Positions 1 through 39,647 of a DNA stretch of 39,647 bases are shown piece by piece. The DNA comes from an uncultured Clostridia bacterium (GTDB lineage: Bacteria; Bacillota; Clostridia; Lutisporales; Lutisporaceae), in the NCBI GenBank assembly GCA_937930535.1, contig CALGKJ010000156.1, positions 1 to 39,647 on the forward strand, written 5' to 3'. The notes under the pieces were generated by a model that did not search any database, was not told the origin of the DNA, and saw nothing but the letters and a program-made list of their open reading frames with translations. Numbering within the stretch: the stretch's first letter is position 1; each line of letters begins with the position of its first letter. A program made the translations under genes and the position numbers.

Positions 1-6
1 GTAGAT

Positions 7-1634
7 GTACAGCAAATTGAATAAAAATGGATATGTGTTCCAGATAAATAGTAAAACATAGAAATTAGAATATGTATATGGGATTGAACATTGAAAATTT
101 GCTAAAACAAAGCATTTAGGTATAATTTACCAATGTAAAAAGGCAAAGAAATCCTAAGGTGCGAAAGAATATGGAGTATTTTACCTGTAGCTTATACAGC
201 TAAATTTTGATACTCTAAATTCCTGAGGGTTTCAGCTATGGCTTTTGCATGTTGTAATATGCAAACTAGTGCAGTCCTTACAAAGAAGTTTTTGGTCCCT
301 CTAAATGAAGGAGATTTTAAATCGTTGTTGAGAACAATATCACCAATAACAGATTCAATTCGAGCTCTCCTTGAATAGATGTCTTTCCAGAGCTGTGAAC
401 CTCTGGGGACTTGGGTAAACCATCGAATATCTTCTTCTATGTGAGTATAGACTGTTTTGCCATAGTTGGAACTACAACAACGATTATCACATCTTAGCTT
501 CTTAGCCAATTTCTTTGATGCTTTAATCGGGCATCTCCATTTATACCTTCTTGTTTTTTTATCAATCCCCCAATAATAATATGCATATCCAGCATTACAT
601 CGAGGCAATCCATATTCATTTACTGCCGTAGGCGTATTTGAACTTCTAGGATTAATTGCAATGATAGGTTTACCGCCAAGCAACTTGATCCACCAATAGA
701 TATACCATGCATCATAGCCAGAGTCCAAGATAACATAGTTAATATCAATTTTCATATTATGATATAAATACATCAGTAATGGAGAAAACATCTTGGAATC
801 ATGGGTATCAGCTCCAGTAACAAAAAAAGATAAGGGCAAACACTTTGATGGATTATTTACCATAGGAGTCGCAGCAAGATGCAGACCATAGCCAAGTAAG
901 AATTCATCCAAGTTATGGTCATAACCCTTAGTGGCTTCTGAATCTGAAGACATCGAGCATTTAAAAGGTTTAATGCCATATTTAGAACATCTGCAATATT
1001 TCTCAGGAATATACTTTTGTTTTGAAAAAGACTTGACCTTACAGCCATCAAAAATGACTTTATCATGAGGATCGATAATACCAAGTTCTATAGACTTATT
1101 AACGAATATGAGTTCAAATATTTTTTTCAAAAGTGTTCCTTGAAGCAATGTATCATTAATATTAAAGTCATTGCCGAACAGCATGGATGTAAACCATGAA
1201 AAGTAAGCTTTTGATGGTGTTTTGTCTGGTGAAAAACCTGAAAGATAAGCATAGCGTGGAGTTTCTCTAAGTTCCTTAACCCATTTATTAATAGATGTAA
1301 AACCAACATGATACATGACCATCAATGATCTTAATGCATCTTGTGGTCGGTAGTCAGCAGTTCGCCCACGAGTACTGCCTGAGTAAAAATGTGAACATAA
1401 ATCATAGACGTGGGAAAGATCAATTTTAGAGAAAACTTTAACAATACTATCAGTGTTTTTAACATACTGATAAAGATTTAATGTGTAAGCTAAATGGCTT
1501 TGATTTGGTAACAACAACTTAGCTCATCTCCTTTCTAAACCACTATTTTAGCAGGTTTTAAGGCGTTGAGGTGAAGTTGCTTGTTTCCAGTTTAAATAAA
1601 TCAAGGAAAATCAATGGGTTCAGCTTTGCTGAAC
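7..1634 (-). mobile_element. Probable insertion sequence carrying one transposase
   Basis: The transposase gene is flanked by near-matching terminal sequences. GTACAGCAAA reads inward from position 7, and the reverse complement of 1625-1634 reads GTTCAGCAAA, 9 of 10 identical. A gapped similarity continues a few bases further inward. The implied size, about 1.6 kb, suits a single-gene DDE insertion sequence. The right end overlaps a perfect hairpin at 1618-1634 (7-bp arms, 3-nt loop). No target-site duplication can be confirmed because only six bases precede the left end. The ends are an inference; the presence of a transposase is not in doubt. Confidence 0.35.
192..1517 (-). CDS. DDE-type transposase, apparently full length
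   Basis: This 441-residue protein is recognised as a DDE transposase of the broad IS4/IS5/IS1182 kind. Candidate catalytic residues are Asp157 (VIFDGCK), Asp265 (VILDSGYD) and Glu388 (RARIESVIGD), in the usual order and spacing. A Cys-rich stretch (about 175-188 and 329-348) sits around the catalytic core. The N-terminal part (about 30-110) has the usual DNA-binding look, with the PxDKTPS motif near residue 97. The start is TTG at 1517, preceded by AAAGGAG about ten bases upstream on the minus strand. No frameshift or internal stop is seen, so the element may be active. It lies next to a restriction-modification system, a common accessory-region pairing. The exact IS family is not assigned. 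Confidence 0.85.
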   Translation of the reverse strand: MLLPNQSHLAYTLNLYQYVKNTDSIVKVFSKIDLSHVYDLCSHFYSGSTRGRTADYRPQDALRSLMVMYHVGFTSINKWVKELRETPRYAYLSGFSPDKTPSKAYFSWFTSMLFGNDFNINDTLLQGTLLKKIFELIFVNKSIELGIIDPHDKVIFDGCKVKSFSKQKYIPEKYCRCSKYGIKPFKCSMSSDSEATKGYDHNLDEFLLGYGLHLAATPMVNNPSKCLPLSFFVTGADTHDSKMFSPLLMYLYHNMKIDINYVILDSGYDAWYIYWWIKLLGGKPIIAINPRSSNTPTAVNEYGLPRCNAGYAYYYWGIDKKTRRYKWRCPIKASKKLAKKLRCDNRCCSSNYGKTVYTHIEEDIRWFTQVPRGSQLWKDIYSRRARIESVIGDIVLNNDLKSPSFRGTKNFFVRTALVCILQHAKAIAETLRNLEYQNLAV

Positions 1635-1666
1635 ACCAACTAAGATATATTTGTTGAGGTGAGAGT

Positions 1667-4420
1667 ATGAATCAAAATCCCGAACAAAAAGCAAGAGACA
1701 ATATAGATAAACAGCTAAGAGCCTGTGGGTGGATTATCCAGAGTAAAACACAGATAGACTTGTATGCTGACATAGGAGTAGCAGTAAGAGAATATCAGAC
1801 TGATGCTGGTATGGCTGACTATATATTATTTGTTGATCAAAAACCTGTAGGTGTAATAGAAGCCAAGGAAGAAAATGAAGGCTACAGACTTACTGCTGTA
1901 GAAGAACAATCAAGGGCATACGCTGAAAGCAAACTAAAATATCTGAAAAACGAACCCCTTCCATTCGTTTATGAAAGCACAGGTATAGTTACACGATTTA
2001 CAGATTATAGAGACCCAAAACCAAGGGCTAAAGAGGTATTTACATTTCATAGACCTGATAGCTTTAGGGAAATGCTGAGAAATACCGATTCTCTTAGGCA
2101 AAGGCTTCAACGATTACCACAGCTATCAGAAGAAGGATTGCGAGAATGTCAGATAAAAGCCATAAAAAACCTTGAAGTATCCTTTAAGGAAAATAGACCT
2201 CGTGCCCTTATACAAATGGCAACAGGCTCGGGAAAGACATATACAGCCATTACATTTATATATAGACTGCTAAAATATGCAAAAGCAAAGCGTATACTAT
2301 TTCTGGTAGACACCAAAAACCTTGGGGAACAAGCAGAACAGGAGTTTTTATCATATCTTCCCAATGATGATAACAGGAAGTTTCCAGAGCTGTATAACGT
2401 ACAACGGTTAAAATCAAGCTATATAGCTTCGGACAGCCATGTCTGCATAAGCACAATACAACGCTTGTACTCCATATTAAAGGGGGAAGAACTGGAGGAA
2501 GCAGCAGAACATGACAACCCCAACGAAACCCAATGGAACAAGCGAGAGATAGTGCCTGTCGCATATAATGCCAAAGTGCCTGTAGAGTTTTTTGACTTTA
2601 TAGTAATTGATGAATGTCATAGAAGCATATACAACCTATGGAAACAGGTGCTTGACTATTTTGACAGCTTTTTGATAGGGCTTACTGCTACCCCTGATAA
2701 AAGAACCTTTGGATTCTTTAATCAAAACATAGTCAGTGAGTACAGCCATGAAGAAGCCGTTGCAGATGGCGTAAATGTAGGACATAGAGTATTCCTTATA
2801 GAAACCGATATTACCAAAAAAGGCTCAGTCATATGGAAAGGCGAATATATAGACAAAAGAGAAAAGCTTACAAGGAGAAAACGTTGGGAGCAGATGGACG
2901 AGGACTTGGAGTATTCTGCCAAAAGGTTGGATGATGATGTAGTAAATCCAAGCCAGATAAGAACAATAATAAAAACCTTTAGAGATAAGCTGCCCGAAAT
3001 TTTTCCTAATCGTAATGAAGTCCCCAAAACATTGATATTTGCAAAATCCGACAGCCATGCAGACGATATTATACAGATAGTACGAGAAGAATTTGGAGAG
3101 GGCAACGACTTTTGCAAAAAGATAACCTACAAAAGCGAGGAAGACCCAAAGTCTATACTAGCAAGCTTTAGAAACGGGTATAACCCCAGAATAGCCGTAA
3201 CAGTTGATATGATTGCAACAGGCACAGACGTAAAACCTCTTGAATGTCTTATATTTATGAGAGATGTAAAAAGTAAAAACTACTTTGAGCAAATGAAGGG
3301 AAGGGGAACACGAACCATCAAGCTGGATGATTTGCAGAAAGCCACACCATCAGCCACCTATACAAAAGACCACTTCATAATAGTAGATGCCATAGGAGTT
3401 ACAAAATCTCTCAAAACAGACAGCAGACCACTGGAGCGAAAGCCCTCAACCTCCCTGAAAGACCTTTTAAAAGCTGTAGCAGTAGGTGCAAGAGACGAAG
3501 ACCTTTTCACCACACTGGCAGGTCGGCTGGGAAGAATGGAAAAGCAGTTGACAAACAAGCAGAAACAAGTGTTTGAGAAAAAGGCAAAGGGCAAAAGCAT
3601 TAATCGGGTAATCAAGGATTTATTGAATGCATATGACCCGGACGCTATTGATAAGCTGGCACGAGATAAATTTAATATGGGTGAGCATGAGTATTTGACA
3701 CAGGATAAAAGGGAAGCGGCACAACAGGAGCTGATTAAGACTGCTGCCTGTACCTTTACAGGTGAATTCAACCAATTTGTAGAGGATTTGCGAAAGGTAC
3801 TTGAACAGGTAATTGACTCTGTAAATGTGGATTTCGTAGATTTTGCAGGCTGGGACAACAAGGCCAAGGAAAAAGCAGCTCAAATGATTGAGGACTTTAA
3901 AGCCTATATAGAAAGCAACAAAGACGAAATAACAGCACTGCAAATATTTTATAACCAGCCCTATAGAAGGAGAGACCTGACATATGCCATGATAAAGGAG
4001 TTGCTGGAAAAGCTGAAAGCAGATAGACCTGCTCTTGCTCCTTACGCCATATGGCAGGCATATGAACAGCTAGACAAGGTAGACAGCAGTAATCCCAAAA
4101 GTGAGCTGATTGCCCTTGTCTCACTAATCAGAAGGGTAGCAGGCATAGATACAGTCCTGACACCCTATGACAAGCTGGTGGACAAAAACTTCAAGGACTG
4201 GGTATTCCAAAAGCAGGCAGGAGCATTAAAGTTTAACGAAGAACAAATGGAATGGCTCCGTATGATAAAGGAGCATATAGCTACATCCTTTCATATAGAT
4301 AAGGAAGATTTAGACTATGCCCCCTTTGATGCAAAGGGCGGACTAGGCAAGCTGTGGCAATTATTCGGAGAAAAAGTCGATGAAATATTAAATGAACTAA
4401 ACGAAGGATTGGTGGCATAG
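1667..4420 (+). CDS. hsdR: Type I restriction enzyme, R (motor/nuclease) subunit
   Basis: HsdR cleaves unmodified DNA after ATP-driven translocation, in complex with HsdS and HsdM. The 917-residue protein begins with the nuclease domain: Asp51, then Glu65-Ala-Lys67 (VGVIEAKEE) form the PD-(D/E)xK core. The superfamily 2 helicase motor follows, with Walker A ATGSGKT ending near 191, DECH at 315-318 and LTATP near 340. The C-terminal third resembles the EcoEI-type R C-terminal domain. ATG at 1667 follows GAGGTGAG at good spacing. The gene is the first of a tight hsdR-hsdS-hsdM operon; hsdS starts three bases after the stop. All catalytic motifs are intact, so the subunit looks functional. The length is within the family range. 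Confidence 0.95.
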   Translation: MNQNPEQKARDNIDKQLRACGWIIQSKTQIDLYADIGVAVREYQTDAGMADYILFVDQKPVGVIEAKEENEGYRLTAVEEQSRAYAESKLKYLKNEPLPFVYESTGIVTRFTDYRDPKPRAKEVFTFHRPDSFREMLRNTDSLRQRLQRLPQLSEEGLRECQIKAIKNLEVSFKENRPRALIQMATGSGKTYTAITFIYRLLKYAKAKRILFLVDTKNLGEQAEQEFLSYLPNDDNRKFPELYNVQRLKSSYIASDSHVCISTIQRLYSILKGEELEEAAEHDNPNETQWNKREIVPVAYNAKVPVEFFDFIVIDECHRSIYNLWKQVLDYFDSFLIGLTATPDKRTFGFFNQNIVSEYSHEEAVADGVNVGHRVFLIETDITKKGSVIWKGEYIDKREKLTRRKRWEQMDEDLEYSAKRLDDDVVNPSQIRTIIKTFRDKLPEIFPNRNEVPKTLIFAKSDSHADDIIQIVREEFGEGNDFCKKITYKSEEDPKSILASFRNGYNPRIAVTVDMIATGTDVKPLECLIFMRDVKSKNYFEQMKGRGTRTIKLDDLQKATPSATYTKDHFIIVDAIGVTKSLKTDSRPLERKPSTSLKDLLKAVAVGARDEDLFTTLAGRLGRMEKQLTNKQKQVFEKKAKGKSINRVIKDLLNAYDPDAIDKLARDKFNMGEHEYLTQDKREAAQQELIKTAACTFTGEFNQFVEDLRKVLEQVIDSVNVDFVDFAGWDNKAKEKAAQMIEDFKAYIESNKDEITALQIFYNQPYRRRDLTYAMIKELLEKLKADRPALAPYAIWQAYEQLDKVDSSNPKSELIALVSLIRRVAGIDTVLTPYDKLVDKNFKDWVFQKQAGALKFNEEQMEWLRMIKEHIATSFHIDKEDLDYAPFDAKGGLGKLWQLFGEKVDEILNELNEGLVA

Positions 4421-4423
4421 TGG

Positions 4424-5731
4424 ATGGAGAATGATAAGGTATTGCCTCGGGGGTGGGTTGAGGCAAACATTACTAGCACTGTAAAAAAGATTCCGATAAC
4501 TGGAATTAAGATAAAGGAGAAAGATTATAAAATCATAGGTAAATATCCAATAGTTGACCAAGGACAAACTTTTATTAGTGGGTATTTTAATGATGATAAA
4601 ATGATTGTGCCAGATGTTCCACCATATATTGTATTCGGAGACCATACTAAGATAAAAAAGTATATAAATTTTCATTTTATTGCTGGTGGAGACGGGCTTA
4701 AGGTTTTAAAGACATATGAATGTTTCGTACCTAAATTGTTTTATTATTTTTTACATTCTTTAAAATTACTAGATAAAGGCTATGCAAGACATTTTCAACA
4801 TCTTGAAAAGCTAAATATTCCTATCCCTCCCCTACAAGAACAACATCGAATAGTAGAAAAAATTGAAGAGCTATTCAGTGAGCTTGATAAAGGAGTAGAA
4901 AACCTTAAGACAATACAACAACAACTAAAGGTGTACCGTCAAGCTGTCCTTAAATGGGCATTTGAAGGGAGGCTTACGGAGGAATGGAGAAAGAATAAAT
5001 GTGTAGACAATATAATTAGTTTGGTTACTATAGAGAGTACTTGCATAATTACAGGCGGTATTACAAAAAACTCAAAACGAAAAGAAATGCCAATTAATCT
5101 GCCTTACTTAAGAGTTGCAAATGTATACTCTAATAAATTTAAACTTGATGAAATTGACAACATTGGTGTAACTGAGAAAGAAAAAGAACGTACATTATTA
5201 AAATATGGAGATTTATTATTTGTAGAAGGCAATGGAAGTATAGATCAAATTGGTCGTGTCGCAATGTGGAAAGAACAACTAAAAGATTGTTTACATCAGA
5301 ATCATTTACTAAAAGTTAGACCTCAAAATGACATTGAAAGTAAATACTTACTATACTACTTCATTTCTTCAGAGGGAAGAGATTTAATTAAAAAAGTAGC
5401 GTCGTCTACATCTGGATTATATACGCTAAGTATATCTAAAATTGGATGTTTAAAATTTCCGTTACGAGATAAAAAAGAACAACAACAAATAGTCCAAGAA
5501 ATAGAAACCCGACTTTCAGTATGCGACAAACTGGAGGAAACAATAGAGCAAAGCTTAAAGCAGGCAGAAGCATTACGTCAAAGCATACTCAAAAAAGCCT
5601 TTGAGGGAAAGCTAGTATCTCAAGACCCCAATGACGAGCCTGCTGAAAAACTTTTAGAACGTATAAAAGCAGAAAGATTAACACAACAATCTCAAAACAA
5701 AGCAAGAAAAGGAAGGAAAAACAATGAGTGA
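4424..5731 (+). CDS. hsdS: Type I restriction-modification specificity subunit S
   Basis: HsdS sets the bipartite DNA recognition sequence shared by methylation and restriction. The 435-residue protein has the standard two-repeat design. Target recognition domain 1 is about 1-130, and conserved helical region 1 about 131-185 (PLQEQHRIVEKIEELFSELD, then AFEGRLTEEW). Target recognition domain 2 is about 190-345, and conserved region 2 about 350-415 (KEQQQIVQEIETRLSVCDKL, then ILKKAFEGKLV). The two helical regions are clear internal homologues. Both recognition domains are visibly more AT-rich than the flanking hsd genes, as expected for parts exchanged by recombination. No second hsdS fragment or recombinase is nearby, so phase variation is not indicated. 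Its last 8 bases overlap the start of hsdM. Confidence 0.93.
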   Translation: MENDKVLPRGWVEANITSTVKKIPITGIKIKEKDYKIIGKYPIVDQGQTFISGYFNDDKMIVPDVPPYIVFGDHTKIKKYINFHFIAGGDGLKVLKTYECFVPKLFYYFLHSLKLLDKGYARHFQHLEKLNIPIPPLQEQHRIVEKIEELFSELDKGVENLKTIQQQLKVYRQAVLKWAFEGRLTEEWRKNKCVDNIISLVTIESTCIITGGITKNSKRKEMPINLPYLRVANVYSNKFKLDEIDNIGVTEKEKERTLLKYGDLLFVEGNGSIDQIGRVAMWKEQLKDCLHQNHLLKVRPQNDIESKYLLYYFISSEGRDLIKKVASSTSGLYTLSISKIGCLKFPLRDKKEQQQIVQEIETRLSVCDKLEETIEQSLKQAEALRQSILKKAFEGKLVSQDPNDEPAEKLLERIKAERLTQQSQNKARKGRKNNE

Positions 5732-7205
5732 TAAAAACAATACATCTAGTGTAGTATCCAAGATATGGAGCTTTTGTAACACCCTAAGGGATGATGGAGT
5801 CGGCTACGGAGACTATCTGGAACAGCTTACATATTTGTTATTCCTTAAGCTTGCTGATGAATTTTCAAAGCCGCCCTATAATAGAGTACTGCCAATACCT
5901 GATAAATATAAGTGGGATCCACTGACACAAAAAAGCGGAGCAGAGCTTGAAGAACACTACAGCAATATGCTTAGAGAGCTAGGCAAGCTAAAAGGAATAC
6001 TAGGGCAGATATTTATAAAAGCACAAAACAAAATACAAGACCCAGCAAAGCTGTATAAACTTATAGACATGATAAACAAAGAACAATGGAGCATAATGGG
6101 TGCAGATATAAAAGGACAAATATACGAAGGACTGCTGGAAAAAAACGCAGAAGACGTAAAAAGCGGAGCAGGACAATACTTTACCCCAAGACCACTAATA
6201 AAAGCAATAGTAAAATGCATGAAGCCAGAACCCCGAAAGACCATAGCAGACCCAGCCTGCGGAACAGGGGGCTTTTTACTGGCTGCATATGACTATATAG
6301 TGGATAACCATACCTTGGACAAGGAGCAGAAGCATTTTCTAAAGCTAGAAACCTTCTTCGGCAATGAAATAGTAGCCAATACAAGAAGGCTGGCACTTAT
6401 GAATATGTTTCTTCATAATATAGGGGACATAGACAGCGAAAACTTCATATCATCTGCTGATTCCCTTATCGCCGATACAGGCTTGAGAGTAGACTATATA
6501 CTCACCAATCCGCCCTTCGGCAAGAAAAGCAGCATGACCTTTACCAATGAAGAAGGCGAACAGGAAAGCGATGACCTCACCTATAACCGTCAGGATTTCT
6601 GGGCAACCACAAGCAACAAACAGCTTAACTTTGTACAACATATAAAAACAATGCTAAAGGTAAACGGCAAAGCCACAGTAGTACTGCCTGACAATGTACT
6701 CTTTGAAGGCGGAGCAGGAGAAATAGTAAGAAAGAAGCTGCTGGAAACAACAGATTTGCATACTATACTAAGACTGCCTACAGGAATTTTCTACAAACAG
6801 GGAGTAAAAGCAAACGTAGTATTCTTCGATAACAAGCCAGCAAGCAAAGACCCTTGGACAAAGGAAGTATGGGTATATGACTTTAGAACCAATATCCACT
6901 TTACCCTAAAGAAGAACCCCCTAAAGCTTGAGGACTTGAAAGACTTCATAAAATGCTACAACCCTGACAACAGACACCAAAGACAGCAAACATGGAGCGA
7001 GGAAAATCCAGAAGGCAGATGGAGAAAATTTACCTACGAAGAAATAATAAACCGAGACAAAACAAGCATGGATATCACTTGGCTAAAAGACAAAAGCCTT
7101 ACAGACATGGACAACCTGCCCGACCCCGACATTTTGGCAGGCGAAATAATAGAAAACATAGAAGCAACCTTGGAAAGCTTTAGAGAGATATTACAGAAAA
7201 TATAA
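5724..7205 (+). CDS. hsdM: Type I restriction-modification DNA methyltransferase subunit M
   Basis: HsdM transfers a methyl group from S-adenosylmethionine to adenine N6 within the site chosen by HsdS. The 493-residue protein has the N-terminal helical HsdM domain (about 8-130) and then the N6-adenine methylase fold. The AdoMet motif DPACGTGG is at 176-183 and the catalytic NPPF at 262-265. The start overlaps the end of hsdS by eight bases, implying translational coupling. The order R-S-M differs from the textbook R-M-S order but is common in bacteria. Motifs are intact and the length is typical. A small membrane protein follows 19 bases later. Confidence 0.95.
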   Translation: MSDKNNTSSVVSKIWSFCNTLRDDGVGYGDYLEQLTYLLFLKLADEFSKPPYNRVLPIPDKYKWDPLTQKSGAELEEHYSNMLRELGKLKGILGQIFIKAQNKIQDPAKLYKLIDMINKEQWSIMGADIKGQIYEGLLEKNAEDVKSGAGQYFTPRPLIKAIVKCMKPEPRKTIADPACGTGGFLLAAYDYIVDNHTLDKEQKHFLKLETFFGNEIVANTRRLALMNMFLHNIGDIDSENFISSADSLIADTGLRVDYILTNPPFGKKSSMTFTNEEGEQESDDLTYNRQDFWATTSNKQLNFVQHIKTMLKVNGKATVVLPDNVLFEGGAGEIVRKKLLETTDLHTILRLPTGIFYKQGVKANVVFFDNKPASKDPWTKEVWVYDFRTNIHFTLKKNPLKLEDLKDFIKCYNPDNRHQRQQTWSEENPEGRWRKFTYEEIINRDKTSMDITWLKDKSLTDMDNLPDPDILAGEIIENIEATLESFREILQKI

Positions 7206-7224
7206 TATGACTGAAGGTTAGAAA

Positions 7225-7659
7225 ATGAATAAGAAGATCGCATATTTGTCAAAAACCTTATTAATTATCTTTATGCTTGCAGCAGGATTATTCACATATG
7301 TTGTCATGTTTAAGATTGGTCACCATTATATTGAGTTAACAGATAAAGTAAAAGCAGTCTTTGCAGACGCAGCAAGGGAAACCCTCAACAATGTTAAATG
7401 TGATGCATACAACTGGAAGGAACGGAACGAAATTTACATTAAGTATTCTGGAACATATGCAGGTAATAGTATTAATACTATTGAAGAAAATCTAAAAAAG
7501 TCTATTATGAATGCGTTGCTTGTGAATAAAGAACTGCTAATAAAAGAAGTGGGATTAATATATGTAGATGTGGAAATACATGTTTCAGCGAAAATCTATG
7601 CTAATTCTGTTTTTTATAAAAAAATAGAATTTACAATAGAAAAAGTTCCATTACAATAA
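7225..7659 (+). CDS. Unrecognised protein with one N-terminal membrane helix
   Basis: I do not recognise this 144-residue protein. Residues about 8-30 form a hydrophobic segment after a Lys-rich start, so it is likely anchored in the membrane or exported. The remainder is polar, with alternating beta-like segments and a single Cys. The predicted topology puts most of it outside the cell. ATG at 7225 is preceded by GAAGG. It begins 19 bases after hsdM on the same strand with no terminator between, so it is probably cotranscribed with the restriction operon, though a role in restriction is not shown. No clear terminator follows it before the leuS promoter at 7685. Confidence 0.7.
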   Translation: MNKKIAYLSKTLLIIFMLAAGLFTYVVMFKIGHHYIELTDKVKAVFADAARETLNNVKCDAYNWKERNEIYIKYSGTYAGNSINTIEENLKKSIMNALLVNKELLIKEVGLIYVDVEIHVSAKIYANSVFYKKIEFTIEKVPLQ

Positions 7660-7684
7660 AATTTTCCCACTTACAAAATCACCG

Positions 7685-7713
7685 TTGACAACATAAACCC
7701 CATATGATAAAAT
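7685..7713 (+). promoter_or_regulatory. Sigma-A promoter for the leuS leader transcript
   Basis: TTGACA at 7685-7690 is followed by a 17-base spacer and TAAAAT at 7708-7713. The -35 is perfect and the -10 has one change. Transcription should begin near 7720, so the RNA would contain the family A repeat and then the Leu T-box before leuS. Confidence 0.75.
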
Positions 7714-7729
7714 TATTCGCAATTGAACA

Positions 7730-7829
7730 TATAGAGAATAAACAACAAACATGTTAATCGTTAGTTTATTCTCACAAATAAATTAGAAAGTCTTAGCAAA
7801 ATGTATATGGAGCTTTTGAGTTTCTTATT
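7730..7829 (+). repeat. Structured intergenic repeat family A, copy 1 (leuS leader)
   Basis: This is a 100-base copy of a repeat also seen at 20.03-20.16 kb and 39.47 kb. GAGAATAAAC (7734-7743) pairs with GTTTATTCTC (7764-7773) around a 20-base loop. The arms differ from those of the other copies at several positions, yet pairing is retained. The conserved tail follows (CACAAATA, TTAG, CTTAGC, GAGCTTTTGAGTTTCTTA), ending in TATAA. It lies between a promoter and the T-box, so it should be transcribed. Strand assignment is by orientation of the conserved tail only. Confidence 0.7.
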
Positions 7830-7844
7830 TATAATAAAACAGCT

Positions 7845-8118
7845 AAATGCAAGGAATGGGAGTAGTAAAAAGCCTTGAGATTTTTAGAGAGCTGCAACAA
7901 TGGTGCAATGCAGCATTTTCAAACTTTTGAACTCACCCGGGAGCAGTTGCCTGAATAGTTTAAGGCTAATCGGATTCCACCGTTACAGGGATAGATGCTT
8001 ATTGTATCACCTCAAAATGATACAACAGCCATCAAATAAGAGGACTTGATGCAAGTCAAAAAGAGTGGTACCGCGGAATATCTCCGTCTCTATTATATAG
8101 AGGCGGAGTTTTTTATTT
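7845..8118 (+). promoter_or_regulatory. Leucine T-box riboswitch (tRNA-Leu sensing leader)
   Basis: T-box leaders read the charging state of a tRNA and choose between a terminator and an antiterminator. The specifier region shows AGTA (7861-7864) opposite GAACTCA (7929-7935). The helix GGG/CCC lies below it and AAAAG/CTTTT above, placing CTC (leucine) at 7932-7934. Stem I continues with GAGAGC and a GGTG-like distal part. The invariant T-box core GAGTGGTACCGCGG is at 8063-8076 and is followed directly by the terminator hairpin. The downstream gene is leuS, so specifier and gene agree. Confidence 0.93.
8082..8114 (+). terminator. T-box controlled intrinsic terminator upstream of leuS
   Basis: CTCCG-T-CTCTA (8082-8092) pairs with TAGAG-G-CGGAG (8098-8108) and is followed by a run of six T. 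It competes with the antiterminator formed by the T-box core just upstream. Confidence 0.9.
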
Positions 8119-8189
8119 TAGGCTGGAACAAATGATTTTCTTTCAGAATGAAGAATAAAATCCATTACTAATAAAAAGGAGCGATAATA

Positions 8190-10631
8190 ATGACATACTC
8201 AAAAGAAATTGATCGAAAGTGGCAGAAAAAATGGGAAGAAACCAACCTATACAAGTTTAACCGAGAAAATACAGACAAAAAACTGTACTGCCTCGAAATG
8301 TTCTCATACCCATCAGGAGCAAAGCTCCACGTTGGACATTGGTACAACTTTGGACTAAGCGACTCATGGGCAAGAATGAAAAGAATGCAGGGCTATGAAG
8401 TATTCCAGCCGATGGGCTTTGATGCATTTGGTCTGCCAGCGGAAAACTATGCAATAAAAACAGGCATACATCCACAGGACTCAACCATAAAAAATATAGC
8501 CACAATGGAAACACAGCTAAAGGAAATGGGTGCAACCTTTGACTGGGACTATGAGCTTGTTACATGCTTCCCAGATTATTATAAATGGACTCAATGGCTT
8601 TTCCTTCAACTGTATAATAAAGGGCTTGCATACAGAAAAGAAGCCCCAGTTAATTGGTGTCCAAAATGCAGTACAGTGCTTGCAAACGAGCAGGTAGTAG
8701 ACGGACAATGCGAGAGATGCGACACAGAGGTTACAAAAAGAAATTTGACTCAATGGTTTTTTAAGATTACAGAATACGCTCAAGAGCTATTAGATAAGCT
8801 TGAAGGTCTTGACTGGCCGGAAAAAACTAAAAAGATACAAACCAACTGGATAGGAAGATCCGAAGGTGCAGAAATACAATTTAAGGTAGAAAACAAAGAC
8901 ATAGAATTCAAGGTATTTACTACAAGAGCAGACACACTGCTTGGCGTAACCTATGTAGTGCTTGCTCCCGAAAATGATTTGGTAGACCAATTGACCACAG
9001 ATGAGCATAAATCAGCAGTCAATGAATATAGAGAAGCAGTAAAAAAGACTACAGAAATAGAACGTCTCTCTACAGTAAGAGAAAAAACAGGAGTATTTAC
9101 AGGTGCTTACGCAATACACCCCATTACAAAAGAAAAGGTACAAATCTGGATAGCCGACTATGTACTAGGAAGCTACGGAACAGGCTGTGTTATGGCAGTA
9201 CCAGCCCATGATGAAAGAGATTTTGAATTTGCAACCAAATATCAGCTTCCAATAAAGAGAGTAATAAAAAGCAAGGAAGGCAATGACGAGCTTCCGTATA
9301 CAGAATACGGTATACTAGTTAACAGCGGAGAATTTGACAATCTTACCTCAGAGGAAGCAAGAGTAAAAATAGTAGAAAAGCTTGCAGATAATAACAAGGG
9401 AGAGCTGAAAATAAACTACAGGCTCAGAGACTGGCTTGTATCAAGGCAAAGATACTGGGGTGCTCCAATACCTGTCATACACTGCGAGGACTGCGGTGCA
9501 GTACCAGTGCCTGAAAAGGATCTTCCAGTACTGCTTCCATATGATGTTGAGTTTGCACCAGACGGAGAGTCACCACTTAAGAAAAGCAAGGAATTTATGA
9601 ATACAGCTTGTCCCACCTGCGGCAAGCCTGCTTTGAGAGATCCTGACACTCTGGACACCTTTGTGTGCTCCTCATGGTATTATCTAAGATATCCAGACAA
9701 CAAAAACTCAGAAAAAGCCTTTGACACAGAATGGATAAACAAGATGCTTCCAGTAGACAAATATATCGGCGGAGCAGAACACGCCGCAATGCATCTTCTA
9801 TACGCAAGATTTATTACAAAGGCATTGAGAGATACAGGGCATTTGAGCTTTGACGAGCCTTTCCTTTCACTGGTGCATCAGGGAACAATACTAGGTGCAG
9901 ATGGGGAAAAAATGAGCAAGTCAAAGGGCAACACGGTTTCGCCAGATGATTATATAGACGAATACGGTTCCGACGTATTCAGATGCTATCTGGCTTTCGG
10001 CTTTAACTATATTGAAGGCGGTCCATGGAATGATGATGGTATAAAAGCAATATCAAGATTTATTTCCAGAATAGAAAGAATAGTAGAAAGACTTGCAGAA
10101 ATGCGTGGTCAGCAGAGCAAAGCAGCTATGGAAAAGGACGAAAAAGAGCTTAATTACTCACGCAACCTTGCAATCAAATTTGTTACCAAGGACGCTGAGA
10201 TATTCCAGTTTAATACCTCAGTAGCAAAAATGATGGAGCTTATCAACGCAATATATAAATATGACAGTGATGTACAAAACAAGAATCTTGAGCTGTTCGA
10301 GGCATGTATCGCTGATCTTATAAGACTATTGTCGCCTTTTGCACCGCATTTTGCAGAAGAAATGTGGGAGAAGCTAGGCTGCGATTATTCAATATTTAAT
10401 GAAAAGTGGCCAGTATGGGATGAAAATGCCTTAGTAAAAGATATGATAGAAATTGCCGTACAGATAAACGGAAAAGTCAAGGGAAGGCTGGAAATCCCTT
10501 CTGCTGCTGATGAAAAGGAAATCCAAGCTCTAGTAATGAGCAGTGAAGAGATTAAGTCTCTTTTAGAAGGAAAGCAGATAGTTAAGCTTATAGTAATAAA
10601 GAACAGACTGGTAAATATAGTTGTAAAATAA
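8190..10631 (+). CDS. leuS: Leucyl-tRNA synthetase
   Basis: LeuRS attaches leucine to tRNA-Leu in the cytoplasm. The 813-residue protein is a class I synthetase of typical bacterial length. The HIGH-type motif HVGH is at 47-50. A Cys-rich zinc-type insertion (CPKC and CERC) begins near residue 159. The CP1 editing domain spans about 220-410 and includes the [15 protein letters not shown] region. KMSKS is near 574-578. The anticodon-binding domain and a C-terminal domain ending in [15 protein letters not shown] close the protein. ATG at 8190 follows AAGGAG. The upstream T-box with a CTC specifier gives tRNA-Leu-dependent control, and a strong terminator follows. Confidence 0.98.
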
Positions 10632-10640
10632 CACAGTATA

Positions 10641-10677
10641 AAAGGATATGAGAGCAAAATTTCATATCCTTTTTTTA
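10641..10677 (+). terminator. Intrinsic terminator after leuS
   Basis: AAAGGATATGA (10641-10651) pairs with TCATATCCTTT (from 10662), with a loop of about ten bases and an uninterrupted T run. Confidence 0.9.
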
Positions 10678-10796
10678 TTGCCCCATTCCCCAGCAGACAT
10701 TATTAAAACACATAGGTTATAATAGACAATATATTGTAAAGAAGTATATAATTATATTTATAAATGCCATAAAGATTGTATATGTAGGTGAATTTG

Positions 10797-13700
10797 ATGA
10801 AATATAAAAGATTAATAATTTTAGCAGCTATTGCAGTTTTAGCCATATCCGCAGCTCATTACAAGGCATATGCAGACAACATGCTTGCAGTAAATACATC
10901 AAAGAAGCATATTTTAATATTGCACTCTTATCACAAGGGCTATGAGTGGACAGATAAGATTATGCATGGAATTGAATCCATATTAAATGAGAATAGCAAT
11001 ATTATTTATGATGTTGAATATATGGATGCTAAAAAAAACGTAAGCAACGAATATTTTGAAAGGCTTTATGACTTGTACAAGCTTAAATACAAAAACAAAA
11101 TGTATGACGTAATAATCGCAACTGACAATGAAGCCTTTGACTTCTTATTAAAGCATAGAGAGGATATTTTTCACGATACACCTGTATTTTTTTGCGGAGT
11201 TAATAATTTCAAAGAGTATGTACTAGATGGGGATGATGATTATATAGGTATTGAAGAAGAAATTAACCTAGAGGATAATATAGCTCTTATTCTGAAGCTT
11301 CATCCAAATGTAAATAGGATAGTAGCCATAGTGGATGAATCAGTTTCTGGAGAAGCCATAGAAAAAATGCTGGAAAAAACCATGCCAAAGCATGATAATA
11401 AAGTGTCATACACTATATTTAAGAGCTCCATACTAAATAATTTAAACCAAGATGTACAAAGCCTGAATGCCAATGATATAATTTTTTATGCTGCAACAGC
11501 TCTGATGGACGAAAATGATAAACAATTATCCCTTTTGGAATCCTTTAAAGGGGTTGCAAAAAATGTCAGTGTTCCAATATATAGTGCATGGGAGCACTAC
11601 CTTGGCAATGGAATTATAGGAGGAATGCTGAGCAGCGGTTATCGGCAGGGGCAAAAAGTTGCCAATATGACAGTTGAAAGACTAAGGGGAAAAAGTCTGA
11701 GAGAAATCTCAGCAGGCAAGGATGATACAAGGCAATACATGTTTGATTATACCCAACTGCTAAGACATAACATAAAAATAAAGAGTCTGCCTCCTACAGA
11801 GGATATAATTAATAGACCCACTACACTATATTACATTGACAAAAGTATAGTATGGGTGATAGTGCTGACTATATTCATTATTCTGCTGATGTCTAACCTT
11901 AGCTTACTGACCAATATTAAAAAGAGAATACAAGCTGAGGCGGCTCTAAGTGAAAGTGAGGAGCGGTTGAGAACCCTGATAAATGGGATGCCGGACGTTA
12001 TCTGCTTTAAGGATGGACAAGGAAAGTGGATGGAAGCTAATGAAGCTATACTTGACTTTTTTGACTTAGCTAATATTGGTTACAAAGGTAGAACAGATAA
12101 GGAATTAAGTGAGAGAAGTACAATCTTTAACAATAATTTCGTCAGCTTGGCGGAATCCGACGAGTCGGTGTGGGAGCATGGAACACTAATGCATTTTGAA
12201 GAGACGATTTCTATACCTGGAAAGCCAGTAAAAATATTTGATATTATTAAGGTTCCTCTTTTTTATCAGGATGGAAGCCGAAAGGGTATAATAATGATAG
12301 GGAGGGACATAACCCAAAGAAATATGGCAGAAGCTGCATTACATGAAAAGGAAGAGATTTTGAGAGCTACCTTGAATGCAACAACAGATGGAGTTTTGGT
12401 TGTAGGCAATGATAGAAGAATTATTGACTATAATCCGCTATTTCTTAGAATGTGGAGATTGCCTAAGCATTTAGTAGCTACATGCGATAATAATCTTATA
12501 GTGGATTATGTAGCTGGACAGCTTGATAAGCCAGATGAATTTAAGCTGTGGGTTGAGGACTGCTATTCGATAGCTCAATCAGACTTCCGGGTAATGTTTT
12601 TTAAGGATGGAAGGGTGTATGAGATCTTTTCAGAGCCCCTCATAAAAAAAGGCAGGGCAGAGGGCAGGGTATGGAGCTTCAGAGATATAACCCAGCGTAA
12701 GATGATTGAAAAGGAGCTTAGTGAAAGCGAGGAGCGGTATAGAAGGCTGGTAGAGCTTTCACCTGATGCTATTTATATGAGTGTTAACGGCAATAATATT
12801 TATGCAAATTCCGCAGGAGCTAAGCTTTTAGGGGTAGACAATCCCAAGGAATTAATAGGAAAGCCAATACTAGGCTATGTATATTATGATTATTATGATT
12901 CCGCAAATAAGAAAATCAAAAACAATCAGGATGGAAAAACAATACTGCCCTTGATTGAAGAAAAGCTTATAAAAAGGGACGGCAGCATAGTTGATATAGA
13001 GGTAGCATCCACTTCCTTTGAGTTTAAAGGAAAAACAGCGCTTTTAAGTGTTGTCAGAGATATAACAGAGAGGAAAAAAGCAGAGGAGCTTAGAAAAAGG
13101 GTAGAGGAAAATTCAAAGCTTTTATCAGAGGCACTGGAATATGATAAGCTTAAAACAGAATTTTTTGCTAATATATCTCATGAATTTAGAACTCCTTTAA
13201 ATATCATACTTGGAGCACAGCAGTTGTTTGGCTTTGTATTAAAGGATGAGCTTGCAGGAGAAGCAAAACAAAAGATATATAAGTATTTAAAGATAATGAA
13301 GCAAAATTGTTACAGGCTATTAAGACTGGTTAATAATCTTATTGATATAACCCGTATAGATGCAGGCTTTTTCAATATACAGCTTCAAAACAGCAATATT
13401 GTAAATGTAGTAGAGGAGATTACACTGTCTGTTGCTGAATATATAGAAAACAAGGGAATATCACTGCAATTTGACACTGATGTTGAGGAAAAATTTATAG
13501 CCTGCGACTCTGACAAAATAGAGCGTATTATTTTAAACCTGCTGTCTAATGCCACAAAGTTTACTGAGCCGGGTCAAAGCATAGAGGTTATAGTTGAAGA
13601 TAAAGGCGAATGGGTATCAATATCCGTAAAGGATACAGGTATTGGAATACCAAAGGACAAGCAGGAAATTATATTTGAGAGATTCAGACAAGTGGATAAA

Positions 13701-13934
13701 TCCTTTGTGAGAAACCATGAGGGCAGCGGTATAGGACTATCAATAGTAAAGTCACTGGTTGAACTGCATGGAGGACGTGTAAGCCTTGAAAGCAAATGGG
13801 AGGAAGGTACGAAATTTACTATATTGCTTCCTGTAAAGGTATTGCCCTGCGAGGATACAAAAAGACAAGAGGATGTTACATACCAAAGTAAAATAGAACG
13901 TATAAATGTAGAGTTTTCCGATATCTATTTGTAG
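10797..13934 (+). CDS. Sensor histidine kinase with an ABC-type substrate-binding input domain and three PAS domains
   Basis: This 1045-residue membrane sensor kinase starts with a signal-like helix (about 5-25). An extracellular substrate-binding-like domain (about 38-335) resembles the ABC_sub_bind group (HILILHSYHKGYEWTDKI, then DVIIATDNEA). A transmembrane helix follows near 350-372, then PAS domains at about 388-505, 510-625 and 640-760. The kinase core has an H-box (FFANISHEFRTPLN, His near 795), N-box NLLSNATKFT, G1 DTGIGIP, F-box FERFRQVD and G2 GSGIGLSIVK. I chose ATG at 10797 because AGGTG lies 6-7 bases upstream; a GTG at 10788 is less likely since it overlaps that site. No response regulator or receiver domain lies nearby, so this is an orphan kinase. 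The ligand is unknown. Confidence 0.93.
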   Translation: MKYKRLIILAAIAVLAISAAHYKAYADNMLAVNTSKKHILILHSYHKGYEWTDKIMHGIESILNENSNIIYDVEYMDAKKNVSNEYFERLYDLYKLKYKNKMYDVIIATDNEAFDFLLKHREDIFHDTPVFFCGVNNFKEYVLDGDDDYIGIEEEINLEDNIALILKLHPNVNRIVAIVDESVSGEAIEKMLEKTMPKHDNKVSYTIFKSSILNNLNQDVQSLNANDIIFYAATALMDENDKQLSLLESFKGVAKNVSVPIYSAWEHYLGNGIIGGMLSSGYRQGQKVANMTVERLRGKSLREISAGKDDTRQYMFDYTQLLRHNIKIKSLPPTEDIINRPTTLYYIDKSIVWVIVLTIFIILLMSNLSLLTNIKKRIQAEAALSESEERLRTLINGMPDVICFKDGQGKWMEANEAILDFFDLANIGYKGRTDKELSERSTIFNNNFVSLAESDESVWEHGTLMHFEETISIPGKPVKIFDIIKVPLFYQDGSRKGIIMIGRDITQRNMAEAALHEKEEILRATLNATTDGVLVVGNDRRIIDYNPLFLRMWRLPKHLVATCDNNLIVDYVAGQLDKPDEFKLWVEDCYSIAQSDFRVMFFKDGRVYEIFSEPLIKKGRAEGRVWSFRDITQRKMIEKELSESEERYRRLVELSPDAIYMSVNGNNIYANSAGAKLLGVDNPKELIGKPILGYVYYDYYDSANKKIKNNQDGKTILPLIEEKLIKRDGSIVDIEVASTSFEFKGKTALLSVVRDITERKKAEELRKRVEENSKLLSEALEYDKLKTEFFANISHEFRTPLNIILGAQQLFGFVLKDELAGEAKQKIYKYLKIMKQNCYRLLRLVNNLIDITRIDAGFFNIQLQNSNIVNVVEEITLSVAEYIENKGISLQFDTDVEEKFIACDSDKIERIILNLLSNATKFTEPGQSIEVIVEDKGEWVSISVKDTGIGIPKDKQEIIFERFRQVDKSFVRNHEGSGIGLSIVKSLVELHGGRVSLESKWEEGTKFTILLPVKVLPCEDTKRQEDVTYQSKIERINVEFSDIYL

Positions 13935-14025
13935 CATCCAAGGCTGATTGACTGCGATTCTGCAATGTCAAAAGCGTCAGAGATAAAGCAAGTCATAATA
14001 TATTAATGGAGATAAAAATACTATG

Positions 14026-14057
14026 CAAAAAACGGCAGTACATATGCCGTTTTTTTA
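14026..14057 (+). terminator. Intrinsic terminator after the histidine kinase
   Basis: AAAACGGCA pairs with TGCCGTTTT around a short loop and is followed by a T run, about 90 bases after the kinase stop codon. Confidence 0.85.
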
Positions 14058-14100
14058 TTTACATTTGTAACCCATTTTCTTGTACCCCTATATTCTGTAC

Positions 14101-14188
14101 TATAGGGTTTTTAGCCTAAAACTTAGACTATACCAAGCTAAAAACCTAAAAAGGAAGCAATAACTAGCACATATTAAGGGGTGTAGAA
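14101..14188 (+). repeat. Structured intergenic repeat family B, copy 1 (upstream of manA)
   Basis: GGTTTTTAGC (14106-14115) and GCTAAAAACC (14137-14146) form a perfect 10-bp hairpin with a 21-base loop. The loop is nearly the same as in the copy at 30.48 kb. The downstream part (GGAAGCAATAACTAGC, then GGGGTGTAGAA) matches the copy at 24.5 kb and runs up to the manA start codon, so the repeat supplies the manA ribosome binding region. Confidence 0.65.
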
Positions 14189-15067
14189 ATGAAAGCATAT
14201 AAAACCCATCCCGTACTTAAGGAAAAAATATGGGGAGGACAAAAGCTGGCAAGCTACAACAAGAAAATAGGTGATGGTATTATAGGTGAAAGCTGGGAGA
14301 CCTACGGAGAAGAAGCAATGCTTCCTATTCTTATAAAGCTTATAGATGCTAATGATATATTGTCTGTCCAAGTCCATCCTGATGATGGGTATGCAATAAC
14401 AAAGGAAAAGCAAAAAAACGGAAAGAGTGAGGCATGGATAATACTTGATTGTGAAGAAGGTTCCCAAATAGTATATGGCTTTAAAAAGCCGATGGATAGG
14501 CACAGCTTGCAGAAAGCTATTGCAAATGACAGCTTACTGGATATGCTGAACCTTGTAAATGTAAAAAAGGGTGACTGCGTCTATATACCAGCAGGAACAG
14601 TACATACCTTGGGTAAAGGAATAGTAGCTTATGAGATACAGCAGCCAAGCGACTTAACTTATAGAATATACGATTGGAACAGAACTGATATTTATGGCTG
14701 CAAAAGAGAGCTTCATATAGATAAGGCATTAGATGTTATGGATTACTCTGACAGCCAGCCCGAAATAACTAATATATATCATAAAATTAAGCATCAGCAT
14801 ACCAATGTAATATTTGAAAATGAATTTTTTAATGCAAGATATTTTACTCTGCCGCCCAAAACCATATATAAATTTGAAAATAATAATAATAGTACTATTA
14901 CTATTATTAGTGGGAATGCATATATAGTAAGTGAAGGGGAAAGAATATTTACTCAAAAAGGAGATACCTGGATACTGCCCAAGCAGCAGCAGCCAGTGTA
15001 TATAGAAGGTCTATACAGCGTAGAATTTATTGAGACAAGTTCAAGCTATAATAATAAAAATATATGA
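14189..15067 (+). CDS. manA: Class I mannose-6-phosphate isomerase
   Basis: This enzyme interconverts mannose 6-phosphate and fructose 6-phosphate in the cytoplasm. The 292-residue length fits the short Gram-positive form. Metal ligands are visible: Gln61 and His63 in VQVHPDD, Glu81 in GKSEAW and His139 in IPAGTVHTLGKG. The PAGTVH segment is diagnostic of the cupin fold of this family. ATG at 14189 follows AGGGGTG, which belongs to the repeat B element immediately upstream. It is flanked by a terminator upstream and is probably transcribed alone or with the small gene that follows about 100 bases later. Confidence 0.93.
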   Translation: MKAYKTHPVLKEKIWGGQKLASYNKKIGDGIIGESWETYGEEAMLPILIKLIDANDILSVQVHPDDGYAITKEKQKNGKSEAWIILDCEEGSQIVYGFKKPMDRHSLQKAIANDSLLDMLNLVNVKKGDCVYIPAGTVHTLGKGIVAYEIQQPSDLTYRIYDWNRTDIYGCKRELHIDKALDVMDYSDSQPEITNIYHKIKHQHTNVIFENEFFNARYFTLPPKTIYKFENNNNSTITIISGNAYIVSEGERIFTQKGDTWILPKQQQPVYIEGLYSVEFIETSSSYNNKNI

Positions 15068-15165
15068 CATTAGCTGTTGGTAATTGACATAAATCTCTAT
15101 GCATGATAGCATATCTTTACTAGCTTATGCGAATAAATTCCACAGTATAGGAAAGGGGTGGCAAT

Positions 15166-15354
15166 ATGGTATCGAATTTAAGGTTCAGGGAAGCTGAGGC
15201 TAATAATGTACATCTGGAAAACATATTTAAAAAGGACTATAAAATTCAATATAAAAAGAAACTATCAGGTAAAATCAAATTATATGTCAGCGGAAAGAAT
15301 GCACTAAGAGGATTATCCGACGTATTGTCACTTTATATGAGAGAATTACATTAA
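15166..15354 (+). CDS. Small basic hypothetical protein
   Basis: I do not recognise this 62-residue protein. It is strongly basic, with a Lys-rich centre, and has no membrane segment or Cys. ATG at 15166 has a strong AAAGGGGTGG site upstream, and a clear intrinsic terminator begins 15 bases after the stop. These two signals make it a likely real gene despite its size. Confidence 0.6.
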   Translation: MVSNLRFREAEANNVHLENIFKKDYKIQYKKKLSGKIKLYVSGKNALRGLSDVLSLYMRELH

Positions 15355-15369
15355 ACTAATCAAATTTTA

Positions 15370-15405
15370 AAAGCCCTTGATTAAATAATCAGGGCTTTGC
15401 TTTTT
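15370..15405 (+). terminator. Intrinsic terminator after the 62-residue gene
   Basis: AAAGCCC plus TGATT pairs with AATCA plus GGGCTTT, with one bulged base, followed by GCTTTTT. Confidence 0.85.
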
Positions 15406-15412
15406 AACGAAT

Positions 15413-15543
15413 GGTCAGAAGGGAAGTCTGCCGCTTATATAAGTGGGGGTGAATATACTAAAGAAAGTAAGTTTCAGTGGGGGTATAAATCCCCTTCTGA
15501 ACTCGTTAAAATCACGATATTGCAACGTAGTTGTAATATCGTC
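15413..15543 (+). other. Multi-hairpin structured element upstream of helD
   Basis: TCAGAAGGG (15415-15423) pairs with CCCTTCTGA (15492-15500), closing a region with two inner hairpins. One is CCGCTT/AAGTGG around ATAT (15431-15446). The other is a weaker hairpin at 15457-15478. The nonamer AGTGGGGGT occurs twice inside, at 15442 and 15476. A separate strong hairpin of 13 bp with a 3-base loop spans 15514-15542. No T run follows either structure. It may be an RNA leader, or a miniature remnant of a palindrome-ended insertion element such as IS200/IS605. I cannot decide between them. Confidence 0.45.
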
Positions 15544-15597
15544 TTTAAACTAAAGCTGAGGCGGCTAAAGCCATAGCAAATAATTTGGAGGTGAAAT

Positions 15598-17898
15598 ATG
15601 TCTGTGGGTAGTATGTCTGTCAAAAATCACCCGGCTTACGGGGAAGAATTGCAGAGGCTCGAATACACCTTGGGTTACGTAAATGAAAATCTTGAGGTTA
15701 TGACCCAGAGAAAGAAAAACATTGATGAGGATGTATCAAAAGGGAGAAAACATTTTAATTCAGAAAGCAGTCAGGACTATATTGATTTAATGATTGGAAC
15801 TATGATGCAGGATAGGGCTGACATCAAGCTGAGAAACTTGATTGCAGCAAAGAGCAAACCCTATTTTGCACGAATTGACTTTAAAGAAGAAGAAAAAGAG
15901 CTTATCGAGAAGCTTTATATCGGTAAAATGGCACTTATAAGAGAAGAGGATCAGGAGCTTATAATTGTTGACTGGCGTGCTCCAGTAGCTAATTTATACT
16001 ATGAAGAAAGACTCGGAGATGCAGCCTACACAAGCCCGGAAGGAAAAATAAAAGGACAGCTTCAAGTAAAGAGACAGTTTTCTATAAATGAAGGTCAGCT
16101 TGAGCAGATGTTTGATATTGATATAACCACAAGTGATGAATTTTTACAAGCATCCCTAGGCTCAAATGCAGACAGCAGACTAAAGGAAATTGTTTCTACC
16201 ATTCAGAGTGAGCAAAACAGAGTTATAAGAGCTGATATGTGGACACCTCTAGTAGTGCAGGGAGCGGCAGGTGGAGGAAAAACAACAATTGCACTGCATA
16301 GAATAGCATACTTGATATATACCTACGAAAAAACCTTTAAGCCCGAAAATTTTATGATAATTGCACCAAACAAGCTTTTTTTAAACTACATATCAGAGGT
16401 TTTGCCAGAGCTGGGCGTTGAAAAGACAAAGCAAACCACCTTTGAAGAATTCGCAGTACAAGTAATAGGGCAGAAATTTAAGATAAAAGACTCCAATGAA
16501 AAACTCACTCGATTTGTTAACAACAATTCTACAGAAAAGCAGATTGAATACAATACCAAGCTGCGAAAGCAATCAGAAATAAAATGCTCTATGCTCTTTA
16601 AGGAAATAATAGATGGATACATAGAAACAATAGAAAAAACATTTATACCCAATGAAGATTTTAAGCTGGGCTCCAGAACAATAATGTCCTATGAAGAAAT
16701 CAATAATCTATTTCTTACACAGTATACAAGGCTTCCCATAGTTAAGCGAATAGACGAAATAAAAAAGCATTTGACCAATAAGCTGAAATCTCAGAAAAAT
16801 ACAATAATCAGCGAGGTTCAGGATATATGCGACAGAAACATAATAAAGCTGAAAAAGACCATGGAGGATGGAGAAGAAAGACAAAAGCTTATTATAGAGA
16901 CCATAGACAAGAAAAATGAGCTGATAAGCAAAATAGAGCTGCATTCAAAGCATGCAGTAAAGCTGTATATTAATAAAATATCAAAGCTCAATCCCTTCCA
17001 ATATTATAGAGAGCTTTTAGAAAATCAGGAGCTATACAGCAGTATAGTTGAAAGCAAAATAGGAAAAGAAATCGCTGATTTTATGAAGGAATATACCATT
17101 CAGGTCCTGGATTCCCAAGATTATGACCTAGAGGAAGTTGCACCAATAATGTATCTGAAATTTAAAATATATGGTGTAGATGAAAAGATACCAGTAAGGC
17201 ATATAGTAATAGATGAGGCTCAGGATTTTAGCGTGTTCCAGATATATACATTAAAAAATATTATCAAGGACAGCTCCTTCACAATACTTGGCGACCTTTC
17301 ACAAGGCATACACGCTTATAGGGGAATTCAAGCTTGGGCTGATATTCAGAAGCATGTATTTGAAGGGAAAAGTGAATACCTAGTGCTTGAGCAAAGCTAC
17401 AGAACCACTGTGGAAATTATGGAGGCGGCAAACAAGGTCATAAAAAAGCTTAAGGATGACAGGCTGATACCAGCAAATCCTGTAATAAGACATGGAGAGA
17501 GTGTAAAAATAATAAAATCAGAAAGTAAAAAGCAAATGGCAGAAGCTATAGCCCAAAGTATAGATGAGTTTAAGCAGCAAAAAATGAAATCAATTGCAAT
17601 AATCTGCAAGACAGCGGATGAATGTGAGGAAATGCATAAATACTTCCCAAAAACAAAGGACAGACCCTATGTTATTACAGGCAAAGAAAAGGAATACAAA
17701 AGCGGTATAGTAATTGTGCCCTCATACTTGGCAAAGGGTCTTGAGTTCGATGCAGTATTTATTGCAAATGCAGAGGCAGATAACTACATTATGGAAGAAC
17801 TGGATGTAAAGCTGTTATATGTTGCAATGACACGACCTTTACATAGGCTTAATATTTATTATTGTGATAAACTAACCAGTCTGCTGGAAGGTGTTTAA
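15598..17898 (+). CDS. helD: HelD-type RNA polymerase-recycling UvrD-like helicase
   Basis: HelD removes stalled RNA polymerase from nucleic acids using ATP. The 766-residue protein has an N-terminal coiled-coil arm (about 10-90), then the superfamily 1 domain 1A with Walker A GAAGGGKTT (about 220-229). A long helical insert follows (about 300-480). Walker B DEAQDF is near 537, and GDLSQGIHAYRGI is the motif III region. The C-terminal part carries the LYVAMTRP motif VI. ATG at 15598 follows GGAGGTG. Length and domain order match HelD rather than UvrD/PcrA, which lack the N-terminal arm. It is preceded by an unusual structured element and followed by a small gene 88 bases away. Confidence 0.9.
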   Translation: MSVGSMSVKNHPAYGEELQRLEYTLGYVNENLEVMTQRKKNIDEDVSKGRKHFNSESSQDYIDLMIGTMMQDRADIKLRNLIAAKSKPYFARIDFKEEEKELIEKLYIGKMALIREEDQELIIVDWRAPVANLYYEERLGDAAYTSPEGKIKGQLQVKRQFSINEGQLEQMFDIDITTSDEFLQASLGSNADSRLKEIVSTIQSEQNRVIRADMWTPLVVQGAAGGGKTTIALHRIAYLIYTYEKTFKPENFMIIAPNKLFLNYISEVLPELGVEKTKQTTFEEFAVQVIGQKFKIKDSNEKLTRFVNNNSTEKQIEYNTKLRKQSEIKCSMLFKEIIDGYIETIEKTFIPNEDFKLGSRTIMSYEEINNLFLTQYTRLPIVKRIDEIKKHLTNKLKSQKNTIISEVQDICDRNIIKLKKTMEDGEERQKLIIETIDKKNELISKIELHSKHAVKLYINKISKLNPFQYYRELLENQELYSSIVESKIGKEIADFMKEYTIQVLDSQDYDLEEVAPIMYLKFKIYGVDEKIPVRHIVIDEAQDFSVFQIYTLKNIIKDSSFTILGDLSQGIHAYRGIQAWADIQKHVFEGKSEYLVLEQSYRTTVEIMEAANKVIKKLKDDRLIPANPVIRHGESVKIIKSESKKQMAEAIAQSIDEFKQQKMKSIAIICKTADECEEMHKYFPKTKDRPYVITGKEKEYKSGIVIVPSYLAKGLEFDAVFIANAEADNYIMEELDVKLLYVAMTRPLHRLNIYYCDKLTSLLEGV

Positions 17899-17986
17899 CC
17901 TTTCAGCATGTTTCATTGATAGTTTCAAAGTCTATGGACAGAATATTATAGATAGATAAAAGATTAGGAGTTTTGGAAGTGATATA

Positions 17987-18271
17987 ATGAAGTACATTGA
18001 AGAATTAAAACAAAAGGCAACACAGGGAGATGAAGAGGCTGCTGAAAAATATGAAAAAATAATGCACTGCATGAGCAGCCTTGATTCCGACAGGGTGGCA
18101 AACTGCATTATTCTTATGAAGGAGCTTATCCCAGAGCTGGATAATCAAAGTGCCTTATTAATAAAAAAATATGTCATAGAGCCTGAACGCAGTCTGAATT
18201 ATCTAAGCAGAGACGAGATAGAGCTTATTGAATTTCTGAGGAACCATCTTCAAGAAGGTGAGATTTATTAA
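17987..18271 (+). CDS. Small acidic helical hypothetical protein
   Basis: I do not recognise this 94-residue protein. It is acidic and looks all-helical, with repeated Glu/Leu heptad-like spacing (YIEELKQKA, then EKYEKIM). It has two Cys, at about residues 28 and 40, and no membrane segment. ATG at 17987 is preceded by GGAAGTGAT. It follows helD on the same strand without a terminator, so it may share the helD transcript. A 10-bp dyad lies just downstream. Confidence 0.6.
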   Translation: MKYIEELKQKATQGDEEAAEKYEKIMHCMSSLDSDRVANCIILMKELIPELDNQSALLIKKYVIEPERSLNYLSRDEIELIEFLRNHLQEGEIY

Positions 18272-18282
18272 AAAAGTAATTA

Positions 18283-18324
18283 TTGTATGAATAATATTAC
18301 TCAAATGTAAAATAATTCATACAA
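18283..18324. promoter_or_regulatory. Perfect 10-bp dyad between two small genes
   Basis: TTGTATGAAT (18283-18292) is the exact reverse complement of ATTCATACAA (18315-18324), with 22 bases between. It could be a repressor site or an RNA hairpin. No T run follows, so it is not a standard terminator. Confidence 0.4.
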
Positions 18325-18402
18325 CCTCTTCAAAAAAATCCCTCTATAATTATCTGATTACTAGGGAAAAATATCAGTGATTATATTTTGAGGAGGGTTT
18401 CT

Positions 18403-18795
18403 ATGAAAAATAATAAAAGAGAAATTAAAAGCATAGACAGTAAAGAAGAGTTGGGAATGTGCAACGAAAGACGTTTGGAAGAGCTTTTAAAGCTCAACAA
18501 CAGATATGTACGTACACAAAGGCATTTAGAGCAAAACTCTGATATTACAAACTTGGATCAGCTTAAACACTCTTTCAAAATACAAGAGGAAAGAGAAGCA
18601 CAAATGGATAACCTGAAAAATATAATCGCCCACGGCATACATGAGGAAGTGGATCAAATACACAATTTAAAGCGCAACCTTGAGTTTACCGGACACTACT
18701 TGCAGCACCATGCCGCTCATATGGATGAAGCAACCTTAGAAAACACCATAGAAAAACAAGAGCATAGAAAAGAACAGCTTAACTTCTTGACTTAA
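18403..18795 (+). CDS. His- and Glu-rich helical hypothetical protein
   Basis: I do not recognise this 130-residue protein. It is highly charged and likely all-helical or coiled-coil, with many His residues in the second half (for example TGHYLQHHAAHMDE). It has one Cys, no signal and no membrane segment. I place the start at ATG 18403 because a textbook AGGAGGG lies at 18391-18397. An upstream in-frame TTG at 18388 would place that site inside the gene. A bidirectional terminator follows. Similar small proteins occur near sporulation or stress genes in Clostridia, but nothing here shows its role. Confidence 0.65.
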   Translation: MKNNKREIKSIDSKEELGMCNERRLEELLKLNNRYVRTQRHLEQNSDITNLDQLKHSFKIQEEREAQMDNLKNIIAHGIHEEVDQIHNLKRNLEFTGHYLQHHAAHMDEATLENTIEKQEHRKEQLNFLT

Positions 18796-18817
18796 TACAA
18801 GTAAACCTTTATAAAGA

Positions 18818-18847
18818 AAAGACACTGCCCAAAAGCGGTGTCTTTTT
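18818..18847. terminator. Bidirectional intrinsic terminator between convergent genes
   Basis: AAAGACACTGC (18818-18828) pairs with GCGGTGTCTTT (18835-18845), with one G-U pair and a six-base loop. A T run on the plus strand and an A-rich 5' flank let it end both the small plus-strand gene and apbE on the minus strand. Confidence 0.88.
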
Positions 18848-18856
18848 AATATACTG

Positions 18857-19906
18857 TTACTTTTGCAGCTTAAATTCGTTATTTACAATAGTAAGGCTGT
18901 CTTTTAAGCCAGATGTAGCATAAACCTTTTTATCATTAGTAATAAATACAGCATCCACTCCCTCTAGGGACTCCATTAACTTAAAACCTTCCTCAAAGCC
19001 CAGAAGCAGTGTTATTGTTGAAAGTGCATCTGCATCAATAGAAAAATCTGTTACTATAGAAACGCTGATTAAATTATTTTCTACAGGGTAGCCAGTCTTA
19101 GGATCTAAAATATGATGATATAATTTACCCTTTTCTTCAAAATATCTTTCATAAGTCCCAGAAGTTACAATGGTTTTATCCTTGACAGGTATTATTCCAA
19201 TATAAGCTCCTCTGGCATCAAAAGGGTTTTGTACACCTATTTTCCAAGGACTGCCATTGGGGTTACCTCCTATTACCAGCATATTACCTCCCAGGGATAT
19301 AAGCGCATGCTCTACTCCATGCTTGCGCAGTATAGCAGCCACCTCGTCCCCAGCATAACCCTTTGCAATAGCACCTAAGTCAACCTTCATACCTTTCTGC
19401 TCCAGCTTTGCTGTGTATTCTGATTTATTCAATACAAGCTTGTTATAATCAACAAGCTTTACAGCCTCTTCTAATTGCGCTTGTTGTGGAACTGCGGCAT
19501 AATCAGTACCAATATTCCAAAGCTTTACTATAGAGCCTATAGTTATATCAAAGCTTCCTTTAGACAGCTCAGAAAAGTACTTTCCCTTTTCCAAAACATA
19601 AAACGTATCAGGACTAACCTTGACTTCTTTCTGACCTGCTTCATTATTTAATAAAATAACCTCACTTGTTTCTGCGTTATTTATAGTCATTTTACTTTCT
19701 ATCTCAGATATTCTGGAAAAAGCTTCATCAATAATGCCTTCGTCCTTCGTATCAAAAACCTTTATTTCTATAAGAGTGCCCAAAATAAAATTTGTTTTTA
19801 TTAATGGATTAGCAGATGATTGCTTCGTATTATTTTTACAGCCTGATGTAAAGACTAATATTACGCATATAAAAATAGTAAGTACTGATTTTATGCTTCG
19901 ATTCAA
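18857..19906 (-). CDS. apbE: FAD:protein FMN transferase, lipoprotein
   Basis: ApbE-type enzymes attach FMN from FAD to Ser/Thr of extracytoplasmic flavoproteins. The 349-residue protein has a lipoprotein signal (VFTSGC, Cys near residue 23), so it works on the outer face of the membrane. Family motifs are DLGAIAKGYAGDE near 177, SLGGNMLVIGG, HHILDPKTGYPVENN and DADALST with the metal-binding Asp. The start is TTG at 19906, with AGGAGGT seven bases upstream. It has its own promoter (TTGAAC-17-TAAAAT). It is divergent from a NusG-II / Gx transporter / polyprenyl synthase operon, a grouping seen in flavin-based electron-transfer loci. No FMN-binding target protein is visible in the window. Confidence 0.94.
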   Translation of the reverse strand: MNRSIKSVLTIFICVILVFTSGCKNNTKQSSANPLIKTNFILGTLIEIKVFDTKDEGIIDEAFSRISEIESKMTINNAETSEVILLNNEAGQKEVKVSPDTFYVLEKGKYFSELSKGSFDITIGSIVKLWNIGTDYAAVPQQAQLEEAVKLVDYNKLVLNKSEYTAKLEQKGMKVDLGAIAKGYAGDEVAAILRKHGVEHALISLGGNMLVIGGNPNGSPWKIGVQNPFDARGAYIGIIPVKDKTIVTSGTYERYFEEKGKLYHHILDPKTGYPVENNLISVSIVTDFSIDADALSTITLLLGFEEGFKLMESLEGVDAVFITNDKKVYATSGLKDSLTIVNNEFKLQK

Positions 19907-19949
19907 AACTATGTACCTCCTTGAAGTATAATTTCCATTGTTATTGTTG

Positions 19950-19971
19950 GGATATTTTATAATTAATATCC
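19950..19971. promoter_or_regulatory. 7-bp dyad at the apbE transcription start
   Basis: GGATATT (19950-19956) and AATATCC (19965-19971) form a perfect dyad with eight bases between. It sits at the start point predicted from the apbE promoter, where an operator or a 5' hairpin would act. It is short, so chance is possible. Confidence 0.3.
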
Positions 19972-19978
19972 ATAATAT

Positions 19979-20007
19979 ATTTTATATTAACGATGATTCT
20001 AGTTCAA
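19979..20007 (-). promoter_or_regulatory. Sigma-A promoter for apbE
   Basis: On the minus strand, TTGAAC (20007-20002) and TAAAAT (19984-19979) are separated by 17 bases. Each differs by one base from consensus. The start point would be near 19972, giving a leader of about 65 bases. Confidence 0.65.
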
Positions 20008-20025
20008 TACACATAATAAAATGAG

Positions 20026-20164
20026 GAAATAAAATGAGCTTTAGAGTTGGTTACTTATAAAGATAAATAACTTCAAAATAAAATGCTATTCAAGTTATTT
20101 ATCACATATATGTTAGCAAGTCTTAGCGAAATAAATTGAGCTTTAGAGTTGGTTACTTATAAGA
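20026..20164 (+). repeat. Structured intergenic repeat family A, copy 2 (with partial second unit)
   Basis: A full unit spans about 20056-20157. GATAAATAACTT (20062-20073) pairs with AAGTTATTTATC (20092-20103) around an 18-base loop. The conserved tail follows (GTTAGCAAGTCTTAGCGAAA, then GAGCTTTAGAGTTGGTTA). The final part of the unit is also present just upstream: about 35 bases from 20026 recur from 20128 with one mismatch, an offset of exactly 102. This looks like a remnant of a tandem array. Confidence 0.75.
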
Positions 20165-20177
20165 TATAGGGTATAAT
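20149..20177 (+). promoter_or_regulatory. Possible promoter for the NusG-II / Gx / polyprenyl synthase operon
   Basis: TTGGTT (20149-20154), 17 bases, then TATAAT (20172-20177). The -10 is perfect and the -35 matches four of six. The -35 lies inside the conserved tail of repeat A, so the repeat may donate part of the promoter. Confidence 0.45.
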
Positions 20178-20260
20178 AAAATTGCGGCTTTTTTATATGG
20201 GTTGCAAGGAATGAATATTTATAGACAATCGTTATTAATACTGCAAAGCTGGTGAAATTT

Positions 20261-20644
20261 ATGAAAATAAAAAAAGGTGATATGATAATTGTATTGGTTT
20301 TAATTATTTCAGTGTGCGGGTGGCTTCTGTACAGCAGCTTCAAAACCAATACACAATCTAGTGAGTTGGTTATCGAAGTAAACGGAGAAATAAAAAATAC
20401 AATTTTAATAGAGCAGTTAGCAAAGGAACAGCAAATACATATGGATTTGAATAATAAAAAATATATAGATATAACTATTGATAATAGCGGAGCAATTGTT
20501 TCTGATGTTACTTGCCCTGATAAGCTTTGTCAAAAAACCGGGAAGATTACAAAAACAGGACAAAGTATAGTATGTCTTCCTAATAAGGTCGTTATATATA
20601 TAAAAGGCAAAGCCAATATGGATATTGATGGTGTCTCCTATTAA
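20261..20644 (+). CDS. NusG domain II-containing membrane-anchored protein
   Basis: This 127-residue protein has one N-terminal membrane helix (about 6-25) and an extracytoplasmic domain of the NusG_II type. Despite the name it is not the transcription factor. A CPDKLCQKTG segment near 87-96, with a third Cys in IVCLPN, is characteristic; paired Cys could form a disulfide or bind a ligand. ATG at 20261 is preferred over an in-frame GTG at 20252 because GGTG at 20251-20254 serves as its ribosome binding site. The next gene, a Gx-type transporter, starts 23 bases downstream. Such pairs occur next to apbE and are related to EetA/EetB of the Listeria electron-export locus. The function here is inferred from context. 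Confidence 0.85.
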   Translation: MKIKKGDMIIVLVLIISVCGWLLYSSFKTNTQSSELVIEVNGEIKNTILIEQLAKEQQIHMDLNNKKYIDITIDNSGAIVSDVTCPDKLCQKTGKITKTGQSIVCLPNKVVIYIKGKANMDIDGVSY

Positions 20645-20667
20645 TTAGATTTGGGGTGTTGATAGAA

Positions 20668-21192
20668 GTGAAGCAATCTATGGGTACTAAAAAGCTGGTA
20701 ATTCTAAGTATGCTTGTATCTCAGGCTCTTGTACTCCATTTGATAGAAAGGCTCATACCTGTGCCAGTTAATATTTATGGTGTAAAGCTGGGTCTTGCAA
20801 ACATTATTTCCCTTTTTACAATAATAATATTCGGGTGGAAAGAAGCCGTGCTTGTTGTTTTTTTACGTACGCTGCTGGCATCCCTTTTCGGCGGGGGAAT
20901 TTCAACCCTCCTTTACAGCTTGTCAGGGGGGCTGCTTAGTGCCATTATCATGGCACTAATGTACAACGGATTTGGAGCAATATTTAGTATTCCAATAATT
21001 AGTGTTATAGGAGCAATTTTTCATAATATAGGTCAACTGACAGCGGCAAGTCTGGTGGTGTCAAATATTATGATATTTTCTTATCTCCCTATACTCACTG
21101 TGTCCGCAGTTATTACAGGCTTATTTATCGGATATGTGGTAAATTTTACCATAAAACCGCTAAAGGGAGTATTAAAGATTGGAAGTGATTAG
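20668..21192 (+). CDS. Gx transporter family / heptaprenyl diphosphate synthase component I-like membrane protein
   Basis: This 174-residue integral membrane protein has about five or six hydrophobic segments. Its Gly-rich loop (LFGGGISTLLYSLSGGLLSA) and GVKLGLANIISL are typical of the Hpre_diP_synt_I / Gx transporter family. These proteins resemble small-substrate carriers of ECF type more than synthase subunits, and the older name comes from their neighbour. GTG at 20668 is favoured, with GGGGTG nine bases upstream; an in-frame GTG at 20656 overlaps that site. It overlaps or abuts the polyprenyl synthase gene, so the two are translationally linked. The substrate is unknown. Confidence 0.88.
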   Translation: MKQSMGTKKLVILSMLVSQALVLHLIERLIPVPVNIYGVKLGLANIISLFTIIIFGWKEAVLVVFLRTLLASLFGGGISTLLYSLSGGLLSAIIMALMYNGFGAIFSIPIISVIGAIFHNIGQLTAASLVVSNIMIFSYLPILTVSAVITGLFIGYVVNFTIKPLKGVLKIGSD

Positions 21193-21193
21193 T

Positions 21194-22147
21194 TTGGAAA
21201 ATGCTATTAATTTTATAGAAAGCGAAATGCGTCACTTAGAGAATGAATTAAGAAAGTCTCTCAAAACCAGAAACAAAACAGTAGAAAATGCATTAATGCA
21301 ATTAGTTGATAGCGGTGGAAAAAGACTCAGACCAAGACTGACCATTTTAGGTGCTGCCTTTGGGGATTATGATAGGGCGGAAATAATACCTGTGGCAGCA
21401 GCAATAGAAATAATTCATATGGCGACCTTGGTACACGATGATATTATAGATGATGCAAAGCTGAGAAGAGGCACTAAAACAATACAATCAAAGCTTGGAA
21501 AGGATGTAGCAGTTTACAGCGGCGACTTCCTTTTTACCAGAGCCTTTATGCTGCTTGCCGATTCAACAGAAACACACCTTCTAAAGGATATAGCAAGAGG
21601 CATATCCTTTATTTGCGACGGCGAAATACTTCAAAATGAGCAAAAGTATGATAAAAATATCACTGCCAGAAAGTATCTGAAGCGAATCGGAGGAAAAACA
21701 GCTACACTTTTTGCAGTAAGCTTGGCGGCAGGAGCTTATAAGGCAAAATGTCCAGAAAAGCTGGTAAAAAAGTTAGGGATACTGGGGAAAAATATAGGAA
21801 TGGCATTTCAGATCGTGGATGATATACTTGATCTGACTGGTGCGCAGACTAAGGTAGGAAAGCCGCTATTCAGTGATACAGCACAGGGAGTATACACCCT
21901 GCCCATAGTTTACTGTTTAAATTCCAGCTATAGAGTCAATACTATAGAGGCTATAGATAAAATCAATGAAGACCAAGGACAGAGGCTAAAGAAGGTGCTT
22001 TTGGAATCCGGCTCTATTGAAAAAGCAAAAGCTATTGCCAAAACTTATATAAACAAGGCTATCAGGATTACGGATGAGCTGCCGGAAGCCATAGGAAAGC
22101 AGCTTATAATTGATATAATTTGCAAGCAATTGGAAAGAAAGTTTTAA
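21194..22147 (+). CDS. hepT: Polyprenyl diphosphate synthase (heptaprenyl synthase component II type)
   Basis: This trans-prenyltransferase condenses isopentenyl diphosphate units into a long isoprenoid chain for a quinone or carrier lipid. It has the first Asp-rich motif HDDIIDD (about 82-87), GGKRLRP near 42-48 and the second Asp motif QIVDDILD near 208. The protein is about 317 residues from the TTG at 21194, which has GGAAGTGA upstream. An in-frame TTG at 21179 overlapping the previous gene is an alternative. The chain length cannot be read safely from sequence. A strong terminator follows at once. Because apbE and the EetA/EetB-like pair are adjacent, the product could be a demethylmenaquinone-type side chain for electron export rather than undecaprenyl phosphate. 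Confidence 0.9.
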   Translation: MENAINFIESEMRHLENELRKSLKTRNKTVENALMQLVDSGGKRLRPRLTILGAAFGDYDRAEIIPVAAAIEIIHMATLVHDDIIDDAKLRRGTKTIQSKLGKDVAVYSGDFLFTRAFMLLADSTETHLLKDIARGISFICDGEILQNEQKYDKNITARKYLKRIGGKTATLFAVSLAAGAYKAKCPEKLVKKLGILGKNIGMAFQIVDDILDLTGAQTKVGKPLFSDTAQGVYTLPIVYCLNSSYRVNTIEAIDKINEDQGQRLKKVLLESGSIEKAKAIAKTYINKAIRITDELPEAIGKQLIIDIICKQLERKF

Positions 22148-22178
22148 ACCGTTCCTTTATGGAACGGTTTTTTTTAGA
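22146..22178 (+). terminator. Intrinsic terminator after the polyprenyl synthase operon
   Basis: AACCGTTCC pairs with GGAACGGTT around a TTTAT loop and is followed by eight or more T. It begins at the stop codon. Confidence 0.93.
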
Positions 22179-22197
22179 ATATACGAGTTTAAATACA

Positions 22198-22232
22198 TAT
22201 AAAGAGAAACAACTTTATAATAAATCACAAAG
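22198..22232 (+). repeat. Fragment of repeat family A
   Basis: The first 17 bases are identical to the start of the 39.47-kb copy (TATAAAGAGAAACAACT), and TCACAAA of the 3' side follows soon after. The loop and most of the 3' arm are missing. This looks like a decayed or deleted copy upstream of the MATE gene. Confidence 0.5.
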
Positions 22233-22261
22233 GATAAACATAGTATTTAGGGAGGCTTAAG

Positions 22262-23671
22262 ATGCAAAAAAGGACAAATATCAGGGACTTGACCAAAGGC
22301 AATATGATGAGAAATATGCTTATTTTTTCTCTGCCGATGCTTGTGGGAAATATGCTGCAAAACCTATATAACTGGGTAGACAGTGCTATAGTAGGAAATG
22401 CCTTAGGCTATAAAGCTCTTGCGGCAGTGAGTATCTCCTTTCCCATAATGTTTATACTCACATCAGTTATGCTGGGATTGACACTGGCAACCTCTATTCT
22501 TATATCCCAATACGCAGGGGCAAACAATGAGCAGATGATAAAGAGAACAATAAGCACTACAACCATTTTTCTGGGCGGATTTTCATTAGTGGTTTCTATA
22601 TTCGGAATAATTTTCAGCAGAACCTTTCTAGTACTGGTAAATACACCAGCAGAAATCATACAAGGAGCACAAAGCTATCTCATAATCATTATGGCGGGAC
22701 TTGTTTTTACCTTCGGCTATAACATGACAAGTGCAGTATTGAGAGGGTTAGGAGATTCAAGAACACCAACTATGTTTTTGGCTGTCTCAGCAATCCTGAA
22801 TGTTATACTGGACTTGGTGTTTATTATAGGTGCAGGTCCAATTCCCAGTCTGGGCATATCGGGGGCGGCTCTTGCCACAGTTATTGCTCAAAGTACCTCC
22901 TACATATTAAGCGTAATCTATCTTAATCGGAAAGGGCATTTAATGAGCTTTAAATTATCCGAAATGACCTTTGACAAGGATATAGCATTTAAAATTATGA
23001 GATTGGGATTTCCCTCGGCAGCACAGCAGTTTATAGTATCCTCGGGACTCTTGGTTTTAAGCGGATTAATAAACTCTTTCGGCTCAGATGTTATAGCAGC
23101 CTTTGGTGCGGGGTCAAAGGTTGACAGCTTTGCAATGCTTCCAGCCATGACTCTAAGCCTTACTGCATCTGCAATGACTGGACAATGTATTGGAGCCGGC
23201 AAAAAAGAAAGAGTAAAGGAGATACTTAAAAACGGTACTGTTTTGTCCCTGATGATATCAGGTGCTACAGTTATATTCGTCTACACACTGGGCAGGGTTC
23301 CATTATATCTGTTTACTCAGGAAGCCGCTGTTGTAAGCATTGGAATCACATATTTAAAAATAGTAGCTCTTTCATATGTATTCTTAGGCATGAACTTTTT
23401 GATAAGCGGCATACTCAGAGGTGCAGGCGATGTATGGGTCAATCTGCTGATTACTGCAATCAGCTTTTACGGAATAAGAGTGCCAGTAGCTTATTATCTT
23501 TCTCAAAAAACTCCTCTAGGCAGCAAAGGCATATGGATTGGCATTGCAGTAAGCTTTACACTTAGCTGCACTATGAATGGCGGATATTTTGCTACGGGGC
23601 GATGGAAGAAAAAGAGGCTTATTGAGCTTCAACCTATAACCAAGGATGAAAGTAACGGTCAGCAGAAATAG
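22262..23671 (+). CDS. MATE family efflux transporter
   Basis: This 469-residue integral membrane protein has about 12 hydrophobic segments in two homologous MatE halves (about 20-180 and 240-400). Recognisable blocks are FSLPMLVGNMLQNLYNWVDS at the start of the first half and GLGDSRTPTMFLAVSAILNV in the middle. MATE proteins export drugs, toxins or metabolites in exchange for sodium or protons. ATG at 22262 follows GGAGG. It is monocistronic or starts a short run with uppP, 53 bases downstream. The substrate cannot be deduced. Confidence 0.93.
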   Translation: MQKRTNIRDLTKGNMMRNMLIFSLPMLVGNMLQNLYNWVDSAIVGNALGYKALAAVSISFPIMFILTSVMLGLTLATSILISQYAGANNEQMIKRTISTTTIFLGGFSLVVSIFGIIFSRTFLVLVNTPAEIIQGAQSYLIIIMAGLVFTFGYNMTSAVLRGLGDSRTPTMFLAVSAILNVILDLVFIIGAGPIPSLGISGAALATVIAQSTSYILSVIYLNRKGHLMSFKLSEMTFDKDIAFKIMRLGFPSAAQQFIVSSGLLVLSGLINSFGSDVIAAFGAGSKVDSFAMLPAMTLSLTASAMTGQCIGAGKKERVKEILKNGTVLSLMISGATVIFVYTLGRVPLYLFTQEAAVVSIGITYLKIVALSYVFLGMNFLISGILRGAGDVWVNLLITAISFYGIRVPVAYYLSQKTPLGSKGIWIGIAVSFTLSCTMNGGYFATGRWKKKRLIELQPITKDESNGQQK

Positions 23672-23724
23672 AATGATGCAGTCTTTTTGCACAGCCTCTA
23701 AAAATTTTTAGGGGGATCATCAAA

Positions 23725-24513
23725 GTGAACAGCTATCAAGCAATAATATTAGGTATAATACAGGGACTTACAGAGTTTTTGCCAATCAGCAGCTCAGGTC
23801 ATTTGGTATTGTTTCAGAAGGTACTTGGAATAACTGAGCCAACACTCACCTTTGATATAAGTGTACATGTGGGAACACTGCTTGCAGTATTTGCAGCCTT
23901 TAGAAAGGAAATCTTATCATTACTGAAAAAACCCTTTCAAAGACTTACCTGGCTGCTTTTAGCAGGTACCATTCCTACCGCAGTTATAGGTATCGCATTT
24001 AAGGATTATTTTGAAAAAGTATTTCAAAGCGGAAGCACCTTGGGCTTTGAATTTTTTATAACAGGTCTTGTTATATTAGCGGCAGAGAAGCTGGGATCGG
24101 GAAGAAAATCCGAAAAAGGTGCGTCATATCTTGATGCCGCCTTTGTAGGTATTATGCAGGGAGCTGCTATTATGCCGGCTGTATCCAGATCAGGTCTTAC
24201 TATATCAGGCGCACTTTTCAGGGGCTTTGATAAAGAGTTTGCAGCAAAATTTTCATTCCTTTTGTCTATTCCAGCCATATTAGGTGCGGCTGCCGTAAAA
24301 GTCAAGGATGCTATGGAGGCGACAAGGGGCAGCTTGGATTTAGCACCTCTTATACTAGGCTCAATTGCCGCTGCATTGGCAGGATATCTTTCTATAAATT
24401 ATATGATAACAGCCCTTAGAAAAGGTAAGCTGAGATATTTCTCCTATTATGTATTCATCATTGGTATGCTGATAATAATTGATCAGTTTATAACTAAAAT
24501 TTTTTTTAAATAG
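23725..24513 (+). CDS. uppP: Undecaprenyl-diphosphate phosphatase
   Basis: UppP (BacA) dephosphorylates undecaprenyl diphosphate at the membrane to recycle the lipid carrier for peptidoglycan; high dosage gives bacitracin resistance. The 262-residue membrane protein has both signature motifs, EFLPISSSGH near 17-26 and MPAVSRSG near 150. The length is normal. The start is GTG at 23725, with AGGGGG upstream. Repeat B follows directly after the stop codon, and no canonical terminator is seen before cdaA. Confidence 0.95.
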   Translation: MNSYQAIILGIIQGLTEFLPISSSGHLVLFQKVLGITEPTLTFDISVHVGTLLAVFAAFRKEILSLLKKPFQRLTWLLLAGTIPTAVIGIAFKDYFEKVFQSGSTLGFEFFITGLVILAAEKLGSGRKSEKGASYLDAAFVGIMQGAAIMPAVSRSGLTISGALFRGFDKEFAAKFSFLLSIPAILGAAAVKVKDAMEATRGSLDLAPLILGSIAAALAGYLSINYMITALRKGKLRYFSYYVFIIGMLIIIDQFITKIFFK

Positions 24514-24592
24514 ATATAGGGTTTTTAGGTTAAAACCTAGAAGGAAAGCAATAACCAGCCTATAAAATAGATTGGTGGAGCAGAAATTTTTT
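24514..24592 (+). repeat. Structured intergenic repeat family B, copy 2 (shortened, upstream of cdaA)
   Basis: It starts with ATAGGGTTTTTAG as in copy 1, but about 20 bases of the hairpin loop are missing, leaving GGTTTT/AAAACC pairing. The right part matches copy 1 well: ACCTA, then GGAA-GCAATAACCAGC, then GTGGAGCAGAA. It lies 1-79 bases after uppP and about 130 bases before cdaA. Confidence 0.6.
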
Positions 24593-24721
24593 ATATTATT
24601 AAGCCTGAATAATATCATAATAAAAAAACAAAAAAGAAATATATTTTTAACATCAAAATACCAACATTTTGTTATATAATTAAAGTATGAAAATTTTTGC
24701 TTGCTAAGAGGTGTATAACAA

Positions 24722-25543
24722 TTGAGTGAAATAGTACAATTATTGCCATATCTAAAAAAATGGAATACATACGTGGATATACTCATAATAGCTCTTATCA
24801 TATATAAGATTTTGGATCTTATAAAAGAAACACGAGCCGAGCAGCTATTAAAAGGTATAGCCATGCTGATTATTGCTACCAAGGTAAGTGAGTTTTTTGA
24901 GCTTCATGCTGTATACTGGCTGCTGAAAAATGCTATGACCGTAGGGCTTATTGCGATACTGATTATATTCCAGCCGGAGCTGAGGCGCGCGCTGGAGCAC
25001 TTGGGCAGAGGCAGATTCTTTACCAAGACAGAGGTTTCGGATCATGAGCTTGATTTAATGCTGGAGGAAATAAATACAGCAGTTATACACCTTTCTAAAA
25101 ATAAAATCGGAGCAATAATAGTTTTGGAGCAGGAAACAGGCTTAAACGAATACGTAGAAACAGGGACAGGGCTGGATGCAATGGTATCAAGCCAGCTATT
25201 GGTTAATGTTTTTATACCCAATACTCCCCTGCATGACGGAGCATTAATAATACGAAAAAACAAAATAGTTGCCGCCGGATGCTTCCTTCCCCTTACTCAA
25301 AATCAAAATCTCAGCAAGGAGCTTGGTACAAGGCACAGAGCCGCCCTTGGAGTTACTGAAATATCTGACAGCATGGCTGTAATAGTATCTGAGGAGACAG
25401 GTGTAATATCCTTTGCCAAGGAGGGAAGACTTTCAAGATATCTGGATACAAAGTCTTTAAAGGAAATCATTAAAAATAATTATAAGATAAAAGAATCCAA
25501 ACAGCCTATTTGGGCAAAGTGGGGTATCAAAAATGAACAATAA
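24722..25543 (+). CDS. cdaA: Membrane diadenylate cyclase (c-di-AMP synthase)
   Basis: CdaA makes cyclic di-AMP from two ATP. The second messenger controls potassium and osmolyte homeostasis and cell-wall physiology. The 273-residue protein has about three membrane helices (about 18-85) and then the DAC domain, with catalytic DGA at 172-174 and GTRHRAA at 202-208. Both motifs are intact. The start is TTG at 24722, with AGAGGTG upstream. It overlaps cdaR by 11 bases, the standard cdaA-cdaR arrangement. The usual third gene, glmM, does not follow here. Confidence 0.96.
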   Translation: MSEIVQLLPYLKKWNTYVDILIIALIIYKILDLIKETRAEQLLKGIAMLIIATKVSEFFELHAVYWLLKNAMTVGLIAILIIFQPELRRALEHLGRGRFFTKTEVSDHELDLMLEEINTAVIHLSKNKIGAIIVLEQETGLNEYVETGTGLDAMVSSQLLVNVFIPNTPLHDGALIIRKNKIVAAGCFLPLTQNQNLSKELGTRHRAALGVTEISDSMAVIVSEETGVISFAKEGRLSRYLDTKSLKEIIKNNYKIKESKQPIWAKWGIKNEQ

Positions 25544-26762
25544 AACATTGGTAAAAGATACAACAGTAAAAATATTATCCGTTGTGTTTGCGATACTCTT
25601 GTGGTTTTATGTAATAACTGAGCAAAATCCAGTAATAGAAAAAACCATCAGCATACCTGTGCAGCTTATAAATCAGGACTATCTTCAAAGAAATAATATG
25701 ATTATTATGGACAGCATTGACGGCTATAAGCTGAGTGTAGATATAAGGGCTAAAAATAAGATACTGGATAGTATCAAGGAGTCCAATATTACTGCCTTTG
25801 CGGATTTGAGCCTTGCAAATGTAGAAGGTGAAAACCGTATTCCTATTGTCATAAATGGCATACCAGCAGGAGTAGAGTCATATAAACCGTCACTTAACGT
25901 AATAAAAGTAAATTTGGAGCGCAGAGTTAGTGTTACCCATCCAGTCATTGTAAATATGATAGGTGAGCCGTCTCTGGGCTTGGCAGCTATGAAGGCTTTA
26001 GTAGACCCTGCTGATATAATTATATCCGGGCCTGCATCCTATGTGGGCGGAGTTCAGTCAGTATGGGTTGATGTTAATATAACAGGTGCAACCTCTGATC
26101 TAAATAAAAATCTCTCAATACGTCTTTTGAGTAAGGATGGAGGAGAGGTAACAAACGTAGATGTTGATACTCGCAGGGTAAATGTATTTGTACCTATTGG
26201 AAATACAAAGCTTGTACCAGTTGAATACGACGTTGCCGGCGAGCTGGCTGCGGGACGCATTTTAAAAAATATGTATTTGTATCCCAAGGAGATATTAATC
26301 GCAGGCAGACAAGATGTATTAGACAGGATAAGTTATATAAAAACCGAAAGATTGGATATGAGCGGAATTACTGAAAGTGTTGATAAAGAGGTAGGGCTTA
26401 AAATGCCTTTGGATATTGAGCTGGTGAATAAAGAGGAAAAAGTAAGAATAAATATTGACATAGAAGAAATAATAACAAAAACTGTTGATATCAGCGGTAT
26501 CGAGGTTAAGCATTTAAGCGACAATCTGATATATCAGCCTTTTAGTCAGAATGTCAAGGTAACGGTAAAAGGTGCTAAGAGTCTGGTGGATAATATAAGA
26601 TACGCTGTCAAGCTGTATGTGGATCTGAAAAATGCAAATGAAGGTACAAATACCGTGGATATAATGTGGGAGAAGAATTTAGAAATAGATATACTGGAAG
26701 TATTCCCCACAAAGCTGGATATAGAGGTTAAAAGAAGGGAAATGCCCATCATAAATCAGTAG
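25533..26762 (+). CDS. cdaR: YbbR-domain regulator of the diadenylate cyclase
   Basis: CdaR is a membrane-anchored extracytoplasmic partner that modulates CdaA. The 409-residue protein has one N-terminal membrane helix (KILSVVFAILLWFYVITEQNP, about 12-31) and several YbbR repeats, each ending in a pattern like VNVFVPIG or DIEVKRRE. The helix followed by a TEQNP motif is typical of the family. The start overlaps cdaA, so translation is coupled. A flavoprotein gene follows 34 bases downstream in the same direction. Confidence 0.93.
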   Translation: MNNKTLVKDTTVKILSVVFAILLWFYVITEQNPVIEKTISIPVQLINQDYLQRNNMIIMDSIDGYKLSVDIRAKNKILDSIKESNITAFADLSLANVEGENRIPIVINGIPAGVESYKPSLNVIKVNLERRVSVTHPVIVNMIGEPSLGLAAMKALVDPADIIISGPASYVGGVQSVWVDVNITGATSDLNKNLSIRLLSKDGGEVTNVDVDTRRVNVFVPIGNTKLVPVEYDVAGELAAGRILKNMYLYPKEILIAGRQDVLDRISYIKTERLDMSGITESVDKEVGLKMPLDIELVNKEEKVRINIDIEEIITKTVDISGIEVKHLSDNLIYQPFSQNVKVTVKGAKSLVDNIRYAVKLYVDLKNANEGTNTVDIMWEKNLEIDILEVFPTKLDIEVKRREMPIINQ

Positions 26763-26796
26763 CAGTTGTATAATATTTACACAAAGGAGAAAACCA

Positions 26797-28413
26797 ATGA
26801 GGTTAGAGCTGAATAATATAAAGTATTCATTGGCAGATACAGAATTAGATGAAGCTAAGTATCTTAGGTATTTGGCGTCAAAGCAGCTTAAGCTTAAAGA
26901 AAGTGATATAAAAAAGCTTAAGATATTAAAAAAATCAGTAGATGCAAGAAAAAAGGCTGAGATATTTCTTATATATTCACTGTTGGTAGATATTGAGGAC
27001 AGTAAATATTCTGAAAAACATACGGCAAACAAGGATACTGTAGTATATGAGCCTATGCAGGAAAAGAAGCTTGAGTATGGCAGCAGGAAAATTAATAACA
27101 GACCTATCATTATAGGTAGCGGGCCGGCAGGGTTGTTTGCCGGCTTAATTTTGGCTGAAAACGGATACAAACCTCTCATACTTGAAAGAGGAATGGATGT
27201 GGATGGAAGAGACAAAGCCATTAATCAGCTTTTTACAAAGGGAATATTTAATGAGGAAAGCAATATACAATTTGGCGAAGGCGGAGCAGGAACCTTTTCG
27301 GATGGCAAGCTGACCACAAGAATAAAAGACAACCGCTGTGATATAGTACTCAACAGATTTATACAAGCAGGAGCACCTAAAGAGATAGAGTATCTTAACA
27401 AGCCCCATATAGGCACTGATATACTAAAGCTTGTAGTTAAAAACATGAGAGAAAAGATTATTGAGCTTGGCGGAGAGGTTAGGTTTTTGTCCAAGGTAAC
27501 TGACATTATAGTACAAAATGATACTGCCAAGGCTGTAATAGTAAATGGTAAAGAGGAAATACAATCAAATATCATAATTGCCGCACTAGGACATAGTGCC
27601 AGAGATACATACAAGATGCTGCATACTAAAGGAATAAGCATGATACAAAAACCCTTTTCAATAGGCGTAAGAATAGAGCATCTGCAAGCTATGATAAATG
27701 AGTCCCAATATGGAAAATTTGCTGCACATCCCTTGCTTGGAGCGGCAGACTATATGCTTACTGCCAAGATAGAAGCAACAAACAGATCGGCATACAGCTT
27801 CTGCATGTGCCCCGGCGGTATGGTGGTGGCGGCAGGCTCTGAAAAGGACATGGTAGTTACAAACGGTATGAGTGAATACAAAAGAGATAGAACAAATGCC
27901 AACAGTGCCATGGTAGTCTCTGTAACACCCGAGGACTTTGGCAGTACAAGTCCCTTGGCAGGAATGAATTTTCAAAGGGTCTGGGAAATCAAGGCCTTTC
28001 AGGCAGGTGGAGGAGGCTATTATGCCCCTGCTCAGCTTGTAGGGGATTTTTTAAAGGGAACAGCATCAAAGAAATACGGAAAAATAAAGCCCAGCTATAT
28101 GCCCGGTACAAAGCTGACAGATATGAGACAGTGCCTGCCAGATTATATTACCAATACACTTGCCGCAGCATTAAAGGATTTTGACAGAAAAATAAAAGGC
28201 TTTGCGGATCATGATGCAGTAATGACTGGGGTAGAAACCAGAACATCAGCACCATTAAGGATAGTAAGGAAAGAAAATATGGAAAGTGAAAATATATCTA
28301 ATCTTTACCCCATAGGCGAAGGCGCAGGCTACGCAGGGGGAATAGTAAGCGCAGCAGTAGACGGCATAAAGCTGGCGGAGAGAATCATACAGGAATTTGA
28401 GCCAGTGGGATAA
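26797..28413 (+). CDS. FAD-dependent oxidoreductase of the COG2509 type
   Basis: This 538-residue flavoprotein belongs to a widely conserved but uncharacterised group of FAD-dependent dehydrogenases. The N-terminal domain (about 1-90) is helical and basic. The FAD-binding Rossmann fold starts at IIIGSGPAG (104-112). A GEGGAGTFSDGKL block near 148-160 is characteristic of the family. The C-terminus carries YPIGEGAGYAGGIVSAAVDG, which closes the FAD site. ATG at 26797 follows AAAGGAG. It is probably cotranscribed with cdaA-cdaR, and in many Clostridia it sits beside these genes. The substrate and physiological role are unknown. Confidence 0.88.
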   Translation: MRLELNNIKYSLADTELDEAKYLRYLASKQLKLKESDIKKLKILKKSVDARKKAEIFLIYSLLVDIEDSKYSEKHTANKDTVVYEPMQEKKLEYGSRKINNRPIIIGSGPAGLFAGLILAENGYKPLILERGMDVDGRDKAINQLFTKGIFNEESNIQFGEGGAGTFSDGKLTTRIKDNRCDIVLNRFIQAGAPKEIEYLNKPHIGTDILKLVVKNMREKIIELGGEVRFLSKVTDIIVQNDTAKAVIVNGKEEIQSNIIIAALGHSARDTYKMLHTKGISMIQKPFSIGVRIEHLQAMINESQYGKFAAHPLLGAADYMLTAKIEATNRSAYSFCMCPGGMVVAAGSEKDMVVTNGMSEYKRDRTNANSAMVVSVTPEDFGSTSPLAGMNFQRVWEIKAFQAGGGGYYAPAQLVGDFLKGTASKKYGKIKPSYMPGTKLTDMRQCLPDYITNTLAAALKDFDRKIKGFADHDAVMTGVETRTSAPLRIVRKENMESENISNLYPIGEGAGYAGGIVSAAVDGIKLAERIIQEFEPVG

Positions 28414-28500
28414 GTTATAGTTGAGAATCATTTCTTCCAGAAATAATTCTTATCCTAAACCCAAGCAAAGACAAAATGCTTTATAAGTGAGGTTAATATC

Positions 28501-30213
28501 GTGGAACGAGAAATACAACTAATACTGAATTCTACCCATGATGCAATGATAGCCGTTAATCTTGAGGGGGTCATTACCCTTTTTAATAAAGCCGCAGAGA
28601 GACTGACAAACATAAGCGTTGAATATGCACTTGGTAAATATGTAGGTGATGTGGTTAAGGACACGAGACTGCCCCTTATACTTATGAGCGGTCAATCAGA
28701 GCTTAATCAACAGCAGAAACTTGGGGGCATAAAAATTGTTACAAACAGGATGCCTGTAAAGGATGATGATGGCAGGGTAATAGGAGCAATTGCTGTATTC
28801 AGGGATATTACTGATGTTATAGAGCTTGCAGAGGAGATTACAAACCTGAATGAAATTCACAGCATGCTGGAAGCGATTTTTAATGCCACTCAGGATGCAA
28901 TATCAGTAGTAGACAACAAGGGCAATGGAGTTATGATAAATCCAGCATATACGAGAATAACAGGTTTATCAGAAAAGGATATAATCGGAAAGCCCGCTAC
29001 GGTAGATATTGCCGAAGGCGAAAGCATTCACATGAAGGTAATAAAGACTAAAAAGCCTATAAAAAATGCCTTTATCAAGGTGGGACCTAACCGTAAGGAG
29101 GTTTTGGTAAACGCCGCTCCCATAATGGTAGATGGAGAAATGAGAGGCAGTGTTGGAGTAATACATGATATATCGGAAATAAAGGCTTTGTCAGATGAGC
29201 TGAGACAAGCTAAGGAAATTATAAGAAAGCTGGAAGCAAAATACATCTTTGAGGATATAGTAGGAAGCGATCCGCTTCTGCTAACAGCTATAGATAAGGC
29301 AAGAAAGGCTGCTGCTACTCCAGCTACCGTACTGCTGTGCGGTGAGAGCGGCACAGGCAAGGAGCTGTTTGCGCACTCTATACATAATGCCAGTGAAAGA
29401 AAATATACCCAATTTGTAAGGGTAAATTGCAGTGCAATATCCGAATCCCTTTTGGAGTCCGAGCTGTTCGGCTATGATGAGGGGGCTTTTACAGGAGCCA
29501 AAAAAGGCGGAAAAAAGGGGCTTTTTGAGGAAGCAAACGGAGGAACAATATTTCTGGACGAAATAGGAGAAATTCCACTAAGCACACAAGCGAAGCTTTT
29601 GAGAGTGCTTCAGGAAAGAGAGCTTGTGAGAGTCGGAGGAACGAAGCCTATAAGTATCAATGTCAGAATAATAGCCGCAACAAATGCGAATCTTGAGGAA
29701 GCTATAAGAAATAATAAGTTCAGAAAGGATCTATACTATAGATTAAATGTATTTCCTATAAAGATTCCTTCTCTAAGATTTAGAAAAGATGATATTTACT
29801 CCTTGGTTAAGTTTTTTATAATAAAGTTTAATCAGCAGTACGGAAGAAATATACAAGATATAACTCCTAAGGCAGTACGTCTGCTTAAGGAATATGATTG
29901 GCCCGGAAATGTTAGAGAGCTTGAAAACATAATAGGCAGATCGATCATAAATATGAGAATAAATGAGACAATCATAATGGATACTCATTTGCCTCAGTTT
30001 GAAAAGCATATTGAAAAAAATAGTGTCATTTATGACAATGTTGAAGAAATGAAGCTGGATTTTAGTTTAGAGGAAATAGTGGAGCAGGCAGAAAAAATAT
30101 ATATAATGCGGGTTTTAGAGAAATGCAGTAACAATAAGACAAAGGCTGCAAAGCTGCTTAATATTTCTCTCAGAAGTTTGTACTATAAGATGGAGAAATA
30201 TGGAATAGAATAA
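28501..30213 (+). CDS. PAS-containing sigma-54-dependent transcriptional activator
   Basis: This 570-residue bacterial enhancer-binding protein activates sigma-54 promoters. It has two N-terminal PAS domains (about 1-105 and 120-230), then the AAA+ domain with Walker A GESGTGKE (281-288), the sigma-54 contact loop GAFTGA (328-333) and Walker B FLDE (351-354). A Fis-type helix-turn-helix ends the protein (NNKTKAAKLLNISLRSLYYK). All key residues are intact. The start is GTG at 28501 after GAGG. A -24/-12 promoter lies 230 bases downstream of its stop, before buk, with a strong dyad between them. It is therefore very likely the dedicated activator of the fermentation operon, comparable in role to BkdR of Bacillus. 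The PAS ligand is unknown. Confidence 0.95.
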   Translation: MEREIQLILNSTHDAMIAVNLEGVITLFNKAAERLTNISVEYALGKYVGDVVKDTRLPLILMSGQSELNQQQKLGGIKIVTNRMPVKDDDGRVIGAIAVFRDITDVIELAEEITNLNEIHSMLEAIFNATQDAISVVDNKGNGVMINPAYTRITGLSEKDIIGKPATVDIAEGESIHMKVIKTKKPIKNAFIKVGPNRKEVLVNAAPIMVDGEMRGSVGVIHDISEIKALSDELRQAKEIIRKLEAKYIFEDIVGSDPLLLTAIDKARKAAATPATVLLCGESGTGKELFAHSIHNASERKYTQFVRVNCSAISESLLESELFGYDEGAFTGAKKGGKKGLFEEANGGTIFLDEIGEIPLSTQAKLLRVLQERELVRVGGTKPISINVRIIAATNANLEEAIRNNKFRKDLYYRLNVFPIKIPSLRFRKDDIYSLVKFFIIKFNQQYGRNIQDITPKAVRLLKEYDWPGNVRELENIIGRSIINMRINETIIMDTHLPQFEKHIEKNSVIYDNVEEMKLDFSLEEIVEQAEKIYIMRVLEKCSNNKTKAAKLLNISLRSLYYKMEKYGIE

Positions 30214-30248
30214 GGTAAATAAGGTTAGTATCAGACATAATATAATAC

Positions 30249-30294
30249 CATGCAATAATTTGCAAAATACTAAGGCTTTGCAAATTATTGCATG
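30249..30294. promoter_or_regulatory. 18-bp perfect dyad, candidate activator binding site
   Basis: CATGCAATAATTTGCAAA (30249-30266) is the exact reverse complement of 30277-30294, with 10 bases between. Further TGCAAAA copies follow, at 30293 and 30304. The distance to the -24/-12 promoter (about 150-195 bases) is right for an upstream activating sequence of an enhancer-binding protein. It could also end the activator gene as a hairpin, but no T run follows. Confidence 0.6.
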
Positions 30295-30363
30295 CAAAAA
30301 ACTGCAAAACAAGTATTGGCTAAAATGTTAGATAAAGCATTTTGGTTAACTTTAACATTTGCT

Positions 30364-30404
30364 AATAAAATCAATAATTAATATTATTGATTTTATTGTT
30401 TTTT
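30364..30404 (+). terminator. AT-rich hairpin with T run, probable terminator of the activator gene
   Basis: AATAAAATCAATAAT (30364-30378) pairs perfectly with 30383-30397 around a 4-base loop and is followed by GTTTTTT. The stem is long but has only two G-C pairs. It may alternatively help bend DNA between the activator site and the promoter. Confidence 0.5.
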
Positions 30405-30441
30405 GGGGGCTGGTGAGTTTTATATCAAAATAAATATAAAA

Positions 30442-30458
30442 TTGGCATACAACTTGCA
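30442..30458 (+). promoter_or_regulatory. Sigma-54 (-24/-12) promoter of the buk-ptb-vor operon
   Basis: TTGGCAT-N4-CTTGCA gives GG at 30444-30445 and GC at 30456-30457 with exactly ten bases between, and TGGCA and TTGCA on consensus. Transcription would start near 30469, so the family B repeat at 30.48 kb lies in the 5' leader of buk. Confidence 0.85.
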
Positions 30459-30478
30459 TATTATATTTAACAGTTGCG

Positions 30479-30527
30479 TTAAGGTTTTAGCTTAAAACTT
30501 AGATTATACCAAGCTAAAAACCTAGAA
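30479..30527 (+). repeat. Structured intergenic repeat family B, copy 3 (buk leader)
   Basis: AGGTTTTAGC (30482-30491) pairs with GCTAAAAACCT (30513-30523) with one bulged A. The 21-base loop differs from copy 1 at only two positions. The downstream GCAATAAC part seen in the other copies is absent. The element begins about ten bases after the predicted sigma-54 start point. Confidence 0.62.
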
Positions 30528-30600
30528 TACTGAATTCTACTACTATCTATATATCATTTCCAGTATTACAAACTTTATAATGGCAAGGAGTGATTAGTTA

Positions 30601-31683
30601 ATGGTTAGAGAAAACCTTTTGGTTATAAACCCAGGTTCTACTTCGACCAAGGTAGCAATATTCAGAAATGGGGACAACATAATACAAAAGAATTTGAATC
30701 ATTCAACAGAGGAAATTGACAAATTTGAGAAAATTACAGACCAATATCAATACAGAATGATGATAATACTAGAATGGCTTAAGGAAATAAATATAAGTGA
30801 AAAAAGCCTTGCTGCCGTGGTGGGAAGAGGAGGGCTGTTGAAGCCCATGCCAAGCGGTACATATAAGGTTACAAAGACAATGATAGAAGATTTGAAAATC
30901 GGTGTTCAGGGTGAACACGCATCAAATCTGGGAGGCATTATTGCAAAGGGTATAGCTGATGCTGAGGGTATCCCAGCATTTATTGTAGACCCTGTGGCGG
31001 TGGATGAATTTGAGGATGTTGCTAGAATATCAGGTATGCCTGAAATACCAAGAAAATCACTGGTACACGCCTTAAATGTAAGGGCAGTAGGCAGAAGGGC
31101 AGCCAGAGACATGGGAAAAGCACTGGCGGATGTAAACCTTATAGTAGCTCATCTAGGCGGAGGAATATCCATTGCACCACTTAAACAGGGTAAAATCATT
31201 GACGTAAACAATGCAAACGAGGGAGGTCCCTTTTCGCCAGAAAGAGCAGGGGGATTGCCTAACGGTGCAATAATAAAAATGTGCTATTCGGGCAATTACA
31301 CTCAGGCAGAAATGAAGAAAAAAACTGTAGGCAAAGCAGGACTTGTTGGATATCTTGGAACCAATGATGCAAGAGATGCAATCAAAATGATAGAAAATGG
31401 AGATAAAAATGCTGATTTGATATTTGATGCTATGGCATACCAGATAGCAAAGGAAATAGGAGCTATGGCGGCAGTACTAAAGGGCAAGGTTGATGCTGTA
31501 GTGCTTACAGGCGGCATAGCGTATTCAAAACTGCTATGTGAAAGAATCAGCAGAAGAGTGCAGTTTATTGCTCCTGTTAAGATATATCCCGGAGAGGATG
31601 AAATGCTGGCACTTTCAGAAGGAGCTCAAAGAGTTTTAAGCGGAGAAGAAAGAGCAAAAATATATGAGGATGAGGTGAAATAA
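30601..31683 (+). CDS. buk: Butyrate kinase family acyl kinase, first copy
   Basis: This acetokinase-fold enzyme converts an acyl phosphate (butyryl-, isobutyryl- or isovaleryl-phosphate) plus ADP to the free acid plus ATP. The 360-residue protein shows the ATPase-fold phosphate motifs NPGSTSTK (10-17), AHLGGGIS and the GPFSPERAGGLP block typical of butyrate kinases. ATG at 30601 is the first gene after the -24/-12 promoter and the family B hairpin. It is followed one base later by ptb, implying coupled translation. A second, clearly distinct buk lies after ptb. The vor genes downstream suggest branched-chain rather than straight-chain substrates. Confidence 0.95.
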   Translation: MVRENLLVINPGSTSTKVAIFRNGDNIIQKNLNHSTEEIDKFEKITDQYQYRMMIILEWLKEINISEKSLAAVVGRGGLLKPMPSGTYKVTKTMIEDLKIGVQGEHASNLGGIIAKGIADAEGIPAFIVDPVAVDEFEDVARISGMPEIPRKSLVHALNVRAVGRRAARDMGKALADVNLIVAHLGGGISIAPLKQGKIIDVNNANEGGPFSPERAGGLPNGAIIKMCYSGNYTQAEMKKKTVGKAGLVGYLGTNDARDAIKMIENGDKNADLIFDAMAYQIAKEIGAMAAVLKGKVDAVVLTGGIAYSKLLCERISRRVQFIAPVKIYPGEDEMLALSEGAQRVLSGEERAKIYEDEVK

Positions 31684-31684
31684 A

Positions 31685-32587
31685 TTGATTAAGGCATTTG
31701 ATCAAATTTTAAAGGCGGCTAAGGAAAAAGGACCAAAAACTATTGCTGTGGCAGTAGCACAGGATGTTGACGTGTTAAGTGCTGTTAATAGTGCAAAGGA
31801 TTTAGGCATTGCGGACGTAATACTTGTTGGAGACAAAGACGAAATCGAAAAATCAGCAGAACAATGCGGAGTAGAATTATCCAAATTTGAAATAGTTGAC
31901 ATAAAGGAAAAAGCAGAAGCATGCAGAAAGGCTGTGGAATTGGTATCAACAGGCAAGGCACATCTGGTTATGAAGGGACTGGTTGATACATCTGTAATTC
32001 TTAAGGCTGTACTTGATGAACAAATAGGCTTAAGAACAGGAAATGTGCTTTCACATGTTGCAGTGTTTGATGTACCCGGCTATGACAGATTATTCTATGT
32101 AACTGATGCAGCAATGAGCATGTATCCTAATCTGGAGCAAAAGAAGCAGATAATAGAGAATGCAGTAACGGTTGCAAATGCCTTAGGCAATGATAATCCT
32201 AATGTTGGAGTTATTGCCGCAGTTGAAAAGGTTAATCCAAAGATGCAGGCAACCTTGGATGCGGCTGAGCTTGTTAAAATGAACAAGGAAGGTCAATTGA
32301 CAGGCTGTGTAGTAGCAGGACCATTTGCACTGGATAACGCTATTTCAGTAGAGGCTTCAAAGCACAAGGGAATCACTGACCCAGTAGCAGGCTATGCGGA
32401 CATACTTATGCTTCCAAGCATTGACGCAGGAAACGTTTTATACAAATCCTTGGTTTTCTTTGCTAAAGCTAAAAATGCCGGAATAATAGTTGGAGCAAAA
32501 GCCCCTGTTGTTCTGACCTCAAGAGCAGACTCAGACGAAGCAAAGCTGAACTCAATAGCTATAGGCGTTCTGATGGCGAGTGTTTAG
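31685..32587 (+). CDS. ptb: Phosphate butyryltransferase
   Basis: Ptb exchanges CoA for phosphate on an acyl-CoA, giving the acyl phosphate used by the kinases on either side. The 300-residue protein is of the PTA/PTB family (LVMKGLVDTSVILKAVLD, then AGPFALDNAISVEASKHKGI), with the usual butyryl-type length. The start is TTG at 31685, one base after the previous stop, with AGGTGA upstream. An 8-bp hairpin overlaps its stop codon. Chain specificity cannot be read from motifs. Confidence 0.95.
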   Translation: MIKAFDQILKAAKEKGPKTIAVAVAQDVDVLSAVNSAKDLGIADVILVGDKDEIEKSAEQCGVELSKFEIVDIKEKAEACRKAVELVSTGKAHLVMKGLVDTSVILKAVLDEQIGLRTGNVLSHVAVFDVPGYDRLFYVTDAAMSMYPNLEQKKQIIENAVTVANALGNDNPNVGVIAAVEKVNPKMQATLDAAELVKMNKEGQLTGCVVAGPFALDNAISVEASKHKGITDPVAGYADILMLPSIDAGNVLYKSLVFFAKAKNAGIIVGAKAPVVLTSRADSDEAKLNSIAIGVLMASV

Positions 32588-32619
32588 GTAAACACTTTGG
32601 GAGTTTTTCTTCGAAAAAC
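32579..32619 (+). other. Two short intercistronic hairpins at the ptb stop codon
   Basis: AGTGTTTA (32579-32586) and TAAACACT (32589-32596) form a tight hairpin over the ptb stop. GTTTTTC/GAAAAAC with a TTC loop follows at 32603-32619. No T run is present, so termination is unlikely. RNA processing or stability is possible. Confidence 0.4.
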
Positions 32620-32680
32620 GTCCATGGCGTTGGAGAGTAATTCGATATAGGCAGTAGGCTAATATTAAGGAGGGTACAAA

Positions 32681-33757
32681 ATGCAAGAAATATTTAGATT
32701 GCTGATTATAAATCCTGGCTCTACTTCAACTAAGATATCCATATTCGACAATGAAAAGCCTGTTATGGAGCAAACCTTAAGGCATACAAATGAGGAACTG
32801 GCACCATACAAAACAATACTTGATCAGTATGAATTCAGAAAAAATGTAATATTGGATACACTAAATACTAATGGAATAAATATAACTAAGCTAAGTGCAG
32901 TAGTAGGAAGAGGCGGACTTTTAAAGCCTATGGAGGGCGGCACTTATCAGGTTAACGAAAGAATGCTGGAGGATTTAAGAATAGCCGCAATGGGTCAGCA
33001 TGCTTCAAACCTTGGGGCAATAATAGCCAATGAGATAGCATCACAGCTTAATATATCTGCCTTTATAGTAGATCCAGTGGTTGTAGACGAAATGGATGAC
33101 ATTGCGAGAATTTCTGGTATGCCGGAAGCAGACAGAATAAGCATATTCCATGCACTAAATCAAAAGGCTGTGGCAAGAAGAGCAGCAAAGGACATAGGCA
33201 AGGCATATGAGGACGTAAATCTTATAGTTGCGCATATGGGTGGGGGAGTATCAGTAGGTGCACATAGAAAAGGTAGAGTAGTAGACGTAAATAACGCACT
33301 GGACGGAGAAGGTCCTTTTTCTCCTGAAAGAACAGGGGGACTACCTGTTGGAAGCCTTATAAAGCTTTGTTATTCAGGGAAATATACATTAGAAGAAATG
33401 AAAAAGAAGGTTGTAGGAAAAGGCGGCTTGGTTGCCTACCTTGGAACAAATGACGGCAGAGATGTTCAGAAGATGATAGCAGAGGGAGACAAGAATGCAG
33501 AGCTTATATATAAAGCTATGGCATATCAGATCGGTAAGGAAATCGGGGCTTGTGCAGCAGTTCTGGAAGGAAAGGTAGATGCCATATGCTTAACAGGGGG
33601 CTTGGCATACAACAAGATGTTTACCGATATGATCGCAGAGATGGTTGAATTTATTACAGAGGTAAGAGTATACCCCGGTGAGGATGAAATGATAGCTCTT
33701 GCTGAGGGCGGACTAAGGGTACTAAGAAAAGAAGAAGAAGCAAGAATATACGCATAG
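32681..33757 (+). CDS. buk: Butyrate kinase family acyl kinase, second copy
   Basis: This 358-residue paralogue of the first kinase has the same motifs ([28 protein letters not shown]) but is diverged along its whole length, so this is an old duplication rather than a recent copy. ATG at 32681 has a strong AAGGAGGG. Together with ptb and the vor genes it should regenerate ATP from acyl phosphates. Two kinases in one operon suggest different acyl preferences, for example isobutyryl versus isovaleryl, but this is inference. A dyad begins three bases after its stop codon. Confidence 0.94.
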
Positions 33758-33760
33758 AAT

Positions 33761-33799
33761 ATAGTTTTGTGGAACTGAAAATAGAGATAACAAAACTAT
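33761..33799 (+). other. 10-bp dyad after the second buk
   Basis: ATAGTTTTGT (33761-33770) pairs exactly with ACAAAACTAT (33790-33799), with 19 bases between. It overlaps the first possible start codon of the following ATPase (33798), which is one reason to prefer the later start. Confidence 0.4.
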
Positions 33800-33854
33800 G
33801 ACGTCAGTACTTGTATTTGATAGTAAAGTGCTGATATTGGATAAGGATGGTTTT

Positions 33855-34535
33855 ATGTTTAATGAAAAAAGAATAAGGATTATAACCGGTCACTATGGAA
33901 GCGGCAAGACTGAATTTGCAGTAAACTATACACTGGGTCTTGCTGACAAGGGCGTTAAGACAGCCATAGTAGACCTTGATATAGTAAATCCATACTTTAG
34001 ATCCAGAGAGCTGGAGCCTGTCTTTAATGAAAAGGGTATAAGAGTAATATCCTCATCAATAAAAGGCTTGGCAGGAGATTTACCGGCATTATCCCCTGAG
34101 GTTTATACGGTTTTCCATGATAAATCCTATCAGGCGGTATTTGATGTAGGAGGAGATAAAGTAGGAGCAACAGCCTTAGGGCGATATCACGAATATCTTG
34201 ATAATGAACCCTACGACATGCTTTTTGTACTAAATGCAAACAGAAGGCAGACAAAGGATGTTGAAGGAGCAGTAAAATACCTTAAATCAATAGAAGAAGG
34301 TTCAAGACAAAAAGTAACTGCCCTTGTTAACAATACGCATCTATGTGGAGAAACAACTATTGATGACATAATAAGAGGTCAGGAGCTATGCGAGAAGGCG
34401 GCAAAGGAGCTTGGCATACCAGTGAAGTATATTGTTGTGGAAAAACGCTTTGCCGACATGCTGCCGAAAGAAATGGAAGGTGAAGTATTCCCCATAGACA
34501 TTTATATGAAGCGACCTTGGGAAGACGAAGCTTGA
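33855..34535 (+). CDS. P-loop ATPase of unknown function in the fermentation operon
   Basis: This 226-residue nucleotide-binding protein has an N-terminal Walker A (TGHYGSGKTEF, residues 11-21) and then IVDLDIVNPYFRS. That arrangement is like SIMIBI-class ATPases (MinD/CooC/ParA-like) in which an Asp follows the second strand. VFDVGGDKVG is the likely Walker B/switch. No membrane or DNA-binding segment is evident. I prefer ATG at 33855, with AAGGATGG just upstream, to an in-frame ATG at 33798 that has no good ribosome site and lies in a dyad. It is embedded between buk and the oxidoreductase genes, so a role in cofactor insertion or assembly of that iron-sulfur enzyme is plausible but unproven. 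Confidence 0.85.
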   Translation: MFNEKRIRIITGHYGSGKTEFAVNYTLGLADKGVKTAIVDLDIVNPYFRSRELEPVFNEKGIRVISSSIKGLAGDLPALSPEVYTVFHDKSYQAVFDVGGDKVGATALGRYHEYLDNEPYDMLFVLNANRRQTKDVEGAVKYLKSIEEGSRQKVTALVNNTHLCGETTIDDIIRGQELCEKAAKELGIPVKYIVVEKRFADMLPKEMEGEVFPIDIYMKRPWEDEA

Positions 34536-34571
34536 CAAAGTCAAGCTTTGGAAGTTTGCTTCGCAAACTTC
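34528..34571 (+). other. Two adjacent perfect 9-bp hairpins at the ATPase stop codon
   Basis: AAGCTTGAC/GTCAAGCTT with an AAA loop (34528-34548) overlaps the stop codon. GAAGTTTGC/GCAAACTTC with a TTC loop (34551-34571) follows after two bases. There is no T run. The pair resembles the one at the ptb stop. Confidence 0.5.
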
Positions 34572-34622
34572 AGTATTAATATAACGGTGTAATCGAAAAA
34601 ACGAATTTTAGGAGGTTAAACA

Positions 34623-34838
34623 ATGGCTGGAAAGGTAATATTTGATGAAAACAGATGTAAGGGCTGCGAGCTTTGTACTACAGTATGTCCCTTTAATTTG
34701 GTAGTTATGAACAAAGAAAGAATAAACATAAAGGGCTATCATCCTGCAACAGTAAAGGATATGGATAAATGTTCAGGCTGTGCATCCTGTGCCAAGATAT
34801 GTCCTGATGTTGTTATAAAAGTAGAGAGAGAAAAGTAA
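34623..34838 (+). CDS. vorD: 2-oxoacid:ferredoxin oxidoreductase delta subunit, 2x[4Fe-4S] ferredoxin
   Basis: This 71-residue protein carries two CxxCxxCxxxC clusters, Cys12/15/18/22 and Cys50/53/56/60, which bind two [4Fe-4S] centres. It passes electrons from the thiamine-dependent subunit to external ferredoxin. ATG at 34623 follows AGGAGG. It is the first of four tightly spaced subunit genes (delta, alpha, beta, gamma). It is assigned to a VOR/KOR-type enzyme by operon, not by its own sequence. Confidence 0.9.
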   Translation: MAGKVIFDENRCKGCELCTTVCPFNLVVMNKERINIKGYHPATVKDMDKCSGCASCAKICPDVVIKVEREK

Positions 34839-34870
34839 TCTATTATATATAAACGGGAGGTTTGAAATTA

Positions 34871-35938
34871 ATGGCTAAAGAATTATGGAAGGGTAATGAA
34901 GCTATAGCAGAAGCAGCTATAAAATCAGGCTGCAGGTTCTTCTTTGGTTATCCTATTACACCACAAAATGAAATACCAGAATATATGTCACTTAGAATGC
35001 CTCAGGAGGGAGGCTGCTTTTTGCAGGCTGAATCAGAGGTAGCAGCGATAAATATGGTGTATGGAGCAGCAGGCTCAGGAGCTAGAGTAATGACATCATC
35101 CTCAAGCCCTGGAATAAGCTTGAAGCAGGAAGGTATATCCTATATAGCTGGAGCAGAGCTTCCATGCGTTATAGTAAACATAGTAAGAGGCGGCCCAGGA
35201 CTTGGCGGTATCCAGCCGGCACAATCTGACTACTATCAGGCATGCAAGGGCGGCGGACATGGAGACTACAGACTGGTGGTACTTGCTCCAAGCTCAGTAC
35301 AGGAAGCAGTTGACCTTACACAGGAGGCATTTGATATAGCAGATCAATACAGAATGCCTGTTATGATAATGGGTGATGGTATGATAGGGCAGATGATGGA
35401 GCCTGTAGAGTTCAGAGAGGTTGCAAAAAGACAGCTTCCAGATAAGGAATGGGCAACAACAGGCACAAAGGGAAAGAGAAAAGCAAATGTTATCAATTCA
35501 CTTTTCATAGACCCAGCAGAATGTGAAAAGCACAATAATAAGCTTTTTGCTAAATATGATGAAATCACAAAAAACGAAATGAGAGTAGAAGAATATAAGC
35601 TTGAAGGTGCTGAAATAGTATTCGTGGCATACGGAACAACAGCAAGAATAGTAAAAAATGCAATAAACACACTGGAAAAGGAAGGCATCAAGGCTGGACT
35701 TATAAGGCCTATTACACTTTGGCCTTTCCCTTATGCAAGCATTGAAGCGGCAGCAGAAAAGGCAAATGTGAAAGCATTCTTAACAGTAGAAATGAGCATG
35801 GGACAAATGGTAGATGATGTAAAAATTGCTGCAAGCGGCAAAAAGCCAGTACACTTCTATGGAAGAACAGGCGGTATGGTTCCAACTCCGGCAGCAATAG
35901 TTGAGCAGGTAAAGAAAATCCTAGGGGGTGTAAAATAA
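34871..35938 (+). CDS. vorB: 2-oxoacid:ferredoxin oxidoreductase alpha subunit (VorB/KorA type)
   Basis: The alpha subunit (355 residues) contains the pyrimidine-side thiamine diphosphate and CoA-interacting domains. It has YPITPQNEIPEY near 25-36, the AESEVAAINMVYGAAGSGARVMTSSS-type block split over about 53-78, and VRGGPGLGGIQPAQSDYYQ near 108-126. The sequence looks most like the four-subunit 2-oxoisovalerate (VOR) or 2-oxoglutarate (KOR) enzymes. I favour branched-chain 2-oxoacids because ptb and two acyl kinases share the operon. ATG at 34871 lies ten bases after GGGAGG; an in-frame TTG at 34862 is too close to that site. The stop overlaps the beta start. Confidence 0.92.
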   Translation: MAKELWKGNEAIAEAAIKSGCRFFFGYPITPQNEIPEYMSLRMPQEGGCFLQAESEVAAINMVYGAAGSGARVMTSSSSPGISLKQEGISYIAGAELPCVIVNIVRGGPGLGGIQPAQSDYYQACKGGGHGDYRLVVLAPSSVQEAVDLTQEAFDIADQYRMPVMIMGDGMIGQMMEPVEFREVAKRQLPDKEWATTGTKGKRKANVINSLFIDPAECEKHNNKLFAKYDEITKNEMRVEEYKLEGAEIVFVAYGTTARIVKNAINTLEKEGIKAGLIRPITLWPFPYASIEAAAEKANVKAFLTVEMSMGQMVDDVKIAASGKKPVHFYGRTGGMVPTPAAIVEQVKKILGGVK

Positions 35939-36681
35939 TGGCTGTTATTTTTGAAAAAACAAAAGCTTTAACAGATAAAACCTTTCACTACTGCCCGGGA
36001 TGTACCCATGGTATAATCCACAGGCTTGTAGCAGAGGTGCTGGAAGAGCTTAATCTTACAGACAACGCTATTGGTGTAGCTCCAGTAGGATGTTCAGTAT
36101 TTGCATATGACTATTTCAACTGCGATATGCACGAAGCAGCTCACGGAAGAGCACCAGCAGTTGCAACCGGCATCAAGAGAGTTCATCCTGACAATGCAGT
36201 TTTCACATATCAAGGAGACGGAGACCTTGCTTCAATAGGCTGTGCAGAAATAGTTCATGCAGCAATGAGAGGCGAAAAATTCACTACAATATTTGTAAAT
36301 AATGCAATCTACGGCATGACAGGGGGACAAATGGCTCCTACTACTCTGATAGGTCAAAAGGCAACTACAGCACCCCTTGGAAGAGACGAAAACCACGCAG
36401 GCTTACCGCTGAAGGTATCTGAAATGCTTGCGACAATACCAAAGGCTGTATTTGTTGAAAGAGTATCCGTACATGACGTTAAACATATTAATCAGGCAAA
36501 GAAGGCAATAAAGAAGGCTTTCCAATTACAAATGGAAGGCAAAGGCTTTACATTGGTGGAGGTACTTTCCACTTGCCCAACAAACTGGGGAAAAACCCCT
36601 GTTGAATCACTAAAATGGTTGCAGGAAAATATGATGCCATATTTCCCACTAGGCAACTTTAGAACCCCAGAGGAGGTGTAG
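35938..36681 (+). CDS. vorA: 2-oxoacid:ferredoxin oxidoreductase beta subunit (thiamine diphosphate-binding)
   Basis: This 247-residue subunit binds thiamine diphosphate and Mg. It has GDGD at 93-96, followed about 25 residues later by NN (121-122) in FVNNAIYGMTGGQ. Cys residues in YCPGC (about 19-22) and PVGCSV are typical of this subunit. The length suits the four-subunit enzymes rather than fused pyruvate:ferredoxin oxidoreductase. ATG overlaps the alpha stop (TAATG), giving coupled translation. The gamma gene begins two bases after its stop. Confidence 0.94.
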   Translation: MAVIFEKTKALTDKTFHYCPGCTHGIIHRLVAEVLEELNLTDNAIGVAPVGCSVFAYDYFNCDMHEAAHGRAPAVATGIKRVHPDNAVFTYQGDGDLASIGCAEIVHAAMRGEKFTTIFVNNAIYGMTGGQMAPTTLIGQKATTAPLGRDENHAGLPLKVSEMLATIPKAVFVERVSVHDVKHINQAKKAIKKAFQLQMEGKGFTLVEVLSTCPTNWGKTPVESLKWLQENMMPYFPLGNFRTPEEV

Positions 36682-36683
36682 TT

Positions 36684-37220
36684 ATGACACATGAAATAAT
36701 AATGGCAGGTTTCGGCGGACAAGGCGTTATGGCTATGGGTAAAATATTGGCAGAAGCAGCTTTACGTGAGGGCAAAAACGTATCATGGCTGCCATCCTAT
36801 GGTCCAGAAATGCGCGGCGGTACTGCAAACTGCAATGTAATAGTATCAGAAGAGCCAGTAGGAGCACCAATAGTTACAGAAGCATCAGCGGCATTAGTGC
36901 TTAACAGACCATCCCTTGACAAGTTTGAAAAGGACGTTATTCCGGGTGGGACTTTAATAATAAACAGCTCACTAATAGACAAAAAAGCAACAAGAGAAGA
37001 CATAAAGGTTTACTATGTACCTGCAAATGAAATAGCGAACGAAATAGGCACAGGCAAAATCGCCAATATGGTTATGCTGGGAGCATACCTTGAAGCCTCA
37101 GGAGCTGCAAAGCAGGACACAATAATGGAGGTTGTCTCCGAAATATTCAGCGGCAAAAAAGCCGAAGTTATTCCACTAAACAAGGAAGCCCTAACTAGAG
37201 GAGCTGCTTGTATAAAGTAA
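36684..37220 (+). CDS. vorC: 2-oxoacid:ferredoxin oxidoreductase gamma subunit
   Basis: This 178-residue subunit has the family opening GFGGQGVMAMGKILAEAA (about 8-25) and WLPSYGPEMRGGTANC near 36-51, both hallmarks of the POR/KOR gamma family. It completes the delta-alpha-beta-gamma set, so the complex is probably functional. It starts two bases after the beta stop, with GGAGGTG within the end of that gene. A strong terminator follows, marking the end of an operon of about 6.7 kb that starts at the -24/-12 promoter. Confidence 0.94.
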   Translation: MTHEIIMAGFGGQGVMAMGKILAEAALREGKNVSWLPSYGPEMRGGTANCNVIVSEEPVGAPIVTEASAALVLNRPSLDKFEKDVIPGGTLIINSSLIDKKATREDIKVYYVPANEIANEIGTGKIANMVMLGAYLEASGAAKQDTIMEVVSEIFSGKKAEVIPLNKEALTRGAACIK

Positions 37221-37237
37221 AATTTAATTAGACTATC

Positions 37238-37300
37238 AACCATCTCGAAGCAAAAAAACCGCCATCTTCCATCTTCCGGTTTTCGAGATGGTTTTTTTAT
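37238..37300 (+). terminator. Intrinsic terminator of the fermentation operon
   Basis: AACCATCTCGAA (37238-37249) pairs with TTCGAGATGGTT (37282-37293), enclosing an inner AAACCG/CGGTTT helix, and is followed by a run of T. Confidence 0.92.
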
Positions 37301-37331
37301 TTGCGAAAAATAACAAATTTCCACATATCTA

Positions 37332-37370
37332 TTGACTAATATTATAATATTGAATACAATATACTATAAT
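37332..37370 (+). promoter_or_regulatory. Sigma-A promoter for the argS leader
   Basis: TTGACT (37332-37337), a 17-base spacer and TACAAT (37355-37360). An overlapping TATAAT at 37365-37370 is a second possible -10. Confidence 0.6.
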
Positions 37371-37384
37371 GTATATATGAAAAT

Positions 37385-37637
37385 TCAAGGAACCGGAAAA
37401 GTATTATCCTTCACTAGCTTTTAGAGAGTCAGGGTTAGGTGGAAGCCTGATAGTTATATGGATAAGAAAAGAGCCGGGGAGAAGCTGATCAAATGTCAAG
37501 TACTGCTTATTTGACTAAGTAAATCAGCCGTCAGCCTGCGATAAGGGCTTTGAGTGAATCGATGTCAAGGTTTATACATCGGTTAATTAGAGTGGTACCG
37601 CGGAACTCCGTCTCTTTTTGAGATTGGAGTTTTTTTA
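37385..37637 (+). promoter_or_regulatory. Arginine T-box riboswitch
   Basis: The leader has the T-box core TGGTACCGCGG (37593-37603), followed by a terminator. Stem I shows an AAAAGTA side opposite AGAAAAGAG, bounded by CCGG/CCGG below and TTATCC/GGATAA above. The distal GGTGGAAGCCTG-like part is also visible. This places AGA (arginine) at about 37470-37472 in the specifier position. It controls argS directly downstream. The specifier is inferred from pairing, not computed. Confidence 0.9.
37604..37637 (+). terminator. T-box controlled terminator upstream of argS
   Basis: AACTCC plus TCTC pairs with GAGA plus GGAGTT, with small internal mismatches and a following T run. It competes with the antiterminator that includes the T-box core. 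Confidence 0.88.
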
Positions 37638-37687
37638 TTTGGAGTTGTTGGAATACTTATAATACATAATAAGATGGAGGGATACTT

Positions 37688-39379
37688 ATGGATTTTAAAA
37701 AAGAAGTAGCAGGAATAATCAGCAGTCTAGTAGATATGGAAGTTGAAAAAGTTATGGAGCTTATGGAAGTCCCGCCTCATGCGAATATGGGAGACTATGC
37801 CTTTCCTTGCTTCCAGTTAGCCAAGGTAATGAGAAAAGCACCTAACATGATTGCCGCTGAACTGGCAGCAAAGGTGCAGACACATGCTATCATTGAAAAG
37901 GCAGAAGCAGCAGGGGGATATCTAAACTTCTTCCTTAACAAAAATGTATTTATTGGAGACACAATCAAAAGAGTTCTTGAACAAGGTGAAAAATACGGCT
38001 ATAACTCAATGGGAGAAGGAAAGACGATTACTATAGACTTTTCATCACCAAATGTAGCAAAGCCATTCCATATAGGACATATGAGCAGTACAATAATCGG
38101 CGGTTCTATGGAAAAGATATTCAGGCATCTTGGTTTTAAGGTCGAAAGGATAAACCACCTTGGAGACTATGGAACACAATTCGGAAAACTGATATCAGCA
38201 TACAAACGCTGGGTAGACCACGAAGCCCTAGAAAAAGAGCCAATAAACGAGCTTTTAAGAATATATGTAAAATTCCACGAGGAAGCGGAAAATAATCCAG
38301 AGCTGGAAAATGAAGCACGAGCATACTTTAAACAATTAGAAGACGGAGACAAGGAAGCTATAGCTTTATGGGAGCGTTTCAGAGCCTTAAGCATAAAGGA
38401 ATTTGAACAAACCTATAAAAAGCTTCATATAGAATTTGACTCCTACGCAGGAGAAAGCTTCTATACAGACAAAATGGGCGAGATTATAGATATGCTGGAG
38501 GATAAAAAGCTGCTTGTTGAAAGCAATGGAGCAAGGATTGTAGATTTAAGCGAATTCAATCTTCCTCCATGTCTTGTTATAAAATCAGATGGTACAACAA
38601 TATATGTTACAAGAGACCTTGCTGCTGCATTATATCGCAAAAGGACATATGACTTCCATAAAAACATATATGTAGTAGGAACTACTCAGTCTCTGCATTT
38701 CAGCCAATTGTTCCATGTGCTTAAGCTTATGGGCTTTGAGTGGGCAAAGGATTGCGTTCATATAGGCTTTGGTCTGGTAAAATTCCCAGATAGAAAGCTG
38801 TCAACACGTAAAGGTGACGTAGTACTGCTCGAAGAGGTGCTTGACGAAGCAGTCCAACGGACAATGGCACTTATAGAGCAGAAGAATCCAGATTTGAAGG
38901 ATAAAGAGGACGCAGCCAAAAAAGTAGGTATTGGTGCTGTAATATACACCTTCCTCAAAAACAACAGAGACAGAGACATAGTATTCTCATGGGAGGATAC
39001 AATCAACTTTGACGGTGATTCAGGTCCATACGTTCAATACACATACGTAAGAGGAAAAAGCATACTGCGCAGAGCTGGACAGCTTCCAGAAACAGCAGAT
39101 TACAGCGTATTAACCTCAGACGATGAGTTTAACCTGATAAAGCTCCTAGGAGCATTTGGGGATTCTGTAAAGGAAGCGGCAGAAAGGTATGAACCCTTTG
39201 TAGTAACTCGTCATATAACCGAAATTGCTAAGGCATATAACAAGTTTTATATAAATCATCCTATATTAAATGCAGAGGAAAGCATTAAAAACGCAAGGCT
39301 TCACCTGACTCAGGCAGTATGCAACGTTATTAAAACAGGACTCAAGCTGATATGCATTGAGACTCCTGAATATATGTAA
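37688..39379 (+). CDS. argS: Arginyl-tRNA synthetase
   Basis: ArgRS charges tRNA-Arg. The 563-residue class I enzyme has the N-terminal Add1-type domain (about 1-110). The HIGH-type motif HIGH follows in VAKPFHIGHMSS near 124-132. The KMSKS counterpart is the diverged KLSTRKGD near 373-380, as in many ArgRS. A C-terminal helical DALR anticodon-binding domain ends the protein. ATG at 37688 is preceded by GGAGG. It is regulated by the upstream Arg T-box and ended by a terminator about 35 bases after the stop. Length and motifs are normal. Confidence 0.97.
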   Translation: MDFKKEVAGIISSLVDMEVEKVMELMEVPPHANMGDYAFPCFQLAKVMRKAPNMIAAELAAKVQTHAIIEKAEAAGGYLNFFLNKNVFIGDTIKRVLEQGEKYGYNSMGEGKTITIDFSSPNVAKPFHIGHMSSTIIGGSMEKIFRHLGFKVERINHLGDYGTQFGKLISAYKRWVDHEALEKEPINELLRIYVKFHEEAENNPELENEARAYFKQLEDGDKEAIALWERFRALSIKEFEQTYKKLHIEFDSYAGESFYTDKMGEIIDMLEDKKLLVESNGARIVDLSEFNLPPCLVIKSDGTTIYVTRDLAAALYRKRTYDFHKNIYVVGTTQSLHFSQLFHVLKLMGFEWAKDCVHIGFGLVKFPDRKLSTRKGDVVLLEEVLDEAVQRTMALIEQKNPDLKDKEDAAKKVGIGAVIYTFLKNNRDRDIVFSWEDTINFDGDSGPYVQYTYVRGKSILRRAGQLPETADYSVLTSDDEFNLIKLLGAFGDSVKEAAERYEPFVVTRHITEIAKAYNKFYINHPILNAEESIKNARLHLTQAVCNVIKTGLKLICIETPEYM

Positions 39380-39413
39380 AAATATATTGTAGAAAAAGTG
39401 TAACAAATAATAT

Positions 39414-39446
39414 AAAACACCTCTATATAACAGAGGTGTTTTATTT
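39414..39446 (+). terminator. Intrinsic terminator after argS
   Basis: AAAACACCTCT (39414-39424) pairs perfectly with AGAGGTGTTTT (39432-39442) around a 7-base loop, then TATTTATT. Confidence 0.88.
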
Positions 39447-39466
39447 ATTACAAATACCTTGTATAA

Positions 39467-39647
39467 TATAAAGAGAAACAACTACAAAATTAAGTTTAAC
39501 CAGTTGTTTCTCACAAATAGATTAGCAACCCTTAACGAAAAGTATTTTGAGTTTTAGAGTTGGTTATCTATAAAGAGAAACAACATCAAAATTAAATATA
39601 TCCAGTTGTTTCTCACAAATAGATTAGCAACTCTTAACGAAAAGTAT
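39467..39647 (+). repeat. Structured intergenic repeat family A, tandem copies 3 and 4 (run off the window)
   Basis: Unit one is 39467-39568. Unit two starts at 39569, giving a period of exactly 102 bases, and is cut by the window edge after 79 bases. In unit one GAGAAACAACT (39473-39483) pairs with AGTTGTTTCTC (39502-39512) around an 18-base loop; unit two repeats the stem. The two units differ only at scattered positions, mostly in the loop. More units may follow outside the window. Confidence 0.8.

Follow-up and report, generated by a model that had tools for sequence, protein, structure and literature searches.

The described systems that come closest to the repeat reported here are small dispersed elements of bacterial genomes. 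RUP, the repeat unit of pneumococcus, is 107 bp long and present in 108 intergenic copies with short inverted ends and a TA target, and it is thought to be moved by IS630-Spn1 (PMC2229807). Correia/NEMIS elements of Neisseria occur in a form of ~107 bp with TA ends, 24 bp inverted repeats and foldable, transcribed copies, while CIR (CerM-associated intergenic repeats) of Caulobacter and Brucella are built from two long inverted repeats that form two linker-joined arms, with TA ends and the motif GANTC; ERIC/IRU combines short inverted ends and TA termini with a stem-loop transcript (PMC2229807).

The element that we describe here, from an uncultured member of the Clostridia, is compared with these systems by description. 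It is like RUP in its size of ~100 bp, its intergenic copies, its short inverted ends and its TA target; RUP, however, has a candidate parent in IS630 and a single end-to-end stem-loop, whereas our element has two hairpins and a linker, and no parent was found for it in the searches given below. The bcr1 repeat of the Bacillus cereus group, a high-copy mobile repeat with a folded transcript, has a target site unlike that of our element, and the likeness lies in both being abundant mobile repeats of Gram-positive bacteria. Correia ends start with TATAG. TA ends are common to Correia/NEMIS and the element, but the inverted repeats are 24 bp in the former and about 16 in the latter. CIR has the same architecture of two arms and a linker, and likewise TA ends, but carries GANTC and is without terminal inverted repeats, the reverse of what is found here. 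ERIC/IRU, from enterobacteria, forms a single long stem and resembles the element in its inverted ends and TA termini. Judged by these descriptions, the element appears to act like RUP, Correia and ERIC, and to be a new family of the same general kind, namely that of miniature inverted-repeat transposable elements (MITEs).

Results

Anatomy of the element and its copies in the window

The window, that is, the whole stretch of DNA analysed, is the entire contig G000:C156 (39,647 nucleotides) from a genome of 4.69 Mb in 252 contigs. The element spans ~100 bp between two TA dinucleotides and comprises two hairpins, H1 and H2, on either side of an ACAAA linker, with the consensus TA-TAGAGAAACAACTTCAAAATTAAATTTTTCCAGTTGTTTCTC-ACAAA-GAGATTAGCAACTCTTAACGAAAAGTATTTTGAGTTTTAGAGTTGGTTATCTA-TA, in which GANTC is absent. 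H1 is formed by GAGAAACAACT/AGTTGTTTCTC, and H2 is an imperfect palindrome 3' of the linker. The termini, which are TATAGAGAAACAACTTC-type ends, form short inverted repeats (TATAGAGAAACAACT... / ...AGTTGGTTATCTATA) that are identical at 13 of 16 positions (TATAGAGAAACAACTT vs TATAGATAACCAACTC), and each of these ends is also part of its own hairpin. The consensus has no coding frame beyond read-through (<35 codons) and no transposase gene.

An earlier note on this DNA had reported copies at 7730, 20056 and 39467 with a hairpin in which differences between the arms are compensated. Direct reading bears this out for hairpins of 10-11 bp: the H1 5' arms GAGAATAAAC (7734-7743), GATAAATAAC (20062-20071) and GAGAAACAAC (39473-39482) are exact reverse complements of the 3' arms GTTTATTCTC (7764-7773), GTTATTTATC (20094-20103) and GTTGTTTCTC (39503-39512), the copies differ at arm positions 3, 6 and 7 as claimed, and the leuS copy does show the C-G to A-T exchange in its second helix. 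Folded as RNA, each copy beats its shuffles (z -3.8 to -4.4), and folded as DNA, two of the three reach z -5.0 to -5.6 against shuffles. The copies, a fragment next to the second, a truncated tandem unit and the neighbouring features are collected in Table 1. Comparison with Rfam returned no family for the element; at E up to 1, the window matched only two T-boxes. Besides the leuS leader, which the inserted element precedes, the second of these T-box leaders lies at 37379-37618.

Table 1. Positions of the element copies and associated features in the window
Feature	Position	Strand	Details
Copy 1	7730-7833	+	TA 7730-7731, element 7732-7831, TA 7832-7833; between leuS promoter and T-box leader
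H1 hairpin of copy 1	7734-7773	+	Arms 7734-7743 and 7764-7773; from sequence and fold
Probable leuS promoter, TTGACA-17-TAAAAT	7685-7713	+	Conserved in sister species; promoter assignment inferred from sequence comparison
leuS T-box leader	7843-8094	+	Directly 3' of copy 1; Rfam RF00230, 126.7 bits
Copy 2	20058-20161	+	TA 20058-20059, element 20060-20159, TA 20160-20161; arms 20062-20072 and 20093-20103
3' fragment of another unit	~20034-20057	+	Directly upstream of, and abutting, copy 2
Copy 3	39469-39572	+	TA 39469-39470, element 39471-39570, TA 39571-39572; H1 arms 39473-39482 and 39503-39512
Copy 4	39573-39647	+	Tandem second unit (fourth in window), TA in common with copy 3; cut short by contig end
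Sister family B, partial copy	14101-14176	-	Two-hairpin TA-to-TA design as in the element; extent approximate
Sister family B, fragment	30485-30527	-	TA-bounded

Several variants accompany the main form. Subfamily A', with 11 copies in the alignment, has a different second hairpin. In several solo forms of ~50 bp the 5' and 3' ends are fused without the intervening sequence, a shape expected of transposon derivatives with an internal deletion. At L085:1387-1454 and other loci the second hairpin has been cut back from the tip, which is what deletion mediated by a hairpin would produce. Sister family B (TATAGGGAAGCAACC...GCTAAAAACCCTATA) shares the element's design and TA ends, though its inverted repeat barely extends past TATAGGG; it accounts for 45 matches, 26 of them full, in 1.43 Mb, and none were found in 0.6 Mb of the sister species. 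A strict scan for TATA palindromes proved too narrow.

Copy number, dispersal and host range

BLAST gave 62 matches to the repeat in the genome and a covariance-model search at least 150, numbers far beyond chance. In 1.43 Mb of fetched sequence, a profile search yielded 222 matches, of which 156 were full, 17 were solo first hairpins, 21 were second-hairpin forms and 28 were others; some copies may be counted twice in this number where a few small loci overlap, and de-duplication by flank leaves 132 distinct full units. Because this sample was picked around known copies, the genome total can only be estimated, at several hundred copies. Loci carry a single unit, one and a half units or two, and of the 74 loci in an 827 kb sample, 72 are not inside a predicted gene. 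Targeting of promoter regions was considered and rejected, the counts in divergent, tandem and convergent regions matching intergenic length, as was a portable promoter, with no TATAAT peak at the right distance downstream of 114 copies. Contig ends of C156, C132 and C196 start or stop within tandem units; the assembly seems to break at the repeats, and array lengths are possibly underestimated.

Outside this genome the element is rare. Of the 22 genomes of the family, the sister species (G001) is the only one with a clear copy, a single one, and G005 has one weak match. A scan for the exact pattern in 84,980 species, in which the element's own genome may be left out, matched the sister MAG CALJSV01 alone, and viral contigs gave no match to the element. 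In essence the distribution covers a single species, with one further copy in the sister.

TA boundaries and an empty site at leuS

In 111 isolated units the left boundary is T in 109 and A in 109 (98%), and the right boundary is T in 103 and A in 105 (about 94%); conservation stops at these positions and composition returns to background outside the TA. An exact empty site is present at leuS in the sister species (G001:C6, L175 around 2150), where the sequence reads GAACA-TA-ATATGTTTAATAAGTGCAAGG and the window has GAACA-TA-[100 bp]-TA-ATAAAACAGCTAAATGCAAGG. Both species have the promoter TTGACA-17-TAAAAT and the T-box at the same spacing, with 21 nt after the TA in each, and only the window has the element. 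This pair of filled and empty sites indicates that TA is duplicated on insertion. Sixteen syntenic loci were found in the sister, and in all 13 alignments inspected the element is absent, although most of the 13 junctions are too diverged for exact reading and leuS is the only clean empty site. Conversely, the only copy detected in the sister lies upstream of cysK, between an rrf2-like gene and cysK (names read from sequence), and the syntenic locus of G000 has the same genes without the element; 0.6 Mb of the sister held no other copy. No convincing paralogous empty sites were seen within the genome.

At 20149-20177, the end of copy 2 places TTGGTT 17 nt before a TATAAT that the sister species shares; where the copy supplies TTGGTT, the sister has TTGGTA. 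Insertion of copy 2 may have replaced a -35 box.

Changes in the hairpin arms

The first hairpin is unchanged in 85 of 131 copies. Among the 46 changed copies, 30 are uncompensated, 11 keep wobble pairing only, 3 are compensated by full Watson-Crick pairs and 2 are mixed. Two of these last five sit in the window, which explains the clear pattern of compensation in the earlier note. In the second hairpin, the commonest form contains T-T, G-G and G-A mismatches; the right arm matches the left in 14 copies, and at L029 two separate bases of the left arm have changed so that it matches the right. Template switching within a quasi-palindrome can produce coordinated changes of this kind (PMC8794818). 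Changes of two bases in one arm only were found at L072, whose left arm is that of the 7.7 kb copy, and at L091, whose right arm is that of L138.

Discussion

Our findings describe a repeat that inserts at TA, is dispersed through the genome, has inverted ends and differs in presence or absence between sister species. The TA-bounded ends, the dispersal and the empty site argue for a mobile DNA element, and its features (short, without a transposase gene, in many dispersed copies, with terminal inverted repeats and TA duplication) are those of a MITE. We therefore consider it very probable that the repeat is a non-autonomous MITE of ~100 bp with short terminal inverted repeats that inserts at TA, duplicates it and carries no gene. 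Transposases of the IS630/Tc1-mariner type are the standard example of TA-targeting, and we infer that a DDE transposase of this type would have moved the element in trans by cut-and-paste. Tandem copies with one common TA could have arisen by insertion beside an earlier copy.

The mobilising transposase may now be lost or unrecognised, and a missing autonomous parent is common for MITEs. Genome-wide searches for an autonomous parent gave two loci with DDE_3 (one broken), neither with matching ends, and two with DDE_Tnp_1, with no parent among them, and 1.43 Mb contained no matching end pairs around a recognisable transposase. Long elements between such ends were sought as well; 34 loose pairs were found, none around a transposase (first 90 residues, by eye). 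The IS630 copies at C57 and C86, which are without matching ends, were rejected as parents. At C57, the IS630-type (DDE_3) match falls in an open frame of 170 codons (G000:C57:19176-19604), with undefined ends. The window itself contains a DUF772 and DDE_Tnp_1 transposase (192-1517, minus strand), present as a single copy in the sample; it too was rejected as a parent, no matching ends being seen.

The earlier note had interpreted the compensated arms as a sign that a folded RNA or a cruciform is under selection, to be contradicted by a genome-wide alignment in which arm changes are uncompensated. A structured dispersed family with some compensated arms does exist; the interpretation as selection is not supported, since such an alignment is largely what the genome provides, with 30 of the 46 changed H1 copies uncompensated and 3 fully compensated. 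A structured RNA under selection, either a small RNA or a cis-regulatory leader or UTR element whose footprint is the covariation, could draw on the stable folds, on the position of the leuS copy between promoter and T-box, in a leader that is probably transcribed, and on a covariation score of 0.079 vs 0.046 in shuffles of the 131 units, with 17 pairs changed on both sides vs 7.0 expected and the whole structure also above slid controls. This excess, however, comes largely from one inherited subfamily of 11 copies, and the main second hairpin retains its three mismatches. Changes to G-U and to A-C are not significantly different (20 vs 13 in H1 and 27 vs 16 in H2; 8 vs 7 and 8 vs 11 as distinct types) and show no clear strand preference in H1, and they therefore lend no support to selection acting on a folded RNA. 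Conservation is higher in the arms than in the H1 loop (0.97 vs 0.86), as for a DNA recognition site, orientation bias in tandem regions is weak (25:14), and the element is missing at syntenic loci of the sister. On this balance we regard a selected RNA as very improbable.

The palindromic nature of the repeat also brings to mind two explanations at the level of DNA, both of which we hold to be more improbable still. Two hairpins per element, together with tandem and solo forms, would suit a palindrome, REP/BIME-like or derived from IS200/IS605, that a Y1 (RAYT) transposase moves as single-stranded DNA, but PF01797 (Y1 transposase) has 0 matches in the genome and the GTAG/CTAC tag is absent. 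It is well established that IS200/IS605 insertion makes no target duplication, and the TA duplication at leuS contradicts such an origin. Palindromic units and high DNA-fold stability would equally suit a cruciform-forming site, bound by a host protein and spread by recombination and not transposition, but the precise TA-to-TA insertion in an otherwise unchanged flank and the base-exact boundaries need a transposition-like step.

The arm pattern fits a recently spread DNA with conserved ends and not a long-conserved RNA. The counts argue against general compensation; they do not by themselves prove a mechanism of mutation. Template switching has been reported to generate compensatory changes in stems (PMC8794818), and the rare compensated arm changes would best be explained by DNA template switching between arms (quasi-palindrome correction) combined with subfamily inheritance, and not by selection on an RNA. 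Individual copies may still affect expression, for example that in the leuS leader. A wider proposal, in which A, A', B and the solo hairpins form one MITE superfamily whose two hairpin modules are exchanged and homogenized by template switching, with an unrecognised mobiliser that reads hairpins and not long inverted repeats, and some copies (the leuS leader) recruited as RNA control elements, strikes us as unlikely.

Our findings highlight an undescribed MITE family that is very abundant in uncultured Clostridia and for which a T-box-controlled leader provides a clean empty site. They also carry a warning: when only a few stem changes in a repeat are compensated, a functional RNA should not be inferred from them, because template switching during replication and the inheritance of subfamilies yield the same picture, and only a genome-wide count separates RNA selection from these. 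In the same genome, a CRISPR-like array with the repeat GTTCTACCGAAACATAGGATGTATTTAAAT lies at about 39.1-40.0 kb of G000:C10 (L106:19000-20000).
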